Shown here piece after piece: positions 1 through 64,000 of a DNA stretch of 64,000 nt (positions are counted from its first letter, which is position 1; the number at the start of each line of letters is the position of its first letter). The DNA comes from Alicyclobacillus herbarius DSM 13609. Lineage in GTDB: Bacteria; Bacillota; Bacilli; Alicyclobacillales; Alicyclobacillaceae. The stretch is from contig NZ_AUMH01000009.1 in the NCBI RefSeq assembly GCF_000430585.1, positions 1 through 64,000 of the forward strand, given 5' to 3'. The position numbers were made by a program, and so were the translations under genes. The notes below the pieces were generated by a model. That model saw only the letters and a program-made list of their open reading frames with translations. It ran no database searches and was not told the DNA's origin.

Positions 1-1
1 A

Positions 2-175
2 CCCACGGGTATCTCCGTGATCGACATGTTCGAGGGGATCTGCACGATGGATATTGAAATTCATGGTGAACGCCATCGAATCACCAATACCCATCTTGAG
101 CCACAGTTGGAACGGGTACTGTCTTTCCTGGATATGGACCTGAGCATCTTTGGAGTTGCGAAAAAATCGGCCTGA
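2..175 (+). CDS. C-terminal end of an unidentified protein (partial)
   Basis: An open frame enters from the left edge and runs 57 codons to a TGA at 173-175. The visible tail has a short strand-turn-strand (around IEIHGERHRIT) followed by a helix. I do not recognise the family with confidence. The strand pattern before a leucine-rich helix faintly resembles the C-terminal tail of some DDE transposases (IS4/IS1634 type), but this is a guess. The following 168 bases, up to the end of the sigma-factor remnant, show no gene. Confidence 0.45.
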   Translation, partial: PTGISVIDMFEGICTMDIEIHGERHRITNTHLEPQLERVLSFLDMDLSIFGVAKKSA

Positions 176-343
176 TGGGCGATTGCGTCAGCACGCCCGG
201 CGTTTCCAAATCCGATCAAATTTCCAAATGATCGCACTTTCATAGAACCATATAAAGGGAACGGCGGAGAGCAGGGTTGCTGTATCAAGGCAAGATATTG
301 AGTTTCCAGTCAAGAGCCGATTCTTAGGCGCGGAATCTGTGTT

Positions 344-919
344 TCACAGACTCCCATCCCCCTCCAGAAGACGCTTCAACATCGCTCTCCCACGATGCAA
401 ACGCGTACGAATGTTTTGATCCGTCGTATTCAAGACTTGAGCAATTTCTTGACTCGTTAATTCGTGGCGATAGAAGAGAATCAACACCTCAGAGTATTTT
501 TCGGGCAATGAATGAACCGCCGCCCATAACGAGTCCCTCTAAAGTTTGCGCGCGACTGCTTGTTCCGGCGTATCGTCTGCGGTCACGAGGTTGAGATACT
601 CTTCGTCCGCCACGACTCGTTGAACCGGCCAGGACCGGAGATGGTCCTTGCATCGATTGGCTGTTATCGTCAAAAGCCACGTCTTTACACTGCTTTCTCC
701 ACGAAACGTGCTCATTTTGGCAAATGCACGAAGGAACACGTCTTGCGTAATATCTTCCGCCTGATGATAGTCACGGACATAAGAGTAGGCAAGATTCAGC
801 ACATCCTGGCCGTAAAGGTGCATCCACTCGTCAAGTACACGAACCGGGTTGACTTGCGGGGTGTCAGAAGCCTCAAACAAGCGATGCCACACCCCCCGTG
901 TCAACTGATTAGACGTCAA
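344..919 (-). pseudogene. ECF-type RNA polymerase sigma factor interrupted by an in-frame TAG
   Basis: Codons 1-126 encode sigma region 2, including the DITQDVFLRAF core-binding helix and a FRGESSVKTWLLTITANRCKDHLR segment typical of ECF factors. A TAG stop lies at 541-539. The same frame then continues without any frameshift for 64 codons that encode a complete region 4 (LPEKYSEVLILFYRHELTSQEIAQ, then a helix-turn-helix) and ends at TGA 346-344. Read through, the product would be about 191 residues, a normal ECF length. At the TAG position a Glu or Gln codon would be expected, so a single CAG or GAG to TAG change explains the break. The likely start is TTG at 919; an in-frame stop lies upstream. 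No anti-sigma gene follows. It may be a pseudogene, a sequencing error, or a suppressible gene. Confidence 0.8.
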
Positions 920-942
920 CCCTTGCCGCAGTGTTACAAGGT

Positions 943-992
943 CACCATTGAAGTTTCTTCAGATTGACGTTTCCCAACACCATTGAAGTTTC
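943..992. repeat. 15-bp direct repeat, period 35, upstream of the ECF sigma gene
   Basis: CACCATTGAAGTTTC occurs at 943-957 and again at 978-992, identical in all 15 bases. On the minus strand each copy begins GAAACTTC, and the distal copy supplies the -35-like element of the candidate ECF promoter. The repeat could be a duplicated promoter or regulator site. Confidence 0.7.
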
Positions 993-993
993 A
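966..993 (-). promoter_or_regulatory. ECF-type promoter candidate upstream of the sigma gene
   Basis: On the minus strand TGAAAC (993-988) is followed after 18 bases by CGTC (969-966), close to the TGAAAC/CGTA elements recognised by sigma-W-like ECF factors. It lies about 50 bases before the TTG start of the broken ECF gene, the position expected for an autoregulated promoter. The spacer is 1-2 bases longer than usual, so this is suggestive only. Confidence 0.4.
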
Positions 994-1013
994 CAAGACC
1001 ACGTCCTGCACAC

Positions 1014-1049
1014 AAAAGTGCGGCCCACAGGCAGTGCCCGGGACCGCAC
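1014..1049 (-). terminator. Intrinsic terminator after the APC permease gene
   Basis: On the minus strand GTGCGGTCC pairs with GGGCCGCAC (one G-U pair) around a 14-base loop, followed by a short T run (TTTTGTG). It lies about 20 bases past the permease stop and before the sigma gene. Confidence 0.6.
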
Positions 1050-1070
1050 GTCGAAAATGACGTCTACGTG

Positions 1071-2675
1071 TTATACGTTAGCTGCTTTCACGGCTAGATC
1101 CTCTTCATCGTCACTATCAATCACGGGTTGAGGCAACGCGCTGGCAACGGCCCAGTAGTAGATGAGGAGCGCACCAATCGCCACAACCAAGAGGTCCCAT
1201 CCGTACGGGATGATGGGCTGTTTCATGGGACCGAAGGAACCAATGTAGGACATGACCATCATGAAGACGTAGTATACAACCAACCAAATTCCGGCCCGCC
1301 ACTCGGATTTCAATTTCTGATGCCAACTCGCGTCGCGATCCATGAAGGCAAAGTACAAGACGAGCGAGGCCAACGTCATCCCAATCAGAATGCTGTTGTT
1401 ATTCCAACCGCCCCAGTAGATGATGAAAGAGCCCGCAATAAAGGCCAGAGGCGCAATCACCGACAGACCCGCCAGCCGAAACGGACGATGGATGTCCGGC
1501 GAAGTCCTGCGTAAAGACGCAGCCGATATAGGGCCGCACACATAGGTCAATACCGTGGCGCCGGTCACCGCACCGACCAAGCCGCCCCAGACGCTGTAAT
1601 TCTCGGGCAATACCCAGACAATCGCCAGAATAACCGAAAGCCACAGAGCGCCGCGGGGAATGCCGGTTCTGCGGTCGACCTTGCCAAACAGCGAGTAGAA
1701 CAACCCCGTCTTGGCCCAGGCAAACAGAACGCGCGTCGTGCCTGAGACGTAAATGTTACCCGTTCCCGACGGAGATATCACGGCATCGATAAACAAGACA
1801 TTGGCCAACCACAACATGCCGAGCGAAGTCGCCAGTTCTGCATACGGCGCTTCAGAGAACTTCAGGTGCGCCCAACCACCGGATTTCGCCAGCACGTCTG
1901 GCGGAACCGCGCCGATAAACACCAACTGCAAAGCGATATAAAGTAGTGCGCTGACCGAAATGGCGAGGATAATCGCCAAGGGAATGTGCCGCTGCGGATT
2001 CTTCGCTTCAGAGCCAAAGTCGACCGCCTGCCGCCAACCCAGAAAGGCAAACGCAATGCCCGATACGGCGACCGCCTGCATAACGCCTTTGAATCCACCC
2101 GGACTCGCTCCGCCGACCGAATAGTTGCCTCCGTGAAAGCTGAAAAGGAGTACGATTAACGTTAAAAGCGGGACGATGAATTTGATGGCGGTTACGATAG
2201 AATTGACTTTACCAAATACGTTGACACTCCAATAATTCAGTAAAAAAAAGACGACCAAGAGCGCGATCTCTAAAATATACCCCCACACGGAGGGACCACC
2301 GCTGCTCGTAGCCAGCGCCGGCAGCCAACGCGAAGCATACCCGCGCACCGCCTCCACTTCCACGCCGGCTACGCTGGAGTATGCCAGCATGGCCGCAAAC
2401 CCGGTCAAGTAGCCGGTCAAACTTCCATGGGTGTAGTTCGGATATCGAACAAATCCCCCAGCCCGAGGCAGCATACCACCTAATTCGGCATATGTGAGAC
2501 CAAGTAAAATGAATGCCACTGCTGCGATAACCCACGCCAGCCAGGCGCTTGGTCCAGCATAGACGGCAGCGCCTTGCGCTGCGAACAGCCAGCCAGAACC
2601 GACGATGGACCCCACCCCTAGAAATGTGAGGTCGAGCAGGTTCAACTTTTTCTTGAACGAAGTTGACCCAGCCAT
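1071..2675 (-). CDS. APC-family amino acid permease (AspT/YveA-like)
   Basis: A 534-residue integral membrane transporter predicted to take up an amino acid with protons. The N-terminal FLGVGSIVGSGWLFAA segment is the glycine-rich first helix of the APC superfamily, and roughly twelve hydrophobic segments follow. Overall length and the N-terminal motif resemble the aspartate:proton symporter YveA of Bacillus. The substrate is inferred only from that resemblance. The C-terminus is an acidic cytoplasmic tail (DSDDEEDLAVK). The ATG start is preceded by GGAGAGAACCT. The gene has its own sigma-A type promoter and terminator, so it is probably monocistronic. Confidence 0.85.
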   Translation of the reverse strand: MAGSTSFKKKLNLLDLTFLGVGSIVGSGWLFAAQGAAVYAGPSAWLAWVIAAVAFILLGLTYAELGGMLPRAGGFVRYPNYTHGSLTGYLTGFAAMLAYSSVAGVEVEAVRGYASRWLPALATSSGGPSVWGYILEIALLVVFFLLNYWSVNVFGKVNSIVTAIKFIVPLLTLIVLLFSFHGGNYSVGGASPGGFKGVMQAVAVSGIAFAFLGWRQAVDFGSEAKNPQRHIPLAIILAISVSALLYIALQLVFIGAVPPDVLAKSGGWAHLKFSEAPYAELATSLGMLWLANVLFIDAVISPSGTGNIYVSGTTRVLFAWAKTGLFYSLFGKVDRRTGIPRGALWLSVILAIVWVLPENYSVWGGLVGAVTGATVLTYVCGPISAASLRRTSPDIHRPFRLAGLSVIAPLAFIAGSFIIYWGGWNNNSILIGMTLASLVLYFAFMDRDASWHQKLKSEWRAGIWLVVYYVFMMVMSYIGSFGPMKQPIIPYGWDLLVVAIGALLIYYWAVASALPQPVIDSDDEEDLAVKAANV

Positions 2676-2725
2676 AGGTTCTCTCCTTTCGAGTAAAAAA
2701 AACAGGATGACTGCTTAATACCATC

Positions 2726-2754
2726 ATTATAGATGTGTTATTCAGATAAATCAA
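2726..2754 (-). promoter_or_regulatory. Sigma-A promoter of the APC permease
   Basis: On the minus strand TTGATT (2754-2749), a 17-base spacer and a consensus TATAAT (2731-2726) lie about 50 bases before the permease ATG. Confidence 0.75.
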
Positions 2755-2854
2755 ACCCACAATCGCATCTCCCATCGAGATTTGTCAATTTCGGTCGTAC
2801 CACGTATATTGGAACACGAAGATGCGCGTATAAACGTGATCCCAGGAGGCTGTC

Positions 2855-3958
2855 ATGTACTCTTTCCTGCGCCGAGTACTATTCCGGTTGGAACCGGAAC
2901 TCGCCCATAAAATCACCCTACATACCTTGTCCTTGATGCCCAGTGTCGCCCGGCTCTTTGCGAGCTCCCCTTCCCCAGCCCCACAGCTCTCGCAGACTTT
3001 GTGGGGATACAAATTTTCACATCCCGTTGGCTTGGCGGCAGGCCTAGACAAGGACGGGATCGCCATCGATGGATTGTTGGCGTGCGGGTTTTCGTTTCTA
3101 GAAGTGGGGACCGTGACACCGCGTCCCCAACCCGGGAACGCCAAACCGCGTCTATTCCGGCTGCGGGAAGATGAAGCCCTAATTAACCGCATGGGGTTCA
3201 ACAACCAAGGCGCAGCGTCGTTGCGCAAAAACCTTCTGCGCCGGCGCCGGCGCGGCATTATTGGGGTGAACTGCGGCCGCAACAAGACCACACCCAACGA
3301 ATTGGCCGCAGAAGACTACCTGCTTTCGATGGAAACCGTCTATCCCTTGGCCGACTACATCGTGATCAACGTAAGCTCGCCGAATACGCCGGGGCTTCGC
3401 GACCTGCAGGCGGAAGCGTCTTTGCTTCCGTTGGCCGAAACCGTACTGAGGAAACGGGACGAGCTGCATCAAGCCAGTAACGCCTTGGCTGCACATCGCC
3501 CACCGGTGCTGGTGAAATTGTCCCCAGACTTGGCGGATGACGCACTCGTGCAACTGGCAAAACGATTGACTGAAATCGGGATTGACGGGTTGATTGCCAC
3601 CAATACCACCATTCGTCGAGACGGGTTATCGTCGGTGCATCAGAGCGAGAGCGGCGGACTTAGCGGCAAGCCTCTGCGCAGCCGTTCGACACAGGTTGTC
3701 TCCCTGTTATACCAAGCGATTGGACAAACCGTCCCCATCATCGGCTGCGGCGGCGTTTCCTCAGCCTTCGACGCGTACGAAAAAATCTGCGCTGGCGCAA
3801 GCCTGATTCAGATTTATACGGGATTCATCTATCAAGGTCCCGGGCTTGTCCGGAACATTGTCGAGGAACTTCCCAAGCTACTGGAAAGGGACGGATTTGA
3901 CCACCTCCGGCAAGCCGTAGGATGTCGGTCGGCCGAGATGGCAGAGAGGGTGGACTAA
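2855..3958 (+). CDS. pyrD: Dihydroorotate dehydrogenase, quinone-dependent (class 2)
   Basis: Oxidises dihydroorotate to orotate in pyrimidine synthesis, passing electrons to the membrane quinone pool. The 367-residue length and the N-terminal amphipathic region (MYSFLRRVLFRLEPELAHK) mark the class 2, membrane-associated type rather than the PyrD/PyrK heterodimer of Bacillus. Family motifs are GLAAGLDKDG, the NRMGFNNQG loop, NVSSPNTPGLRDLQ and the C-terminal GGVSSAFDAYEKI FMN-binding segment. The ATG is preceded by AGGAGG at a good distance. It stands alone, outside a pyr operon, and is convergent with fabI. Confidence 0.93.
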   Translation: MYSFLRRVLFRLEPELAHKITLHTLSLMPSVARLFASSPSPAPQLSQTLWGYKFSHPVGLAAGLDKDGIAIDGLLACGFSFLEVGTVTPRPQPGNAKPRLFRLREDEALINRMGFNNQGAASLRKNLLRRRRRGIIGVNCGRNKTTPNELAAEDYLLSMETVYPLADYIVINVSSPNTPGLRDLQAEASLLPLAETVLRKRDELHQASNALAAHRPPVLVKLSPDLADDALVQLAKRLTEIGIDGLIATNTTIRRDGLSSVHQSESGGLSGKPLRSRSTQVVSLLYQAIGQTVPIIGCGGVSSAFDAYEKICAGASLIQIYTGFIYQGPGLVRNIVEELPKLLERDGFDHLRQAVGCRSAEMAERVD

Positions 3959-3975
3959 GTCGCATCCACCCTCTC
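3944..3975. terminator. Hairpin between convergent pyrD and fabI
   Basis: A perfect 11-bp inverted repeat, GAGAGGGTGGA at 3944-3954 and TCCACCCTCTC at 3965-3975, brackets the pyrD stop codon. There is no T run on either strand, so it could end transcription in both directions only inefficiently, or act as a 3'-end stabiliser. Confidence 0.55.
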
Positions 3976-4006
3976 CGAATCATTGGGTCTGTTCAACACC
4001 GACTCG

Positions 4007-4783
4007 TTAAACCCCGATGATATGATAGCCGGCGTCGACGTGGATGACCTCACCCGTCACGTTGCGAGACAGGTCTGAAAACAGGAAAGTCGCCACATCA
4101 CCGACCTCTTCCGGATCGGTCGCGCGTCCTAATGGGGCACGCTCGGCCAACACGTGCAGCATCTTATCGAATCCGTGCACACCCTTCGCGGATACGGTGC
4201 GCACGGGGCCGGAGCTGATGGCGTTGACGCGAATGTTGTCCTTGCCCAAATCCTTGGCGAGATAGCGCATGCTGGCGTCCAAAGCGGCTTTCGCGACACC
4301 CATCACATTGTAGCTTTCCACGACGCGTTCCCCGCCGAGATAGGTTAAGGTAACCAAGGAACCGCCCTCTTTCATCAGCGGCCGCGCTCGCCGAGCGGAC
4401 GCCACAAACGAATAGGCGCTGATGTTTTGCGCAAGCAGGTACCCGTCCCGAGAGGTATTCACATACTCCCCTTGCAACTCTTCGCCTTTGGCAAAGGCAA
4501 TGCAGTGCGCCAATCCATGCAAAACGCCGACCCGTTCGCCGATTTCAGCAAACGCTTTGTCCAACTGTTCATCATCGCTGACATCACACTGAACGATTGG
4601 GAACTCCTCATTCGGCATGGCTTCGTCCAGAAGTTCTTGAATTTTTCCGCGTTCGCGCTCGCTTAAGCACGTAAACACCAACCGAGCACCATATCGGTAC
4701 GCCGACTTGGCGACTCCCCAGGCGATGCTGCGCTTGTTCGCGACCCCCATCACCAGGATGTTTTTTCCCTGCAACAGTGTCAA
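4007..4783 (-). CDS. fabI: Enoyl-[acyl-carrier-protein] reductase (NADH)
   Basis: Catalyses the last step of each fatty-acid elongation cycle, reducing enoyl-ACP. The protein is 258 residues from the TTG start at 4783, which has an AGGTGG ribosome site 9 bases upstream; upstream in-frame codons lack family similarity. The dinucleotide site GVANKRSIAWG lies at residues 13-23, and the catalytic Tyr-x6-Lys pair is in YNVMGVAK near residue 160. The LTYLGGERVV segment just before it is typical of FabI. A promoter lies upstream in the divergent region shared with sodA. Confidence 0.93.
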   Translation of the reverse strand: MTLLQGKNILVMGVANKRSIAWGVAKSAYRYGARLVFTCLSERERGKIQELLDEAMPNEEFPIVQCDVSDDEQLDKAFAEIGERVGVLHGLAHCIAFAKGEELQGEYVNTSRDGYLLAQNISAYSFVASARRARPLMKEGGSLVTLTYLGGERVVESYNVMGVAKAALDASMRYLAKDLGKDNIRVNAISSGPVRTVSAKGVHGFDKMLHVLAERAPLGRATDPEEVGDVATFLFSDLSRNVTGEVIHVDAGYHIIGV

Positions 4784-4854
4784 ACTGTTCACCCACCTGT
4801 ACAATTTACTTACTCTTCGCTGGACGCACGGAATCCGTTGTCCACTTCTTTCTA

Positions 4855-4883
4855 TGTATACCATCAATACCGGCCCCGGGCAA
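4855..4883 (-). promoter_or_regulatory. Promoter of fabI
   Basis: On the minus strand TTGCCC (4883-4878), a 17-base spacer and TATACA (4860-4855) with an upstream TGG (extended -10) lie about 70 bases before the fabI start. GTCTGTCCG occurs twice just upstream (4888-4896 and 4926-4934) and could be a regulator site. No FapR-like palindrome was seen. Confidence 0.6.
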
Positions 4884-4991
4884 TTCGGTCTGTCCGCGAG
4901 CAAAGTTTCCGACTCGGTGGAAATAGTCTGTCCGTTGCGGTAAGATGGGTGGTGAAGCTTGCACCCATTACACTACATAGGAGGGATTGTC

Positions 4992-5600
4992 ATGGCTCAC
5001 CAATTGCCACCTCTTCCGTATGCGTTCGACGCTTTGGAACCGCATATTGATGCTTTGACCATGGAAATCCATCATGACCGTCACCACGGAACATATGTGA
5101 ATAACCTCAATGCCGCCCTTGAGGGGCATCCAGAGTTGCAGGAAAAAAGCATTGAGGACCTTCTGAAGGGCATCAACTCTGTTCCGGAGTCCATCCGCAC
5201 AGCGGTTCGCAACAACGGGGGCGGGCACGCCAACCACAGCTTGTTCTGGGAGATCCTCAGCCCGAACGGCGGTGGCCAGCCGACTGGAGCCGTAGCGGAC
5301 GCCATCAACTCCACCTTTGGCAGCTTCGAAAAGTTTAAGGATGAATTTTCGAAGGCAGCCGCTGGGCGGTTTGGCAGCGGCTGGGCGTGGTTGGTTGTCA
5401 ATGGCGGGAAGCTCGAAATCATCAGCACCCCGAACCAGGACAGCCCGTACATGGAGGGCAAAACTCCAATTTTGGGCCTGGACGTCTGGGAGCACGCCTA
5501 CTACCTGAAGTATCAAAACAAGCGCCCTGACTACATCGCGGCGTTCTGGAACATCGTCAACTGGGCCGAGGTCAATCGCCGGTACGAAGCGGCGAAGTAA
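4992..5600 (+). CDS. sodA: Superoxide dismutase (Mn/Fe family)
   Basis: Converts superoxide to oxygen and hydrogen peroxide in the cytoplasm. The protein is 202 residues from the ATG at 4992, which follows ATAGGAGGGATTGTC. Metal ligands are visible: His27 in EIHHDRHH, the His of [10 protein letters not shown] near residue 83, and Asp and His in [11 protein letters not shown] near residues 166-170. GGHANHS and the WAWLVV segment favour the manganese form, though cambialism cannot be excluded. A small hairpin (ATGGGTG 4945-4951, CACCCAT 4962-4968) lies just upstream of the ribosome site. Confidence 0.95.
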
Positions 5601-5624
5601 GAGCCCAAACGTTCCCGAGCAAAA

Positions 5625-5659
5625 GGAGGGAGCTATGCACCGCTCCCCCCATTTGTTTT
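5625..5659 (+). terminator. Terminator of sodA, possibly bidirectional
   Basis: GGGAGC (5628-5633) pairs with GCTCCC (5642-5647), with further G-C pairs outside, and is followed by ATTTGTTTT. On the other strand the stem is followed by TTTTGC, so it may also serve the convergent yfbR gene. Confidence 0.65.
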
Positions 5660-5667
5660 CTCCCCAT

Positions 5668-6258
5668 CTATTGCAGATACCGATACTCATCAATACTGTG
5701 CTCAAACGCCGGCAAAAACCGTTCCATGAAATATTGGACAGCCGGCATACTCTCCGCCATCGCCTGCACTTGAGCCTCAATTTGACGCGCCGCTACGGCA
5801 AACTCTTGATTGCCGCGCCGGACCTCAAGTTTGCACTTGCATAACGCGTCCAGTTTGTCTGCGGCATGAACATAAGACGCAACCTGCTCATCCGTGCGGT
5901 CGAACGCGGAAGTGTATGCAGCCTGCAGCTCTTGTGGAAGGGTGTCAAGCAACTGTTTTTCGGCAATGTGCTCCAAACGAGCGAACGTTTCGGCTACCTC
6001 GTCGTTATATTTCTTCACCGGGGCCACGACATCGGTCAGAATGGCCTCCGAAGCGTCGTGATACAGGGAGGCCGCTATCACCTTACCGACGTCGGTTTTC
6101 TGCCCATATACCACTTCATCGATCACGCACAACGCATGTGCAATCAACGCGACGCCAAAGCAGTGCTGCGCCACATCCTCGGTCTGCAAGGCCATCATCC
6201 CACTCCAACGCATGGTTGAACGCAGCCGATGTAATAAGGCAAAAAATACACTTTGCAT
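5668..6258 (-). CDS. yfbR: HD-domain 5'-deoxynucleotidase, YfbR-like
   Basis: Predicted to dephosphorylate deoxynucleoside 5'-monophosphates and so help balance dNTP pools. The 196-residue protein matches the E. coli YfbR pattern along its length: the N-terminal SVFFALLHRL...RW, His32 in TEDVAQH, the metal-binding His-Asp pair in YHDASE at 67-68, and a distal Asp in AADKLDAL. The C-terminal MERFLPAFEHSIDE also fits the family. ATG at 6258 is preceded by GAAGG. It is convergent with sodA. Confidence 0.85.
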   Translation of the reverse strand: MQSVFFALLHRLRSTMRWSGMMALQTEDVAQHCFGVALIAHALCVIDEVVYGQKTDVGKVIAASLYHDASEAILTDVVAPVKKYNDEVAETFARLEHIAEKQLLDTLPQELQAAYTSAFDRTDEQVASYVHAADKLDALCKCKLEVRRGNQEFAVAARQIEAQVQAMAESMPAVQYFMERFLPAFEHSIDEYRYLQ

Positions 6259-6686
6259 TGTAAACCTTCGCCCCTGTCCGAAATTGAAATGGGAATGAAA
6301 CAATTCCTAGAGCAACTACGTCTACGTTAGCGAATCCAAATCGCCTTGCATACTGACATGGCCCATCCGATTGGAAGGTTGACGACCAACCGCACCCTGG
6401 GTGCCGACGCTCGATCCGGCTACCGCTACACGCCTGGGCATCATTCCGAACACCGTGGTCATCCACAAGGAATTGGTCACCATTGGTTTCACTCGGAAAA
6501 ACCCCAGGTCATTCCGCGGGTTCAGCAAGTGATGCCTGCACCCGCACCGCAAAATAACAGTATGACCGACGGACGAGGCGACACGTCTTGTCCCCATTGT
6601 CAGCTTGCCCGCATCCACGGTTCGATCCGTCCGTACACGGGTAAGCTACACACGATGAACCATCCATTTACAGGAGGGATCCCGGT
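6259..6686. other. 428-bp intergenic region with no recognised gene
   Basis: Divergent region between yfbR and the isoaspartyl dipeptidase gene. Open frames exist on both strands (for example 6322-6618 minus), but none has a convincing ribosome site or a recognisable protein. A good ribosome site (ACAGGAGGGATC) sits at the right end for the dipeptidase. I see no terminator or riboswitch here. Confidence 0.5.
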
Positions 6687-8024
6687 TTGTCGCTGCTGAC
6701 CCTCATCAAAGGCGCGACGGTGTATGCTCCGATGCCGTTGGGAGATAAGGATATTCTTTTGGCCGGGCGACAGATTATTGCCGTCGCAGACGACCTGTCA
6801 CTACACGGCGCGGTACCGGAGATTCAAGAGTTGGACGGGCGAGGATTATATGCCTTTCCCGGATTGATTGATCAGCATGTCCACATGGCCGGCGGTGGTG
6901 GCGAGGGCGGTTTTCACTACCGAACGCCGGAAATTGCGCTCAGCCACCTGACCACCGCAGGTGTCACCACCGCCGTTGGCGTCCTCGGAACGGACGGCGT
7001 CACGCGCACGACGCGGGAGCTCTTGGCTAAGGCGAACGGATTAGACTTTGAAGGCATCACCACCTACATCTACTGTGGTGCGTATCAGGTTCCGACGCGC
7101 ACGATTACAGGGATGCCCCGGTCCGACATCGTGCTCATCGATAAGGTGATTGGCGTCGGTGAAATCGCGATTTCCGATTCGCGTTCCAGCCACCCAACCC
7201 GGCACGAGATTGCGGAATTGGCCAGTGAAGCACGAGTTGGCGGGCTGCTCGCGGGCAAGGCCGGCGTCGTTCATCTGCACGTAGGGGACGATGACTCGAA
7301 GCTGGACATCTTGTTTGAGGTCTTGGCGCAGACCGAATTGCCCCATTCTGTGTTTGTCCCCACCCACCTCAACCGCAATCCCGATTTACTCCGGGAGGCA
7401 ATCCGCTATGGGAAACAAGGCGGCTTTGTGGACGTTACATCCGGCATCCGACCGGATGAACACGACCACATTTCTGTCAAACCCGCTAAGGCCCTCCGCC
7501 AGCTGCTGGACGCGGGTGTCCGCCCGGGGCTGATCACCATGAGTTCGGACAGCAACGGCAGCTCACCCATCTTTGATGACCGGGGAAAACTGGTGGCCAT
7601 GGGCATCGGATCGATCGCAACCCTGTGGGAGGAGACGCGGGACGCCATCGTCGAGGAAGAGATTCCGATTGAGACGGCTGTCGGAATTGTCACCCGCCAC
7701 GTCGCTCGCGTGCTCAAACTCGGCCACAAAGGGATGATTCACCCCGGCCTCGATGCAGACCTTGTGCTTACGGACGAGAAGTTTCAGATTCAACACGTGT
7801 TTGCTAAAGGGCGTCTAATGGTTGAACACGGAAAACCGGTGGTCTTTGGTACCTTCGAAAACGCATCCGCCGTTCCCGGAGCGCCGGACAGCAAGGCATC
7901 CTCCGGCAAAGAAGACCATGGGCGGGGGCGCCACATGCTCAGCCCAGACGAGGGCGATCCGGACGACTTCCCGGACCGAGACGAGCGCCAGCTTAACACT
8001 CGACGGCGCCACTACTGCTGCTAA
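6687..8024 (+). CDS. iadA: Isoaspartyl (beta-aspartyl) dipeptidase, metallo type
   Basis: An amidohydrolase that cleaves beta-aspartyl dipeptides arising from damaged proteins. The first metal-binding motif is PGLIDQHVHMAGGGGEGGF; later ligands fall in VHLHVGDD and TMSSDSNGSSP. The TTG start follows AGGAGG at about 8 bases. The catalytic part ends near residue 395 (GRLMVEHGKPVVFGTFE), which is the usual family length of about 390. A hydrophilic tail of some 50 residues follows, ending in RRRHYCC, and has no counterpart that I know of; it may come from loss of the original stop codon. Confidence 0.88.
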   Translation: MSLLTLIKGATVYAPMPLGDKDILLAGRQIIAVADDLSLHGAVPEIQELDGRGLYAFPGLIDQHVHMAGGGGEGGFHYRTPEIALSHLTTAGVTTAVGVLGTDGVTRTTRELLAKANGLDFEGITTYIYCGAYQVPTRTITGMPRSDIVLIDKVIGVGEIAISDSRSSHPTRHEIAELASEARVGGLLAGKAGVVHLHVGDDDSKLDILFEVLAQTELPHSVFVPTHLNRNPDLLREAIRYGKQGGFVDVTSGIRPDEHDHISVKPAKALRQLLDAGVRPGLITMSSDSNGSSPIFDDRGKLVAMGIGSIATLWEETRDAIVEEEIPIETAVGIVTRHVARVLKLGHKGMIHPGLDADLVLTDEKFQIQHVFAKGRLMVEHGKPVVFGTFENASAVPGAPDSKASSGKEDHGRGRHMLSPDEGDPDDFPDRDERQLNTRRRHYCC

Positions 8025-8044
8025 TCCGCGAACCGTTGGGAAAC

Positions 8045-9013
8045 CTACGGCGCACGCACGGGGGTTTTTGCTGGTTGCCCATTCAGCACCGCCAACAGGT
8101 TGTCTACGGCCAGATGGGCCATCGCGAGGCGCGTGTCAATACTCGCGGATCCGATGTGCGGCAGCAGCACTACGTTATCCAACTGCATGAGCGGATGGTC
8201 TAACGAAAGCGGTTCCTCCTGGAATACATCCAATCCGGCGGCAAAGATCTGCCGATTCGTCAATGCCTCCACCAAGGCGGCTTCATCGACAATCGGTCCG
8301 CGCGCCGTATTGACGAACACGGCATTCGGCTTCATGCGGCGAAAAGCGTCTCGATTGAACATCCCCCGCGTCTCTGGCGTCAAAGGGGCCAAGGCGACCA
8401 CAAAATCAGCCTGCGCCAAGAGCTCTTCAAAGCTACAATAGGTCGCCCCATACGCTTCTTCCGCATGCGGCCGGCGGTGTCGGTTGGTATACAGGATGCG
8501 CATACCAAAACCTTGCGCCCGGCGCGCCACCGCCTCGCCAATCCGGCCCATGCCGACGATGCCCAAGCATTTTCCATATACGTCCACCCCAGTATAGGCC
8601 ATCAGGCTCCAGGCCCGCCACTCACCTTGGCGCAGGCTCCGTTCTGCGTCCAATAGGCGCCTGGCGGCCGCCATCAGTAGGGCAAACGTTAAATCCGCGG
8701 TCGTCTCGGTCAATACATCCGGAGTGTTCGTCACGTAGATGCCGCGCCGCTCTGCCTCCCCGATATCGATGTTGTCATATCCCACCGCCAGGTTGGCAAT
8801 GACCTTCAGTTGCGGCCCAGCCGCATCCATCACCTCGGCATCAATTTTATCCGTAAGCAGGCTCAAAATTCCGTCTACACCTTGAACACGCGCGAGCAAT
8901 TCGGATTTCGGAACGGGCACGTCTTCGTTCGGGTAGAATGAGAGTCGAACGGCCGTGGACAGGCGCGTCAAAACCTCTTCCGGCAGGCGACGGGTCACGT
9001 AGACACTTGGCAA
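8045..9013 (-). CDS. D-2-hydroxyacid dehydrogenase (glyoxylate/hydroxypyruvate reductase type)
   Basis: NAD(P)-dependent oxidoreductase of 322 residues, probably reducing glyoxylate or hydroxypyruvate; the exact substrate is inferred from family resemblance. The nucleotide-binding motif GMGRIGEAVARRAQGFGM is near residue 153. The catalytic Arg lies in VNTARGPIVDEAAL, the Glu in FQEEPL, and the His in LLPHIGSA. The TTG start has AAGGAGG upstream. It is convergent with the dipeptidase gene and divergent from RNase Z. Confidence 0.88.
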   Translation of the reverse strand: MPSVYVTRRLPEEVLTRLSTAVRLSFYPNEDVPVPKSELLARVQGVDGILSLLTDKIDAEVMDAAGPQLKVIANLAVGYDNIDIGEAERRGIYVTNTPDVLTETTADLTFALLMAAARRLLDAERSLRQGEWRAWSLMAYTGVDVYGKCLGIVGMGRIGEAVARRAQGFGMRILYTNRHRRPHAEEAYGATYCSFEELLAQADFVVALAPLTPETRGMFNRDAFRRMKPNAVFVNTARGPIVDEAALVEALTNRQIFAAGLDVFQEEPLSLDHPLMQLDNVVLLPHIGSASIDTRLAMAHLAVDNLLAVLNGQPAKTPVRAP

Positions 9014-9091
9014 TTTTTCGTGCCTCCTTTTCGGATTTGTATGACTCCGTCAAGAAACCTTAGAATTTACGGCGGCATTGGAGGAATGGAC

Positions 9092-10018
9092 ATGCACATC
9101 TACTTTCTCGGCACCGGGGCGGGGATTCCCAGTAAGCGGCGGAATGTGACGTCCATCTGTCTCCGCCTCGAACCTAAACTTGGACAAATTTGGATGTTTG
9201 ACTGTGGCGAAGGGACTCAGCACCGCGTCCTGGAGAGTCCCATCCGCCTGGCGAAACTGACGAGGGTATTCATCACCCATCTGCACGGGGATCATCTCTA
9301 CGGCCTACCCGGGCTTTTGTCCAGCCGGTCTTTCCAGGCCCCTGACCGTCCGCTTTGCCTCTATGGCCCTCCGGGTCTCGAACGCTACCTGGAAGTGAGC
9401 CTTAAGAGCAGCGGCACCCACCTGACCTATCCCTTGCAGGTGGTTGAGCTAAAGAATGGACAAACGCTGACCGTAGACGGGTTTACAATTCACGTCCAAC
9501 CCCTCCAACATGGCCTGCCCTGCTTCGGATACCGGATTGAAGAACCGCCCCGGCCAGGACGACTGCGCCATGACAAGCTCGAAGCCCTGAACATCCCTCC
9601 CGGACCAGTTTATAAAGAGCTCAAACAGGGTAAAACCGTCACCTTGCCTGACGGGCGCGCCATCAATGGCAAGGAGTTTGTCGATCCGCCCATACCCGGC
9701 CGCGTCGTCGCCCTTCTCGGGGACACAAGCCCTTGTTCCCAGGCGGATGAATTGGCCGCCCATGCGGATGTCCTCATCCATGAAGCGACGTACGATGCCC
9801 GCGACGCCGCCCTAGCGCACATGCATCAGCATAGCACGAACCTGGATGCGGCCAGGCTGGCAAAACGAGCGCGGGTGAAACGGTTGATTCTCACCCATCT
9901 CAGCTCCCGCTATGACGAACGTGCCGAGCAGCGACTACTCGAAGACGCGCGGGCGATTTTCCCCGCGACCGAACTCGCCTCGGACCTCTCCGAATTCGCC
10001 GTGGAATTCACCCACTAG
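9092..10018 (+). CDS. rnz: Ribonuclease Z (tRNA 3'-processing endonuclease)
   Basis: Trims the 3' trailer of tRNA precursors. The 308-residue metallo-beta-lactamase fold protein has the zinc motif THLHGDH at residues 62-68, GDTS with a metal-binding Asp, and a distal HEATYDARDAALA segment. The long insertion between them is the flexible exosite arm. ATG at 9092 is chosen because GGAGG lies 7 bases upstream; the ATG six bases earlier is too close to that site. Length matches the B. subtilis enzyme. Confidence 0.93.
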   Translation: MHIYFLGTGAGIPSKRRNVTSICLRLEPKLGQIWMFDCGEGTQHRVLESPIRLAKLTRVFITHLHGDHLYGLPGLLSSRSFQAPDRPLCLYGPPGLERYLEVSLKSSGTHLTYPLQVVELKNGQTLTVDGFTIHVQPLQHGLPCFGYRIEEPPRPGRLRHDKLEALNIPPGPVYKELKQGKTVTLPDGRAINGKEFVDPPIPGRVVALLGDTSPCSQADELAAHADVLIHEATYDARDAALAHMHQHSTNLDAARLAKRARVKRLILTHLSSRYDERAEQRLLEDARAIFPATELASDLSEFAVEFTH

Positions 10019-10020
10019 CG

Positions 10021-10686
10021 TCAGCGCGGCGGAACCATCCCCCGGCGAACACGCGACCGAATGGTCCGATAGTAGTCGTCGGTCGTAGGGCCGGTCCCCA
10101 ACCACTCCGGGTCGTCCCGAAAACGCTGCTCGCGCCAAGGGTCCCCGTACAGGTGGTATCCGTATTGCTCCCAAAAGCCAGGCTTATCCTGGGTCAGAAA
10201 CTCAATCCCGCGCACCCACTTGACACTCTTCCAGAAATACAAATGGGGGACGACGAGCCGCAGGGGCCAACCGTGCTCCGGAGTAAGTTCGCGTCCCTCG
10301 TGGCGGTAGGCAAACAGTACATCATTCTGGAGCAAGTCGTCCAACGTGAGATTAGCCGTGTACCCCTGTTCCCCGTGAACCAAGACGTACTCTGCGGACG
10401 GGTCCACGTCGACCAACCGCATCACGTCGCGAAAGGCCACTCCCTCCCACCGGTTATCGTAGCGCGACCAATGGGTGACGCAATGGATATCCGATACAGA
10501 CTCTGTCTTCGGCAGTGCCAGAAATTCAGACCAAGTCAACCGTTTGGGCGCCTTCACACAGCCAAAGATGTGAAAATCCCACGTGGCCAGATCCACGTGC
10601 GGCACCTCTCCCACGTGCAAGACCGGCCACTTCTCTGTCAAAAATTGTCCTGGCGGAAGCCTGTTTGCCTGATTCGCGTTCTCCAT
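10021..10686 (-). CDS. Sulfite-oxidase-like molybdopterin oxidoreductase, cytoplasmic
   Basis: A 221-residue protein of the sulfite oxidase/YedY molybdopterin-binding superfamily, similar in size to Bacillus YuiH. The molybdenum-coordinating cysteine is in DIHCVTHWSRYDNRWEGV. GWPLRLVVPHLYFWKSVKWV is the conserved cofactor-binding segment near the end. No Tat signal is seen, so it is probably cytoplasmic; the substrate is unknown. ATG at 10686 is preferred, with GGGAGGC 7 bases upstream; a GTG at 10758 is an alternative. It ends two bases from rnz on the opposite strand. Confidence 0.82.
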   Translation of the reverse strand: MENANQANRLPPGQFLTEKWPVLHVGEVPHVDLATWDFHIFGCVKAPKRLTWSEFLALPKTESVSDIHCVTHWSRYDNRWEGVAFRDVMRLVDVDPSAEYVLVHGEQGYTANLTLDDLLQNDVLFAYRHEGRELTPEHGWPLRLVVPHLYFWKSVKWVRGIEFLTQDKPGFWEQYGYHLYGDPWREQRFRDDPEWLGTGPTTDDYYRTIRSRVRRGMVPPR

Positions 10687-10854
10687 GCCGCTTGCCTCCC
10701 CAAGAATGATCAATCCGTGGCTAGACCTCACCGGTACGTATGCGCGCGATACGTCCACGCCTGGCCTCTGGCGTAGATTTCCTGTTGCCCCCGTTCACGT
10801 GTCGTGATCGTCATCTAGGATTTCAACATTCAATGAGGCCAGGAGGCGAACCGT

Positions 10855-11502
10855 ATGCACTGGTTTACAACTCTCGGGGACTCCATCACCGCCGGTGAGG
10901 CAGCCACATCCCCAAGCAAAGCATACCCTGCATTGACCGCCACGCTGCTGAGTCAGACCGGCCATCCAACATCCGGCCACGTGCTTGCAGAACCCGGATG
11001 GACAAGTGCCTCCCTGGCCGCCGCTGTCATGGATAATCCACCAGATCCACTCGCGCAGTCTGCCTCAGTCATCATCTGGGTAGGGGGCGATGACTTGGCC
11101 TACGCCGGATTGCGTCTGCTTCAAGGGGCTCCGCGTACAGTCGTAGCGGCATCGCTTCGCACCTATGCACTTCACGTCAGCGTGTTGTGCCGCTACATTC
11201 ACCAGGTGAGTCAAGCGCGAATTTTCCTTTGCACACAATACAACCCGTTTCCCAACTCCCCACCCGCGGTGGAGGCCATCAGCGCGTTAAACCAAGTCAC
11301 CGCAACGGTCGCTCATCGTGCAAAGGCCGGCTTGGTGCCTGTCCATACCTGGTTTGCGGGCCGTGAGAAAGAGCTTATCGCGCATTATCGCACCGGACGG
11401 CTGGAAGACGTCCTGACCACAGCCAACCTGCCCATTCACCCAAACAATACGGGCCATCGCGTGATTGCGCAACACTTGGCTTACATCCTACGACAAGGCT
11501 AA
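10855..11502 (+). CDS. SGNH/GDSL-type hydrolase
   Basis: A 215-residue esterase-like protein. The nucleophile block is FTTLGDSITAGE (Ser10), the oxyanion residues fall in block II and WVGGDDL, and the catalytic His is in IHPNNTGHRV near the end. The Asp normally three residues before that His is replaced by Leu, so the catalytic dyad or triad may be incomplete. No signal peptide is present; the substrate is unknown. ATG follows CAGGAGGCGAACCGT. Confidence 0.8.
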   Translation: MHWFTTLGDSITAGEAATSPSKAYPALTATLLSQTGHPTSGHVLAEPGWTSASLAAAVMDNPPDPLAQSASVIIWVGGDDLAYAGLRLLQGAPRTVVAASLRTYALHVSVLCRYIHQVSQARIFLCTQYNPFPNSPPAVEAISALNQVTATVAHRAKAGLVPVHTWFAGREKELIAHYRTGRLEDVLTTANLPIHPNNTGHRVIAQHLAYILRQG

Positions 11503-11548
11503 GGCGGCCCGGCATCCCGAAAGGGATACGCCAAGCCGCCCTTGCTCC
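11503..11548. terminator. Nested hairpin after the SGNH hydrolase gene
   Basis: GGCGGC near 11505 pairs with GCCGCC near 11540, with an inner ATCCC-GAAA-GGGAT hairpin. The following bases are only mildly T-rich (CTTGCTCCTT). It lies directly past the stop and probably ends or protects the transcript. Confidence 0.45.
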
Positions 11549-11612
11549 TTGCCCCATGCGATGCCGACTGTGCTGAGTCGATGAGCCGCTGCACTCAAAA
11601 ACTCACCATTCG

Positions 11613-12947
11613 TCAATGCACGATTCGCCGAGCGCCTATGTAGTACGAAGCCCAATAACCTGAGAAGATATTCGCGATTTTCACGCCACTGCGCGGGGAC
11701 TGTGCGCTGACCATATTCCCGTCGCCGATGTAGATGCCGACATGGGATGCGCCAGCGCCGTCCGTGCTAAAGAAGACCAGGTCTCCAGGCTGCAAATTCG
11801 ATTTTGCCACCGGTTCCCCCATCCCAAATTGCGCGTAGGAGGAATGCGGCATGCTGATTCCAAAACGGTGATAGACGTACATCACCAAACCGGAACAGTC
11901 GAAGGCATTCGGCCCAGCAGCCCCCCAGACATACGGGTAGCCTACAAACGATTCTGCGTAGACCGCGATGTCGCTTCCGTTCCCAGACACAAGCGGCTGA
12001 CTCGGAGACGCTGGCTGTGAAGGCTGAGAGGATGAGCCATTCCCGCCGTCCGAAGACTGGTGATGAGGGGTCGAAGTTGTCGTTGCCGTTACCGCCGACC
12101 TCGGAGGCGCTGGCTGTGAAGGCTGGGAAGATGAGCCATTCCCGCCGTCCGAAGACTGGTGATGAGGGGTTGAAGTTGTTGTTGCCGTTGCCGCCGACTC
12201 AGCGGCTGTCCGCTGCGCTTCCTGCTTCAACGCGTTAATTTCATCTTTCGTCGAGCTGATTTGATTTTGCAGTTGAGCCTGGCGCAACTTTTGCCAATCC
12301 AACCCACGGCTCACCATCAACAACGACTTCTTCTGCTGGTTTTGCAAGGCCACATTCTTGTCGCGCAACTGTTGCAACTGTTGTACTTTGGCGCTCAACT
12401 CCCGGAAGGAAGCCTCTTGCTCGCGTTCTTGAGCCTGTAGTTGAACCTGTAGTTGAGCTACCTGGTCGGCCAGTTGCTTTTCGCTCTGAGATACCTGCGA
12501 AAGCGCCTGCAGACGAGTCAACAAATCGTCCCAGGAGGTGGACTTGAACAGCACCTCTAAATACGGAACCTGTCCGTACTCATAGGCACCCCGCAGTATC
12601 TCTTGCAACTTTTTCTTATCTTCTGTGAGTTGTTTCTTGTTTTCGGTAATTTGGTCCATCAAGCGATCCAATTTTGCGCGGGTCTCATCGACCTGCTTCT
12701 GATTCTCTTCAATCTGCTGATTCATCGAGTCAATGTTCGCTTGATATTTGTCAATCTGACTTTGAATCGTATTCGCTTTTTGCTGTTGACGGATAATTTC
12801 ACTGGATACCTGGCTGGCCTGAGACTGCAACTGGTTGAGTCGCTGCTGCTTTTCGCTCAAGGTGTCCGCCTTGACCTGCGGGATGAGTGCCGACACCGCA
12901 ACCAGGGCACCGCTCACGGAAACCATCAGCTGTTTGCGTAACCGCAA
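11613..12947 (-). CDS. Secreted NlpC/P60 peptidoglycan endopeptidase with coiled-coil domain
   Basis: A cell-wall hydrolase predicted to cleave stem peptides. From the TTG at 12947 (AAGGGG 8 bases upstream) the order is: a signal peptide ending near residue 27 (PQVKA), a long coiled coil rich in Q/E/K to about residue 250 (as in CwlO and PcsB), a low-complexity Ser/Gly/Thr/Pro linker, and an NlpC/P60 domain with Cys in NAFDCSGLVMYVY and His in GASHVGIYIG. The linker contains a perfect-frame 33-residue duplication. CwlO-type enzymes are usually controlled by FtsEX; none is in this window. Confidence 0.9.
   Translation of the reverse strand: MRLRKQLMVSVSGALVAVSALIPQVKADTLSEKQQRLNQLQSQASQVSSEIIRQQQKANTIQSQIDKYQANIDSMNQQIEENQKQVDETRAKLDRLMDQITENKKQLTEDKKKLQEILRGAYEYGQVPYLEVLFKSTSWDDLLTRLQALSQVSQSEKQLADQVAQLQVQLQAQEREQEASFRELSAKVQQLQQLRDKNVALQNQQKKSLLMVSRGLDWQKLRQAQLQNQISSTKDEINALKQEAQRTAAESAATATTTSTPHHQSSDGGNGSSSQPSQPAPPRSAVTATTTSTPHHQSSDGGNGSSSQPSQPASPSQPLVSGNGSDIAVYAESFVGYPYVWGAAGPNAFDCSGLVMYVYHRFGISMPHSSYAQFGMGEPVAKSNLQPGDLVFFSTDGAGASHVGIYIGDGNMVSAQSPRSGVKIANIFSGYWASYYIGARRIVH
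12001..12198. repeat. 99-bp tandem duplication in the NlpC/P60 linker
   Basis: Bases 12001-12099 and 12100-12198 are near-identical copies, differing at roughly ten positions. The period of 99 keeps the reading frame and gives two 33-residue repeats (TSTPHHQSSDGGNGSSSQPS and flanks). The low divergence suggests a fairly recent event. Confidence 0.9.
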
Positions 12948-13344
12948 GACGCCAACCCCTTCTCCCAAGATTCCACCACAACCGGTAGTGGTACGAAATG
13001 AATTGGTTCCTTCACGTGACTCGCAAACCTACCAAAGCGAGCAAATTGGGATACCAGGGATATGGTTTCGACGTAAGTCGAGAAATTCCTCCTGCGACCG
13101 TCGGGAATTTCAAAGTGTCTCGGTTTCGTCATCGAAATCGACAAATCGGGACAGTAAAAATGGTGATCTCCATGAGGCACACGAGTGTCGAACGATACAA
13201 CCGGGATGATAATGAAACCGCCCGGAGGATAGTTGGGACCTTAGAAGACATCCGCATGCTGATGTCAACTTGCGCCCAAACCATTCCCCACAAAGCCGCA
13301 TACACTAACGTATCCTGAGCCCCACACGCGGAGGTGTCGCGCGA
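12948..13344. other. 397-bp intergenic region with no recognised gene
   Basis: Divergent region between the NlpC/P60 gene and sigK. A small inverted repeat, GAAATTCC...GGAATTTC, lies around 13081-13110. An open frame at 12998-13318 (plus) has no good ribosome site and no recognisable product. The sigK ribosome site is at the right end. Confidence 0.5.
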
Positions 13345-14085
13345 TTGCTATCGTTGGCCTATACCGCCCTTTCGCTTCTGCGTGACCTGACCCTGGTGAC
13401 GGGATACGTCAACCAGTCATTCCCACAACCGTTGTCCAAAGAAGAGGAACAAGCCTATTTCGAGCGGTGGCAACAGGGAGACCGTGAGGCCTACCAGACT
13501 CTCATCGAACACAACCTGCGCCTGGTGGCCCATGTCGCCAAGAAGTTCGACTCCTCCGGAATCGATCACGATGATTTAATCTCCATCGGTACGGTTGGCC
13601 TGATTAAGGCAGTTGAGACGTATCAACCGGCCAAAGGAACCAAGTTTGCAACATACGCGGCGCGCTGTATTCAAAACGAAATCCTAATGCAGTTGCGCGC
13701 ACTCAAAAAAACCCGTAAAGATGTATCCCTTTACAGCCCCATTGGCACGGACAAAGAAGGGAACGAAATTACAATTTCAGATGTTTTAGGGTCCGAACCG
13801 GATGAGACGGAAGAAGAAGTAAATAAACGGATCGAAATCCGGAACATGATGAAGTTGATGGATATTCTCGACGAGCGGGAGCGGAAAGTGATTGAACTCC
13901 GGTTCGCGCTCGCGGACGGGCGCGAATGGACACAAAATGAGGTCGCGGAGGAACTGGGCATCTCCCGGTCGTATGTCTCCCGTCTAGAAAAAAGGGCGCT
14001 CCTGAAGATGTTTCATCAGGCCTTTACAGGTCAACGCAAACGGCGACCTTTTGTCTATCGGCCACCCTCGGACGGGACGCGCTAA
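13345..14085 (+). CDS. sigK: Sporulation sigma factor K precursor (pro-sigma-K)
   Basis: Late mother-cell sigma factor of sporulation, made as an inactive membrane-associated precursor. Residues 1-21 form the hydrophobic pro-sequence; the mature part begins near VNQSFPQPLSKEEE, as in Bacillus. Region 2 contains EHNLRLVAHVAKKF and DLISIGTVGLIKAVETY; region 4 contains TQNEVAEELGISRSYVSRLEKRAL. The 246-residue gene is continuous, with no skin-type insertion. The TTG start has GGAGG about 10 bases upstream. SpoIVFB-type processing is known for the family but no protease gene is here. Confidence 0.95.
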   Translation: MLSLAYTALSLLRDLTLVTGYVNQSFPQPLSKEEEQAYFERWQQGDREAYQTLIEHNLRLVAHVAKKFDSSGIDHDDLISIGTVGLIKAVETYQPAKGTKFATYAARCIQNEILMQLRALKKTRKDVSLYSPIGTDKEGNEITISDVLGSEPDETEEEVNKRIEIRNMMKLMDILDERERKVIELRFALADGREWTQNEVAEELGISRSYVSRLEKRALLKMFHQAFTGQRKRRPFVYRPPSDGTR

Positions 14086-14292
14086 CGGAGCATACGTCTG
14101 TCCAGTGGGCTGTCCCCAGCCCTATCGTGAGATGGGAAGGAGACAGCCTCCCTCCCTTAAGAACGCGAAATCCTCGGCGGGTTTGACGTTACCCTCATTC
14201 ATGAACCACGGGCTGCCGTTGTTCACGTTGATAATCTACTCCGCAACAGTTAAAATGCGTGTTTACTAAGTGGCGTTTCATTCGGTGTTTGT

Positions 14293-15000
14293 TTAACAAA
14301 GGTCAATCAACAGAAAATGTGCACCCGCATCGGTTTGAATGTTCAATTCGGTGGTATCTGTAATCCGCGCGGAGTCCCGTTTTTTTAAAGGTATGTTCTG
14401 ATTTAATGTCAGGTCTCCCTCAATGACAAACAGGAAGATTCTCCGATTTGGCTCTTGACGATACGTCAGTGCCTTAGCTGCTTCTAATTCCGAGAGATAC
14501 ATGGTCATGTCTTGATGGATATAAGCCACGTTTTCCCCTAACGAACGGTTCGACACGATGGGTAATAAGGCATTTTTCATTTTTGCTTCATCGTAAGCGA
14601 TTTGTTCATAGGAAGGGGTCAATCCTCTTTCATTCGGTTCAAACCAAAGTTGCAAAAAGTTCACTTCTTCGGTGGCCGACGGGTTCATTTCGGAATGCAC
14701 GACTCCAGTGCCCGCGCTCATGCGTTGAATGTCCCCGCACTTGATGACTTCGGTCGTTCCCGTGCTGTCTTGGTGTTGCAATTGCCCTTTTAATACAATC
14801 GACACGATTTCCATTTCGCGATGCGGATGCGGTCCAAATCCAGTTTCCGGAGCCACCGTATCGTCATTCAGTACACGCATGGGTCCGAAACGCGTATTGT
14901 TGGGATCATAATAATTCGCGAACGAAAAGCTATGGTATGTCTTTAACCATCCATGATCGGCCGCAAAACGGGACTCTGCCGGATACACTTTGATCATCAT
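14293..15000 (-). CDS. Pirin-family bicupin protein
   Basis: A 235-residue cupin similar to YhhW/YhaK-type pirins, some of which have quercetin dioxygenase activity; the cellular role is usually unknown. The metal-binding cluster is GFGPHPHREMEIV, then VHSEMNPS. The second half holds a degenerate cupin. ATGATG starts follow GGGAGG. Its base composition is visibly more A/T-rich (about 45 percent GC over a sampled line) than its neighbours, which may indicate transfer. It stands alone between sigK and the surface-polysaccharide genes. Confidence 0.85.
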   Translation of the reverse strand: MMIKVYPAESRFAADHGWLKTYHSFSFANYYDPNNTRFGPMRVLNDDTVAPETGFGPHPHREMEIVSIVLKGQLQHQDSTGTTEVIKCGDIQRMSAGTGVVHSEMNPSATEEVNFLQLWFEPNERGLTPSYEQIAYDEAKMKNALLPIVSNRSLGENVAYIHQDMTMYLSELEAAKALTYRQEPNRRIFLFVIEGDLTLNQNIPLKKRDSARITDTTELNIQTDAGAHFLLIDLC

Positions 15001-15195
15001 CCGTAACCTCCCAACAACACAACTATAGCACCTAGCGCAATCAACTCGTTACGAGCCTACATCGAATCTACCCGTGTTGATTCACGACGCTGTTATCAAG
15101 ACATGCGAGCGGGCCACAAAAACGCGGATGCAAGCCGTCAACGGGCGTCGAGTCCATCGACGCCTGTGCGCTGCGAGGCTTGTTGCGTACAATGG

Positions 15196-16002
15196 TCATA
15201 CATAGTCCATGAGACGGTGGCGAAACTGCATGTGCACCGTGGCCCCCAGCATAAAGACGACGGCTACAAATAGCCAGAAATAAAGGGTGTATTTCCAATG
15301 CATAACCGGATACCAGCATGTCCCCAAGAGAGCAGCTCGGTAGCCCTCCACGACATAATCGAGCGGATTGAGCAACATGACTTTATGAAGCAAACCCGGC
15401 AGCCCATCCGACGGCCACAACAAAGGCGTGAAATACAGGAGTACCCGCAAGATGGACTGAACAATCTGCTGAACGTCACGCACGACGGTGGCCAGGGTGG
15501 CCGTCAGCAGAGACAGAGACACCAGTAGCATGACCAAGGAAAACATAAAGTAGACCAGTTGTAGCACGTACAGTGTCGGCGCGTGTCCGGTCGCCGTAAA
15601 GATGACCAGGACAATGCCGAGCAAAATCCAATGCTGATATAGATTCTTCACGATGACAAACGTAGGCACAACGCTAATTGGAAAACTCATTCGCGCCACG
15701 GTCTGCAGCCGCGAATGCAGGGCCCGCGTTCCTTGCCCCAACGCCGCGTTAAAGAAGAACCAAGCCACCATGCCGGACAACATCCAGACGAAATAAGGCA
15801 CATTATCCACGCTGTGCCCGCGGCGGATGCCGATGCCAAACACAAACCAATAAATACCAATTTGAATCAGCGGGTTGATAACTTCCCAGAGAACACCCAG
15901 ATACGCGTTCATATGCTCGGTCTTGAATTCAAAACTGGACAGGCGGCGAATCAAGTACAAGTTGCCAAGATGCTCGCGAAGCACCGCAACAGATGACCAC
16001 AC
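15196..16002 (-). CDS. ABC-2 type permease, TagG/KpsM-like polysaccharide exporter subunit
   Basis: A 268-residue membrane protein with six hydrophobic segments. The N-terminal RRLSSFEFKTEHMNAYLGVLWEVINPLIQIGIYWFVF and the C-terminal LNPLDYVVEGYR are typical of TagG, the channel subunit exporting teichoic acid. The GTG start at 16002 is chosen because the usual family length begins there; GAAGGA lies about 12 bases upstream. It starts 17 bases after the stop of the glycosyltransferase gene, so the two are one operon. The partner ATPase (TagH type) is not adjacent and must be encoded elsewhere. Confidence 0.85.
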   Translation of the reverse strand: MWSSVAVLREHLGNLYLIRRLSSFEFKTEHMNAYLGVLWEVINPLIQIGIYWFVFGIGIRRGHSVDNVPYFVWMLSGMVAWFFFNAALGQGTRALHSRLQTVARMSFPISVVPTFVIVKNLYQHWILLGIVLVIFTATGHAPTLYVLQLVYFMFSLVMLLVSLSLLTATLATVVRDVQQIVQSILRVLLYFTPLLWPSDGLPGLLHKVMLLNPLDYVVEGYRAALLGTCWYPVMHWKYTLYFWLFVAVVFMLGATVHMQFRHRLMDYV

Positions 16003-16018
16003 GTCTCGTTCACTTCCT

Positions 16019-17632
16019 TCAACCCTGCGTAGAGGGGGTCTGAACCGAAGACGGCTCCGGTTGGGTTGCCAAACGGACGCTTTGGCTATCCCGGCCTGCC
16101 AACGCCGAAAACAGTTGTTCCCACATCGGGCCAATCACCCGCTCCGAATACCGGCTCTCAATGTCCCGCCGCGCCCGTCGTCCCATCTCCCGTGCACGCT
16201 CCGGGTGATCCAAGAGCTCGCGAATGCGGTCAGCCAACTGCTGGCGATTGCCCGGAGGGATGAGATAACCCGTCTCCCCGTCGCGAATGACATCCCGAGG
16301 CCCATAGTTGATGTCATAACTGATGACCGGCGTCTCATTCCACATCGATTCCAAAATGACCATGGGGAACCCCTCAAATTTGGAAGTCATAATCATCATC
16401 GAAGCCCCGCGAAACGCGGTTTCCACCTGGGTCAAATAACGCATCAAGCGGACGTTCTCGCCACACCCCAGTTCAGCCACGAGTTGCTCGAGTTCAGCAC
16501 GGCAGGGACCCTCCCCGTAAATCTCCAGCACGGCATCGGGCCTTCCCTGCATGGCCTGGTGAAACGCAAGAATGGCTTCTTCAATCGCCTTTTCCGGATT
16601 CAGTCGAGTCACCATGACCACTTTCTGAGGATTCCGTCGGACGGAGACGTCGGCCATTTTCGTCACCGAGTGCGGGATAACGAATACGTTCTTACGCGGA
16701 CCAAACTGCGTGCACACATCCTGAAACTGGGATGTGGTAGGAACGACCAACGCATCGATGTCGTCTAGGTGCTGAAGAATCGGCTGATAACTCTTCTTCA
16801 CTGGACTCCCCAGTGTATACGGCGCGTTCAGGTGCGTCGAATGGGTTGGAAATATGCGATAGCAGACATCTTTGGCCGTCGCCAACACCTTTGGCGCGGA
16901 ACCGATGCCGTCGCATATGATGAACGGACGCTGCGGCTGACGTCGACAGAGTTGGTTCAACCAATCGACATGAAAAGAAAACTCATCTCGAAACAACCGT
17001 TCCTCCCCGGCGTGCCGGTCGTACAAGGTAATTCCGGCCAGCTGGCCGTTCTCTGTATACCAGCGCCTGAGAAACACATAGCCGTCCGCGGTGCAGTATT
17101 CCGCCTTCTTCACCGCCCCGCTGTTTGGATCGAGGTGCTGCCGAATGTGGACAAATCCTTGTCGATTGTACAATAAACGCACAACCGGGCGATCCGCTTC
17201 ATCGTAGTACTCAATGGCTTGCAGACGCTGCTTTTTATCCCATTGTTTGGTCTTGACCAGGCGTCCCCTATGGTAATACCGAGCTGTGACTGCCCCTCGC
17301 GTCTCTTCCCGTAAGACCCGAAAGCCGCGTTCCTCCAACCGCGCTGCTCGACGGTACCGCCAGCGGGTAAACGTGGGATACTGCACGCTCATCTGCGCCC
17401 TCAGGTCGTCGTAGATATTTAAAATGCCGACATTCTCTCCAAGCCGGCCCAGTTTACGCAATTGTCGACCAATGCCGATGTAATCCGCTTCGTCCAGAGT
17501 GATGAGAGCCACTTGGTGTCCCCGTTCACTCAACATCTTGGAACGGTTGAGCATGACCCGCGTCATACCGCCGGTTTCGACGCGAATCCCATGCATCAAC
17601 ATGAACACCCGATAGATGTTTGCTTCGTTCAC
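16019..17632 (-). CDS. GT4 glycosyltransferase, TagE-like poly(glycerol phosphate) glucosyltransferase
   Basis: A 537-residue retaining glycosyltransferase. The N-terminal half contains the beta-strand-rich insert (repeated YYDEADRP, WYTENGQ-type strands) known from TagE/TarM wall-teichoic-acid glucosyltransferases. The C-terminal half is a GT-B donor domain with VTRLNPEKAIEEAI and the EGFPMVILESM E-x7-E motif. GTG at 17632 follows GAGAGGG. The adjoining TagG-like permease supports a role in decorating a secreted anionic polymer. Donor and acceptor are inferred. Confidence 0.85.
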   Translation of the reverse strand: MNEANIYRVFMLMHGIRVETGGMTRVMLNRSKMLSERGHQVALITLDEADYIGIGRQLRKLGRLGENVGILNIYDDLRAQMSVQYPTFTRWRYRRAARLEERGFRVLREETRGAVTARYYHRGRLVKTKQWDKKQRLQAIEYYDEADRPVVRLLYNRQGFVHIRQHLDPNSGAVKKAEYCTADGYVFLRRWYTENGQLAGITLYDRHAGEERLFRDEFSFHVDWLNQLCRRQPQRPFIICDGIGSAPKVLATAKDVCYRIFPTHSTHLNAPYTLGSPVKKSYQPILQHLDDIDALVVPTTSQFQDVCTQFGPRKNVFVIPHSVTKMADVSVRRNPQKVVMVTRLNPEKAIEEAILAFHQAMQGRPDAVLEIYGEGPCRAELEQLVAELGCGENVRLMRYLTQVETAFRGASMMIMTSKFEGFPMVILESMWNETPVISYDINYGPRDVIRDGETGYLIPPGNRQQLADRIRELLDHPERAREMGRRARRDIESRYSERVIGPMWEQLFSALAGRDSQSVRLATQPEPSSVQTPSTQG

Positions 17633-17842
17633 GCTGATTCCCTCTCTTTAAGAGACTGTCCGGACATGACCGTACAAGCCCGTCTTCGACCACGACAAGC
17701 CTACGGTACAAACCTCAAACGGATTTCAAAGCGAGTGGAGACTGTATGAAGGAGTGTCGATTGGCAGTGACTGGACAATTCCCCCGGAAATCCTGGTAAG
17801 ATAATCCGAGACGGGACAATGGAGACAACCAAGGAGGTTGGC

Positions 17843-20377
17843 TTGTTGAGGATACGTCTGGACGTGGTTCGTCACCATGCACCTGCGCTGGTCTTGCTCG
17901 TGGCCGGGATAATGCTCGCCTATCCGGAGTGGCTGACACCCGAATCCCCGACTCTGGATGACCTGTCCAACTTAAACATGCCCCAGCGTATGTTCTTGAC
18001 CTGGGCCTACCAACACTTCATCGTGCCACTGTGGAATCCATACAGCTTTGCCGGGCAACCCTTTTTGGCCGCAGGCCAATCCGGGCCGTTCTATCTACCC
18101 AACGTACTCTATCTTTGCTTGCCGATTGCCCGGGCCTGGCAGGCCTCCACCCTGCTGCATGCGATGCTATGTGCGCTCGGCATGTATGGTTTGGCCTACC
18201 ATCTCACCAAAGGTCGCCTGGCTGCCTTCGTCAGCGCGCTGTCGTTTGCCACCTGCGGCTTCTTTCTCGGCCATCAGATTCACACCCAAATGTTTGACGC
18301 GTTTGCCTGGTTGCCCGTGATTGTGCTGCTGCAGGGGCGGTTATGGGTGCATCCAACACTGCCGCGAGTCGCGGCCTTCGCGGCTTGCCTGGCGATGCAG
18401 GTGTACGCAGGACATCCGCAGATGGTGTTCTATACCGTCATCGCGCTGGTCATTGACCTAATCCCGCGTGTTCGGAAGGCCACTCTGCGGCAATGGATGA
18501 GCTGGCTGGGCGGGGTTGCACTGGCACTTTCGTTGTCGGCTCCCCAGTGGGCAAACACTCTGAATCTCGTGACGTACTCCGACCGAGTGCATGTAAGTGC
18601 CGCCTTTTTATTGACCGGATCGCTCTCGCCATGGGCGTTCGTACAGTGGCTGGTGGCGGATTCTGCGGGGGGAGGATGGAGCGGACAACCGTTCTCAGCC
18701 GCCCGGTTTTTCCACCTCTATGGCTTGCAGTTTTGGGAAAGCTGGTGCTCCATCGGTCTCATCACGTTTGTGTTCGGCCTCACGGCCGTATTTGTGGGCT
18801 GGCGCCGGCACCCGGTTGTGCGGCCGTTGGCGCTCGCGGCGTTGGTTACGGCGCTGTTCGCCTTAGGGGGATACGGGCCCTTCGCCTGGTTCCTGGTCTA
18901 TGTACCGGGCTTCCACCTGTTTCGAGTTCCCGCGCGTTACATCGGTCTGTGCGACTTTTATCTCAGCCTCCTGGCCGGCGTCGGCTTCAGCCTGTGGCAA
19001 GCGGGCGCCAGCCGCCAGTCCTTGGCCCGCGCCTGCCGCTGGGTGTGCTTGGTGTCCGCCGTCCTGCTCCTTGTCGATTGGCTGGCGGGACCACTGCGGG
19101 AAGCCCCCGTCCTGGCAGTTCTAACCGCACTGGCCCTGCTTGTCGGGATTGCGGGCTGGATGTCTGCGGTCGAATTTCAATCGGACACAGGTCGCCTGTT
19201 CGGCAGGCTGGCCGCGGTCGGTGCGGTGTGGGACACTGTGTTGCATGGGTGGCTGACCGCCCCCCTCATGGAATCGCCGCACGCTTCGTATCAAACCACA
19301 AGCCCCGTCGTTCACTTCCTGGAGCAGCACCTGTCCACACAGACCGCCTTCCCTAGGGCGGCATCACTTGGTGCCACTGATGTCCAGTTAGACCGAGGAC
19401 TGGCCTATCGCATCCCGATGGTGAACGGGTATGACTCCCTGGAACCCGCCTGGTATGCCGAAAACATCGACTTGACTTGGAGTGATGTCACATTTCTCAA
19501 CCAACCGCGCGCCTTGGCAGATGCCCTGGGTGTCAAGTACATCGTCACTCCCGCGAGGGACGAAGTCTTGAACACCCGTTCGGCGAGAGGGCGTGAACGC
19601 TGGCAGGGACGACTTTCCAAGCTCCCTGCGGGACCCGTCTCGCTGGCGATTCAACTTTCCCATCCCCCCTCCGTCCCGACTGGGGGATGGGGGCTGCAAA
19701 CCTGGATGTCGGTCACCTTGACCGCCGGTCGTCACAGCAAAACCTATTGGATAAACGGGTTACCCGAGTCGGAATACCTGATTGATTTCCCGAAAGACTG
19801 GCCGCACCGTATCCCCACGCAGGTCCAAATTGTCGACCAGGCATGGAACGCGGAATTTACGCTCCAATCACTGACCTTGTACGGGAGTCAACAGGCGCCA
19901 ATCATCTACCCCATTCACCAGACCCTTGCGGCCCCGCCCTGGAAGCCGGTGTTGACCACACGCCGTCAGGTCATCTGGGCCAACCCAGACGCCGTCACAC
20001 GGGCGTGGTTCGTGCGTACAAAGGACGCGGCGCTGCTGCAGCGTACGCCCACAGGCAAGCTTGTCGATTGGGGTCTCAACCAGCAGGTCTGGCGAATGGC
20101 CGCTCCGTCTTCCGGGTGGTTTATCCTCTCCCAGATGTTCGATCCCAACTGGCACGCGACGGTCGATGGGAAACGTGTCCCCATTACCCGGGTCGGCCGG
20201 GTACTGACGGCCATTCCTGTGCGCAAGGGCGCGCACGAAATCACGCTGACCTATCAGCCGGTCACCCTCATCCCAAGCCTCGCGGCGGGCGCTGCCGGGC
20301 TTATCCCGTGCGCGCTTGGCCTGGCCTGGGCATTAGGCAAACGCAAAGGGCCACAGCGGGTACGACGTTCACCTTGA
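17843..20377 (+). CDS. YfhO-like multi-pass membrane glycosyltransferase
   Basis: An 844-residue protein with a large hydrophobic N-terminal half (about a dozen membrane segments) and a soluble beta-rich C-terminal half followed by one or two final membrane segments. WNPYSFAGQPFLAAGQSGPFYLPN near the N-terminus and the GWFILSQMFDPNWHATVDG segment near the C-terminus are typical of YfhO, a GT-C type protein implicated in lipoteichoic acid glycosylation. The TTG at 17843 follows AAGGAGG by 5 bases. It is divergent from the TagE/TagG pair, consistent with a shared surface-polymer role. Confidence 0.85.
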   Translation: MLRIRLDVVRHHAPALVLLVAGIMLAYPEWLTPESPTLDDLSNLNMPQRMFLTWAYQHFIVPLWNPYSFAGQPFLAAGQSGPFYLPNVLYLCLPIARAWQASTLLHAMLCALGMYGLAYHLTKGRLAAFVSALSFATCGFFLGHQIHTQMFDAFAWLPVIVLLQGRLWVHPTLPRVAAFAACLAMQVYAGHPQMVFYTVIALVIDLIPRVRKATLRQWMSWLGGVALALSLSAPQWANTLNLVTYSDRVHVSAAFLLTGSLSPWAFVQWLVADSAGGGWSGQPFSAARFFHLYGLQFWESWCSIGLITFVFGLTAVFVGWRRHPVVRPLALAALVTALFALGGYGPFAWFLVYVPGFHLFRVPARYIGLCDFYLSLLAGVGFSLWQAGASRQSLARACRWVCLVSAVLLLVDWLAGPLREAPVLAVLTALALLVGIAGWMSAVEFQSDTGRLFGRLAAVGAVWDTVLHGWLTAPLMESPHASYQTTSPVVHFLEQHLSTQTAFPRAASLGATDVQLDRGLAYRIPMVNGYDSLEPAWYAENIDLTWSDVTFLNQPRALADALGVKYIVTPARDEVLNTRSARGRERWQGRLSKLPAGPVSLAIQLSHPPSVPTGGWGLQTWMSVTLTAGRHSKTYWINGLPESEYLIDFPKDWPHRIPTQVQIVDQAWNAEFTLQSLTLYGSQQAPIIYPIHQTLAAPPWKPVLTTRRQVIWANPDAVTRAWFVRTKDAALLQRTPTGKLVDWGLNQQVWRMAAPSSGWFILSQMFDPNWHATVDGKRVPITRVGRVLTAIPVRKGAHEITLTYQPVTLIPSLAAGAAGLIPCALGLAWALGKRKGPQRVRRSP

Positions 20378-20386
20378 ACATATGAA

Positions 20387-20434
20387 AGGAGCTGTCCCGT
20401 CCCCCATCGTGCGATGAGTGTTAGGACAGCTCCT
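20387..20434. terminator. Strong hairpin after the YfhO-like gene
   Basis: A perfect 11-bp stem, AGGAGCTGTCC (20387-20397) with GGACAGCTCCT (20424-20434), with a short inner stem and no following T run. It lies between convergent genes. Confidence 0.55.
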
Positions 20435-20499
20435 GCCGCTGTACATCTGCCGATGTGCTCGCCGGACGACCTGTTTCCCGGTTCCTGTCAAAACCCGTT

Positions 20500-21711
20500 T
20501 TACGATTGACTACTCGGCCACTTACCCAGCGTGACGGGAACCGTCAACGATTTGCCGTGACGCAGGACCCCCAGCTTGACAATCGTTCCGACCTTGTACT
20601 GGGCGATGGCCGCCGTCAAGTCCGCCACGGAGCCGACCGACTTGCCGTTGACCGAGACAATGATGTCGCCATCCCCTTTGGGTTTCTTAGTTGGATTGGA
20701 GCTGCTATCCGGTCGAATCCCCGCCTTCGCAGCCGGGCTCCCTTTGCTGACCTGCATCACCAATACGCCTTGGGCCACTGGTAAATGAAATTCGGCTTGG
20801 ACCGTCGGATCAATATCCAAGGCGCTGATGCCGAGCCACGGGTGCTCAATCGGCTGACCGGCCAACAGGCGCGGCAATACCTGGCGCAACCGGTCAATCG
20901 GAATCGCAAAGCCCACGCCTACTGACCCCTCGACCGGACTTTCAATCGCCGTGTTGATGCCAATCACCTGTCCCTTGGCGTCGAGCAGCGGCCCGCCCGA
21001 GTTACCCGGATTCAATGCCGCGTCGGTTTGCACAAGCCCACTCAACACGTGCCCGTCCTGCGTAGGCATGGAGCGGTTGAGCCCACTGACAATGCCTGCG
21101 GTGACACTGCTCGTCAGTTGGAACGGGTTCCCAATCGCGACCACCAGCTGGCCTGGCTGCAGGTTTTGCGCCGATCCGAAAGGCAGCGGTCGCAGATTGG
21201 AAATCCCGCCCACACGGACCACCGCCAAATCGTCCAACGCGTCTGTTCCCACGACCAGGCCCTTGTACGTGCGCGATCCGATGGTCACCGCGACCCACTT
21301 CTGGCCGTTGACCACGTGGTTATTGGTTGCGAAGTCTCCTTTATCGTCTATCAGAAAACCGGTTCCCACATCCGCCTGTGGCCGTGACTTCCCCGACTTC
21401 GACTGAATGGAGGTGATGGTCACGACACTGTTGCGGGCGCTGTCATAGATGCGGGTCACAATATTGCTTTCACCAATATCGGGAGGCAAGTAACCCGTGC
21501 CCGATCCGCCCGACTGATTGTTCATCCTTGTGGATGGGACCTGCTCCCCGCCCGTTTCACTGGTCCTATCGACGCCGACCGGCAGCCAGAGACCCGCGGT
21601 TACTATGCCGAGCACATAAGCGGCAGCCAGGCCTAGAACCACCCAGCGCCAACCTCTGCGGCGCGGGCGGGGCGATTCCCAATCGTCAAACCCATCCCAT
21701 GATCCCGACAC
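20500..21711 (-). CDS. Membrane-anchored HtrA-type serine protease with PDZ domain
   Basis: A 403-residue DegP/HtrA protease for surface and secreted protein quality control. The GTG at 21711 has AGGAGGG 6 bases upstream; the two upstream ATGs overlap that site. An Arg-rich cytoplasmic stretch precedes one membrane segment (WRWVVLGLAAAYVLGIVTAGLWL). The catalytic triad is visible as His in NNHVV, Asp in LDDLAVV and Ser in NPGNSGGPLL. One PDZ domain follows (about residues 290-395) and carries a short lysine-rich insert (SSSNPTKKPKGDGD). No regulator gene adjoins it. Confidence 0.92.
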   Translation of the reverse strand: MSGSWDGFDDWESPRPRRRGWRWVVLGLAAAYVLGIVTAGLWLPVGVDRTSETGGEQVPSTRMNNQSGGSGTGYLPPDIGESNIVTRIYDSARNSVVTITSIQSKSGKSRPQADVGTGFLIDDKGDFATNNHVVNGQKWVAVTIGSRTYKGLVVGTDALDDLAVVRVGGISNLRPLPFGSAQNLQPGQLVVAIGNPFQLTSSVTAGIVSGLNRSMPTQDGHVLSGLVQTDAALNPGNSGGPLLDAKGQVIGINTAIESPVEGSVGVGFAIPIDRLRQVLPRLLAGQPIEHPWLGISALDIDPTVQAEFHLPVAQGVLVMQVSKGSPAAKAGIRPDSSSNPTKKPKGDGDIIVSVNGKSVGSVADLTAAIAQYKVGTIVKLGVLRHGKSLTVPVTLGKWPSSQS

Positions 21712-21768
21712 GTACATCCCTCCTGCGCTCATCATACCGCAAACGGCCGGGATCGGAAAATCTGTGCA

Positions 21769-23856
21769 TCACGCGCGGCTGCCTACGTCGTGCTGGGCCC
21801 ATTCGGCCAGGTCAGCGGCCAATTTCTGCCACTGGACGAGCTGTTCCCGCTCGCTTGCCGGCTCCGCTTGGGCCCGCGTAGCTGCTTGGAGCACCGTTTC
21901 GGCAAGGATCCGATACTGTTCCGACAAGGTGCTTATGGCCGTCGCCAGCATCGGATGGGTCAAGACCGTCAAGTCTTCGGGCACCACCTTGGCAGCGACC
22001 TCGGCCATCGCCGTTAGCATGGCGTCCTGCCCGCCGCCCTCAAAGAACGATTTCGCGGAGTGAAAACTTTTCAAATGCGGCATGAACGGTTCCGGGCGCA
22101 GGGCGGATCGATACGGTTGCTCGGCCAAGTGCAGCGGGCGCATCTCCGGCAACGCATCGGCCAAATCCGACCTGCCGAGCGCTTCCAGTTCCTGTGCCCA
22201 CGCCCGACGGTCACGGGCATACGTCTGCTCCGCATAGGCAGCGATGCGCAGCGCCAGCGTCCGGCACTCAAGCTCCACCTGGCGTTGGAGCGATTCGACC
22301 AGTTCGAGTAAAGCACCCGACAACGCCTCTTGCACGCTGCCCGGTCCCTGAAAGCGCCCCGGGTAGAACGCTTCCCGGAAGAGCTGCGCAAACCGGAAGC
22401 GAATCCGTTCCCCTGCGTGAAACGCCAACTCACTCGCCTCACGCTCAAGTCCGCGGCTGGCATCGTCTTCTCCCGCAGCCGCAGCCTTCCGCAGGTTCTC
22501 CAACCGCATCCAGGTTTCTTGCTGACGGGCGGCAAGCGCCTCCCGTTCCGCCTCGGACCGGTCGTACGCCTGTTGCAGCTGGTGCACGCGCGCCAGGGTA
22601 CGCTCCTGTAAATCACGGAAGGTACGCCGCACCGCGTCTTCGGCCATGCGCTGGCTCTCCGTCTGCAGGAAGGCGATTAGGTCCTGTTCCAGCGGCAGGA
22701 TGCCAGATTGTTCAAGCACCGTACCCGCGTCCGGCAGGTCCGCGTCCGTGCGAACCTGCAGCCGGGTCCGCAACAGTTCGCGCAGTCCTGGATGATCCGG
22801 TCGTTCCCCGAGCTTCCTGGCTGCGAACGCCAGCTGACTGGAGACCTCATAGATGCGCGGCTGACGGATGCCGAGTTGTCGCAGTTCGGACAGCACGCGC
22901 TCGCGCACCGCCAGCCGTTCTTCGTCCGACTGGGCGAGATCGACAGCATTGAGGACGACAAACAGCTTGTCCGCGCCAACGAGGTCCTGGACCTCGGCCA
23001 ACTGCAAGAGAAAGTCTTTCTCCGCTCGCGACATGGCGTGTGTGTAATAGAGCACAAAGAGAATCGCGTCGGCCTGGCGCATATACTGAAAGGCGACGTC
23101 AGTGTGGCGGCGGTGAACAGAATCGACGCCCGGCGTGTCGACCAGCACCAGGCCCGGCAACACGCGACCGCCCAGAGCGGCGTCTGGATGCCAGAGCTGT
23201 ACCCGTTGCACAAAACAGGCGTACTGCTCCTCGGCGCAAAACCGGCTGGCCTCGTCGACGGACAGCGTCCACTGGGTTCCTAACCGATCTGCCAGTTGTT
23301 CATACCCGTTGGCAAATGCCTTTAAGAAGGAGAGCGTCTTCCGCTTGCCAATTGGTACATCGCGCGGCTTCAAGGATTTTACAAGTCTTGCCGCGTCGTC
23401 CAGGTCCTCGGCTTGGCGTTGAATGGCGGCCAAGGCCAGCGAGACGTCTTCCCACATCTGGTCGGCGGTTTTCGTCTCCACCAGGGCCACGGGCATCCCG
23501 GACACCTCGGTTCCCACGGATGCCGTAGACGGCGATAGGCTGTCCGCATTCACGTCAGAGCCCCGACGAAGTTCGGTGATCGCCGCCGTGGTCGGATTGG
23601 GCGAAACAACCAACAACGATTCACCGAGCAGCGCGTTGATGAGACTGGATTTGCCCGTGGAGAACGCCCCAAACACGGCCACCAGCCGCTCCGCGCGCTG
23701 CAAGCGGCCTTGCAAATCGGTCAACTCCCGCCGCCATGCTTCCGTATACGGGAGGTTCTCAAGGCGTTCTCTCAGGGCGATTATGCGCGCTTGCAAAGGC
23801 TCACGCTCTACGCTGGGCACACTCGCTTCGGTCATCCCACCTACATCCTTCCTCAT
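21769..23856 (-). CDS. Dynamin-family GTPase, second of a tandem pair
   Basis: A large GTPase of 695 residues likely to remodel or protect membranes. The P-loop GAFSTGKSS is at residues 63-71; VVSPNPTTAAITEL is switch I, VDTPGVDS switch II, and VVLNAVDLA the base-specificity motif. Long helical stalk segments follow, with a short hydrophobic patch near the C-terminus. The ATG at 23856 overlaps the stop of the preceding gene (ATGA), implying translational coupling; ATG 23835 is an alternative. With its neighbour it resembles the two halves of fused B. subtilis DynA (YpbR). Confidence 0.88.
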   Translation of the reverse strand: MRKDVGGMTEASVPSVEREPLQARIIALRERLENLPYTEAWRRELTDLQGRLQRAERLVAVFGAFSTGKSSLINALLGESLLVVSPNPTTAAITELRRGSDVNADSLSPSTASVGTEVSGMPVALVETKTADQMWEDVSLALAAIQRQAEDLDDAARLVKSLKPRDVPIGKRKTLSFLKAFANGYEQLADRLGTQWTLSVDEASRFCAEEQYACFVQRVQLWHPDAALGGRVLPGLVLVDTPGVDSVHRRHTDVAFQYMRQADAILFVLYYTHAMSRAEKDFLLQLAEVQDLVGADKLFVVLNAVDLAQSDEERLAVRERVLSELRQLGIRQPRIYEVSSQLAFAARKLGERPDHPGLRELLRTRLQVRTDADLPDAGTVLEQSGILPLEQDLIAFLQTESQRMAEDAVRRTFRDLQERTLARVHQLQQAYDRSEAEREALAARQQETWMRLENLRKAAAAGEDDASRGLEREASELAFHAGERIRFRFAQLFREAFYPGRFQGPGSVQEALSGALLELVESLQRQVELECRTLALRIAAYAEQTYARDRRAWAQELEALGRSDLADALPEMRPLHLAEQPYRSALRPEPFMPHLKSFHSAKSFFEGGGQDAMLTAMAEVAAKVVPEDLTVLTHPMLATAISTLSEQYRILAETVLQAATRAQAEPASEREQLVQWQKLAADLAEWAQHDVGSRA

Positions 23857-25421
23857 TCCGTTTGCCCCCCCACGCCTGACATCGCAGGAGACGGCTGAAC
23901 GCCCCTCGGCGTCGCCAGTGTCAAGCCTTCGTCCGCATCATCCGATGTCGTTAGCAAGTCCTGCAACTGTTGTTCCTCAGCAAGGCGCTGTGCCCTCAGT
24001 TCCAGCCAGGCGTTAAGGACCGTGATATCCGCCTCGATTTGCTGACAGCGGTCCAAGACATCGGCCAACCGGACCTTGAGCCGCTCACGGGCCGCCTCCT
24101 GCCAGCGCTCCAGCAGGGATTTGACCTGGGCTCGAAAGTCCGCTTTGAGCGCTGCCACGACATCTTTGACGTATTGATAGGGATACGAGTCCGAGATGAG
24201 AGCGCCCTCTCGCACCATTTGCCGCAGCCAACCGTCCTCGATGCGCACAGAGAGTTCATCCACACCCTGCAGAAGAACCTCGTTGACCCCCTCTTGCCCA
24301 GATGCAAACTCGCGCAGCAAACGGATTACTGGCCACTGCATGTATTTCTCGGTGCGCTCGGCCAGCTCGGCGCGAAACGCGGTCAGACGCTGCTGCCGCT
24401 CCTTCTCGGTACGCTCGGCCGAGCGCAGCCAGCCGACCCGAAAATCGGGACGCATGCTTTCAACAAACAACCGTCCCTTCTCTGTCGTCTCATACGGAGC
24501 AATTTGGGCCAACTCAATTTCGCGCAAGACTTGCGAGAGAAACGTCGCAAACGCGTCACACAAGGTCTGTTCTTGCCCCTCTACCTCTGCCTTTAAGGTA
24601 GAGAGGTGGTGCATGGCGTCCTCACGTTTGCCGGCCACGTCGACGTCGGTTTCCACCGTCACGCTGTCCGGCAGCCCCAAGCAGGCACGCACCTGGTCAT
24701 TCAACTGGCGTTGCTTGAATCCATATTTCCAATCCAGGTGCTCCGCAATGAGCTCCCCCGCCCTGTCCGTCAGCTGTGCCGGACTGGCTGCCGCGGCCAG
24801 GCCCCTCAGCCACTCCATCAGCTCCGGCATCTGGTTGCGTTCGTGCTGACGAGATGTCACGAAGAATAATCGTTCATAGTGAAGCTCCCAATCCGCAAAG
24901 GTCGATTCAATCCGTTCCGCAAACGTTTCAAATGGGATTTCCCATTCCACATGCTTGTCAATTTGATTGACAATCAGCACCAATCGCTTGCCTGTCCCAG
25001 AAAACTGGTAAGCCCACTCGAGATTGGCGTCGCTCTCTACGTGCTGATAGTCCATAACGAGGCATACCACATCGGCCTGATACAACGCCGACTGAGTGGC
25101 CCGCTGATGCGCCTCATCGGTGGAGTCGATGCCCGGTGTATCCAGGAGCCGCACGCGCCCGTCCGTCCCAGGCAGCAGAGCGCTTGTCACCTCGGCTGTT
25201 GTCGGAACCGCTCCCGTGGCCATGCGTTGACTGCCAGTCAACGCGTTGATGAGACTCGATTTTCCTGCCGAAAACAACCCAACGAACGCGACAACGGTAT
25301 GCTGCGGCGACTCGGCCCGCTGTATGAGCTGTGCCAACTTCTCCGCCGTGGCCACATCGCCGGCAGCTGCGATGTGTCGACGCAGTCTTTGCATTCCTAT
25401 GGTCATGGCTTTCTCCCCCAC
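23853..25421 (-). CDS. Dynamin-family GTPase, first of a tandem pair
   Basis: A 522-residue GTPase with P-loop GLFSAGKSS at residues 48-56, GAVPTTAEVTSAL switch I, LDTPGIDS switch II and VNQIDKH specificity motif. Helical middle and C-terminal regions follow, as in bacterial dynamins. GTG 25421 has AAGGAG 5 bases upstream; ATG 25406 is an alternative with GGGGGAG. The two tandem proteins sum to about 1217 residues, close to the 1193 of fused DynA, which has been linked to membrane fusion and phage or antibiotic protection. The order of domains matches DynA; function here is inferred. Confidence 0.88.
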   Translation of the reverse strand: MGEKAMTIGMQRLRRHIAAAGDVATAEKLAQLIQRAESPQHTVVAFVGLFSAGKSSLINALTGSQRMATGAVPTTAEVTSALLPGTDGRVRLLDTPGIDSTDEAHQRATQSALYQADVVCLVMDYQHVESDANLEWAYQFSGTGKRLVLIVNQIDKHVEWEIPFETFAERIESTFADWELHYERLFFVTSRQHERNQMPELMEWLRGLAAAASPAQLTDRAGELIAEHLDWKYGFKQRQLNDQVRACLGLPDSVTVETDVDVAGKREDAMHHLSTLKAEVEGQEQTLCDAFATFLSQVLREIELAQIAPYETTEKGRLFVESMRPDFRVGWLRSAERTEKERQQRLTAFRAELAERTEKYMQWPVIRLLREFASGQEGVNEVLLQGVDELSVRIEDGWLRQMVREGALISDSYPYQYVKDVVAALKADFRAQVKSLLERWQEAARERLKVRLADVLDRCQQIEADITVLNAWLELRAQRLAEEQQLQDLLTTSDDADEGLTLATPRGVQPSPAMSGVGGQTE

Positions 25422-25620
25422 TTCAACTCCTTCAAAGTATCACAGCTTGCTCGATGGCGCCACGAAAAAGCCGAATTGGTATGAAAAACCGCCTGCACCG
25501 GACAACCGTCGGGCCAGCGCGGTCGACGTTGACATACGCTGTGGCCAAAGCGCAACAAAGTGCGTGTCCAGACAGGGAATTCCGGGTTTCTACTCGAACA
25601 GACGGAGGGGAGACACGCCG

Positions 25621-25995
25621 ATGCAGCTAGACACGTTGGTAAAAGTGGGGAGTTTAGCCTTCGAGATCGCCCAGGATGAACGGGTGCGCGAGCTCGTGAC
25701 GATGGTGCATCAAGGAGCCAAACGCCGCGGGTTTCCGTTTCCCGGTGCTTGGCCGCCCTCAGGCGCATTCCCACCAGCCGCATCGTCGGCATCCGCGCCG
25801 CCCAAACCCGCTCAAGCGCCGCAGTCGGCCGCTTCCGTCACGGCGGCAAAGCCGCAGCCAGAAGCGACGAAAGTGCCCTCGGGTGTTCCTGCGTTGGCGC
25901 TGCCGACACTGGATGTCTCGCGCTGGCTCAACCGGAAAACGGCCTATCAAGCGATGGATGTGGCTACCCGGATTGGCCGCTTGCTCGTGCGTTAA
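25621..25995 (+). CDS. Unknown small protein with Pro/Ala-rich linker
   Basis: 124 residues, not recognised. An N-terminal helix (about residues 1-38, ending FPFPGAWPP) is joined by a 50-residue Ala/Pro/Ser/Gln-rich linker to a C-terminal helix (LDVSRWLNRKTAYQAMDVATRIGRLLV). No membrane segment or cysteine is present. ATG follows GGAGGGGAGACACGCCG. It is divergent from the dynamin pair and 125 bases upstream of the terpene synthase gene. The two-helix form suggests an adaptor that bridges partners, but that is speculation. Confidence 0.65.
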   Translation: MQLDTLVKVGSLAFEIAQDERVRELVTMVHQGAKRRGFPFPGAWPPSGAFPPAASSASAPPKPAQAPQSAASVTAAKPQPEATKVPSGVPALALPTLDVSRWLNRKTAYQAMDVATRIGRLLVR

Positions 25996-26120
25996 GCTTT
26001 GGGTATGACCTCATCCGTTGGGGGAAGGTACCTGAACGCACCTTTTGGGCATCCTATCCGTGCATCTGGCTGTTGCCCCGGTCAGGGACGACGCATTCAG
26101 GTGATGGAGGTTGAGAGTCC

Positions 26121-27170
26121 TTGCTCGCATTGTCGGAAACCAGCCCTGGCTTCCTCTGTCACTTGTTTCGGCGCATTCTTCCTCAGGCTCGGCAGGAGAT
26201 CCAGCGTTGGACGCAAGCCGCCCGTGCCATTCCGGACCCTGAATTACGCTGTCAAGCCTTGGCCAGTTTGACGGACAAGCGTTTTCACGCCGACGGCGGC
26301 TGTGTGTATGCCGCCTTGGCCCCGACCGGTCCCGCCAACCTCGTACGGCTCATTGTCGCACTGCAGACCATCAGCGACTACCTGGACAACCTGTGCGACC
26401 GGTGTGGAGAACTGGATGAGGAAAACTTTCGCCAACTGCACCACGCGATGCGCGATGCCGTCCAGCCCGAAGCCCCACTGCGCGCCTATTACGCGCTCCA
26501 AACGTGCCAAAATGACGGCGGTTACCTGGCCGCGCTTGTCCACACGTGCCAAGAGGAGGTCAGCCGCCTGCCCGGGTATGCCCACGCCAAAACTCACATT
26601 CTGTGGTTAATTGAGCGTTACTGCGAACTCCAGCAGTATAAACACATCGCGCCTAAGCTGCGCCGACAGCGCCTTATCCGCTGGTTTGAGCAGTATCAAA
26701 ACCGGTTTTCAGACGTATATTGGTGGGAATTTTGTGCGGCGGCCGGATCGACCTTAGGGGTGTTTTCACTCTTTGCGGCGGCCCAACGCCCGCTTCATCC
26801 CAGCCGCGCCGAGGCCTTGTTTCAGAGTTATTTTCCGTGGGTCTGCGGCCTGCATATCCTTCTGGATTACTGGATTGACCTTGCGGAAGACGAGGAGCAT
26901 GGGGATTTTAACTTCGTCGCCTGCTATCCCACCTGGTCGGAGGCGTACCGACGACTCCAGCAGTTCGCGAAAAAAAGCCATGAATCGGTCCGACAGGCGG
27001 GCGGCCGACTGCATCATCACATCATCTCCGGGTTATTCGCCATGTACCTGTCGGATCAAAAAGTCCGAGCGACCCCCTCTATCCGCCCTCTGCGGCGGTT
27101 CATCTGGCGTTTAGGGCCGAAAACGTGGATGTTTTACAGTGCCTGCCAAATCTACAGGCTCATTCGTTGA
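26121..27170 (+). CDS. ytpB: Tetraprenyl-beta-curcumene synthase family protein (YtpB-like, DUF2600)
   Basis: A 349-residue all-helical class IB terpene synthase. In Bacillus, YtpB cyclises tetraprenyl diphosphate to a C35 sesquarterpene that is later made into baciterpenols found in spores. The first acidic motif is DYLDN (Asp86, Asp89); the second is LLDYWIDLAEDEEHGDFNF near residue 250. TTG at 26121 lies about 10 bases after GGAGG. No hopanoid-type cyclase or prenyltransferase partner gene is adjacent. Substrate is inferred from the family. Confidence 0.88.
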   Translation: MLALSETSPGFLCHLFRRILPQARQEIQRWTQAARAIPDPELRCQALASLTDKRFHADGGCVYAALAPTGPANLVRLIVALQTISDYLDNLCDRCGELDEENFRQLHHAMRDAVQPEAPLRAYYALQTCQNDGGYLAALVHTCQEEVSRLPGYAHAKTHILWLIERYCELQQYKHIAPKLRRQRLIRWFEQYQNRFSDVYWWEFCAAAGSTLGVFSLFAAAQRPLHPSRAEALFQSYFPWVCGLHILLDYWIDLAEDEEHGDFNFVACYPTWSEAYRRLQQFAKKSHESVRQAGGRLHHHIISGLFAMYLSDQKVRATPSIRPLRRFIWRLGPKTWMFYSACQIYRLIR

Positions 27171-27175
27171 CCGAA

Positions 27176-27541
27176 TCACGCATCGCGACGCCGCACGATG
27201 CGAACGGCGACCGCGTCAAACACTCCGGGTATCGGGGCCCCCGGCTTCTCGACCTCCACGCACACTTCGCAAACCTTGTCGTATCGCCGAAGAATCGTCT
27301 CGCCGATCCGCTCGGCTACCGTCTCAATCAGGCGAGCCGGCGGGCCTTCGACAACCTGTTTCACGTCACCGTACACTGCCGCATAATCGACCGTCTCCGA
27401 GATTGAATCCGATTTCCCGGCCGCACCAAGCGAGAGCCGCAACGTCACATCTACCCGAAACCGCTGCCCCAAGCGCCGTTCTTCGGCCAAGGCGCCGTGA
27501 TAGCCGTAAAAGTGCATGCCGGTCAAGCGAATCTCGTCCAT
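27176..27541 (-). CDS. folB: Dihydroneopterin aldolase
   Basis: Cleaves dihydroneopterin to 6-hydroxymethyl-dihydropterin in folate synthesis. The 121-residue protein has the family opening MDEIRLTGMHFYGYHGALAEER with the active-site Tyr and Glu, and the conserved lysine in VEKPGAPIPG. ATG at 27541 is preceded by GGGGGTG. It starts 20 bases after the GT2 gene stop, so they form an operon, and it is apart from folP and folK, which usually accompany it. It nearly abuts the convergent ytpB-like gene. Confidence 0.92.
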   Translation of the reverse strand: MDEIRLTGMHFYGYHGALAEERRLGQRFRVDVTLRLSLGAAGKSDSISETVDYAAVYGDVKQVVEGPPARLIETVAERIGETILRRYDKVCEVCVEVEKPGAPIPGVFDAVAVRIVRRRDA

Positions 27542-27561
27542 TCTAGCACCCCCGCTGCGAT

Positions 27562-28371
27562 TCACTGCCATAGGGCCATGTCTCCATCCCAAAGCTGGCG
27601 CGTCGGTGCCCGGTATGGAGCTAAATCCGGCCGTTCGAGCATCCGGAGGAAGTTCATGGCAGGCAGTTCTCCCAACCGGTGCTTCGCCGTGAGCGTCCGC
27701 AACCGTTCCCGCATGCGGTCCAAATCGGCAGACGCATTTCCCCCGCCTTGGTCGATGCCGTAGAGGACGGAAGCGACAGGAACACGCACCGGTGGGGACA
27801 AAGTACAAAGCCTGAGCCAAAAATCCCAATCCCAGTAATGGTCCACCGATTCATCGAAGCGGCCCAGCCGGACATGCACCTGTTTCCGATACAGGACCGT
27901 AGAAGGGATAATCGGATTGTAGCGACGGAGAAGTTCAGGCGCGCGCCGCCACGCAAACGGGTGCCGACCAACCACCGTCAAGCCTCTGCTCTCGTGACGA
28001 AGTTCGACCAATTCCGCATCGGCGTGCACCCAATCGGCCCGATGAGACTGTAAAACGGAAAGTAAAGAAGAAAGGTGAGTCGGCAACCAACGGTCATCGT
28101 CATCGCAAAAGGCAATCCATTCGCCCTTGGCGGCCGTGAGCGCCAGGTTGCGAGCAAAAACCTGCCCATGGTTTTGCGGTAAATCCTGAAACCAGATCTC
28201 AACGTCTGGATGCTCGCGCTGGAACTCTTCCACGACCGGGACGATACTGTCACCGCCATCATTCACCACACACACCTGCACCGGCACAGCCACAGTCTGA
28301 CGGGCGATAGACCGAAGGCAAGCACGCAGCTGCGAAAGCCGGTTGCGGGTGGCCATAAGAACGCTTATCAA
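27562..28371 (-). CDS. GT2-family glycosyltransferase
   Basis: A 269-residue inverting GT-A glycosyltransferase. The N-terminal ISVLMATRNR opens the nucleotide-binding fold; VVNDGG and the metal-binding FCDDDDRW (DxD) follow, with DWDFWLRL as the acceptor-side ED-like motif. The TTG at 28371 is chosen for the AGGCGGAG ribosome site and because the domain starts there. No membrane segment; sugar and acceptor unknown. Cotranscribed with folB by spacing, but no functional link is evident. Confidence 0.82.
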   Translation of the reverse strand: MISVLMATRNRLSQLRACLRSIARQTVAVPVQVCVVNDGGDSIVPVVEEFQREHPDVEIWFQDLPQNHGQVFARNLALTAAKGEWIAFCDDDDRWLPTHLSSLLSVLQSHRADWVHADAELVELRHESRGLTVVGRHPFAWRRAPELLRRYNPIIPSTVLYRKQVHVRLGRFDESVDHYWDWDFWLRLCTLSPPVRVPVASVLYGIDQGGGNASADLDRMRERLRTLTAKHRLGELPAMNFLRMLERPDLAPYRAPTRQLWDGDMALWQ

Positions 28372-28504
28372 TCCCACTCCGCCTTTCACGGACCTGCACC
28401 GAATTGACGATGCTAGAACGTGCTGCATCGTCCTGTGCCCATCATACACCAAGGAGCCGGTTTGTCGTATCCAGTCATGGAATTTCTCCGTACACCGCGG
28501 TACA

Positions 28505-28526
28505 ATATAGATAGAACATTCTATAT
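28505..28526. promoter_or_regulatory. Palindromic operator candidate upstream of the OsmC gene
   Basis: ATATAGA (28505-28511) and TCTATAT (28520-28526) flank an inner palindrome ATAGAA-CA-TTCTAT (28511-28524). A -10-like TACAAT lies immediately upstream (28501-28506), so the palindrome would cover the start of transcription. This geometry is typical of MarR-type repressors such as OhrR, but the sequence is not the OhrR consensus and no regulator gene adjoins. Confidence 0.55.
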
Positions 28527-28559
28527 ATTTGCCCTCTTAAACAAGGAGGCGGGATCGCC

Positions 28560-29012
28560 GTGACAGAGAGATTGACGTACACCGTGTTCGGGACCTGGTC
28601 GGGAGATAAAAGCGGCAATGGAACCTTGCGACTGGGGGAGAATACGACCGTGCACTACAGCATTCCCCAAAATCTAGGTGGCAGTGGCCAGGGAACCAAC
28701 CCGGAGGAACTCTTGTTATCCGCAGCCGCCGGCTGTTATACGCTGACACTGGCGATTCTCCTGCAGAACCGTCACATTCCCTACCATCGGATTGACATTG
28801 AGACGCAAGGCTTTGTGGAAAATGAGGGTGGGTTGCGATATGACCGAATTGTCCACCAGCCGGTGATTTACGTAGACAATTTGACGGACGAACAGCGCAT
28901 TCTTCGCCTTGCAGAACACGCCGAATTGACGTGCATGGTATCCTCGGCCTTGCGCGGAAATGTGGATGTCATCGTTCGTCCGCGCGTTGTCTGTGGAGCG
29001 GCCAGCCGTTGA
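28560..29012 (+). CDS. OsmC/Ohr-family peroxidase
   Basis: A 150-residue protein predicted to reduce organic hydroperoxides. The two reactive cysteines are present: Cys59 in SAAAGCYTLTL and Cys125 in AELTCMVSSAL. NPEELLLSAAAG is the family core motif. It is closer to the SACOL/YmaD-like OsmC branch than to classical Ohr, judging by the N-terminal FGTWSGDKSGNGTL. GTG at 28560 follows AAGGAGG. The palindrome upstream suggests peroxide- or thiol-responsive control. Confidence 0.87.
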   Translation: MTERLTYTVFGTWSGDKSGNGTLRLGENTTVHYSIPQNLGGSGQGTNPEELLLSAAAGCYTLTLAILLQNRHIPYHRIDIETQGFVENEGGLRYDRIVHQPVIYVDNLTDEQRILRLAEHAELTCMVSSALRGNVDVIVRPRVVCGAASR

Positions 29013-29064
29013 CTCGTCCGTTCAGTTGGGTCTTTATCGCGAGGTCCATTTCTCGCCAGATGGG

Positions 29065-29955
29065 TTAATCCCCGCCTGCGGAAAGCTCGTCGTCGAGCGC
29101 CTGTAGGTTCGCGGAAACCTCTGCGCCAAACAGCATCGCCAAACTCGCCAGGTACATCCACAGAATGACGAGCATGACCACCGTCAACGTGCCATAAATC
29201 AGCTGGTACATGACCAGGTGGGAGGCGTACCAGGTAAAGACCGCGCGCCCTGCGTCGACGGCGACCGTCGTCACCAGTGCGCCCGGTACGAGATAGACGA
29301 AATGGCCCTGCCGGGAAGGGAGATATCGGTAAACAACCAAACAGCCGACAAACAGTGAAAGCGGAAAGAGCACGCGGGAGACGGCGTGCAGCATCTTCAC
29401 CCAATCGAAAAAGGCCGCGTGCCGAACCAGCGTGTACTTCACCAACGGGGTCAGGGCCATGACCACTTCCGACCCCAAGGTGAGGAGCAGCAAGATCAAC
29501 AACATCGCGAAGGCAATCAGGCGACGCTTGACAAAGGAGCGCTGCTGCGAATTCCAGACCACATCCAGCGCTTGCTGTACGGCGATAAAACCGCTGGTCG
29601 CCGACCAGGTCAAAATCACGGCGCTGACGATACCCACATTGACGCCCACCCGGGTCAGGTGCGGCAGGTTGCTCGTGATGTAATTGCGGGGCCAGGCCGG
29701 AAAGTAAGGTGTTACAAATAATCCCACAACCTTTTCCACCTGCACCTGCGGCAGCAACAAGCTGGCCCCGTAAATCAGCAGAAGCAGCAGCGGGAATAAG
29801 GAGAAAAAGGCATAAAACGCAATCACCGCGGCGAGCGAAGCCAGGTCATGCTGGGCCACTGAGACAACCAGGCGCCATAAGAAGCGGCCGGCTACTTTGT
29901 GAAAAGACGGTGACGGTGGCGTCTCCGTTTCGTCGCCCAAACGCCAAAACATCAC
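29065..29955 (-). CDS. YihY/BrkB-family membrane protein
   Basis: A 296-residue inner-membrane protein with about six hydrophobic segments. The family core is visible: LASLAAVIAFYAFFSLFPLLLLLIYGASLL near residues 45-70 and VPGALVTTVAVDAGRAVFTWY later. The family was once mislabelled RNase BN; its real function is unknown, with transport or cell-envelope roles proposed. GTG at 29955 lies 9 bases after AAGGGG. Convergent with the OsmC gene. Confidence 0.87.
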   Translation of the reverse strand: MMFWRLGDETETPPSPSFHKVAGRFLWRLVVSVAQHDLASLAAVIAFYAFFSLFPLLLLLIYGASLLLPQVQVEKVVGLFVTPYFPAWPRNYITSNLPHLTRVGVNVGIVSAVILTWSATSGFIAVQQALDVVWNSQQRSFVKRRLIAFAMLLILLLLTLGSEVVMALTPLVKYTLVRHAAFFDWVKMLHAVSRVLFPLSLFVGCLVVYRYLPSRQGHFVYLVPGALVTTVAVDAGRAVFTWYASHLVMYQLIYGTLTVVMLVILWMYLASLAMLFGAEVSANLQALDDELSAGGD

Positions 29956-30023
29956 AACGAGATTCCCCTTGTGCTGGTTTTCCTGTCCTCTCCGCGGTCA
30001 CCCCGTGCCGATTGTCCCTTACA

Positions 30024-31088
30024 TCAGGCATGCACATCGGTGAAAAGATTGCCGACAAGCGATTCCTGTAGCACATCGGCATAGTCCGGCAGCATCTCGT
30101 GCCAAGACTCTGGAAACGGGGCAATCGCCCGCAGTCGCTCCCGCGTATACGGGTGGATGAAGGTCAAACGGATGGCATGCAGCGCGAATCCGCGCGGCCA
30201 GACGCGCCCATCTGGGCTTGTTCCACCCCCGTACAGCGTGTCCCCGACGATGGGACACCCGAGCGCGCTGAGGTGAACACGAATCTGATGCGTTCGTCCC
30301 GTTTCCAACCGGCAAATGACGAGCGTGTACCAGCGACCGTCCAGGTTTCGTTCATCCACGACCTGGTAATCGGTGATGGCGGTTTTCCCGTTTCGGGCCA
30401 CCCGGTAGCGCCCTGCGTGATGGCGATCCCGCCCGATGTTTTCGGCAATTCTGCCTCTCTTCTGGGGCATGCGGCCATGCACGCAGGCCACATAGGTACG
30501 CCTGATCTGGTGTACACGTAGTTGTTGATCGAAAACCCGAGCGCTGTAAGCGTGTCCCGCATATAGAAGGCAGCCGCTCGTCCCGACGTCGAGGCGGTGC
30601 ACGTGTCGGATCTTCCGTTCGATTCCCTGCAGGGCCAGCCAGTGTGCAACCCGGTGGCCAAGCGTATCGACGTCCATCGGCGTTCCTGGGTAGACGAGCA
30701 CCCCGGAGGGTTTATTCACCACAAACAGGTGTTCATCCGCGTATAGAACGTCCGCGACCGGGGCGCTTTGCCATCCCTCTACGCCGTAGGACTCAACGAT
30801 GCCACCCAACAAGCGGATTTTGGCGTTCCCACAAGCATCGCTGGGAGCCGCACGGCGCGAACCGACATAAACGCGGCCATTATGGAACAGCGTACGGACA
30901 AAGCCTCGCGGTAGGTGAAGGGTATCGGTCAGGAGGGCACACAGAGGCTGGCCCGCCAACTTGGCATCCGGCTGGACGACGAGCGTGTCACCTTGGATGT
31001 GTACCTCCACCCTCTGACTATCTCCCTTCTCGCTTGGATGCACGCGGCTTGAAAAAAACGGTGCACAGGCACCGCTCTCTGTACTCAT
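30024..31088 (-). CDS. RluA-family RNA pseudouridine synthase
   Basis: Converts specific uridines to pseudouridine in rRNA or tRNA. The catalytic motif HRLDVGTSGCLLYA and the GRTHQIRVHLSALGCPIVGDTLYG motif define the RluA group. An N-terminal S4-like region (LTDTLHLPRGFVRTLFHNGRVYVG) precedes the catalytic domain, as in RluD and YlyB. ATG 31088 has a poorly spaced ribosome site; GTG 31010, behind GAAGGGAG, is an alternative that would drop 26 residues. Target site cannot be told from sequence. Confidence 0.9.
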   Translation of the reverse strand: MSTESGACAPFFSSRVHPSEKGDSQRVEVHIQGDTLVVQPDAKLAGQPLCALLTDTLHLPRGFVRTLFHNGRVYVGSRRAAPSDACGNAKIRLLGGIVESYGVEGWQSAPVADVLYADEHLFVVNKPSGVLVYPGTPMDVDTLGHRVAHWLALQGIERKIRHVHRLDVGTSGCLLYAGHAYSARVFDQQLRVHQIRRTYVACVHGRMPQKRGRIAENIGRDRHHAGRYRVARNGKTAITDYQVVDERNLDGRWYTLVICRLETGRTHQIRVHLSALGCPIVGDTLYGGGTSPDGRVWPRGFALHAIRLTFIHPYTRERLRAIAPFPESWHEMLPDYADVLQESLVGNLFTDVHA

Positions 31089-31131
31089 CCTCTATCATAG
31101 ACAAAAGCGAGGCCATCCAGAACAAGGCCTC

Positions 31132-31365
31132 TCAATACGCTTCGACGTTTTCCACCTCGGGGGCCACCTGTTTAATCGCGCGCTCTACGCCCAGCTTGAG
31201 AGTCATGACACTCGCCGGACAACCGACGCATTGACCCGTTAAGGCGACAAACACCGTTTTCGTAAGTTCATCGTAGGAAACAAACTCCACATCGCCGCCA
31301 TCCTGCTGGATAGCCTCGCGGATAGAATCGAGTGCTTCACGTACCCGTTGTTCGACATCGCTCAT
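31132..31365 (-). CDS. NifU-like C-terminal domain protein (Fe-S carrier)
   Basis: 77 residues forming a stand-alone NifU C-terminal domain similar to Bacillus YutI and the Nfu proteins. It carries the cluster-binding Cys46-x2-Cys49 in GQCVGCP. Predicted to carry Fe-S clusters to target enzymes in the cytoplasm. ATG follows GGGGAGGG. No other Fe-S assembly gene is near. Confidence 0.92.
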   Translation of the reverse strand: MSDVEQRVREALDSIREAIQQDGGDVEFVSYDELTKTVFVALTGQCVGCPASVMTLKLGVERAIKQVAPEVENVEAY

Positions 31366-31557
31366 CGGTCTACCCTCCCCGTTTCCACCTCAGCTTATCT
31401 TACTCCCGTGTTACCTGACAAGTCTAGAGCCACCAACCCACATCGAATCGTCTGCACAGATACAAGTTCCTGCGGCACTGTGCGTTCGCCCTAACGCCAC
31501 GGCCGAATACGGTATAGGATGAAACGTAAGATGGGCGAAACAAGGGGGCGCATTTTC

Positions 31558-32031
31558 ATGGATCGCACGGACCGCCTCAAATGGATTCCCATGCTGGCAG
31601 AGGCGTACTCACGCGCCCTGAAACAGGTTGCTGAACAAGAGGCTGCCGCACGCGCAGACGTTGCCGGAAGTAAGCGAGCGTCCACCACGGGTCACGGGCG
31701 CAAAGGCCCAGCTGCTGGCAGACGACATAAATCATCCGCCCATAGCGCCCGCTCACACCTTAGGAGACGTGCATTGCCAAGACATCCGCGGCCGACCGTC
31801 TGGGTACCGCGGTCGCCCGATAAAGCGCGTCCGACGCAAAAGGTCCCGTTTCGCTCGGTTCTACGCGAACTCCGCGAAACCAAACGCCGACTCGACAACC
31901 TGCAGACCTTGCATGAGCGTTTGAATCACTTCGAGAACCAGTTACAGAACCGATTTGAGGAACTTCTGCAGCGTCTAGACGGATCGGCCCAGCCCACCCC
32001 CAGCGAACCGGATGAACACTCGCGGAGATGA
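31558..32031 (+). CDS. Unknown basic protein with C-terminal coiled coil
   Basis: 157 residues, not recognised. After a short helix (DRTDRLKWIPMLAEAYSRALKQVAEQEAA) comes a highly basic, low-complexity stretch rich in Arg, His, Ser and Pro, then a helical region with heptad-like leucines (LRELRETKRRLDNLQTLHERLNHFENQLQNRF). ATG at 31558 is preceded by AAGGGGGCG. The basic middle could bind nucleic acid; this is inference. It probably shares a transcript with the DUF378 gene 30 bases downstream. Confidence 0.6.
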   Translation: MDRTDRLKWIPMLAEAYSRALKQVAEQEAAARADVAGSKRASTTGHGRKGPAAGRRHKSSAHSARSHLRRRALPRHPRPTVWVPRSPDKARPTQKVPFRSVLRELRETKRRLDNLQTLHERLNHFENQLQNRFEELLQRLDGSAQPTPSEPDEHSRR

Positions 32032-32061
32032 ACATACTGGGCGCGAGGGGGTGCTGGGCAA

Positions 32062-32262
32062 ATGAATAACGTGGCGTTGACCTTGGTCATCATTGGGGCG
32101 GTCAACTGGTTGCTGGTAGGGTTGTTTCAATTCGATGCTGTGGCAGCCCTGCTTGGCGGTGTTGACTCCTTACTCAGTCGGATTGTCTACGTCATCATCG
32201 GGCTTGCTGGACTTTACGCCATTACACTCCTCTTTGATGCGCCACGGCTGCGCGATCGTTGA
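32062..32262 (+). CDS. DUF378 small membrane protein
   Basis: 66 residues with two membrane segments (ALTLVIIGAVNWLLVGLF and IVYVIIGLAGLYAITLLF), the pattern of DUF378 proteins such as Bacillus YuzA. Function unknown. ATG is preceded by GAGGGGGTG. Its last 93 bases overlap the 3' part of the convergent tag gene. Confidence 0.85.
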   Translation: MNNVALTLVIIGAVNWLLVGLFQFDAVAALLGGVDSLLSRIVYVIIGLAGLYAITLLFDAPRLRDR

Positions 32263-32796
32263 CGGGGTCGACGCCAACCAGCAGCCGGACTCATGCGGTG
32301 GGGGTACGAGCCCAGTCGCATAGGCGATGCTCTGGGCCGTCGTGGCCCCGACACCGTGGAACACGGCTTGCAGGCGCTCGCATATCGCCGCCTCGTCCAT
32401 GTTCGTCAAGCCCGCAAAAAAGTTCTCAAGGGAGCCAAACTCACGCGCTAGGTTGACGGCAACGCGAGCGTTTTTAATGGCCGCCTCAATCTTCCGCCGG
32501 TTGCGGATAATGCGCGAATCAGAGAGCAACCGTTCCACATCGCCGGCACCAAATTCGGCCAGACGACCTGGGTCGAACTGGCCGAACACTTCTCGCATGG
32601 CGTTTCGCTTTTGCAAAACAACCCGCCAGCTGATGCCTGCCTGAAACGTTTCTAAGATGACCACTTCCAGCCAACCGGCATCGGTCGTGGGAGCGCGTCC
32701 CCATTCATCGTCATGATAAGCAGCGAGAAGGTCAGTCGTTACCCATGAGCAACGCCGACGCTGGGGGATGTCCGTGTCTGAGTTCTGGAAATCCAC
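32170..32796 (-). CDS. tag: DNA-3-methyladenine glycosylase I
   Basis: Removes 3-methyladenine from alkylated DNA. The 208-residue protein has CSWVTTDLLAAYHDDEWG at the N-terminus and FQAGISWRVVLQKR as expected. The structural zinc site is complete: Cys16, His28, His168 and Cys172 correspond to Cys4, His17, His175 and Cys179 of E. coli Tag. Translation probably starts at GTG 32796 behind AAGGAG. After the zinc-binding Cys the frame runs about 37 residues further than usual, which makes the 3' end overlap the DUF378 gene. Confidence 0.88.
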   Translation of the reverse strand: MDFQNSDTDIPQRRRCSWVTTDLLAAYHDDEWGRAPTTDAGWLEVVILETFQAGISWRVVLQKRNAMREVFGQFDPGRLAEFGAGDVERLLSDSRIIRNRRKIEAAIKNARVAVNLAREFGSLENFFAGLTNMDEAAICERLQAVFHGVGATTAQSIAYATGLVPPPHESGCWLASTPSTIAQPWRIKEECNGVKSSKPDDDVDNPTE

Positions 32797-32921
32797 GCAC
32801 CGCACTCTCCTTCCGAATACCCGCAGGCCGCTAGAGGGCCCGACGCTTTCCTTTTTCGAGCACATCCACCTTTTCGGCATGGGTATTTTGCAGCAGGCCG
32901 CTACCACAAGGCCAGGCCGCA

Positions 32922-33587
32922 TCAAGCCTCGCCGTGCATCGCGGCCCCGACCTGTCCATCCGGTACTCCTACGATACCCGCCCCGCCGATTCGCTTCTGG
33001 AAGCAAATCGTATTTGGCGGCAAGCGAAACACCTCAGTAAAACCGAGTTTGCGAGTGAATTCTACGCTGCGCGTGTTGTTCGCCTGAACGAATACTTCGA
33101 GCGTATGAACCCCCATGGCGGCAGCTTCACTCTCCAGTTTTTTCATCACGGCGGTGCCGACCCCGTCCGACTGCTGCGTACGGTCAATCACCAGGGCACT
33201 GATGTGCATTTTTCCATCTGGGTCAACCAGGTAGGAATAGTACCCAATCCGCTTGCCCCGGTGCTCAACCACCGTGGTTGGCGCCCCGGATTGAATGTAT
33301 CGACGAAACTGCTCCCGCGGAAAGGGCTCCGCAAACGCCTGCTGATGTACCTCACCCAACTGTTCCTCTGTCAACTGGACGATAAATTCATCGTCCGCTT
33401 CTGTACGCGGACGAAACGTTAAAGCCGCAGCCGTCTCCATGGAACGTTGCGGCTTATTCGTCTTCTTCCCGTGGACACCCTGCTCGGCGATGCGGCGGGC
33501 AGTCCGCACCGCCTTGCGTCTACTCACCGTCGGCTTAGCACGGCGACGGCGCCTTTTCCACACTTGGCTTCCCTGCTCCTGCTGCAC
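32922..33587 (-). CDS. GNAT-family N-acetyltransferase with basic N-terminal extension
   Basis: A 221-residue protein. Residues from about 60 on form a GNAT domain, with the acetyl-CoA-binding segment ISALVIDRTQQSDGVGTAVMKKLESEA and the closing NTRSVEFTRKLGFTEV. The first 50 residues are Arg/Lys-rich (VWKRRRRRAKPTVSRRKAVRTARR) and could bind nucleic acid or ribosome. GTG at 33587 is chosen because AAGGAGG is 8 bases upstream. The substrate is unknown. Confidence 0.8.
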   Translation of the reverse strand: MQQEQGSQVWKRRRRRAKPTVSRRKAVRTARRIAEQGVHGKKTNKPQRSMETAAALTFRPRTEADDEFIVQLTEEQLGEVHQQAFAEPFPREQFRRYIQSGAPTTVVEHRGKRIGYYSYLVDPDGKMHISALVIDRTQQSDGVGTAVMKKLESEAAAMGVHTLEVFVQANNTRSVEFTRKLGFTEVFRLPPNTICFQKRIGGAGIVGVPDGQVGAAMHGEA

Positions 33588-33649
33588 AGTCAACGCCTCC
33601 TTTTCAACTGCGCGTTCTGTGCCAGCTTATGCGAGCAGGCAGGCGGGTG

Positions 33650-34213
33650 TCATTGACGCTGCCGCTTCGCCTTTCCCTTCGCCTTGGTCTCGGACGATGC
33701 CGAGGTGCCAGTGCTTCCTTGCCCCGGCTTCAGCGGCCCCTTCGTCCCAGCGCCTGCTTTTTGCGCCTTGACCTTCTTCGCCCCGCGGTGGAACCACTTC
33801 TTCCACGCCCCCGGTTCCCGCGTCGGAATGACCGGCGGCGCCACCACATAACCGATGTAGTTTCCGGCCACATCCATCTTGTAGCGATGATTCGGTTGGA
33901 TTTTATCGTATTGATCTTTGGTCGTGTGGAACGTTATGGTCTGCATCTTTGACATGTGGATGCCGCGCACCGACTGGGATAGGCTGACGCGCCCCACCAC
34001 CTGATAGGTTTTCACCGGAATGTAGCGAAACCAGCCCGTCTTTGGCTTCTCCCGGATCACCCGTTTATGCAGAACAAAGATTTCACGCCTCTCCTTGGCG
34101 ACGTTATACTGAGCCTCGAACTTCTTCTGCCGCTTGCGCGTCCACCAGAATAGCCAAGAATACAGCCCTATGAAAACGACAAACAGACCACCTATCACGT
34201 ACCAAGAGACCAA
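33650..34213 (-). CDS. Unknown protein with N-terminal membrane anchor
   Basis: 187 residues, not recognised. A single membrane segment at the N-terminus (WYVIGGLFVVFIGLYSWLFWW) is followed by a basic linker, a beta-rich central region (FVLHKRVIREKPKTGWFRYIPVKTYQVVGRVSLSQ) and a disordered Lys/Gly/Ser-rich tail (KAGAGTKGPLKPGQGSTGTS). TTG at 34213 follows AGGGGG. The cytoplasmic part may be an adaptor or sensor; no family assigned. Confidence 0.65.
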   Translation of the reverse strand: MVSWYVIGGLFVVFIGLYSWLFWWTRKRQKKFEAQYNVAKERREIFVLHKRVIREKPKTGWFRYIPVKTYQVVGRVSLSQSVRGIHMSKMQTITFHTTKDQYDKIQPNHRYKMDVAGNYIGYVVAPPVIPTREPGAWKKWFHRGAKKVKAQKAGAGTKGPLKPGQGSTGTSASSETKAKGKAKRQRQ

Positions 34214-34325
34214 CTCGTTTTCCCCCTGCTAGCCACGTCACAGCTCCGACGGGCGCTGTGAGTCCGATTGACAAGTTATTACTCATTGTAGCATGTCGCC
34301 CGCCCTAAACAAAGGACCATCCAGA

Positions 34326-36563
34326 CTATCGCTTTGGATGCGGATGACCATCCGTCAGCCGCTTCCCTTCCGCAGCAGCCTGTGAACGAACCGGCCGCGC
34401 GTACCGTTTCGGGAACGTCTTTAAGCCTACAGACGGGTGAAACATTACCTCGAGCTCTTCCTCGGTACGTTCTCCCCCTGCCGCCTTCACGGCCAGCACC
34501 ACGCCTTCGCCGTACTGCGGATGACGAACGTGATCACCCACCTTCCAATCATACAGGTCCGCGTTGGTCAGACTGATGCGCTCTGTGGTCTCCGGCGGCA
34601 GCTCGGCCAGAAAGCGTGAGGGTTCCCGCAGCGTGGTCTGGCCAAACAAGGTCCGCTCTGTGCAGTAGGTGATGTGCAGCTTGCGCATGGCCCGCGTTAT
34701 GCCGACATAGCAGAGGTTTCGCTCCTCCTCGATGCCCTCGTCGGTGTCCAACGAGCGGGTGTGTGGAAACACGCCTTCCTCCAGGCCAATCATGAAGACC
34801 ACGGGAAATTCGAGACCTTTGCTGGCGTGCAGGGTCATCAGGCGAACACTGTTGTCCGGTTTGCCTTTCTCCTTGTCCACGTCGCTGAGCAAGGATACTT
34901 CTGCCAAAAACTCTAAGAGCGTCCCCTGCCTGCGCCGGTCGAACGAGCGAGTGACCGTGAACAGCTCGTCGATATTCTCCAGCCGCTGCTGGTCTTCGGT
35001 CTTCCCACTGTCCTCATACATCTTGCGGTAGCCCGTGGCGTGCAGGACCTCAGCCAAGTATTCACTAACCGGCATTCCTTCCATCCACAACATCAATTCC
35101 TGCAAGGTGTCATAGAGCTCTTTAGCCGCCTCGGCAGCCGCTTCGGAAAGGCCCGCCGTCCGGCCGTGCGGCAGGGCTTCGAGCAGGGTCATCCCCTCTT
35201 GGTGAGCGAATTCCAAAAGCTTGCCGACCGTTTGCTCCCCCAGCCCGCGTCTGGGCTTGTTGATAATGCGTAGGAGCGAAATCTCGTCGCGCGGGTTGGT
35301 CAAGACCCGGAGGTAGGCAAAGATGTCCTTGATTTCCCGCCGGTCATAGAAGGTCAGGCCACCGACGATGGTATACGGGATGGCCTGTCCCATGAGGGCT
35401 TCCTCAATCGCGCGCGACTGCGCGTTGGCGCGATAGAGGACCGCACAGTCACCGTACTGGCCGCCGTTCTGGACGTGGGCCAAGATTTGATCCGCCACGT
35501 AACGCGCTTCATCTTCACCGTCCGTCAAAGCACAAACCACGACCGGATCACCCTGGCCATGGACGGAGCGCAGGGTCTTCTCCTTGCGCCGTCGATTGTT
35601 GCGGATAAGAGCGTTGGCCGTGTCGAGGATCATCGCCGTGGAGCGGTAATTCGTCTCGAGCGTGATGACCGTCGCATCCGGATAATCCCGTTCGAATTCC
35701 AGGATGTTGCGAATGTCTGCCCCTCGCCAGGCATAAATGGCCTGGTCCGAATCCCCCACCACGCAAATGTTGCGGTACTTCTCGGCAAACAGGCGTACCA
35801 GTTGATATTGGGCGTGATTCGTATCCTGGTATTCGTCCACGTGGATGTAGCGAAACTTGTCTTGATACTTCTCCCGCACGTCCGCGTGCTGACGCAAGAG
35901 GTGCACCGTGTTCCCAATCAGGTCGTCAAAGTCCATCGCACCCGCGGCAAACAGGCGGTCCTGATAGATCTCAAACACATCCGCGGCCACGGCCTCGGCC
36001 TGCGATCTCGCGCGTTTTTTCGGGACGGCCTGACCGGGCCGGACGAGGGCGTTCTTCCACTGAGAGATTACAGCCTGAACCGCACGGCTGTCGAATTTCT
36101 TTAAGTCGTAGTTGGCGTCGAGCATCGACTGTTGGACGAGCGCCTGTTGGTCCTCGCTATCTAGGATGGTAAAGGTCGGTGGATAACCGATACGCTCCGC
36201 TTCCCGCCGCAAAATGCGGACACACATGCTGTGGAAGGTACCCATCCACAAGTCGTCCGCAGCCGCACCGACGAGGGCGCGAACGCGTTCCTTCATTTCC
36301 TTAGCCGCTTTGTTCGTAAACGTAATCGCCAAAATGTGATGCACCGGCACCTGTCGCTGTTCAATCAAATAGGCGATCCGGCGCGTAAGCACGCTGGTTT
36401 TTCCGCTTCCGGCCCCGGCCACAACCAGAACCGGGCCCTCTGTGGTCGTCACCGCCAACCGCTGCTCGGGGTTAAGACCTGTAAGCAGCTTGTCCGCCAT
36501 GCCCGCGGAGGACGCTAACAAGTCTGCGGACACGTCGACGCTGCCCGTTGTTTGACTCCCCAT
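34326..36563 (-). CDS. pcrA: ATP-dependent DNA helicase PcrA/UvrD
   Basis: A 745-residue 3'-5' superfamily 1 helicase for repair and rolling-circle replication. Walker A is GAGSGKT at residues 50-56; ITFTNKAAKEMKERV is motif Ia, VDEYQDTNHAQY motif II, VVGDSDQAIYAWRGA motif III, and VRLMTLHASKGLEFPVVFM motif V. The C-terminal VGDHVRHPQYGEGVVLAV is the Tudor-like RNA-polymerase-binding domain of PcrA. ATG follows GGAGGG. ligA and pcrB, which often neighbour pcrA in Firmicutes, are absent here. Confidence 0.95.
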   Translation of the reverse strand: MGSQTTGSVDVSADLLASSAGMADKLLTGLNPEQRLAVTTTEGPVLVVAGAGSGKTSVLTRRIAYLIEQRQVPVHHILAITFTNKAAKEMKERVRALVGAAADDLWMGTFHSMCVRILRREAERIGYPPTFTILDSEDQQALVQQSMLDANYDLKKFDSRAVQAVISQWKNALVRPGQAVPKKRARSQAEAVAADVFEIYQDRLFAAGAMDFDDLIGNTVHLLRQHADVREKYQDKFRYIHVDEYQDTNHAQYQLVRLFAEKYRNICVVGDSDQAIYAWRGADIRNILEFERDYPDATVITLETNYRSTAMILDTANALIRNNRRRKEKTLRSVHGQGDPVVVCALTDGEDEARYVADQILAHVQNGGQYGDCAVLYRANAQSRAIEEALMGQAIPYTIVGGLTFYDRREIKDIFAYLRVLTNPRDEISLLRIINKPRRGLGEQTVGKLLEFAHQEGMTLLEALPHGRTAGLSEAAAEAAKELYDTLQELMLWMEGMPVSEYLAEVLHATGYRKMYEDSGKTEDQQRLENIDELFTVTRSFDRRRQGTLLEFLAEVSLLSDVDKEKGKPDNSVRLMTLHASKGLEFPVVFMIGLEEGVFPHTRSLDTDEGIEEERNLCYVGITRAMRKLHITYCTERTLFGQTTLREPSRFLAELPPETTERISLTNADLYDWKVGDHVRHPQYGEGVVLAVKAAGGERTEEELEVMFHPSVGLKTFPKRYARPVRSQAAAEGKRLTDGHPHPKR

Positions 36564-36710
36564 GTTGAGACTCCCTCCGCTTCTGGTCTATCCCTTCCGC
36601 CTGCCGTCTGCGTCGTACAGACGGTTTGGACCGGATTCAACCACTCCATGGTAGTCATTTTGGCGTCTGGCCGCAATCATCCCTAGAATGGCGTACTTGT
36701 TTGGATTTGA

Positions 36711-36719
36711 TGGTATAAT
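36711..36719 (+). promoter_or_regulatory. Extended -10 promoter upstream of folE
   Basis: TGG followed by a consensus TATAAT (36714-36719) forms an extended -10 element about 130 bases before the folE start. No clear -35 is at 17 bases. The leader between does not show the known THF-riboswitch sequence. Confidence 0.55.
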
Positions 36720-36851
36720 GAAACCTACTCTGCGAGCGGCATCTTATTGGACAACCGGACTGTACCCCCATTCCCTTGTCTGACCGCTCTGGGATCGCCA
36801 TAGGCGCGTATGGACCCAGACCCGCATGCCGCAAAAGGAGAGACAGCGACC

Positions 36852-37511
36852 TTGACCGATTTTGGACTGGATACCTTTTCATATACTGCGTCTACTGCAT
36901 CCGTGACTTCGGACATGGGCGATGGGACTCACGAGATTGATGGGGCGAATCGGCAGCCAAACCGTGAAGCCATTGCCCACCATGTGCGAGAAATCCTGCG
37001 CCTTGTCGGCGAAGACCCGGAACGGGAAGGACTTCTCGACACGCCCATGCGCGTGGCGAAGATGTATGAGGAGCTGCTGGCCGGTATGCGCATCGACCCG
37101 GCCTCGGTCCTGAACACAACGTTTGAAGAACGCAGTGACGGGCCGGTCATTGTGTCCAACATCATCTTCTACAGCCTCTGCGAGCACCACATGTTGCCTT
37201 TTTTCGGTACGGCGCACGTGGCCTATCTGCCGTCGGATCGAATCGTCGGGTTGAGCAAAATTGCCCGCCTGGTGGATGCGCTCAGTCGACGGCTGCAGGT
37301 GCAGGAACGGCTGACCGAACAGATTGTCGCAACCATCGAAAAAGTGTTGGCGCCACGGGGAGTCATCGCGGTGGTGGAGGCTGAGCACCTTTGCATGTGC
37401 GCCCGCGGCGTGCGCAAACCCGGTTCGTCTACGCGGACCCTGGCGGTGCGCGGGGCCTACGCGGAAAACACCGAGCTCCGGCGGGAGTTTTTGCAGCTCA
37501 TCGGGAAGTGA
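36852..37511 (+). CDS. folE: GTP cyclohydrolase I
   Basis: First step of folate synthesis, opening GTP to dihydroneopterin triphosphate. The zinc ligands are Cys110 and His113 in SLCEHHML and Cys181 in HLCMCARGV. GLSKIARLVDALSRRLQVQERLTEQI is the family signature. The TTG at 36852 lies about 11 bases after AAAGGAG; the first 30 residues are poorly conserved, so the exact start is uncertain. It is separate from folB at 27.5 kb. A small secreted-protein gene follows after 6 bases. Confidence 0.94.
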   Translation: MTDFGLDTFSYTASTASVTSDMGDGTHEIDGANRQPNREAIAHHVREILRLVGEDPEREGLLDTPMRVAKMYEELLAGMRIDPASVLNTTFEERSDGPVIVSNIIFYSLCEHHMLPFFGTAHVAYLPSDRIVGLSKIARLVDALSRRLQVQERLTEQIVATIEKVLAPRGVIAVVEAEHLCMCARGVRKPGSSTRTLAVRGAYAENTELRREFLQLIGK

Positions 37512-37517
37512 GAGACG

Positions 37518-37907
37518 GTGAAAAAACAACTCCTGCTGGCACTACTCATCATCGCCGCGCTGGCGGCCTTCCGGTTGCACACCCCACCTGACGTACCCCT
37601 GCCGAAAACGGCCACGGTACACGGAGACACGGTGACGATTCCCGTCAGCAGCCACGTCAACCCGAAGGCCGAGGAATACGCAGGTTTAACGAGAAACGCC
37701 AACCACCACTACGCGGTGGTGCTCAAAAGCGGTAACACAATGAAAGAATTTCCGACCGGGGAGGAACTGAAGAAAGACAAAAGCGGCATCGACTACCGCG
37801 CAGGCGGCCAGATTCGCCTCTCCGGCCGCACGTATCAGGCCGACCGCCTGCATGTCGACGCAGGCGGCAAGCAAGGATACATCGTGTTCAAACAGGCATC
37901 AGGTTAA
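37518..37907 (+). CDS. Unknown small secreted or membrane-anchored protein
   Basis: 129 residues, not recognised. An N-terminal hydrophobic signal or anchor (KKQLLLALLIIAALAAF) is followed by a hydrophilic domain of about 105 residues with no cysteine. Close spacing (6 bases) after folE suggests a shared transcript. GTG start with GAAGTGAGAG upstream. Its last 20 bases overlap the 3' end of hom on the other strand. Confidence 0.65.
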   Translation: MKKQLLLALLIIAALAAFRLHTPPDVPLPKTATVHGDTVTIPVSSHVNPKAEEYAGLTRNANHHYAVVLKSGNTMKEFPTGEELKKDKSGIDYRAGGQIRLSGRTYQADRLHVDAGGKQGYIVFKQASG

Positions 37908-38946
37908 GCCGGTTGTCCCAACCGGCCGTTTTCCCGCGTTCAGCCATCTCCGCACGCGGGCAGCGCGACGGACGCGCGCGCAACCCCTGCAGCAGGTCCT
38001 CGACAATGGCGCTCGCGGTCGGCAAAGCTCCCGCACCAGGCCCCATCAGGGTGACTGAGCCCACCAGGTCACCCTCAATCGAGAGCGCGTTGGCCACCCC
38101 GTCGACGTGATACAGCGGATCGTCCACGGCGAGGGCTATCGGCTCCACCGTCGCCAGCACGGGATTTCCAGCCGCATCAAACTCGGCCTCGGCGACCAAC
38201 TTCCACCGTTTCCCCTGCCGCTTGGCTTCCCACACCTCCTGGGCACTTAGGACATCAATGCCGCGCTTGCGAATCAAGGCCGGCGGTAGAGGTTGCCCGG
38301 TCAACGTCCAGATCAAGACCTGCAGCTTGTATAACGCGTCGTCCCCGTTGACATCCTGGGATGGATTCGCCTCTGCATAGCCGAGGGACTGGGCTTCCGC
38401 CAACGCCTCGGCAAAACTTTGGCCCTCCGTCATTCGGGTGAGGATGTAGTTGGATGTTCCATTGACGATGCCGCGCAGCCGGCGCACCCGATTGGCGAAG
38501 AAGTATGTATTCAGGGTATGAATGGCCGGGATACCTGCAAGCACGCTCGCTTCGTAATGCAGCGTCGCCCCGTGACGGTGCGCGCATTCCATGAGTTCCG
38601 GGCCATGAAGGGCCAACAGCTGCTTGTTGGCGGTGATGACCGGCTTACCCGCACAAAGCGCCGCGAGGATGGCCGATCTCGCCGGTTCAATCCCGCCCAT
38701 CACCTCAATCACCACGTCTACCTCGCCATCTTCCACCACCGCTCGCCAGTCGGTACACAGTTGCCGTCGCTTGACCTCGGGGTGGCGCGTCTTTCCCGCG
38801 TCACGCACGGCGATGCGGTGGATGACCGGGACAACGCCCGCATATTGATGAATACGCTCTCGGTTTTGGGCTAGGGCCTCTACGACGCCACCCCCAACCA
38901 CGCCACAACCGAGGAGCCCAATCCGTACGCACGCTTGTCCGGTCAT
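37888..38946 (-). CDS. hom: Homoserine dehydrogenase lacking the ACT domain
   Basis: Reduces aspartate semialdehyde to homoserine. The NAD(P) motif GLLGCGVVG is at residues 9-17; VNGTSNYILTRMTEG and AEANPSQDVNGDDALYKL hold the catalytic and substrate residues. The protein is 352 residues and ends soon after the catalytic domain, without the C-terminal ACT domain that makes the ~430-residue B. subtilis enzyme threonine-sensitive. ATG 38946 overlaps the metX stop (ATGA), so it is translationally coupled. Expression therefore depends on the upstream SAM-I riboswitch. Confidence 0.93.
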   Translation of the reverse strand: MTGQACVRIGLLGCGVVGGGVVEALAQNRERIHQYAGVVPVIHRIAVRDAGKTRHPEVKRRQLCTDWRAVVEDGEVDVVIEVMGGIEPARSAILAALCAGKPVITANKQLLALHGPELMECAHRHGATLHYEASVLAGIPAIHTLNTYFFANRVRRLRGIVNGTSNYILTRMTEGQSFAEALAEAQSLGYAEANPSQDVNGDDALYKLQVLIWTLTGQPLPPALIRKRGIDVLSAQEVWEAKRQGKRWKLVAEAEFDAAGNPVLATVEPIALAVDDPLYHVDGVANALSIEGDLVGSVTLMGPGAGALPTASAIVEDLLQGLRARPSRCPRAEMAERGKTAGWDNRLNLMPV

Positions 38947-40187
38947 GCCTGCCAAACCCCTTTCAACACCTGTCCTAATTTCTCCGGCTCCGCCAAAAAC
39001 GCGTCATGCCCAAAATCGGAGGATACCACGTGGAAATCAAGGCGGACTCCCACGTCCTGCGCCAGCTGCGCCGTATGTTCGAGCGCAGACACCGAATACA
39101 GATAGTCCGTGTCGATTCCTACCAAGAATACGGACGCCTTCAGATTCTCGAGTGCCTGCAGGAGGCCGCCGCGGCCGCGGCCGATGTCGTGCGAGTCCAT
39201 CGCTCGCGTCAGGTACAGATAGCTGTTGGCGTCAAACCGGGCATCCAGTTTTCGCCCGTGGTGGCGTAAATACGACTCCACCTGGTACAGCGGCTGCGTA
39301 AAGGCCGCCAGTGGACTGCTTGCGCACGCCTCGTTCTCGAAAAACGTCCCGGTCTCCGCCGAACCTGGGCGATCCGTTGGGGCGGGCGGGGTCACTTCTT
39401 CGCGTCCGAAGCGCGCCTCAAACAGTGTATCTGTCCGATAGGTCAACATCGCGATAGACCGGGCCAGTCCTAGGCCATGGGTGGGTCTTTTGCCCGTGCC
39501 GTAGTAATTGCCGTGCTGCCAAGCGGGATCGCCCACGATGGCCTGGCGCATCACCTCGTTATAGCCAATAGCAAGGGCAGAAAACCGAGCATCGGCGGCA
39601 ATGATGGCACTCCGGAGCACGCGTTCGGGGTCCAAGAGCGGCCATTCCCAAGCCTGCATGCCTCCGAGCGATCCGCCAACGACGAGTTGGACTCTGCGCA
39701 CCCCCAGGGCGTCTAAAAGCCGCATCTGCGCTTTGACCATGTCGCGCACGGTAATCAGCGGAAACCGCAGCGCATACGGACGGTCATCGGGTCCTATAGT
39801 GGCTGGCCCGGTCGAACCACTGCACCCGCCCAAGACGTTGCTGCAAATGACAAAAAACCGTGTGGTGTCGAGGAAACAGCCAGGACCTATTAGGCCATTC
39901 CACCAGCCGGCCTGGCCCTCGGCACCTGCCGCGGCGTGCGCGTCTCCGGTCAGGGCGTGGCAGACAACGACGGCATTGTCTCGCGCAGCGTTCAGTCGTC
40001 CCCAGGTTTCGAAGGCGACCTGAACCATCGGAAGGGTTTGGCCGCACTCGAAGGAAAAGTCACCAAGGGTCACGACCCCCGACTGGTGTTCAACGCCGCC
40101 GGCCGCTATCCCGGCCTGTTTTACCTCTGTACGGCAACCATCCTCATCGCTCTCTGCCGTCGCAAGTCCCGGCTGTTTCTCAGTCAC
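38943..40187 (-). CDS. metX: Homoserine O-acetyltransferase
   Basis: Activates homoserine for methionine synthesis. This 414-residue alpha/beta hydrolase has the nucleophile in VVGGSLGGMQAWEW, Asp in VGIDTDYLYS and His in SSDFGHDAFL. The segment VVCHALTGDAHAA and GCSGSTGPATIGPDDRPY are typical of MetX. Some members use succinyl-CoA; this cannot be told from sequence here. GTG 40187 has AGGGAGAG upstream. It is the first gene after the SAM-I riboswitch. Confidence 0.93.
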   Translation of the reverse strand: MTEKQPGLATAESDEDGCRTEVKQAGIAAGGVEHQSGVVTLGDFSFECGQTLPMVQVAFETWGRLNAARDNAVVVCHALTGDAHAAAGAEGQAGWWNGLIGPGCFLDTTRFFVICSNVLGGCSGSTGPATIGPDDRPYALRFPLITVRDMVKAQMRLLDALGVRRVQLVVGGSLGGMQAWEWPLLDPERVLRSAIIAADARFSALAIGYNEVMRQAIVGDPAWQHGNYYGTGKRPTHGLGLARSIAMLTYRTDTLFEARFGREEVTPPAPTDRPGSAETGTFFENEACASSPLAAFTQPLYQVESYLRHHGRKLDARFDANSYLYLTRAMDSHDIGRGRGGLLQALENLKASVFLVGIDTDYLYSVSALEHTAQLAQDVGVRLDFHVVSSDFGHDAFLAEPEKLGQVLKGVWQA

Positions 40188-40298
40188 TGCAATCTCTCCC
40201 TATCTCTTCTCGCTGCATGAATGGCCCCTGCAGGTTTCCTGCTGTACGGCTGTAGACGCCATCCACTATTCGATCCGATGCAAAACGCACATGCGAAA

Positions 40299-40325
40299 GG
40301 CGACCGCTCGAGAGGAGCGGTCGCC
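40299..40325 (-). terminator. Terminator of the SAM-I expression platform
   Basis: A perfect 11-bp stem (GGCGACCGCTC at 40299-40309 with GAGCGGTCGCC at 40315-40325) with a 5-base loop follows the aptamer on the minus strand. The T run is short (CCTTTCGC). It is expected to form when SAM is bound, stopping transcription before metX. Confidence 0.75.
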
Positions 40326-40352
40326 TGGTATACAAACGTATTCCCAGCGCTC

Positions 40353-40473
40353 CTCTCATCTCTCAGGACAGCGCTCTGTCCTGCAGGAATTGGCACCTCT
40401 CCAGAACCAGACCCGCGTTCTGGTGGTTGCCGGGCTTCATAGGGCCAGTCCCTCCACCGCTCTCGATAAGAGT
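40353..40473 (-). ncRNA. SAM-I riboswitch (S-box) controlling metX-hom
   Basis: On the minus strand the element begins CTCTTATCGAGAG and closes with GATGAGAG, which pair as helix P1. The conserved core GGTGGAGGGACTGGCCC and the GAAGCCCGGCAACC kink-turn/SAM-binding segment are both present, followed by the variable arm and GAGAGGTGCCAATTCCTGC. It lies downstream of a strong promoter and upstream of a terminator hairpin, the standard arrangement for SAM-dependent termination. Confidence 0.95.
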
Positions 40474-40508
40474 TGCTGAATATCCGTATAAAATTTTTCG
40501 TTTGGCTC

Positions 40509-40538
40509 AATATACCACTGGACAGATAAACATGTCAA
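40509..40538 (-). promoter_or_regulatory. Sigma-A promoter of the metX-hom operon
   Basis: On the minus strand a consensus TTGACA (40538-40533), an 18-base spacer and TATATT (40514-40509) lie about 30 bases before the SAM-I aptamer. The leader to metX is therefore about 315 bases. Confidence 0.85.
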
Positions 40539-40572
40539 TGATGACGGTTGATGCCCTCAGGGGGAAGGCCAT

Positions 40573-41376
40573 GTGACCACCCTAACCGAAGTGAACCGCT
40601 GCGCCAAACGTCCGGTGGACGTCTGGACCAACTACCTCTACTATCCGCTGTCCATACGCTTAGTGTGGCTGGTACAGCGCTGGCCGCGCATCACTCCCAA
40701 CACCCTGACCCTCGCATCGCTGGGTCTGTGCGTTATTGGCTGCCTCGGACTGGCGAGCAATACCCCAAACTATTTTCTGGCCGGCCTGCTGCTGGTTGAG
40801 GCGGCCTACGTCGTCGATTGTGCAGACGGACAACTGGCACGGTTACGACAACAGTATTCCGCCATTGGCGGTTGGCTCGATCAAGTGGCGGATCGGGTAA
40901 AGGAGGGTGCAATTTACCTCAGTCTCGCGGACGGTTGGATGCGTCAGCACCCAAACTCGGACGCATGGCTATGGGCGATGGTCGCCTTGTTCAGCTTGTA
41001 TCTGCTCGAATACTTGGGTCAAATCCCAATGTTCCGCAACCCAGGCAGCAAAGAGCCGCTGGTTCCGACGGGCCAGCCCGGCGACGTGCCGTTCGATGGC
41101 CATGCGCGTCCACATCCAGACGCCGTCGCCCGTCCCGTGGACCTTTGGACGCGGGCCCAACGCCTACGGCGGTATCTGCCATTTTCCGCCTACAACATCG
41201 GAGAACAGTACTTCGCATTGCTCGTGTTCGGGGCCCTGGGTGCCGTACACCCGTTTCTCTGCTTCTCTGCCGTGTTCGGGTTGGCGATGTGCGTCTACCG
41301 TCCCATCATAACGGCCATCAAGTTCCAACGCGCGCGCAACCTGCCGACCGCTGAGGCAGGGGGTGAGCGCGAATGA
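40573..41376 (+). CDS. CDP-alcohol phosphatidyltransferase family protein
   Basis: A 267-residue membrane enzyme that transfers a phospho-alcohol group from a CDP-linked donor. The full family motif D-G-x2-A-R-x8-G-x3-D-x3-D is present in the DCADGQLARLRQQYSAIGGWL...D region, so catalysis is likely. There are about five membrane segments and a hydrophilic loop of about 45 residues near position 160-200. GTG start behind AGGGGGAAGG. It overlaps the next glycosyltransferase gene by ATGA, suggesting a joint product such as a glycosylated phospholipid or inositol-type lipid. Alcohol acceptor unknown. Confidence 0.85.
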   Translation: MTTLTEVNRCAKRPVDVWTNYLYYPLSIRLVWLVQRWPRITPNTLTLASLGLCVIGCLGLASNTPNYFLAGLLLVEAAYVVDCADGQLARLRQQYSAIGGWLDQVADRVKEGAIYLSLADGWMRQHPNSDAWLWAMVALFSLYLLEYLGQIPMFRNPGSKEPLVPTGQPGDVPFDGHARPHPDAVARPVDLWTRAQRLRRYLPFSAYNIGEQYFALLVFGALGAVHPFLCFSAVFGLAMCVYRPIITAIKFQRARNLPTAEAGGERE

Positions 41377-42560
41377 ACGCCAAGGCAACGCGACTCCCCC
41401 CCCATTCCCCTGCCCCAACCACCGCCGTGATTGCCGCAGTGCGCTGGGACGAGGTGTTTGCACGCAATCAACAGGTCGCCCGCCAGCTGGCCCAGCGCGG
41501 ATGGGACGTCTTGTACGTGGAACCACCTGTGACCTGGCTCAGTCCATTGCGCCACTTGACCGCCCGCCGGCACATGCGCCTGCATTCGACGCTGCGGCGG
41601 GTCCCAGTCAGTACAGAACACGTCGTCCGTGTCCTATCCCTGCCGCCATCCCTGCCCTTTGGCCTTCGGCAGCGCTGGTTGAACCGGCAAAATCAACGGC
41701 GGATGGCAGACGCCATCGCCCAGGCGGCGCAAGGCCCCCTCGTCCTTCTCAGCTATCTGCCGGGTGCCGTCGACCTGATTCCACACTTGCAGCCGCAGGT
41801 AGTCATCTACGATTGCGCCGATGACCACGCATCCTTTCCCGGTACCCATAACCCCAACTTGGTGCGCCGTCTGGAAGCCGAGTTGACAGCGGCCAGCCAC
41901 GCGGTGTTTGCCACCGCACACAACCTGGCCGACCGTTTGCGTCGCCTCCGTCCAGACGTTATGGTGCTGCCAAACGCCGCCGAGGTGGACCGCTTTCGTC
42001 GCGCGGAAACGCTGTCCCCGCACCCCATGCTCGACCACATTCCCACGCCACGCGTGGGCTTTGTCGGCGGCATCGGTGCTTGGGTCGACCAGTCGTATAT
42101 CGCCTCCCTGGCGGCGCTTTGCCCCAACTGCCAGATTGTTCTCATCGGGCCGGCGTTGACCGATGTCAGCCGCCTGCGCCGCATCGCTAACGTCCATCTG
42201 TTGGGCCCGCAGCCCTATCCCGAACTGCCACGATTTCTGGCTGGCTTTACTGCGACGTTGTTTCCCTTTGTTCCGTCTCCCTTGACCGAGAGTGTCAATC
42301 CGGTGAAAGTCTATGAATACATCGCCGCTGGCCGCGAGGTGATTGCCACGCCGAATCGGGAAACCGCCGCGATGGAACGTCTGTTGTGGCTGGCCGCATC
42401 GCCCGCAGAAGCCGCTGCCGCGCTAGGCCGCATTCTCACCGGGGAAAAACGATGCCGTGGTCCACTCCGTGAGCAGTTTTTGGCCGAGAACTCGTGGGCA
42501 GAGCGGGTCGACGTCATCGAACAGGCCATCCGCGTCCACCTGGCTACCGCGCTTTCATGA
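41373..42560 (+). CDS. GT-B glycosyltransferase (group 1-like)
   Basis: A 395-residue glycosyltransferase. The C-terminal donor half has FPFVPSPLTESVNPVKVYEYIAAGREVIAT, the E-x7-E type motif of GT4-like enzymes; the N-terminal half includes VIYDCADDHASFPG as in TuaH/WcaI-like proteins. It is translationally coupled (ATGA) to the CDP-alcohol phosphatidyltransferase. Its stop overlaps the convergent acyl-CoA ligase stop within TCATGA. Sugar and acceptor are unknown. Confidence 0.83.
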   Translation: MNAKATRLPPHSPAPTTAVIAAVRWDEVFARNQQVARQLAQRGWDVLYVEPPVTWLSPLRHLTARRHMRLHSTLRRVPVSTEHVVRVLSLPPSLPFGLRQRWLNRQNQRRMADAIAQAAQGPLVLLSYLPGAVDLIPHLQPQVVIYDCADDHASFPGTHNPNLVRRLEAELTAASHAVFATAHNLADRLRRLRPDVMVLPNAAEVDRFRRAETLSPHPMLDHIPTPRVGFVGGIGAWVDQSYIASLAALCPNCQIVLIGPALTDVSRLRRIANVHLLGPQPYPELPRFLAGFTATLFPFVPSPLTESVNPVKVYEYIAAGREVIATPNRETAAMERLLWLAASPAEAAAALGRILTGEKRCRGPLREQFLAENSWAERVDVIEQAIRVHLATALS

Positions 42561-44129
42561 CCCGAAGCTCGCACGCTTAGCCATTTCCTCCCGTTGTCGC
42601 AGCTCCACGCGGCGGATTTTGCCGCTGCTGGTTTTCGGCAGCGAAGTGAGAAACTCAATCGCCCGCGGGTACTTATAAGGAGCTGTCAGCGCCTTGACGT
42701 GGTCCTGCAACTCGCGCACGAGCCCTTCGTCCTTGGCATCTTCTGCGTTACGCAGGACGACAAACGCTTTCACGATGTGCCCCCTATCCGCATCAGGGCT
42801 GGCTACGACGGCGCACTCCGCGACTTTGGGGTGCTTCACCAGTGCGTCCTCCACCTCAAACGGACCAATCGTGTACCCGGCCGAAATGATGATATCGTCC
42901 GCCCGACCCTCAAACCAAAAGTACCCGTCTTCATCCATTCGTCCTTTGTCTCCCGTCAGGTACCAGTCCCCTCGAAACGCCTGGATGGTACGCTCCGCGT
43001 CATTCAGATAGCCCTGAAAAAGGCACGGGAAGCTCTTGTGTACGGCAATGTGGCCGATTTCACCTACTGGCAACGGTGTGCCCTGGTCGTCGACGATAGC
43101 CACCCGCATCCCTGGAAACGGTTTCCCCATCGATCCGGCCCGCACCTCGGTATCCTGCAGGGTGCCGACTAACAAGCTGTTCTCGGTCTGTCCGTAGCCA
43201 TCCCGCACGGTCACCCCGAATGCGCGCCGAAAGGTATCAATTACTTCGCGGTTGAGCGGTTCCCCGGCTGAACAGGCGGATCGAAGACAGAGGCGATACG
43301 CCTTTAGGTGTTCCACCTTGGCCATGGCCCGGTACTCAGTGGGTGTGGCACAGAGCAAGGTCACGCGGTGTTCCTGCATCAGAGACAGGTACTCCTGCGG
43401 CTGAAATCGACCCTGATAGACGAACCCGGTGGCTCCGTTGCCGAGGACGCCGACAAACGGACTCCACACCCACTTCGCCCACCCCGGCCCGGCGGTCGCC
43501 CAGGCGACATCCGTCGGCTTGGCGTCAAACCAGTGGGTGCCGGCCACCTTGAGGTGCTCGCGCGGCCAGGTGTAGGTGTGCATGACGCCTTTGGGTCCCC
43601 CGGTCGTCCCGCTCGTGTAGGATAAGAACGCGATGTCCCTGTCGCGAGTCTCCGCGCAAAAGTCGTCTTCACAGCCCAGGGTGGCGATGTCATCCAGTGA
43701 TTCCCAGTCCGGCGCCGCTCCGCCTACGACAAAAAAGTGGGACAGACTGGCGCACTGCGGACGCACCTTATCCACCTCGGCGACGAGTGCGGCGTCCGCG
43801 ATGACGGTACTCGCCTCGGCGTGTCTAACCCGGTAGGCAATGTCTGCGGCTCGAAGCATTTCCGAGCCGGGTAGAATGGTCACTCCCAGCTTCAAGAGCG
43901 CGAGGTATACTGTATACGGAGCGATGCCGCGCGGTAGCAGCACCAAGACCCGTTGGCCGCGGCGCACCCCGATGCGATTCAAACCTTGGGCCAATCGGTT
44001 ACTCTGGCGCCGCAGCTGGTCATACGTCAGCGTCGTCACCCGCTTGGCCGAGTCTACACATATGACTGCCAATCGATCAGGGTTGCGCGCGGCGATTTCA
44101 TCCACTTCAAGCGCAAAATTGTACGACAT
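42555..44129 (-). CDS. Acyl-CoA synthetase (AMP-forming), YtcI-like
   Basis: Activates a short- or medium-chain carboxylic acid to its CoA thioester. This 524-residue ANL enzyme has the P-loop SYTSGTTGGPKGVMHTY, motif DGYGQTENSL, the hinge segment GDWYLTGDKGRMDEDGYFWFEGRADDIIISAGYTIGP and the catalytic lysine in PKTSSGKIRR. ATG 44129 follows GGGAGGAAGG; upstream codons are not conserved. The substrate is inferred from size and motifs only. Confidence 0.88.
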   Translation of the reverse strand: MSYNFALEVDEIAARNPDRLAVICVDSAKRVTTLTYDQLRRQSNRLAQGLNRIGVRRGQRVLVLLPRGIAPYTVYLALLKLGVTILPGSEMLRAADIAYRVRHAEASTVIADAALVAEVDKVRPQCASLSHFFVVGGAAPDWESLDDIATLGCEDDFCAETRDRDIAFLSYTSGTTGGPKGVMHTYTWPREHLKVAGTHWFDAKPTDVAWATAGPGWAKWVWSPFVGVLGNGATGFVYQGRFQPQEYLSLMQEHRVTLLCATPTEYRAMAKVEHLKAYRLCLRSACSAGEPLNREVIDTFRRAFGVTVRDGYGQTENSLLVGTLQDTEVRAGSMGKPFPGMRVAIVDDQGTPLPVGEIGHIAVHKSFPCLFQGYLNDAERTIQAFRGDWYLTGDKGRMDEDGYFWFEGRADDIIISAGYTIGPFEVEDALVKHPKVAECAVVASPDADRGHIVKAFVVLRNAEDAKDEGLVRELQDHVKALTAPYKYPRAIEFLTSLPKTSSGKIRRVELRQREEMAKRASFGS

Positions 44130-44314
44130 TGGCCCTTCCTCCCTTGTGAAACCGATATCCTCAATATATATGACTATTCGCAATACACCCCCGTATCCCT
44201 GCTGGAACACGGGGGTGTGAGGAAGGAACCTAAACCGTTTGTGATTCGGGGCCGCCACCGGCAGCCGAAAGGCGGCGGTCCGCGACCGCAGCCGTCCCCT
44301 CGGCGAAAGGCAGA

Positions 44315-45061
44315 CTAAACCGTCAGCATACGCGCTAAATCTGCATCATCCAAGCGGCTGCCAACGAAAAACGGGCCAAACTCCCCGAAGCGAGCGCTCG
44401 CCTCGTCAAACCGCATCTCGTAGACCAGTTTCTTGAACTGGAGCGGATCGTCCGAAAAGAGGGTGACACCCCACTCCCAGTCATCCAACCCGGTCGATCC
44501 GGTGATGATTTGCTTAACTTTACCTGCGTATTCGTGGCCGATGCGGCCATGGTTTTTCATCAGCTCACGCCGCTCTTCGATCGAGAGCATGTACCAGTTG
44601 TCGGAACCCTGACGGCGTTTGCTCATCGGATAGAAACACACGTTCCGCGTCTGTGGAAGTTCCGGCTTGAGACGGCCTTGCAGGTACGGATCGGAATCCA
44701 CATCGACCCCCGGCTTGGCCAGGTAGGCGCTCAGCTCCACCACTGACAGGTAAGTGTATGCCGGCGCCGTAAAGTCAGCAAAACGCGTCTTCTGGAACCG
44801 GGTCTCCAAGTCTGCCAACTCTTCGACGGTCGGTCGCATGTGGATAAACATCAAGTCGGCCTTCTGTCCGACAATCCGGTACTGCCCGTAGGCGCCCGTT
44901 TGATGCGGAATGACGTTTCGGTACGCTTGGGTGAGCCGCAGCAGCTCGTCCACTGCCTCCGCCCGCTCGTCATTATCCAACGCCTTCCAGGACGCCCAGT
45001 CGATACTCCGCAAATCGTGCAGGGTATACCACCCGTCCAGCGTTTGCACGGCTTGATTCAT
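44315..45061 (-). CDS. hemQ: Coproheme decarboxylase (chlorite dismutase family)
   Basis: Final step of the coproporphyrin-dependent haem pathway of Gram-positive bacteria, turning coproheme into protoheme. The 248-residue protein has the family run TLDGWYTLHDLR, the reactive Tyr region in NVCFYPMSKRR...NWYMLSIEERRELMKNHGRIG and GLDDWEWGVTLFSDDPLQFKKLVYEMRFDEAS near the C-terminus. The proximal His is in NHGRIGHEYAGKV. ATG 45061 lies about 10 bases after GAGGGG. It follows the acyl-CoA dehydrogenase gene by 15 bases. Confidence 0.94.
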   Translation of the reverse strand: MNQAVQTLDGWYTLHDLRSIDWASWKALDNDERAEAVDELLRLTQAYRNVIPHQTGAYGQYRIVGQKADLMFIHMRPTVEELADLETRFQKTRFADFTAPAYTYLSVVELSAYLAKPGVDVDSDPYLQGRLKPELPQTRNVCFYPMSKRRQGSDNWYMLSIEERRELMKNHGRIGHEYAGKVKQIITGSTGLDDWEWGVTLFSDDPLQFKKLVYEMRFDEASARFGEFGPFFVGSRLDDADLARMLTV

Positions 45062-45076
45062 GCGTCTCAAACCCCT

Positions 45077-46261
45077 CTAATTCGTTTCTTCGACCTCGGC
45101 CAGCGCATTATTCGCCAACATCTGGTAGGTGATGTCGTCCGCCGGGGGGTTGTGCAAACCGGCCCGCACATCCCGATACAAGCGCTCCAGCGGCAGGTCG
45201 CGCCAGATACTGCGGCCGCCCACAATGCGCATGGCCAAATCGACCACCTCAATCGCCGCGTTGGTCGCCTGTGTCTTGACCGCGCCCAACTGTGGGCGAA
45301 GCTGTGCCCGTGTGGCAGCGTCCCCCTCGTCCCAGCGCCGCGCCAAGTCATACATCAACGTACGGGCAGCTAGGAGCTTCAGTTCGATTTGCCCCATTTT
45401 CTCCTGAATGTGCGGGACCTTGGCAATCGGGTGCGGTAAACTGTTCGGCTGGTAGGTGGCCGCATAGCGGACGGCGAAATCACGCGCAGCCAGCGCAATG
45501 CCCAAATAACAGGCCGGGATGTGGAGCGTCCAGCCGCTGCCGTCACTGTTGCGGCGTGACCGCTCGCCCGGCTTTTGCCGACTGACCAAGCGTTCTTCTG
45601 GCACAAACACATCCTTGAGGAGGATGTCGTGGCTGCCGGTGGCCCGCATGCCCATGGTGTTCCAGGTCTCGACAATCTCAATGTCCTCGCCGGTGACCAA
45701 AAACTCCCCGACGTCCTCGCTCTCGGCAATTCCGGCTGTCACCAGCACCCAATCGAGCGCCGGCGACAAGGAGCTAAACGTCTTCCGCCCGCTGATGCGG
45801 TAGCCACCGGCAACGGGCTGTGCCGTCGTCTGCGGTCGCCCGCCACGGCTCGGACTACCCGTGGCTGGTTCACTGGCGCAGCTGTTAATGAGCGCCCCCC
45901 GCTCCACCACCGACCGGCACACCTCGGCAAACAGCGGCTCCGGAAAGGCGCGCGTTGTCCGCAAGCTGAGCATCATGCCGACATGCCAGCCAATCGCCAG
46001 TGCGGTCGATCCGTCCCCTCGTGCCAGCTGCTCCTGGTGCAACAACATCTCATACAGGGAAATTTCCAAACCCCCAAATTCCTTAGGCGTCGTCCACGCC
46101 ACATACCCAGCGTCGCGCAGCGCGTTGATGTTCTCGTGCGGAAAACTCGCGTCGGCATCATGGGTGGCCGCCCGCTCCGCAAACTGTTTCGACAGCGCGC
46201 GGATGATTTCATGGCGCTCACGCTGTTCCGGGGTTCGGATAAACCAGTTGCCACTATTCAC
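45077..46261 (-). CDS. Acyl-CoA dehydrogenase family protein (YdbM-like)
   Basis: A 394-residue FAD-dependent protein. The N-terminal helical domain, the middle segment [21 protein letters not shown]...[24 protein letters not shown] and the C-terminal helical bundle ([26 protein letters not shown]) match the acyl-CoA dehydrogenase fold. The catalytic Glu of classical enzymes is not obvious, as in the YdbM and DszC-like branches, so the substrate may not be an acyl-CoA. GTG 46261 has a GGAGGAG site upstream. It probably shares a transcript with hemQ. Confidence 0.85.
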
Positions 46262-46280
46262 CCGCTCGCTCCTCCTCCAT

Positions 46281-46316
46281 CCTTAACTGTTGAGCTTCCC
46301 TTAACTGTTGAGCTTC
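46281..46316. repeat. 18-bp perfect tandem duplication at the end of the thioredoxin gene
   Basis: CCTTAACTGTTGAGCTTC occurs twice head-to-tail (46281-46298 and 46299-46316). It includes the stop and last codons of the thioredoxin-like gene, so a second vestigial copy of its C-terminal codons and stop lies just past the real stop. Confidence 0.95.
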
Positions 46317-46636
46317 GCCAGTGCGTCGTCCAAAAAGTCCGTAACCTCTTGCTTCGTCTTCCGTTTGCCATTGACAAAACGGCTGACGACCTGACCATCC
46401 CGGTAGACGATAAAGCTCGGGATGCCTAGGACGTCCAGGGTCTCACATAAATCGAGGAACTTGTCCCGGTCAACATGGTAGAACCGAAACTTCCCTTCAT
46501 AATCGCGCACCACGTCTTCGATATACGTATCCATGTACCGGCAATCCGGACACCAATCGGCCGAAAACACCATGACGGTCGGATTGGCCTCGCGCACCAA
46601 AGTAAAAAACTGTTCCATGCTCTCAATCGCCTGCAT
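46301..46636 (-). CDS. Thioredoxin-family protein (WCPDC active site)
   Basis: A 111-residue cytoplasmic thioredoxin-fold protein with the active-site Cys29-x2-Cys32 in SADWCPDC and the cis-Pro in LGIPSFIVYRDG. The CPDC dipeptide differs from the CGPC of classical thioredoxin, as in some YtpP-like proteins. ATG 46636 follows AAAGGCGAGG. It lies between the MFS and acyl-CoA dehydrogenase genes on the same strand. Confidence 0.88.
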   Translation of the reverse strand: MQAIESMEQFFTLVREANPTVMVFSADWCPDCRYMDTYIEDVVRDYEGKFRFYHVDRDKFLDLCETLDVLGIPSFIVYRDGQVVSRFVNGKRKTKQEVTDFLDDALAKLNS

Positions 46637-46708
46637 TCGATCGACCTCGCCTTTCCCAGATTGATTCCGATTATGTGTTACGCTCATCGTGCACGCCAAG
46701 CCCTTCAC

Positions 46709-48010
46709 TCACACTGTGGCAGGCACTTTCGACTTTGCCGCACGCAACCCCTGTGGCAGCAACAGACTGCCGACGACGCCAACCAAGGAAAACAGGGTTG
46801 GCAGGAAAAACGCAATCCCGTAGGCGTGACGGGCGCCCTGACTCCCGGCACCCGCCGTCCCGCCGAATGCATCAATGACCATGCCGAACAAGACGGGCAG
46901 TAAAACAGCGCTCAAAAAGCCACCCGTGTTGGCAAAGCCAGAGGTGACGCCAGAGCGGTGCGGATCGACCTGATCCCGAATGGCCGCGAACGTCAAGAGA
47001 CTGCTGCCACAGCCAAACCCGACGACAAACATAATGAGCCCCGCCACAACGAGCGGCGGCTGCCCGCGCCACAGGGCAACCGCGAGCCAAGCCAGAGCCG
47101 CCAAGGTCTGCGTCACCAGATAGGGGCGCCGTCGGTCATGCAAACGGTCGCTCAGCCACCCCATGAATGGACTTGCAACCAGCGCCCCGACGAAAGCAAT
47201 GAGCGTGAACCAAGCCGCCTCTGCGCGCGGCAGCCGGTAAACGTCCATAAAGAACGGAACCACCCAAAGGCTGACCATCGCCAGATAGGTTCCCATCGCC
47301 CCAAAGTGGCAACAGAAGGTCGCCCATGCCAACCTGTCGCGTACGACTCCGGACAGCAACCGCCACATCGGGACCTTTTGCACGCGCAGGGCACTGGCCG
47401 ACGCCTTGGCTCGACGAGCCGGTCCGGCGCCCATCAGCACGACGCCATCGAGCACCCCGGCCGCGACCAAGAGCGCCCCAATAACGGTGAACGGAATGTG
47501 CCACCCTGCCGTGGCAATCCAGGCGGCAAGCGGAATACTGGTCACCAAGGCGCCCAGATTCCCAGCCGTGTTGACCACCCCGAGAACCGCCGCAAAGCGC
47601 CCTTTGGCGAACCACTTGCCGAGAATCAAGACAATGTTGACCCAGATGAGTGCATCGCCGAGTCCGACGATAGCTCGACCCAAGAGCAGCCAGCCGAAGC
47701 TGTGGGCCGACGCAAACAACAGCGTCCCCACCCCGTCGCACAATACGCCTGTGACGAGCATTCGCTCGGGTCCCGACTTGTCCCCGTATAGACCCACGGG
47801 AATCTGCAAGAGCATGTACAGGAGGTACTGAATGCTCGTGATGGTCCCCAACAGCGCCGCAGATACGTGAAAATCGGCTTGCAGCTGATCCGAAATCACG
47901 CCCGGTCCGGTGCGCTGTGTGAACACCAGGAGATATGACACGCCAATGCTCGCCAACACCAACCAGCGCCACTGTGCGGCCAACGCCGCCCCCACTGCCG
48001 AGTCTTTCAT
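46709..48010 (-). CDS. MFS transporter
   Basis: A 433-residue major facilitator with twelve predicted membrane segments. The loop 2-3 motif is GLYGDKSGPERML and the corresponding second-half motif is GWLSDRLHDRRRP. SIQYLLYMLLQIPVGLYGDK and WFAKGRFAAVLGVVNTAGNLGAL resemble organic-anion or sugar-acid transporters of the family, but the substrate cannot be told. ATG 48010 has GAGG about 11 bases upstream. Confidence 0.85.
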   Translation of the reverse strand: MKDSAVGAALAAQWRWLVLASIGVSYLLVFTQRTGPGVISDQLQADFHVSAALLGTITSIQYLLYMLLQIPVGLYGDKSGPERMLVTGVLCDGVGTLLFASAHSFGWLLLGRAIVGLGDALIWVNIVLILGKWFAKGRFAAVLGVVNTAGNLGALVTSIPLAAWIATAGWHIPFTVIGALLVAAGVLDGVVLMGAGPARRAKASASALRVQKVPMWRLLSGVVRDRLAWATFCCHFGAMGTYLAMVSLWVVPFFMDVYRLPRAEAAWFTLIAFVGALVASPFMGWLSDRLHDRRRPYLVTQTLAALAWLAVALWRGQPPLVVAGLIMFVVGFGCGSSLLTFAAIRDQVDPHRSGVTSGFANTGGFLSAVLLPVLFGMVIDAFGGTAGAGSQGARHAYGIAFFLPTLFSLVGVVGSLLLPQGLRAAKSKVPATV

Positions 48011-48102
48011 GTTCTTGGATGCCTCACCACGTTGGATTCAAGCGATACATTCTGACTCTAGTACAGGGCGGCGGCGATGTCAAAAGTCGACAAGGTTCAA
48101 CC

Positions 48103-49620
48103 TTATAGGTTATACAGGGCGCTGAACTTATCCTTTAAATATCCAATCAAGTACTTCGCGTCAATCGCTTCCCCGGTCACCTGTTGGACAATCTCCTTGG
48201 GCTCCAGCATCTTGCCAAAGCGATGGATGTGCTCGTTCAGCCACTGTTTAATGGGAAGCAGATTGCGTCTACGGACCTGCTCCATGTAGTCGGGGATGTC
48301 CTTGGCCAGCGCGTGCGCAAACTGGGCGGCATAGATGTTGCCAAGCGCATACGACGGGAAATAGCCGAAGCTGCCGCCAGACCAGTGCACGTCCTGCAGT
48401 ACGCCTTCCGCGTCGTTGCTGGGTGTGACGCCGAGGTACTCCTGCATCTTCTCTCGCCAGACGGCCGGCAGATCCGCTACCTGCAGTTGCCCATTGATGA
48501 GCCCCTTTTCAATCTCGTAGCGGATCATGATGTGGAGGTTGTACGTCAATTCGTCCGCTTCAGTGCGAATCAAAGACGGACGCACATCGTTCACGGAGCG
48601 ATAGAAGTCGTCCAAGGAAATATCAGCGAATTGGGATGGGAACAGTTCCAGGATGTAGCGGTAGTGCGCCTCCCAGAAGGGGCGGGAGCGACCAATCATG
48701 TTCTCCCAAAAACGAGACTGCGATTCGTGAATCCCCATCGAGGTGCCTGAGCACAGCCCGGTGCCAATCAGCTCATCCGATACCCCTTGCTCGTACAGCG
48801 CATGTCCGCCTTCATGGATGGTGCTGAACAGGTTGCTGCGCAGGTCCTCCGTGAGAAACTTCGTCGTCACCCGGGTGTCGTAGTGGTTGATGGTGGTCTG
48901 GAACGGATGCACCGTCTCATCTACGCGCCCGGCCGTAAAGTCATACCCCATTTGCTCCAACAGGTAATGGGAGAGTTTGCGCTGAAGCGCCGTGTCGTAG
49001 CCCCGATAGAAGCGCTTGTCGTCGAATCGGCGGCCGGTCGCAACAATGCGGTTTAGCAGGTCGACCGTCTCCTGACGGAGGTTGTCAAAGATGGGATCAA
49101 GCTGAGCCACGGTCATTCCCGGTTCATACTGGTCAAGCAGGGTGTCGTACTTGTCATCCTTGTAGCCCCAATAGTCCACAAACTCCACTGTCATCGCGAC
49201 AATCTGCTCCAGATAAGGCCGGAACAGGGCGAAGTCGGCCTTTGCCTTAGCCTCTTCCCAGACCGACTCCGCCTTGGACACAAGCACCACGTAAGCGTGA
49301 TAGCGCTCCGGCGGGATCTTGCGCGCCCGGTCAAACTCCTTGCGGAACTCCCGGACCATCGCGCGCGTCACCGGATCGAGCCCGTTGTATACCCCCGGAT
49401 CTCCCAGGGTGTTCAGGTACTCTTCCATTTGCGGCGAGGTACTCATCCGAAATACCGCCGACGAGAGCGTGCCAATCGCTTCCGAACGCAGCGGTACCCC
49501 TTTTTTCGGCGCGCCAGTGCGCAAGTCCCAGTACATCAGCGAGAGCGCCTCTTGATAATGTTCCATCTCCCGTACGTATTGCCGAAACGCTTCCACCGTT
49601 TGCGAAACCGCTTGACTCAT
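48103..49620 (-). CDS. Metallocarboxypeptidase, M32 (thermostable carboxypeptidase Taq type)
   Basis: A 505-residue zinc carboxypeptidase releasing C-terminal residues from peptides. The zinc motif HEGGH is in STIHEGGHALYEQG, the third ligand in MGIHESQSRFWEN, and the family helix DELTYNLHIMIRYEIEKGL follows. The length is that of B. subtilis YpwA. ATG follows AGAGGTGGGACG. No signal peptide, so it acts in the cytoplasm. Confidence 0.94.
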   Translation of the reverse strand: MSQAVSQTVEAFRQYVREMEHYQEALSLMYWDLRTGAPKKGVPLRSEAIGTLSSAVFRMSTSPQMEEYLNTLGDPGVYNGLDPVTRAMVREFRKEFDRARKIPPERYHAYVVLVSKAESVWEEAKAKADFALFRPYLEQIVAMTVEFVDYWGYKDDKYDTLLDQYEPGMTVAQLDPIFDNLRQETVDLLNRIVATGRRFDDKRFYRGYDTALQRKLSHYLLEQMGYDFTAGRVDETVHPFQTTINHYDTRVTTKFLTEDLRSNLFSTIHEGGHALYEQGVSDELIGTGLCSGTSMGIHESQSRFWENMIGRSRPFWEAHYRYILELFPSQFADISLDDFYRSVNDVRPSLIRTEADELTYNLHIMIRYEIEKGLINGQLQVADLPAVWREKMQEYLGVTPSNDAEGVLQDVHWSGGSFGYFPSYALGNIYAAQFAHALAKDIPDYMEQVRRRNLLPIKQWLNEHIHRFGKMLEPKEIVQQVTGEAIDAKYLIGYLKDKFSALYNL

Positions 49621-49740
49621 CGTCCCACCTCTATCTATGCATTTTTATCCCTGTTATCCATTATATCCCAAACAGCAGGTTCCTGCACTTTGCCAACTGC
49701 TACTACCCCCCTGCCGCTTGCTCCGTCCGGCTATCCTCGC

Positions 49741-50520
49741 TCATCCCTGGCGCGCGACCTTCGTCGGTCCACACTGGTCGCGGGCGGTGATGACCATCGC
49801 GTCGATGTTCACATGCGCCGGCCGCGTGGCGGCAAACACAATGCAGTCCGCAATGTCTTCCGCCGTCAGCGGCGTCATGCCTTCGTACACCGCGTCCGCC
49901 TTGGCCGTGTCGCCGTGGAAGCGAACGAGGCTGAACTCCGTTTTGACCATTCCCGGGTCTATTGTCGTCACCCGTACGGGTTTCCCCAACAGCTCCTCAC
50001 GCAGCGCCTCAGTAATCGCTCGGACGGCAAACTTGCTGCCGCAATAGGCCGATCCGCCCGCATACGCGACGCGCCCGGCGATGGAGCCGAGGTTGATGAC
50101 GTGCCCGTCGCCGCTTTCAATGAGGCTCGGCAAAAACAGGCGCGTCATGCGCAGCAGCCCGAGGACGTTGGTGTTTATCATCTCTTCCCATTCGGCATCG
50201 TCCTTCGCCTCGGCGACCGGCGTCTTACCGCGAGCCAGTCCCGCGTTGTTAAGCAAGACGTGCACCTGTCCGAAATGTTCCTGCACCTGCCTAGCAAAGC
50301 GCTCCGCCGAGGCGACGGAGGTGACATCCAATTCCGCCACAAAGGGACGCTCCCCTGTAACCTCCGCCAGCTCGTTTGCCAACGTATGTAAACGATCCAC
50401 GCGTCGCGCCCCGACGGCAACTCGAAACCCGGCTTGGGCCAGTGCCCGGGCGCTCGCTGCACCAATCCCCGAACTGGCGCCCGTGACCACGGCCACCCGT
50501 CCATTGCCATGTAAAGCCAT
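49741..50520 (-). CDS. Short-chain dehydrogenase/reductase
   Basis: A 259-residue NAD(P)-dependent SDR. The cofactor motif is TGASSGIG (residues 13-20), NNAG follows, the catalytic Ser is in NLGSIAGRV and the Tyr-x3-Lys pair in SAYCGSK. GVRRVDRLHTLANEL suggests NADP preference through its Arg residues after the second strand. It is nearest to the YdfG/serine-dehydrogenase-like group; substrate unknown. ATG follows GGAGGCGG. Confidence 0.88.
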   Translation of the reverse strand: MALHGNGRVAVVTGASSGIGAASARALAQAGFRVAVGARRVDRLHTLANELAEVTGERPFVAELDVTSVASAERFARQVQEHFGQVHVLLNNAGLARGKTPVAEAKDDAEWEEMINTNVLGLLRMTRLFLPSLIESGDGHVINLGSIAGRVAYAGGSAYCGSKFAVRAITEALREELLGKPVRVTTIDPGMVKTEFSLVRFHGDTAKADAVYEGMTPLTAEDIADCIVFAATRPAHVNIDAMVITARDQCGPTKVARQG

Positions 50521-50660
50521 ACTACCGCCTCCTCCGCATCCATCATACCAATTTTCCTACGAATTTCAGACCCGCTGCAGCAAACCCCTGGCGCGGTTCC
50601 CACATACACTGCTCTGAAACGGTCGGTTGGGCCGACCATTCCTTTGAAGGAGTGATTTTT

Positions 50661-50990
50661 ATGCCCTGCCCCGAAGTCAAGACCGGTCATGTGGAGATTC
50701 CGGGCGAGGACTATATCCGCATTCAGCAAAGTGTCGACCAAGGGCGCAACCTGTGGCGGCTCGACCCCATACGCACGGTGCAAATGGTCGGGAGTCAGCA
50801 CCTGGGCTTCCGGCCCAGCGATGTCTATACGTTCGTGGAGCGCTATCGGGATCCCGGATCTGGATTGCAGCACGCCACGGTCCGCGTTCAACACGGACCG
50901 TGCCGCTATATCGTGACCCTCTACCAACCGGTCAAGCAGGGAGCACGTGGCATTTGGGTGGTACACCATGTGGAGGATGTCACAACCTGA
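50661..50990 (+). CDS. Unknown protein, probably all-beta
   Basis: 109 residues, not recognised. Alternating hydrophobic strands (TVQMVGSQHLGF, DVYTFVERYR, HATVRVQHGPCRYIVTLYQPV, GIWVVHHVEDV) suggest a small beta-barrel or sheet. No signal peptide. ATG at 50661 follows a good GAAGGAG. It is divergent from the SDR gene and just upstream of the structured RNA region before zwf. Confidence 0.7.
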   Translation: MPCPEVKTGHVEIPGEDYIRIQQSVDQGRNLWRLDPIRTVQMVGSQHLGFRPSDVYTFVERYRDPGSGLQHATVRVQHGPCRYIVTLYQPVKQGARGIWVVHHVEDVTT

Positions 50991-51108
50991 CTCCGCATGA
51001 ACGTACCCGTGGGTGGTGTCTCCATCATCGGGGATGCGAAAAACTGGTGCCGGACGTCGAGACTGGTTACAATATATTTCAGACACAAAGTAAAAAATGT
51101 GCGTCCGG

Positions 51109-51329
51109 CTTTCCGGACAACCGCTAAGAGTGCATGTCCGGAAAGGGGTTAGGTAAGCCCCAAGCAGTGCGAGGAAGCTAGCCCAAAATGCGTACCGAGC
51201 GTACGTCTTTTGGTACGTGAGGGAGCATTTTGGGCGCTGACGAAGCAATGCGCCGGGGGGCCTGGTCGCCAGTGGCGACCGTTTAGGCCGGGCGACAGCC
51301 CCGGAGTTCTGACCCCTTTCCGGACAACC
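51109..51329 (+). ncRNA. Highly structured RNA element upstream of zwf
   Basis: The 368-bp gap before zwf holds no gene but folds strongly. An 18-bp closing helix pairs 51135-51152 with 51309-51326 (all Watson-Crick except one G-U). Inside, an 11-bp hairpin stem pairs 51181-51191 with 51225-51235. A further 6-bp helix (51253-51258 with 51299-51304) encloses a two-part hairpin (51259-51263/51285-51289 and 51264-51270/51274-51280). CTTTCCGGACAACC is repeated at 51109-51122 and 51316-51329, and the first copy can pair with 51135-51145 in competition with the closing helix. A -10-like TACAAT at 51068-51073 could start it. It ends about 30 bases before the zwf ATG. The family is not recognised. 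Confidence 0.75.
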
Positions 51330-51358
51330 TCACCCTATCTTGCAAGGAATGGAGAGCT

Positions 51359-52966
51359 ATGATGAACAACCCTTCGCTTTCATCGCAAACTCAGTCCGGT
51401 ACGCCAGAGCACGTGTTCATCCTGTTTGGTGTCACGGGAGACCTGGCGAAGCGTAAATTGATGCCGGCCTTGTACGCTCTTTACCGCAACCATGATCTCC
51501 CCGCCAATTATGCGGTGGTGGGTGTCGCTCGCTCGCGCATGGATGATGCTGGCCTACGCCAGTTGCTGGTTGATTCCCTGCACCAGTACGCGCGCTATGA
51601 CATGGACGAAGACAAAGATTTCGAAGCGTTTGCCAGCCGCTTCTCCTACTGCCCGGTCGACGTCAGTCAACCGAGTCAGTTCGTCCGCTTGAAAGAGCAC
51701 GTCGAAGCGGTCGAGGCACGCTATGGCTTGCATGCTCAGAACCGGATGTACTATCTGGCCATGGCGCCCGAGTTTTTTGGCCCCATCGCCACCCAGCTGC
51801 AGGCATCCGGCCTAACCAATACCCGCGGGTGGAAAAGGCTTATCATCGAAAAACCGTTCGGTCACGACTTTGCCTCCGCGCAGGCGCTGAACGAAGAGCT
51901 GCGCAAGGCGTTCGACGAAGAGGAGATCTACCGCATCGACCACTACCTAGGCAAAGAAATGGTGCAAAACATCGAGGTTATCCGGTTTGCCAACTCCATC
52001 TTTGAACCGGTGTGGAACAACCGTTCCATCGCCAGCGTGCAAATCACCTCGAGTGAAACCGTCGGCGTCGAGGACCGCGCCTCCTACTACGAGAAAGCCG
52101 GCGCTCTGCGTGACATGGTTCAGAACCATATGCTGCAGATGGTCATGATGATTGCCATGGAACCGCCCAGCCGCCTGAAGATGGAGGCCATCCGCGACGA
52201 AAAGGTGAAGGTTCTGCGCTCCCTGCGCCGTTACAACGCCAATGAAGTACGGCACAATGTCGTGCGCGGTCAGTACCAATCCGGTTGGCTCGGGGACAAA
52301 GCGGTGCCCGCGTATCGCGAAGAGCACGGTGTAGCACGAGACTCGAAGACCGAGACGTTTGTCGCCGCGCGTCTGTACATCGATAACTTCCGTTGGGCGG
52401 GCGTTCCGTTTTATATCCGTACAGGGAAACGGATGAGCGTTAAGGCCACCGAAATCGTCATCCAGTTCCGCTCCATGCCCAAAAACCTGTACTTCAACCG
52501 GTCTGGCGATTTAGGTCCAAATCGCCTGGTTATCCGGGTCAACCCAGCCGAAGGTCTGTCGCTTCACCTCAACGCCAAACGCCCGGGTACCGACGAGACC
52601 ATCGTGCCGATTCAAATGGAGTTCAGCCAACAGACCGACGCGTCGCCGGAGGCGTACGAACGACTCTTGTTTGATGCCATGTGGGGTGACTCCACATTCT
52701 TCACCCGCTGGGATGAGGTCTCCCTGGCTTGGAAATGGGTCGATCCGATTGCTCAAGCGTTCGCCGCGGATGCCGAATTGCCATTGCACCCGTATGCGGC
52801 CGGCAGCTCCGGTCCGTTGGCCGCAGACGCCTTGCTGCAAGAGGATGGGTTTGCCTGGTGGCCGGTGTATGGGGAAGACCGTCCGGAACCGATGCCGAAT
52901 CAGGTCGAAGGAAACCCAAAAGCGATTCCGGATCGTCAAACGGTTGAGGCGGTAACCCGCGCATAA
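51359..52966 (+). CDS. zwf: Glucose-6-phosphate 1-dehydrogenase
   Basis: First step of the oxidative pentose phosphate pathway. The 535-residue protein has the cofactor motif FGVTGDLAKRKLMPALY, the substrate-binding signature RIDHYLGKE and EKPFGHD. PFYIRTGKRM is a further conserved segment. The C-terminus carries about 25 extra residues (PEPMPNQVEGNPKAIPDRQ). Two adjacent ATGs (51359, 51362) follow GGAATGGAGAGCT. It is preceded by the structured RNA element, which may control it. No 6-phosphogluconolactonase gene is in the window. Confidence 0.95.
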   Translation: MMNNPSLSSQTQSGTPEHVFILFGVTGDLAKRKLMPALYALYRNHDLPANYAVVGVARSRMDDAGLRQLLVDSLHQYARYDMDEDKDFEAFASRFSYCPVDVSQPSQFVRLKEHVEAVEARYGLHAQNRMYYLAMAPEFFGPIATQLQASGLTNTRGWKRLIIEKPFGHDFASAQALNEELRKAFDEEEIYRIDHYLGKEMVQNIEVIRFANSIFEPVWNNRSIASVQITSSETVGVEDRASYYEKAGALRDMVQNHMLQMVMMIAMEPPSRLKMEAIRDEKVKVLRSLRRYNANEVRHNVVRGQYQSGWLGDKAVPAYREEHGVARDSKTETFVAARLYIDNFRWAGVPFYIRTGKRMSVKATEIVIQFRSMPKNLYFNRSGDLGPNRLVIRVNPAEGLSLHLNAKRPGTDETIVPIQMEFSQQTDASPEAYERLLFDAMWGDSTFFTRWDEVSLAWKWVDPIAQAFAADAELPLHPYAAGSSGPLAADALLQEDGFAWWPVYGEDRPEPMPNQVEGNPKAIPDRQTVEAVTRA

Positions 52967-52985
52967 AGCAGCCAGATTGAGCCGG

Positions 52986-53003
52986 GGGCGGCAAGGGCCG
53001 CCC
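52986..53003 (+). terminator. GC-rich hairpin after zwf
   Basis: GGGCGGC (52986-52992) pairs with GCCGCCC (52997-53003) around a 4-base loop, about 20 bases past the zwf stop. There is no T run. Confidence 0.45.
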
Positions 53004-53104
53004 TCGCACTTGTTCATCGGCTCTACCGTGCCGATTCCTCGTTGGCAACGCCATCGCTTCGTCGTCTACACCGCTCCAAATTCTGTGAAAGGGATGGAGA
53101 AAAC

Positions 53105-53752
53105 GTGTCAATCCTGGCCGCAAAGTTTCGGATTCACGACATCAGCATGCCGATACGCCGTGGTATGCCGGTATACAAGAATAAACCGGAGAAGCAGCCC
53201 GAGTTTGAGACAACTTCCGACTTTCAGACGGGAAGTGCACACGAGACGCGGCTGCACCTAGACGCTCACACCGGAACCCACATTGACGCGCCTCTACACA
53301 TGGTGGAAGGCGGCGCCACGATTGAGTCCATTCCGATTGCCGATCTCGTTCGTCCCTGCCGGGTGGTTGACTTGACCCACGTCAACCAGGCCATTCGGGC
53401 TGGGGACCTGGCGAAATGTGACATTCAGCCGGGCGAATTCTTGCTCTTCAAGACCCAGAACTCGTTTGATGATGAGTTCAACTTCGAATTTGTGTATGTC
53501 GCGGCCGACGCGGCGCAGGTATTGGCCGATAAAGGAGTAGCCGGGGTGGGAATCGACGGCCTGGGTATCGAGCGGGCCCAGCCCAATCACGAGACGCATA
53601 AGACTCTTCTGGAAAAAGGAATTCATATCTTAGAGGGACTGCGCCTTGCCGACGTCGCCCCAGGTCGCTACTTGATGGTGGCAGCCCCGCTACGACTGGA
53701 AGGCATCGATGCGGCGCCTGCGCGGGTGGTTTTACTCGAAGACGCATCCTGA
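53105..53752 (+). CDS. Cyclase-family (kynurenine formamidase-like) metal-dependent hydrolase
   Basis: A 215-residue member of the cyclase family, which includes bacterial arylformamidase KynB. The metal-binding motif H-x-G-T-H-x-D-x-P-x-H is in LDAHTGTHIDAPLHM, and ISMPIRRGMPVY opens the domain. GVGIDGLGIER and HKTLLEKGIHILEGL close the active site. GTG 53105 has GGGATGGAG upstream. No tryptophan catabolism genes adjoin, so the substrate is uncertain. Confidence 0.85.
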   Translation: MSILAAKFRIHDISMPIRRGMPVYKNKPEKQPEFETTSDFQTGSAHETRLHLDAHTGTHIDAPLHMVEGGATIESIPIADLVRPCRVVDLTHVNQAIRAGDLAKCDIQPGEFLLFKTQNSFDDEFNFEFVYVAADAAQVLADKGVAGVGIDGLGIERAQPNHETHKTLLEKGIHILEGLRLADVAPGRYLMVAAPLRLEGIDAAPARVVLLEDAS

Positions 53753-53780
53753 GAGGTTGCCTGCAAAGAGGGTCCCCAGC

Positions 53781-53843
53781 CTGTCGCCCGGCCCTGCACC
53801 ATTCCGGGCTATCGGCGGCCTGGTCACCAGTGGCGACCAGGCC
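53781..53843 (-). repeat. Palindromic element related to part of the zwf-leader RNA
   Basis: On the minus strand GGCCTGGTCGCCA (53843-53831) opens a 13-bp near-perfect hairpin with TGGTGACCAGGCC, followed after 37 bases by GGCCGGGCGACAG (53793-53781). Both 13-base words occur, in the same order and identical, at 51259-51271 and 51286-51298 in the zwf leader. It lies in the gap between two convergent genes. Confidence 0.7.
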
Positions 53844-53907
53844 CAGGTCCCCAACAAGTCTTCATGGCCACCGGTTGGGATTTCACTCAATGGCGAATAA
53901 GTTCGCT

Positions 53908-53945
53908 AAAAAATCAACCGGCGGTTTCTTACCGCCGGTTGATTT
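53908..53945 (-). terminator. Intrinsic terminator overlapping the end of the small membrane-protein gene
   Basis: On the minus strand a 14-bp perfect stem (53945-53932 with 53924-53911, loop TAAGAAA) is followed by TTTTTT. The upstream arm encodes the last residues (INRR) of the 53929-54180 gene, and its stop codon lies in the loop. Confidence 0.9.
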
Positions 53946-54180
53946 CATCTTCAATTCTCTGCTCAATCTCTTCGTCCGTAAGGTCGAACTCGCGGGATAA
54001 GCGCCGCGCCAGCTCGCGCTGCTCACGGTAATACTGACGCAGCTGCTCCCGGCGCTGGTCCGGATCTCGAACCCAAGGACGCCGGGCGAAGAGCCGGTAC
54101 AGCCCATAACTCAAGCCGGCCGTGACCAGCAGCATCAGCAGGCTGACCAAGGGAGGTCCGAAACCAAAACCGATAATCAT
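53929..54180 (-). CDS. Unknown small membrane protein with charged helical tail
   Basis: 83 residues: one or two N-terminal membrane segments (PPLVSLLMLLVTAGLSYGLYRLF) followed by a highly charged helix (DQRREQLRQYYREQRELARRLSREFDLTDEEIEQRIEDEINRR). Not recognised, although similar short anchors with charged tails are common in Bacilli. ATG follows GGAGGGG. It is the second gene after 6-phosphogluconate dehydrogenase on the same strand, 35 bases downstream. Confidence 0.75.
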   Translation of the reverse strand: MIIGFGFGPPLVSLLMLLVTAGLSYGLYRLFARRPWVRDPDQRREQLRQYYREQRELARRLSREFDLTDEEIEQRIEDEINRR

Positions 54181-54215
54181 CCCGGATTCACCCCTCCGAA
54201 CTCACAATTGCACCG

Positions 54216-55112
54216 TCAGTCCGCCTTTTCCACCGCGTGTCCACCAAACTCGTTGCGCAGCGCGGCGACCACCTTGCCGGTGAAGGTATCGTCCGACAAG
54301 GAGCGGTAGCGCATCAACAGGGATAGCGCAATCACCGGCGCCGCCACCTGCAAATCCAGCGCCTCCTCGACCGTCCACTTGCCTTCCCCGGACGAATGCA
54401 TTACACCGCGAATAGACGCTAGTTTCGGGTCTTTCTCAAAAGCGCTCTGAGTCAACTCCATAAGCCAGCCGCGAATCACCGACCCGTGTGACCACACCCG
54501 CGCCAACTCCGCGTAGTTGTACTCAAACGGGCTTTTCTCCAGTACCTCAAATCCTTCGCCGATGGCGGCCATCATCCCGTACTCAATGCCGTTGTGCACC
54601 ATCTTGGCGTAGTGTCCGCTGCCAGCCCGTCCGGTGTAGAGGTAGCCGCCTTCCACCGCTGTGTCTCGGAACAACGGTTCAATCGTGGCAAACACGTCCG
54701 GATCGCCACCAATCATGTAGCACGCCCCGTGGCGGGCGCCTTCCATGCCGCCTGAGGTACCGACGTCAAAGAAGTGAATCCCAGCCTTGGCGAGGTCCTC
54801 CGCGCGGCGCAGGGAATCCTTGTAATGTGAGTTTCCAGCCTCAATGACGATGTCGCCAGCTGTGAGACCTGTTTTCAGTTCACCAATGACGTTATCGACA
54901 AATTGATGCGGAACCATAATCCAAACGATGCGCGGCGTAGGCAGTTTATCGAGAACCTCTGGAATCGACGCCGCCGTCTCCGCGCCCGCGTCCCCCATGC
55001 GTTGGGTCGCTTCCGGGGATACGTCGTACGCGACCAACTGGTGACCGTGATCTATCAGGTTCAATCCCAGGTTGTAACCCATCTTCCCGAGTCCCACAAG
55101 GCCTATTTTCAT
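54216..55112 (-). CDS. 6-phosphogluconate dehydrogenase, short decarboxylating type
   Basis: Oxidatively decarboxylates 6-phosphogluconate to ribulose 5-phosphate. At 298 residues it belongs to the short class (YqeC/GntZ-like), about 170 residues shorter than E. coli Gnd and often NAD-dependent. Motifs are GLVGLGKMGYNLGLNL (residues 4-19), the substrate loop DVGTSGGMEGARHGACYMIGG and GSGHYAKMVHNGIEYGMM with catalytic Lys. ATG start at 55112. It complements zwf, which lies 1.2 kb away on the other strand. Confidence 0.92.
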   Translation of the reverse strand: MKIGLVGLGKMGYNLGLNLIDHGHQLVAYDVSPEATQRMGDAGAETAASIPEVLDKLPTPRIVWIMVPHQFVDNVIGELKTGLTAGDIVIEAGNSHYKDSLRRAEDLAKAGIHFFDVGTSGGMEGARHGACYMIGGDPDVFATIEPLFRDTAVEGGYLYTGRAGSGHYAKMVHNGIEYGMMAAIGEGFEVLEKSPFEYNYAELARVWSHGSVIRGWLMELTQSAFEKDPKLASIRGVMHSSGEGKWTVEEALDLQVAAPVIALSLLMRYRSLSDDTFTGKVVAALRNEFGGHAVEKAD

Positions 55113-55301
55113 CTCTCATTTCTGCTCCTTTCTCCACTCCGGCTGGCATCTATTGTACCACTCTCGGTGCCCGGTCCAAACGCGCGAGGCTGTCCTTGAC
55201 GAAGCGACCAGCGGTGTCTAACAATACAAAAGTTGAACGCCGCAAACGAAACACGCGGGGCGGAAACGGATAAGGATAGACCCGGACAAGGAGGGACCCT
55301 C

Positions 55302-55856
55302 ATGCCGACGCTGGAACTGCTGGCACCCGATATGCTTGTGCTGTTTATCGGATTCAACCCGTCACTCGCCTCGGCGGCGCGTGGGTTTAACTATGCGGGG
55401 CGCAGCAACCGGTTTTACCACGTCCTTCACCTGTCCGGACTCACAGATAGACGATATCGTCCAGAAGAGAGCCCGCGCCTCTTGCACGATTACGGATATG
55501 GATTTACCAACATTGTCATTCGTCCGACCAAGAGCGTAGCCGAAATCCAGCCGCAGGAGTTCCACGAGGGCGGGCGCATTCTGGCTCGGAAACTCGAGGA
55601 GTACCGCCCCGTCTTCGCCTGCTATGTGGGTAAAGGCGTTTACCAACAGTTTTTGCGCCAGTTTCCGCAAAAAAGGCCGAAAGATGCAGTTGCCTGGGGA
55701 TTTCAGCCGCAGTCGCTGATTGCGGGTGTGCGCGATTTTGTCGCCCCCTCCACGAGCGGTTTGGTGCGCATGCGCCTGCTAGAGCAGGTGGCCATCTACC
55801 GAGAATTGGCGACCGCGGTAAAAAACTGGCGGCAGGGAGCCAACCCGCGAAGTTAA
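55302..55856 (+). CDS. mug: Mismatch-specific uracil/thymine-DNA glycosylase
   Basis: Excises uracil or thymine opposite guanine. The 184-residue protein has the catalytic Asn motif FIGFNPSLASAARGFNYAGRSNRFYHVLHLSGL, as in E. coli Mug (GINPGLSSA), and the intercalation motif VAPSTSGLVR. GYGFTNIVIRPT is another family segment. ATG 55302 follows AAGGAGGGACCCTC. It appears to be monocistronic or to lead into the HAD gene. Confidence 0.9.
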   Translation: MPTLELLAPDMLVLFIGFNPSLASAARGFNYAGRSNRFYHVLHLSGLTDRRYRPEESPRLLHDYGYGFTNIVIRPTKSVAEIQPQEFHEGGRILARKLEEYRPVFACYVGKGVYQQFLRQFPQKRPKDAVAWGFQPQSLIAGVRDFVAPSTSGLVRMRLLEQVAIYRELATAVKNWRQGANPRS

Positions 55857-55944
55857 GTGCCCCAGTTCGCCCCGCATGCCCCTCGTGAAACCGCGTCTCC
55901 CGGGCGTTTTGACGCCCGCACACACTTGCGTTAGAGTGATGCTT

Positions 55945-56445
55945 ATGAAGACCTTGGTGTTTGATCTCGAAGGCACGCTAGTGGATTCGAGCCGCCGCTA
56001 CCGCCATTTTGACCCTGATCACGGCCTAAAACCTGGACATACGCAGTCCGAGTCCCAGGCACAAGCGAGCCTGCTGATGCCAGGGGCGCGTCAGGTCCTG
56101 GAAACCCTCCGAGAACGAGGGCACACCCTGACTATCGCCAGCAACTGCGGCCAGGCTCACCTGGATTGGCTGCTGGACGCAGAAGGGCTGCGGGACTTGT
56201 TTGTCCACCCACTGTGCCTGGAATCGGTGCGCGGTCGCACGAAAGCCGACACCCTGGCGGCCCATATCGCCCGTTTTGGGCGATCCGGCATGGTCATGAT
56301 TGGGGATAGGCCGTCCGACATCCGGGCCGCAAAGGCGCACAACCTGGATTCGGTTGGGTGTGCGTTCACCTTGTCGGCGGCAGACCTGCGCGGCGCGACC
56401 TACATCATTCATGCGCTGACCGAGCTGTTGGACCTGTTTCCTTGA
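55945..56445 (+). CDS. HAD-superfamily hydrolase with altered motif I
   Basis: A 166-residue HAD protein. Motif I reads DLEGTLVDS: the nucleophile Asp7 is present but the second Asp of DxDxT, the general acid/base, is Glu9. Motif II is in IASNCG, the motif III Lys in GRTKADTL and motif IV in GDRPSDIRAAKAHN. There is almost no cap. Start ATG 55945 has a weak ribosome site; GTG 55936 is possible. A substitution of the second Asp usually slows or abolishes phosphatase turnover; substrate unknown. Confidence 0.78.
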   Translation: MKTLVFDLEGTLVDSSRRYRHFDPDHGLKPGHTQSESQAQASLLMPGARQVLETLRERGHTLTIASNCGQAHLDWLLDAEGLRDLFVHPLCLESVRGRTKADTLAAHIARFGRSGMVMIGDRPSDIRAAKAHNLDSVGCAFTLSAADLRGATYIIHALTELLDLFP

Positions 56446-56541
56446 CTGACGGAACAGATCTGAACCTGAATGAACCCGAATCGTGACCGGTGGTCACGTT
56501 TTCAAATTGCGTGTCCGAATAACCTCCTGAAGGAAGGATGA

Positions 56542-57684
<1,143 letters not shown>

Positions 57685-57985
57685 CGGTTGCCACGGGTCC
57701 TGGCGGTCTGTCAATCATCCCGCCGCTGTGTTCCTGCGAGCGAACACGAGTCTCCCCCGCAATCGTTTCAACTCGTGTCCCCGGTGCGGAGGGAGACATT
57801 CCGATGCAGGTCTTCACACAAACGCGGGCAAAGACGAAGGCTACCCCACCATCCGGCCTCCTGCCTGAGCTGCCGACTCCTCAGCGTCCTCTTTGCCGTG
57901 CCCAGGATCATTGTTAAAATAAAACACATCATGTAATTCTACCGTTTTCGAACAAAGACAACCCCGCATCGGAGTGGAACTTACT
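57685..57985. other. 301-bp intergenic region
   Basis: Between mnmA and the ABC ATPase gene. I see no gene and no clear hairpin. The right end turns A/T-rich, with TTGTTA (57911-57916), a 17-base spacer and TAATTC (57934-57939), a plausible weak promoter for the ATPase gene. Confidence 0.45.
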
Positions 57986-58816
57986 ATGAACATTTTGGAA
58001 CTTCATGGAGTCAGTTGGCGCCGACAAGGCAAGGCGATTCTCGAAGAGATTGACTGGAGCGTGCAGCCTGGAGAGCACTGGGCCGTCGTGGGACGCAACG
58101 GATCGGGCAAGACCAGCCTGCTCTCCATCTTGAACGCGTATACCTGGCCGTCCCAAGGCCAGGTTGAGGTATTGGGCCAGCGGCTGGGAAAAGTCCCGGT
58201 GCAAGACCTGCGGCGGCACATCGGGTGGGTCAGCCAGGCCATGGCCGAACAAATCGCGCGTTCCGACTCCGCTATAGATCCGGCCCTGAAAGTGGTCATC
58301 AGTGGTCGATACGCGTCGATTGGGCTGTGGCAAGGATGGAACGAGCAAGACGAGGCGGACGCATTGGCGCTCCTGCGCCAGTTCCGCTGCGAGTCGCTGG
58401 CCGAAAAGCCGTTTGGCGTGCTCAGCCAGGGCGAAAAGCAGCGGGTCCTATTGGCGCGGGCCTGGATGGCCAAGCCGAAGCTGTTGATTCTCGATGAACC
58501 CTGTACGGGCCTGGACCTTCCAACCCGCGAGCAGGTGTTGGCGGCCATCGCCTGGCTCGGCCAGCAGCCGGACGGCCCGACCCTGCTCTATGTAACGCAC
58601 CACATCGAAGAGATCCTGCCGTGCTTCTCCCGCTGTCTCTTGATGGATGCGGGACACGTCTTGGCGCAGGGCCCAACCCAAGAGGTGTTGACAGCGGCCC
58701 TTTTAAGTCGGGCGTTCGGCGTCGATGTGACCGTCACCTGGGAGAACGGGCGTCCCTGGATTCACGTCACCAGCGGCCCCGCAGTCGCGCCTTTGCTCGA
58801 ACAGCCCCTGCTGTAA
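57986..58816 (+). CDS. ABC transporter ATP-binding protein, YlmA-like
   Basis: A 276-residue ABC ATPase. Walker A is GRNGSGKTS (residues 36-44), the Q-loop is in WVSQAM, the signature is LSQGEKQR, Walker B is LLILDEP and the switch His is in YVTHH. ATG 57986 follows GGAGTGG. No permease gene is adjacent. It resembles the stand-alone B. subtilis YlmA; the transported substrate, if any, is unknown. Confidence 0.88.
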   Translation: MNILELHGVSWRRQGKAILEEIDWSVQPGEHWAVVGRNGSGKTSLLSILNAYTWPSQGQVEVLGQRLGKVPVQDLRRHIGWVSQAMAEQIARSDSAIDPALKVVISGRYASIGLWQGWNEQDEADALALLRQFRCESLAEKPFGVLSQGEKQRVLLARAWMAKPKLLILDEPCTGLDLPTREQVLAAIAWLGQQPDGPTLLYVTHHIEEILPCFSRCLLMDAGHVLAQGPTQEVLTAALLSRAFGVDVTVTWENGRPWIHVTSGPAVAPLLEQPLL

Positions 58817-58854
58817 GGTGCGCGTCCAGACAACGGTTCGTCCAAGACAACCTC

Positions 58855-58911
58855 AAAGCCATGCCGCGAAACTCATTCGTCCAGACGCCGACATGCCAGG
58901 CCGGGCGCCAG
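58855..58911 (-). pseudogene. Degenerate copy of an internal thiF segment
   Basis: 57 bases just past the thiF stop match thiF positions 59248-59306 at about 50 positions, with seven substitutions and one 2-bp deletion, in the same orientation. The matched part of thiF encodes LAPGLTHVDVWTNEFRSIAF. The copy is frameshifted and has no start, so it is a remnant of a second ThiF/MoeB-like gene or of a local duplication. Similarity fades outside this stretch. Confidence 0.75.
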
Positions 58912-58922
58912 ATTCGGGGAAC

Positions 58923-59945
58923 CTACATTCCGATGTACTGGGCGTACAAGCGACGGGCCGTGGTCACGTCCTCGACGCCGTGAATGAGCGCCCGCCCGTC
59001 GGCAAACACGCTGAGCTGCACCTCCCCCAGGTCACAGCGCAGCAACTGGTCATTGTGGTGAACCCGTCCGTGCGCGGCCAACCGCTCGGCAAGCCGATGG
59101 AGATTCATACGGACGTTCTCGGCCCCCTCCGGGCGCACCTGAACCGTGCGGCGTCCACATAAGGAGACGGCTAGGGAGTCCGGACGCGGGGTAAGAAACC
59201 GGAATTCGCGCCGCCCGCAGCAAGGGCAGTCCGGATTGGGCCGGGGGAAAGCGATGCTGCGAAACTCATTCGTCCACACGTCAACATGCGTCAGGCCAGG
59301 TGCCAGAGCGGCGGTGTTCCCGGTCAGGTACTTGAGCGCCTCTGCCACCTGTAGCGACGCGATGATGTTCACCACGGGCGCGATTACGCCCACCGTGTCG
59401 CAGGTGTCGTGTCCACCCCCACTGACCGCTCCGAACACGCATTCCAGGCAAGGGGTCTCACCAGGACGGAACATCGCGGTGGTGCCGTAAGAGGACACCG
59501 CCCCTCCATACACCCAGGGAATCCGGTGCTTGACCGAGACGTCGTTGATGAGGTAGCGGACCTCGAAATTGTCCGTCCCGTCGAAGATGAGGTCGACATC
59601 GGCTAAGAGGCTCTCCGCGTTGCGCCAAGTGAGATCCGTGACAGCCGCCTCCAGAACCACGCTGCTGTTGGCCCTTTGTAGCTTCTCGCGCGCGGCCGCC
59701 GCCTTGGCCGCGCCCAGGCGGGCGTCTTCTTCGTCATATAACGACTGACGCTGCAGATTCGACGGTTCCACAACATCCCGGTCAATCAGGCGTACAAACC
59801 CGACCCCCGCCCGCACCAGCTGCGTCGCAAGCTGGGTGCCTAAGGCTCCCATTCCGACCACCGCCACCCGTGCCCGACCAAGCCGCTCTTGCCCCGCCGG
59901 CCCTATCGGCCGAAACAATATTTGCCTTGAGTAGCGAGAGTCCAT
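58923..59945 (-). CDS. thiF: ThiF/MoeB-family sulfur-carrier adenylyltransferase
   Basis: Activates the C-terminal Gly-Gly of a sulfur carrier by adenylylation. The 340-residue protein has RYSRQILFRPIGPAGQERL, the ATP site VVGMGALGTQLATQLVRAG, the Arg and DGTDNFEVRYLIND segment, and two zinc Cys pairs (CLECVFG and DCPCCG). A C-terminal domain of about 90 residues follows, longer than plain MoeB. Being divergent from tenI-thiO-thiS-thiG, it most likely serves ThiS, though a MoaD role is possible. ATG follows GGAGTGACGTCTT. Confidence 0.87.
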   Translation of the reverse strand: MDSRYSRQILFRPIGPAGQERLGRARVAVVGMGALGTQLATQLVRAGVGFVRLIDRDVVEPSNLQRQSLYDEEDARLGAAKAAAAREKLQRANSSVVLEAAVTDLTWRNAESLLADVDLIFDGTDNFEVRYLINDVSVKHRIPWVYGGAVSSYGTTAMFRPGETPCLECVFGAVSGGGHDTCDTVGVIAPVVNIIASLQVAEALKYLTGNTAALAPGLTHVDVWTNEFRSIAFPRPNPDCPCCGRREFRFLTPRPDSLAVSLCGRRTVQVRPEGAENVRMNLHRLAERLAAHGRVHHNDQLLRCDLGEVQLSVFADGRALIHGVEDVTTARRLYAQYIGM

Positions 59946-60047
59946 AAGACGTCACTCCTACGTCATCCGTTGACGCTATTGTACACAAATTCACCGCCGT
60001 GTCGACGCGAACTCAGGATCGAATCGACGCAAAGCGGCGCTCTTGAC

Positions 60048-60188
60048 GCTCTTCCTCAGCCCATGGTAGGCTGGAAGAGCCGATTAAGAAAGTAAGCTGG
60101 AGAATCAAAGGTTGCAAGTCATGCCCGGTCGCGTTTGTTGGGTTTAAAGTGGAAACCCGCCGCCCCGTTTTTTGGGTGCGGCTTTTTT
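60048..60188 (+). promoter_or_regulatory. Structured leader with intrinsic terminator upstream of tenI
   Basis: The 373-bp divergent gap before tenI contains three stems on the plus strand. The first pairs GCTCTTCC (60048-60055) with GGAAGAGC (60073-60080), extended by AGCC/GGCT. The second is GGGTTT/AAACCC (60140-60145, 60153-60158). The third is a GC-rich stem (60159-60166 with 60174-60182) followed by six T (60183-60188), a clear terminator. No THI-box core (CTGAGA) was found. The arrangement suggests attenuation of the thiazole operon, by an unknown signal. Confidence 0.65.
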
Positions 60189-60318
60189 CGTTTACACCCT
60201 GTTCCTTCGCGACCAAGTCCCGGGATTCCCGTTCCAGAACACCGGGGTCTTTGTCCCAGAACAACGATACATCACTGCAGCATCTGGAATCGCAGAATCC
60301 TATGAAAGGCGAGATGAC

Positions 60319-61038
60319 ATGAACGCGGTTTTGCACGTCGTCAGCGACCGCCAGCGCACCCGCCTGCCCTTGCACGAAAGCCTCCTGCAGAGTGTCGAAG
60401 GCGGCGCGGATGTTATCCAGTGGCGGGAAAAGAAAGCCCCGGCCGCACAGTCATACCAAGAATGCTCCGCCTTCCTCCAGGCCATGGCCGACGCCGGGCA
60501 ACAAGCGGCACTTTTTGTCAATGACCGCCTCGACGTGGCCATGGCTGTAGGCGCCCTCGGTGTCCACCTGGCAGCCAAGTCGCTGCCCGTAGCAGTCGCG
60601 CGTCGCGTGGCGGATCGGGCACAATGGCCGGGGCTGATTGGCTGCTCGGTGCACAGCTTTGAGGCGGCCGTCGCCGCCGCCCAGGCCGGCGCAGATTACA
60701 TCACGTTTGGCCACATCTTCGCCAGTGAATCCCATCCCGGCCTTCCCCCGCGCGGTGTCGGCGAACTGCGCCGCATTGTCGAGGCGGTTTCGATTCCGGT
60801 CATTGCCATCGGCGGCATCGATCACACCAATGTGGACGTGGTTCTCGCCACCGGCTGCAGTGGTGTGGCGGTGATTGGCGCGGTTATCGGCCACCCCAAT
60901 CCGCGCCAGGCTGCAAGACAATTGAAACAGGCGATGGCCCGCTCTCCGGTCCAACCCAAGCATCCGTTTCCGCTGCTAAATCGAACGCCCGCGACCACCA
61001 TTCCAGAGGGAGGAGACGAACATGGCCAACGTATATGA
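60319..61038 (+). CDS. tenI: Thiazole tautomerase TenI (ThiE-like fold)
   Basis: Converts the ThiG product to its aromatic carboxythiazole tautomer. The 239-residue TIM-barrel resembles ThiE, but it has the TenI-type YITFGHIFASESHPGLPPRGV segment with His132, equivalent to the catalytic His122 of B. subtilis TenI, in place of the ThiE GPVFPT pattern. The operon context (tenI-thiO-thiS-thiG) matches B. subtilis. A 25-residue tail follows the barrel and overlaps thiO by 17 bases. ATG 60319 follows AAAGGCGAG. ThiE activity cannot be fully excluded. Confidence 0.85.
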   Translation: MNAVLHVVSDRQRTRLPLHESLLQSVEGGADVIQWREKKAPAAQSYQECSAFLQAMADAGQQAALFVNDRLDVAMAVGALGVHLAAKSLPVAVARRVADRAQWPGLIGCSVHSFEAAVAAAQAGADYITFGHIFASESHPGLPPRGVGELRRIVEAVSIPVIAIGGIDHTNVDVVLATGCSGVAVIGAVIGHPNPRQAARQLKQAMARSPVQPKHPFPLLNRTPATTIPEGGDEHGQRI

Positions 61039-62167
61039 CACCATCGTCATCGGCGGCGGAGCCATCGGCGCCAGCTGCGCCTGGCAAATCGCAAAGTCCC
61101 ATCGCTCGGTCCTGCTTTTGGAGCGCGGACGCCTGGGCGGCGAGGCCTCAAGCGCGGCCGCCGGGATGCTCGGCGCTCAGTTAGAAGTGAGCCGTTCCGG
61201 TCCATTCTTCCAACTCTGTCTGGAGAGTCGCCGTTTGTATCCCGAGTTTGCCGAACAACTGCTGGTGGAGACGGGTATCGACATCCAACTGGTTCAGAAC
61301 GGGATTCTTCAGGTCGCAGCCGATGAAGAGACGGCCAATCGCCTGCGCCAGAGGCTAGCCTGGCAGCTGGAGGCCGGCGGCAGCGGCGAGTGGTGGTCGG
61401 CTGCCGACGTGGTAAAACGAGAACCACTGGTGGCGCCGGGCGTGGGAGCCGTCTTTCTACCAGACGACGGCAACGTCAACGCGGCGCTGTTGGCGCGCGC
61501 CGTCGGCGAGGCAGCGCGTAAACACGCGGAGGTTCGAGAGGGCGCCTACGTCACGGCGATAAAACCAGAGCCTGCCGGAGTGGCGGTCAGTACGCCAGAG
61601 GAAACCTTCTTCGCCGAACAGGTCGTCCTCGCAGCCGGCGCCTGGGCGCATGGATTCTTGTCCGCCTTGGGCGTGTCCTTCCCGATTCACCCGGTGAAGG
61701 GCCAGCTGTTGGCGATCCGCCCGCGCCAGGCCACCCTGACGCACACCATCCATACCGAATCGGTCTACCTGGTGCCCAAGCGGGACGGCACGATTGTCGT
61801 CGGCGCGACCGAGGAGCACGGGGCCGGATTCGACCGGGAAATCACCGCGCGCGGTCTAACCAAGTTACTCCAAGGCCTGGCCCAGGCAGCCCCAGGTCTG
61901 GCGGATGCTGTGTTTGAACGGGCCTGGACCGGACTGCGGCCGGGATCGGCCCAGGGTAAACCGCTGATTGGCCGGCTGTCGGAACTCCCACAGGTGATTG
62001 TCGCCGTCGGCCATTTCCGCAACGGTGTGCTGTTGTCCCCCGTCACAGCGCGCATCGTGCGGTCCATCCTCGATGAACAACCGCAGCCTGAACTCTGGTC
62101 CGCGTTTGCGCCAGACGTCGTCTTGCGCCGTTCCAATCTCATACAACCCGAGGAGGCGAGTCTATGA
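61022..62167 (+). CDS. thiO: Glycine oxidase
   Basis: FAD enzyme that oxidises glycine to the imine used for the thiazole ring. The 381-residue protein has the FAD-binding motif IVIGGGAIGASCAWQIAK (residues 9-26), GGEASSAAAGMLGAQLE and the C-terminal GLRPGSAQGKPLIGRL...VGHFRNGVLLSPVTARIV. ATG 61022 follows GGAGGAGACGAAC and lies within the end of tenI; its stop overlaps the thiS start (ATGA). Aerobic thiazole synthesis is implied, rather than the ThiH route. Confidence 0.93.
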   Translation: MANVYDTIVIGGGAIGASCAWQIAKSHRSVLLLERGRLGGEASSAAAGMLGAQLEVSRSGPFFQLCLESRRLYPEFAEQLLVETGIDIQLVQNGILQVAADEETANRLRQRLAWQLEAGGSGEWWSAADVVKREPLVAPGVGAVFLPDDGNVNAALLARAVGEAARKHAEVREGAYVTAIKPEPAGVAVSTPEETFFAEQVVLAAGAWAHGFLSALGVSFPIHPVKGQLLAIRPRQATLTHTIHTESVYLVPKRDGTIVVGATEEHGAGFDREITARGLTKLLQGLAQAAPGLADAVFERAWTGLRPGSAQGKPLIGRLSELPQVIVAVGHFRNGVLLSPVTARIVRSILDEQPQPELWSAFAPDVVLRRSNLIQPEEASL

Positions 62168-62364
62168 CTTTGACCATCAACGGCCAGATGCGCCAGGTTC
62201 CGGATGGATTCACGGTGACCCAGTTGCTGGAACACCTCGACCTCGTTCGGGAACGGGTCGCGATTGAGTGCAATGGCGAGATTGTCAGTGCGGATGCCTT
62301 CGCGCGGCATGTGTTGAACGACGGGGATACGCTGGAAATTGTCCGTTTTGTGGGCGGCGGTTGA
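62164..62364 (+). CDS. thiS: Sulfur carrier protein ThiS
   Basis: 66-residue ubiquitin-like carrier that ends in Gly-Gly-Gly, the C-terminus being adenylylated by ThiF and turned into a thiocarboxylate. The beta-grasp pattern [25 protein letters not shown] and VALECN-like [35 protein letters not shown] is complete. Translationally coupled to thiO by ATGA. The gap to thiG is 100 bases. Confidence 0.95.
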
Positions 62365-62464
62365 TGCGATGGATACCTCCGAGAGTCCAAGGAGGGTGAG
62401 GAGTGCCCCAGGCCATCCCCCCAACAGGCCCCGATTTTCAACGATAAACAAAGGAGTTGACGAC

Positions 62465-63253
62465 ATGGACCAGCCGTTGACCATTGCCGGGCGCAGTTTT
62501 CGTTCTCGCCTGATGGTAGGCACAGGAAAGTACAGCACGTTTGCCCAAATGAAAGAGGCGCTCGACGCTTCGGGCGCAGAAATCGTCACCGTCGCGGTTC
62601 GCCGCGTCAACCTCGACCGGCGCGAAGAGTCCCTGTTGGATTATATCGATCTCGACCGTTATTTCCTCCTCCCCAACACGGCCGGGTGCCACACCGCGGA
62701 CGAAGCGGTGCGGACGGCTCGGCTGGCTCGGGCCGCTGGACTATCCAACTGGGTGAAACTAGAGGTCATTCCGGACGATGGCACCCTGCTGCCAGATCCG
62801 GTGGCGACCGTAGAAGCGGCCAAACAGCTGGTGAAGGAAGGGTTTGTCGTGCTGCCGTATACCACGGACGACCATACCGTGGCCCGGCGACTCGTCGAAG
62901 TCGGCTGCGCCACCGTGATGCCGTTCGGATCGGCCATTGGGACCGGGCAAGGGCTGGAAAGTCCAGAGCGCTTACAGCGTGTGATTGAGGCGGTCGACGG
63001 ACGCGTGCCCGTGGTGGTGGATGCGGGCATCGGTGCACCGTCGGACGCGGCCCTGGCGATGGAATTGGGCGCAGATGCGGTGCTTATCAACACGGCGATT
63101 GCCAAAGCTGACGATCCGGTCGTAATGGCAAAAGCCATGGCATACGCCGTCGAGGCTGGCCGGTTGGGGCGTCTAGCCGGACGCATTCGTAAGTCGTCCG
63201 TGGCTTCACCCAGCAGCCCGACCCAAGGATTGGTCGGCGAGGCGACCAGCTGA
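62465..63253 (+). CDS. thiG: Thiazole synthase
   Basis: Builds the thiazole phosphate ring from deoxyxylulose phosphate, dehydroglycine and ThiS thiocarboxylate. The 262-residue TIM-barrel has the Schiff-base Lys98 in [29 protein letters not shown] and [12 protein letters not shown], and the phosphate-binding [33 protein letters not shown] 62465 follows AAAGGAGTTGACGAC. Last recognisable gene of the operon; thiD and thiC are not in the window. Confidence 0.96.
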
Positions 63254-63269
63254 CTTGGTGAGATAGAGA

Positions 63270-63296
63270 ACGGGGGCGCCTTGGGCGCGTCCCCGT
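63270..63296. terminator. Hairpin after thiG
   Basis: ACGGGGGCGC (63270-63279) pairs with GCGTCCCCGT (63287-63296), including one G-U pair, about 17 bases past the thiG stop. No T run. It lies between thiG and the convergent small zinc-ribbon gene. Confidence 0.55.
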
Positions 63297-63327
63297 CGCT
63301 TCAAAAGGGCTCGTTTGGTCGTAGGCT

Positions 63328-63453
63328 TCACCACGTACACTCCACTTCTCGCTGCCACGCATCGAGGCATTCCGGGCAGATAGCCGACTCCTGTTCACTG
63401 GCTTCCAACTCGCTGCCACAAATCCCGCACGCCGTGCGTTCACGCTCTTCCAT
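63328..63453 (-). CDS. 41-residue zinc-ribbon protein
   Basis: A very short gene. ATG 63453 has a strong GGAGAGGGGAGAAAT ribosome site; TGA at 63330-63328. The protein carries two Cys pairs (Cys9-x2-Cys12 and Cys26-x2-Cys29) spaced like a rubredoxin-type zinc knuckle, then an acidic helix and a final Cys39. Not assigned to a family. The palindromic sequence upstream suggests it is regulated. Confidence 0.7.
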   Translation of the reverse strand: MEERERTACGICGSELEASEQESAICPECLDAWQREVECTW

Positions 63454-63483
63454 TCGGATTTCTCCCCTCTCCTCTCTTTCGTC

Positions 63484-63519
63484 TCCAGATAACCCAGACA
63501 GAGCTAGTGTTTATCTGGA
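63484..63519. promoter_or_regulatory. Inverted repeat upstream of the zinc-ribbon gene
   Basis: TCCAGATAA (63484-63492) and TTATCTGGA (63511-63519) form a perfect 9-bp dyad separated by 18 bases, about 35 bases before the zinc-ribbon ribosome site. It could bind a dimeric regulator. Adjoining A/T-rich bases (GTATTAAAAT on the minus strand) could hold a promoter. Confidence 0.5.
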
Positions 63520-63589
63520 TAAATCCGATTTTAATACATAATTCGGCGTGCGGGCAATCCTTATTTCAGACTATTTCAATGAAAATATG

Positions 63590-63621
63590 AAAAAAGGCAG
63601 GGTAGAAGGTCGCACCCTGCC
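63590..63621 (-). terminator. Intrinsic terminator of the M3 peptidase gene
   Basis: On the minus strand GGCAGGGT (63621-63614) pairs with ACCCTGCC (63603-63596) and is followed by six T, about 50 bases past the stop of the oligopeptidase gene. Confidence 0.85.
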
Positions 63622-63673
63622 CACGCATGCCCCCTGCCGCAACAAGGAGGTTGAGCCACGGTTCTGGACGGAC

Positions 63674-64000
63674 TCACGCAAGGGCGGAGACCGCCTCGAT
63701 AAACGCTTGCGCATCCGTCTTTAGGTGATGCATCGCCGCTTGCCAAAACTCGGGTTGGGTCAAATCCACCCCCAGGTGCTTGGCAGCCAGTTCCTCAGTC
63801 GTCATGCGCCCCGTATCCCGCAGGAGATTGACATAGCGCTGGGCAAACTTTGGGCCCTCCTGACGCGCGCGGGCATAAATGCCCGTACTGAATAGATAAC
63901 CAAACGTATACGGAAAGTTGTAAAAGGGCACGTCCGTGATGTAAAAGTGGAGCTTGGATGCCCAGAAGCGAGGATGGTATTGGCTAAGCGCCCCACAAAA
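63674..64000 (-). CDS. M3-family oligoendopeptidase, C-terminal part (partial)
   Basis: The last 108 codons of a PepF-like zinc oligopeptidase whose 5' part lies beyond the right edge. The visible region is the conserved C-terminal helical part: HPRFWASKLHFYITDVPFYNFPYTFGYLFSTGIYARARQEG, with the aromatic-rich PFYNFPYTFG characteristic of the family, then FAQRYVNLLRDTGRMTTEELAAKHLGVDLTQPEFW. The zinc HExxH motif is outside the window. Stop at 63676-63674. Confidence 0.9.
   Translation of the reverse strand, partial: FCGALSQYHPRFWASKLHFYITDVPFYNFPYTFGYLFSTGIYARARQEGPKFAQRYVNLLRDTGRMTTEELAAKHLGVDLTQPEFWQAAMHHLKTDAQAFIEAVSALA

Follow-up and report, generated by a model that had tools for sequence, protein, structure and literature searches.

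The window, i.e., the whole 64,000-nucleotide stretch of DNA that was analysed from Alicyclobacillus herbarius DSM 13609, an acidophilic relative of Bacillus, contains two adjacent genes for dynamin-like GTPases on its minus strand. The upstream gene (positions 23853 to 25421) encodes a protein of 522 amino acid residues from a GTG start, with an in-frame alternative ATG at codon 6, and the downstream gene (positions 21769 to 23856) a protein of 695 residues from an ATG start, with an alternative ATG at codon 8; the start codons of both genes are not certain. The stop codon of the first gene and the start codon of the second share four bases in an ATGA overlap (positions 23853 to 23856, minus strand), in agreement with the ATGA-coupled pair of 522 and 695 residues reported in a preliminary description of this DNA. 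The summed length of 1217 residues, compared there with that of Bacillus subtilis DynA, is close to the 1187 positions of the NCBIfam DynA model and to the 1193 residues of a fused relative (L232). Scans for promoter and terminator patterns at the pair found 0 and 0, respectively, with 1.0 and 4.6 obtained from shuffled sequences.

Both proteins scored above the cut-off of the Pfam Dynamin_N model (27 bits), with 69.6 bits for the 522-residue protein and 108.2 bits for the 695-residue protein. A Dynamin_N search of the genome identified them as the sole full dynamins; the other matches were two short ones to P-loop regions, in frames of GTPase size (302 and 446 residues). The G1, G2, G3 and G4 motifs that mark the dynamin superfamily were found within the Dynamin_N domain, in alignments of the window proteins with 45 of 80 stretches of the first type and 42 of 76 of the second. 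In the 522-residue protein G1 (GLFSAGKSS), G2 (PTTA), G3 (DTPG) and G4 (NQIDK) are all present, and the 695-residue protein has G1 (GAFSTGKSS), G3 (DTPGVDS) and G4 (NAVD), together with a conserved FFEGxG motif (F604, F605, E606) near its C-terminal end.

The proposed match of the two proteins to the two halves of fused DynA was borne out by the NCBIfam DynA model, by home-made profiles and by trees, which concurred in assigning the 522-residue protein to the first half (D1) and the 695-residue protein to the second (D2). The best stretch of the NCBIfam model was 131–520 for D1 (244 bits) and 578–879 for D2 (210 bits). Neither reached the equivalog cut-off of 1600 bits, and the fused relative of 1193 residues, with 722 bits, likewise fell below it. 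Profiles built from 17 Alicyclobacillaceae members each matched, among the matches listed, the first and the second half, respectively, of complete fused proteins of 1193–1390 residues from Paenibacillus, Anoxybacillus, Kroppenstedtia, Ammoniphilus and further families. A mixture-model tree of 46 rows (23 loci) showed D1 and D2 as two clades with support 100/100, and a quick tree of 126 rows (63 loci) separated them with an SH-aLRT value of 100. In the phylogeny with the DynA halves each protein grouped with its own half; a grouping of both with the same half, or with unrelated dynamins, was not observed. By sequence, the two proteins are thus orthologous to DynA D1 and D2.

It is highly improbable that these are two unrelated dynamins, of the IniA/IniC, LeoA or cyanobacterial type, which merely add up to the length of DynA. 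Both proteins matched the PADLOC LeoA and LeoBC models, and IniA, BDLP and SynDLP were among the best structural matches; IniA was a top structural match, and the trees contained no IniA row. However, the matches to the DynA model were stronger and fell on opposite halves of it, and the trees placed each protein with its own DynA half. Membership of the LeoABC system was rejected in the same way, the LeoA and LeoBC matches amounting to 57–88 bits as compared with 210–244 bits for the DynA model.

DynA of the two-headed kind is one polypeptide with two GTPase modules, and is further characterised by a membrane-binding D1, fusion independent of nucleotide and a dimeric state. Here two open reading frames with a stop between them were found, both in the window and in all 23 named Alicyclobacillaceae loci that hold both genes, and the locus is therefore referred to as a split DynA pair and not as two-headed DynA. 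As the split recurs in all of these loci, a frameshift or an assembly artefact could be ruled out as its cause. Of the 23, 12 could have an NTGA overlap, and in every one of the 23 some possible D2 start lies no more than 25 bases from the D1 stop; the two genes are thus kept closely coupled in these loci, but not with the exact ATGA.

Among the 41 Alicyclobacillaceae genomes (family f1), that of the window included, D1 was detected in 40 and D2 in 39. One genome (G028) has neither half, in another (G037) the contig ends within D1, and in a third (G031) a contig end cuts D2. No frame listed for the family is long enough for both halves, the largest having 854 residues, and DynA in Alicyclobacillaceae takes the form of a split pair. 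In the sister family f2, DynA was found in six of 18 genomes, the identical six for both halves; the copies are fused in G614 (1296 residues) and G615 (1281 residues) and split in G287, G616, G602 and, in pieces at contig ends, G254. The joint presence or absence of D1 and D2 in both families fits an obligate pair only weakly, because the loss of one gene easily takes its neighbour with it, and an assembly may likewise miss both.

Across the class, 240 of 299 sampled genomes matched D2 at 1e-10, and the matches listed included long frames (about 1190–1410 residues) as well as frames of 650–850 residues. The split was confirmed at the locus level in seven of the seven loci checked, namely four of family f22 (Brevibacillus, including Brevibacillus laterosporus), one of f35 and two of f36. 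One fused frame each was found in the complete loci retrieved from 15 further families of the class; beside these there were two loci cut by contigs and one (L236) broken inside D1. The named relatives were the best 80 of 487, and this set therefore leans to close relatives.

The preliminary description offered the unfused ancestral form or a fission as explanations of the pair, and suggested that each half may thereby assemble independently. No single answer as to ancestral form or fission was obtained: among the relatives the gene has switched several times between the fused and the split form. Trees of 63 loci combined 28 of the 80 named loci with 35 that were fetched, with L214, L235, L236 and L239 excluded as cut or broken. 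The fewest changes between the two forms were four on the concatenated D1 and D2 gene tree of the 63 loci and five on that of a focused set of 39 loci, four of the latter five being forced by starred branches; the corresponding numbers were five on an rpoC tree and three on an rpoBC tree. Forcing all 18 split rows into one group lowered the likelihood by 288 log units (p-AU 4.9e-80), and a single origin was thereby rejected. The fits of the fission-only, fusion-only and reversible models differed by no more than about 2 log units, the fission-only model lying 0.3–1.7 log units behind the reversible one. The reversible Mk models gave a split ancestor of Alicyclobacillales with P 0.90–0.94, and a probability of the split state at the root of Bacilli of 0.00 on the rpoC tree and 0.09–0.13 on the rpoBC tree. 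The ancestor of Alicyclobacillales was thus probably split, and the split state in Alicyclobacillaceae dates back at least to the ancestor of the sampled family.

Two readings of this history have to be weighed. To the first, a secondary fission, we would give an even chance: the ancestor of Bacilli would already have had the fused gene, and Alicyclobacillales would have split it, perhaps repeatedly, like Brevibacillus and two further families. The position of split f22, f35 and f36 among fused lineages, the rejection of one clade for all split rows, and the fused Bacilli root of the reversible models argue for it. So does the likeness between the linkers of two fused families close to split f22, namely f27 and f11, for which none of 200 shuffles scored as high; this was the best of several pairs, and the alignment in part covers the beginning of D2. 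The linker comparison covered the 68–130 residues between profile ends in fused proteins, and for most pairings among fused families no likeness exceeded z 4, which counts against this reading; a search of the Alicyclobacillaceae D1 tails for a remnant of a fused-type linker gave none that was clear. The fusion-only model also fitted slightly better than the fission-only one (lnL −16.84 vs. −17.55 on rpoC, −12.66 vs. −12.98 on rpoBC).

A further point against fission also speaks for the second reading, in which Alicyclobacillaceae retain an unfused state older than the DynA fusion. When the 46-row tree was rooted with D1 against D2, f1 was the first to branch in D2 (remaining rows 95/95), and on the D1 side f1, f2 and the rest formed an unresolved base. 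The split ancestor of Alicyclobacillales in the reversible models is in line with this, and adjacent dynamin pairs are described as the usual bacterial form in passages of PMC6104087 and PMC4159319. However, a very long branch joins D1 and D2 (3.09 on each side as drawn), and those of f1 are long too, so that long-branch attraction is likely to lie behind the placement of f1. In the outgroup-rooted rpoBC and rpoC trees, moreover, Alicyclobacillales is not basal but nests within a clade that also includes f13 and f28, both of them fused. In the DynA tree f1 and f2 form one side of a branch at 100/99, and the DynA rows mildly reject the grouping of Alicyclobacillales with f13 and f28 (p-AU 0.025). 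Retention of an ancestral pair is, on balance, a tentative reading, and somewhat doubtful.

Two features go beyond the preliminary description, namely an altered G domain of D1 and a protease gene next to the pair. In D1 the segment between G2 and G3 is shortened and the P-loop has a leucine. The distance from the P-loop to DTPG is 37–39 residues in 24 of 24 named Alicyclobacillaceae loci and 79–96 residues in 92 of 93 other D1 stretches, the motif pair not being found in the remaining one; the 93 include 14 loci without a single full open reading frame (some cut by contigs or broken), and one Brevibacillus locus is counted twice. The P-loop reads GLFSAGKS in all 24 family loci as compared with GHFSAGKS in 86 of the 93 others, i.e., His is replaced by Leu. 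Judged by profile coordinates, D1 of the sister family f2 retains the longer segment. In D2 of Alicyclobacillaceae the P-loop-to-DTPG distance is 145–182 residues.

The structural model of D1 (pLDDT 92.1) has six strands in the G domain and that of D2 (pLDDT 88.8) nine. Dynamins are marked by a G domain extended relative to that of Ras-type GTPases; with 37–39 residues and six strands, the D1 G domain is close to the Ras/Era spacing. The helical bundle is retained in D1, and a conserved RPxFxVG segment is possibly the membrane paddle. Sequence matches of D1 to solved structures were led by Der/EngA, with Der/Era-type GTPases matched too, probably because of the shortened G2–G3 segment. In Foldseek searches the top PDB matches were IniA, BDLP and the Campylobacter jejuni pair for D1, and SynDLP, BDLP, IniA and the C. 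jejuni pair for D2. Whole-chain TM-scores of these matches were low, at about 0.3 for D1 and no more than 0.44 for D2, and the rmsd values were large; the fold assignment therefore rests on Foldseek E-values and domain-level likeness. The loss of part of the G2–G3 segment, which other D1s retain, may set the GTPase cycle of Alicyclobacillaceae D1 apart from theirs.

An HtrA/DegP-type serine protease gene with a PDZ domain (positions 20500 to 21735, minus strand) lies 33 bases downstream of D2. In a comparison that covered 5–14 kb per locus, and into which three family genomes were entered twice, 26 of 29 Alicyclobacillaceae loci had an HtrA-type gene beside the pair and in the same orientation, vs. 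none of 29 other Bacilli and outgroup loci. Of the three family loci without it, L130 is truncated where its contig ends, L131 probably by the end of the locus, and L144 gave no match. In most family loci no more than about 240 bases separate the gene from D2; the gap is about 2.2 kb in L129, L136 and L140, and in L129 it contains a 704-residue open reading frame that, by eye, looks like a prolyl-oligopeptidase-type peptidase. The linkage to HtrA may connect the pair with envelope stress.

Elsewhere in the window, positions 26121 to 31088 contain a DUF2600 gene, genes for a FolB aldolase and a family-2 glycosyltransferase, and OsmC, BrkB-family and pseudouridine synthase genes, which are partly conserved in the family.

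Each of the two proteins has its orthologue in one half of DynA of the B. subtilis type (YpbR; NCBIfam NF052648), with the order of the halves preserved and the G motifs conserved; the NCBIfam model, together with fused relatives, represented this type in the comparisons. The B. subtilis type is, however, one gene with a linker, whereas here there are two genes and no linker; in addition, the G2–G3 segment of Alicyclobacillaceae D1 is about 45 residues shorter, and its P-loop has GLF instead of GHF. The split pair of Brevibacillus (L203, which is the same locus as L213) also consists of adjacent D1 and D2 genes, with frames of 555 and 689 residues. It differs in forming a separate lineage on the tree, in a D1 that keeps the long G2–G3 segment, as other split and fused D1s do, and in the lack of an HtrA match beside the pair (L213).

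In Campylobacter jejuni, Cj-DLP1 and Cj-DLP2 are likewise encoded by adjacent genes, and passages of PMC6104087 report a solved hetero-tetramer and a Campylobacter-specific assembly domain in Cj-DLP1. The two are among the structural matches of both the D1 and the D2 model. Their sequence relation to the pair is weak, the best phmmer match (42 bits) being to D2.

According to passages of PMC6104087, PMC4159319 and PMC6162298, DynA requires both of its GTPases, D1 binds the membrane and D2 does so weakly or not at all, and the C. jejuni pair is a 2:2 tetramer that tethers membranes. Published descriptions, among them passages of PMC8844932, present DynA as a product of gene fusion in firmicutes that confers phage resistance; the literature considered also included PMC11237479. 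Given the orthology of the halves and the coupling of their genes, the simplest mechanism would be a DynA-like complex built from two chains. We consider it probable that the pair is DynA encoded by two translationally coupled genes, most likely acting as one heteromeric membrane-tethering and resealing complex. By analogy with the published DynA and Cj-DLP work, D1 and D2 would assemble with each other like the halves of fused B. subtilis DynA and like Campylobacter DLP1 and DLP2; membrane binding would fall to D1, and regulation or completion of the GTPase cycle to D2 as its GTPase partner, with the complex serving to tether damaged membrane and to reseal it.

A variant that we regard as unlikely is that D1 was remodelled after, or with, the separation, so that its compact, small-GTPase-like G domain would need D2 in trans for GTPase activation, within an HtrA-linked envelope-stress cluster. 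If true, this would be a division of labour that the covalent DynA fusion does not show. With its short G domain, seen throughout the family loci examined, D1 offers a natural deletion that raises the question of how much of such a domain, and which part, a dynamin can spare in the presence of a partner.

The known picture is not overturned, since paired bacterial dynamins are common, and as such a pair the locus is ordinary. It is less so as a split DynA with a short D1 G domain in an order of mixed forms: within one bacterial order a membrane-fusion dynamin occurs naturally both split and fused, and the role of the DynA fusion can therefore be tested by swapping the two forms. A search of the open-licence PMC literature for dynamin-like proteins in connection with Alicyclobacillus gave at most a single paper, in which each term appears once.

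Other DynA copies were observed among the relatives. At least two genomes (G073 and G049) carry two different fused DynA genes (L226/L227 and L229/L230), and L226, L230 and L228 form a separate clade. In L167, L236 and L239 a DynA-type gene is broken into two overlapping frames within a domain, not at the D1–D2 linker, which may reflect sequencing error, decay or frameshifting. Fused DynA from outside the class (families f96, f144 and f77; L237, L238 and L240–L243) nests among the Bacilli rows, which suggests horizontal transfer.

Follow-up and report, generated by a model that had tools for sequence, protein, structure and literature searches.

The folded element upstream of zwf in Alicyclobacillus herbarius is very likely a copy of a modular MITE family with a probable IS1182-like partner

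The large folded element upstream of zwf in a 64,000-nucleotide stretch of the Alicyclobacillus herbarius DSM 13609 genome (contig NZ_AUMH01000009.1, positions 1 to 64,000; hereafter the window) is, with little doubt, a copy of a MITE family mobilised by an IS1182-like transposase and not a dedicated regulator of zwf. The element belongs to a dispersed repeat family whose fold covaries; we found sites without it, target duplications flanking its copies in relatives, and an IS that shares both its ends and its targets. From these sequences we infer that the transposase of this IS moves the MITE. A false lead, a riboswitch-like RNA of zwf, is replaced by a mobile family that can be defined in Alicyclobacillaceae and in a family sister to it.

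The gap upstream of zwf measures 368 bp, the preceding frame ending at 50990 and zwf, which encodes a glucose-6-phosphate dehydrogenase with G6PD domains, occupying 51359-52966 on the plus strand. No plausible gene appeared in the frame listing for 50990-51359, so that the preliminary description of a gene-free interval without a plausible protein was correct. A composite miniature element of 202 bp, delimited by our model R1 together with the family ends, lies at 51130-51331, the plus strand being the family's defined orientation, and zwf starts 28 bp 3' of it. On the plus strand R1 matched 51130-51282 (E 8e-27), and on the minus strand the match spans the full palindrome, 51130-51331. The ends of the window copy agree with the family ends GTGC.TGTCCGGAAAGGGG...CCCCTTTCCGGACAACCTC. 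Its left terminal inverted repeat, GTGCATGTCCGGAAAGGGGTTAG (51130-51152), aligns with the family ends and with the IS ends described below, and its right one, CTGACCCCTTTCCGGACAACCTC (51309-51331), has CGGACAACCTC in common with the right end of the IS. Between them are the core (B) of a 155-bp unit (51153-51258), containing a covarying hairpin whose helix is supported by compensatory changes, and an inserted 46-nt hairpin module, C (GGCCTGGTCGCC...GACAGCCCCGG, 51259-51304), which recurs elsewhere in sister copies. Most simple copies have no module C and read GCGCCGGGG followed by AGTTCTG at that point. Just upstream, at 51099-51124, we found what the preliminary description had not noticed, a further hairpin belonging to this family, a minimal one that consists of ends only (GTGCGTCCGGCTTTCCGGACAACCGC). 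A 14-nt direct repeat (51109-51122 and 51316-51329) is shared by the two elements, and the segment 51135-51145 can pair either with the 3' arm of the minimal hairpin or with the right arm of the composite element, which gives two alternative leader structures. All these features, as well as a promoter-like sequence at 51064-51075 (TGGTTACAATAT), are given on the plus strand; the promoter role of the latter is presumed, and a scan for the sigma-70 consensus returned no site.

The helices proposed earlier were all present in the window. In the closing helix (51135-51152 with 51309-51326) 17 of the 18 pairs are Watson-Crick and one is G-T, while the internal helix 51181-51191/51225-51235 (GCCCAAAATGC/GCATTTTGGGC) is paired at 11 of 11 positions and the helix 51253-51258/51299-51304 at 6 of 6. 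The assertion that such complementarity is beyond chance also held: the minimum free energy of 51100-51340 as RNA was -130.4 kcal/mol, whereas shuffled sequences averaged -91.7 (z = -8.3), and none of 200 shuffles folded as well. The minus strand folded nearly as well (z = -6.2), as a palindrome should. As the first reading had suspected, no known RNA family accounts for it. The Rfam 15 covariance-model scan of the window gave no family, with one chance match to sR32 (14.9 bits, cut-off 40), and the scan of the relatives' copies gave nothing credible (6S, OLE, raiA, riboswitches, HEARO etc.). A hammerhead-like CUGANGA in the core of the window copy proved unconserved (other copies have CGACGA) and was dropped.

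When single-stranded, the 155-bp unit folds as a long bulged hairpin, and this fold is maintained by compensatory changes while the sequence has diverged. Among 27 aligned copies, 97% of the cells across 45 pairs hold standard pairs, and 14 of the 45 pairs show changes on both sides (0 of 500 shuffles); the signal was lost when the partners were slid. In a set including the diverged copies of another genome, G038, both-sided changes occur in 16 of 42 pairs with 97.6% of the cells paired, and a measure of further pair types was not above its shuffles in this set. The compensatory changes are spread through the 155-nt fold in four lineages. Covariation, suggested at the outset as a check of a conserved leader, was therefore strong, but conservation at zwf was not found, and the covariation belongs to a mobile repeat family.

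This element is one of many dispersed copies, a fact beyond the reach of the first reading. Copy counts given here come from sequence searches of genomes. In its own genome 44 blastn matches to 51090-51340 were obtained, many of them to different parts of the query, and the copies that we printed have a common outer hairpin, AGTGCGTGTCCGGAAAGGGG...CCCCTTTCCGGACAACCTC, with differing interiors. The basic unit is the 155-bp imperfect palindrome. Blastn detected the element in 15 of 61 relatives, and a covariance model of the 155-nt unit matched in 17 of 59 genomes of the order, with at least 51 matches in each of G018 and G038, and 37, 36, 32 and 18 in others; thus, five genomes carry at least 30 copies each. 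The carriers belong to Alicyclobacillaceae and to its sister family within the order, and include Sulfoacidibacillus thermotolerans, Alicyclobacillaceae bacterium I2511 and several MAGs. Alicyclobacillus shizuokensis (G001) has a partial copy, and the 155-nt model found no full-length copy in this congener or in a second one, G002. G038 holds a diverged version in about 100 copies, many of them nearly identical, which shares the architecture and the duplications of the family. Searches of viral, plasmid and phage collections yielded no copy, so carriage by phage or plasmid is without evidence. Frames of at least 300 nt do not cross 73 of 82 copies. Relative to the flanking frames, which were picked by length alone so that the counts are approximate, 26 copies are parallel, 22 antiparallel, 15 convergent and 13 divergent; there is no orientation bias, and such placement speaks against a strand-specific cis-regulator.

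Mobility is indicated by empty sites and by target duplications. In both A. shizuokensis and G002 the region upstream of zwf aligns on both flanks and the element is missing, the empty site reading TGGTTACAATAT...CAGACAGAGATCCACACCCTATCCTGCAAGGAA.CGGAGAGCTATGATGAAC, with the promoter-like and ribosome-binding sequences retained. In the window, the composite element (51130-51331), preceded by the minimal hairpin (51099-51124), is added between these conserved stretches; the congeners have neither. These empty sites refute a conserved regulator of zwf. Perfect 5-bp target duplications flank 56 of the 87 copies with intact ends, compared with a mean of 6.6 and a maximum of 15 in 2000 trials with shuffled partners, and the excess is limited to exactly five positions. 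The targets (TATAA, TTAAA, TTATA, TAATA, TAAAA and similar) are mostly TNNNA, usually within C-TNNNA-G. Around the window copy there is no recognisable duplication (TAAGA vs ACCCT). The elements of this genome look old, and they are probably no longer moving, since clean duplications are frequently missing from its copies and the partner transposase has only a 32% match there. A separate observation concerns remnants of 20-27 bp (L245, L232 and L233), which consist of joined element ends only with the perfect 5-bp duplications intact and fit a palindrome-induced internal deletion.

A probable autonomous partner of the MITE, judged by its ends and targets, is an IS1182-like element. A DDE_Tnp_1 search disclosed an intact IS in G038 (L263; one copy) with ends GAGCGTGTCCGGAAAGC and a TATTA duplication, and 15 of the 16 terminal bases of its end are identical to the left end of the MITE. 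Its transposase matches Pfam DDE_Tnp_1 and DUF772, both above the cut-offs, and its best NCBIfam match is IS1182 NF033551 (E 2.2e-31); the score of 109 bits does not reach the curated cut-off of 270, hence the name 'IS1182-like'. By protein search of the order we found 16 near-identical IS copies of 1,636 bp in G063, Alicyclobacillus fastidiosus (L284-L308; plasmid NZ_CP104068), which suggest recent activity. Their left end is GAGCGTGTCCGAAAAGC and their right end GCTTTTCGGACAACCTC, and 14 of the 16 are flanked by perfect 5-bp duplications at TATAA, TTAAA, TTATA, TAATA, TATTA, TATAT and ATAAA, the same set of targets as for the MITE. The left/right asymmetry, CGTG vs CAACC, is also common to this IS and the MITE (GTGCGTGTCCGGAAAGG / CTTTCCGGACAACCTC); their interiors are not. 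G038 also contains a further IS lineage, whose ends are of the other type, GAGGTTGTTCAAAAAGC, and agree with the MITEs of that genome, and G003 holds a decayed IS copy. No close homologue of the transposase was found in the A. herbarius genome. A Tn3-family transposase was considered as the source of the 5-bp duplications and rejected, as no family-type ends flank a Tn3 gene (one full gene in G003, a pair in G038); the sole pair of family ends near such a gene is a complete MITE-sized copy. The examined MITE loci contained no larger elements with family ends, only MITE-sized pairs and one double copy.

According to the proposed mechanism, the IS1182-like transposase would act in trans by recognising the terminal inverted repeats of the MITE, and insertion into 5-bp A/T-rich targets (consensus C-TNNNA-G) would duplicate the 5 bp. 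Smaller hairpin modules, C, D and E, would have been gained inside the unit over time and the composite forms amplified; in A. herbarius a composite copy beside a minimal hairpin copy would have landed between the promoter-like sequence and the ribosome-binding site of zwf. The features by which a MITE is recognised were found here: inverted repeats, a length below 500 bp, target duplications (in the family), filled and empty sites, no internal transposase gene, a mostly intergenic location and ends that match those of an autonomous element.

More unusual for such an element is the nesting of modules, which occupy various positions. In the window copy module C separates the core from the right arm. 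Among the sister copies, L027, L028 and L029 have it within the core on the 3' side of the GTACG hairpin, and L030 has it on the 5' side. In L156 it stands directly within a minimal outer hairpin, flanked by a TTTAA duplication, and in L034, L037, L039 and L045 it sits in the loop of another C. Several copies have a hairpin variant, D, in place of the C loop. Several loci of G018 and G003 carry a relative of C whose position is constant, and module E (starting with ATAGACCTTCATGCCGCTG, about 70 nt, with hairpins of its own) replaces part of the left arm, also at one constant position, in five G018 loci (L091, L101, L129, L141 and L214); these constant positions indicate that composite forms were amplified. 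Modules may have entered by insertion or by replacement through recombination between copies. The 31-33 nt hairpin with which module C begins (GGGGCCTGGTCCCCAGTGGGGACCGTNNAGGCC) also occurs alone, apparently in intergenic positions, in G011 and G028 (L065, L076, L077 and L063); these genomes represent a different genus of the family and lack the 155-bp unit.

Three other readings deserve consideration. The region is well folded, it has a conserved promoter-like sequence on one side and a start codon on the other, and 51109-51119 and 51316-51326 compete for 51135-51145 in an attenuator-like layout; one might thus see here a riboswitch-like or attenuator leader RNA dedicated to zwf. Such an RNA should not, however, be missing at zwf in both congeners, occur in tens of copies at unrelated loci and stand in either orientation to genes, and Rfam holds no match to it, so we regard this reading as very improbable. 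The preliminary description, which offered a 5' regulator of zwf or an independent RNA, was right about a large, non-coding, folded element; the dedicated regulator is contradicted by the congeners, and an RNA of a single locus by the tens of copies per genome with their target-site duplications. It is scarcely credible that a Y1 (RAYT/IS200) transposase moves the element as a palindrome of the REP/REPIN type. Although the element is palindromic, intergenic and of high copy number, and its own genome gave three Y1_Tnp matches, the best of these adjoins a reverse-strand tnpB-like frame with no repeat copy there, and the matching ends belong to an IS with a DDE transposase. The 5-bp target duplications are also present here, and to our knowledge Y1/HUH transposition makes none; together with the IS ends, they rule out Y1_Tnp as the mobiliser.

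A more demanding question is why the fold is kept. The internal fold is conserved beyond what transposase binding alone needs, and this counts against the MITE account. It could be that the 155-nt unit is a functional structured RNA, an sRNA or a transposition structure, which spread for that reason with mobility as its vehicle only. Compensation at 16 of 42 pairs in four lineages, including inner helices unneeded as transposase ends, and invariant unpaired blocks, such as GAGTTCT, would agree with this; against it, both strands fold, copies lie in both orientations, the two congeners have no full-length copy, and related repeats are known for long stem-loop transcripts to which no dedicated function has been assigned by experiment (PMC2229807). 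We consider it unlikely. Also unlikely is the idea that the fold itself is used, either by transposition, as a folded single strand, or in the form of a stable RNA, and that module C is independently mobile, inserting into the larger element and even into its own loop, so that the family grows by hairpin nesting. A copy of a MITE family mobilised by an IS1182-like transposase remains our preferred reading.

Elements of this kind are known, and the family, its partner and the nested modules appear to be new; in the literature searched we found no described repeat of Alicyclobacillus. The Correia/NEMIS elements of Neisseria are likewise small palindromic MITEs with 5'-3' terminal pairing, in a short form and a longer one with a 50-bp internal sequence, and RNase III processes their folded transcripts (PMC2229807). 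They differ in their TA target and ends of about 25 bp, compared with the 5-bp TNNNA duplication and other sequence found here, and the Alicyclobacillus family, unlike them, has several internal modules that can stand in for one another. ERIC/IRU of enterobacteria is also a long conserved imperfect palindrome, intergenic and present in tens to hundreds of copies, which affects mRNA when transcribed (PMC10969869), but its termini are TA, its sequence is different, and the reviews consulted name no IS partner, whereas one was found here. The pneumococcal BOX resembles our family in its modular boxA-boxB(n)-boxC structure, folded transcripts and repeats inserted in one another (PMC3049150); here, instead of tandem boxB, hairpin modules are nested, and they can lie at several places, a C even within another C. 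In Bacilli, bcr1-bcr3 of the Bacillus cereus group are MITE-like chromosomal repeats, often in UTRs, with a TTTAT motif linked with insertion (PMC6542083, PMC3446304); bcr1 is reported as confined to that group and is set beside our family by description. With the IS1182 family, terminal repeats, 5-bp duplications and the NF033551 match are shared, while the partner scores far below the cut-off and the MITE has only the ends in common. Many bacterial MITE families have no transposase source named; here a probable one is. The result is a system with many copies, known targets, a known partner and nested modules, which may be used to test why compensatory change keeps MITE folds and how internal modules are gained.

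A separate problem is the consequence for zwf. Judging from its position between the promoter-like sequence and the ribosome-binding site, the composite element is probably transcribed in the zwf 5' leader, where it may influence zwf expression. Related repeats are often transcribed within UTRs and are able to alter mRNA processing (PMC3446304, PMC10969869), and altered processing of zwf mRNA by the window copy may be offered as a lead only. Elsewhere in this genome (C1, about 87336-88268; L028) a C-bearing copy lies directly 5' of rpmI and a small copy just 3' of rplT, so that ribosomal-protein genes are bracketed by copies.
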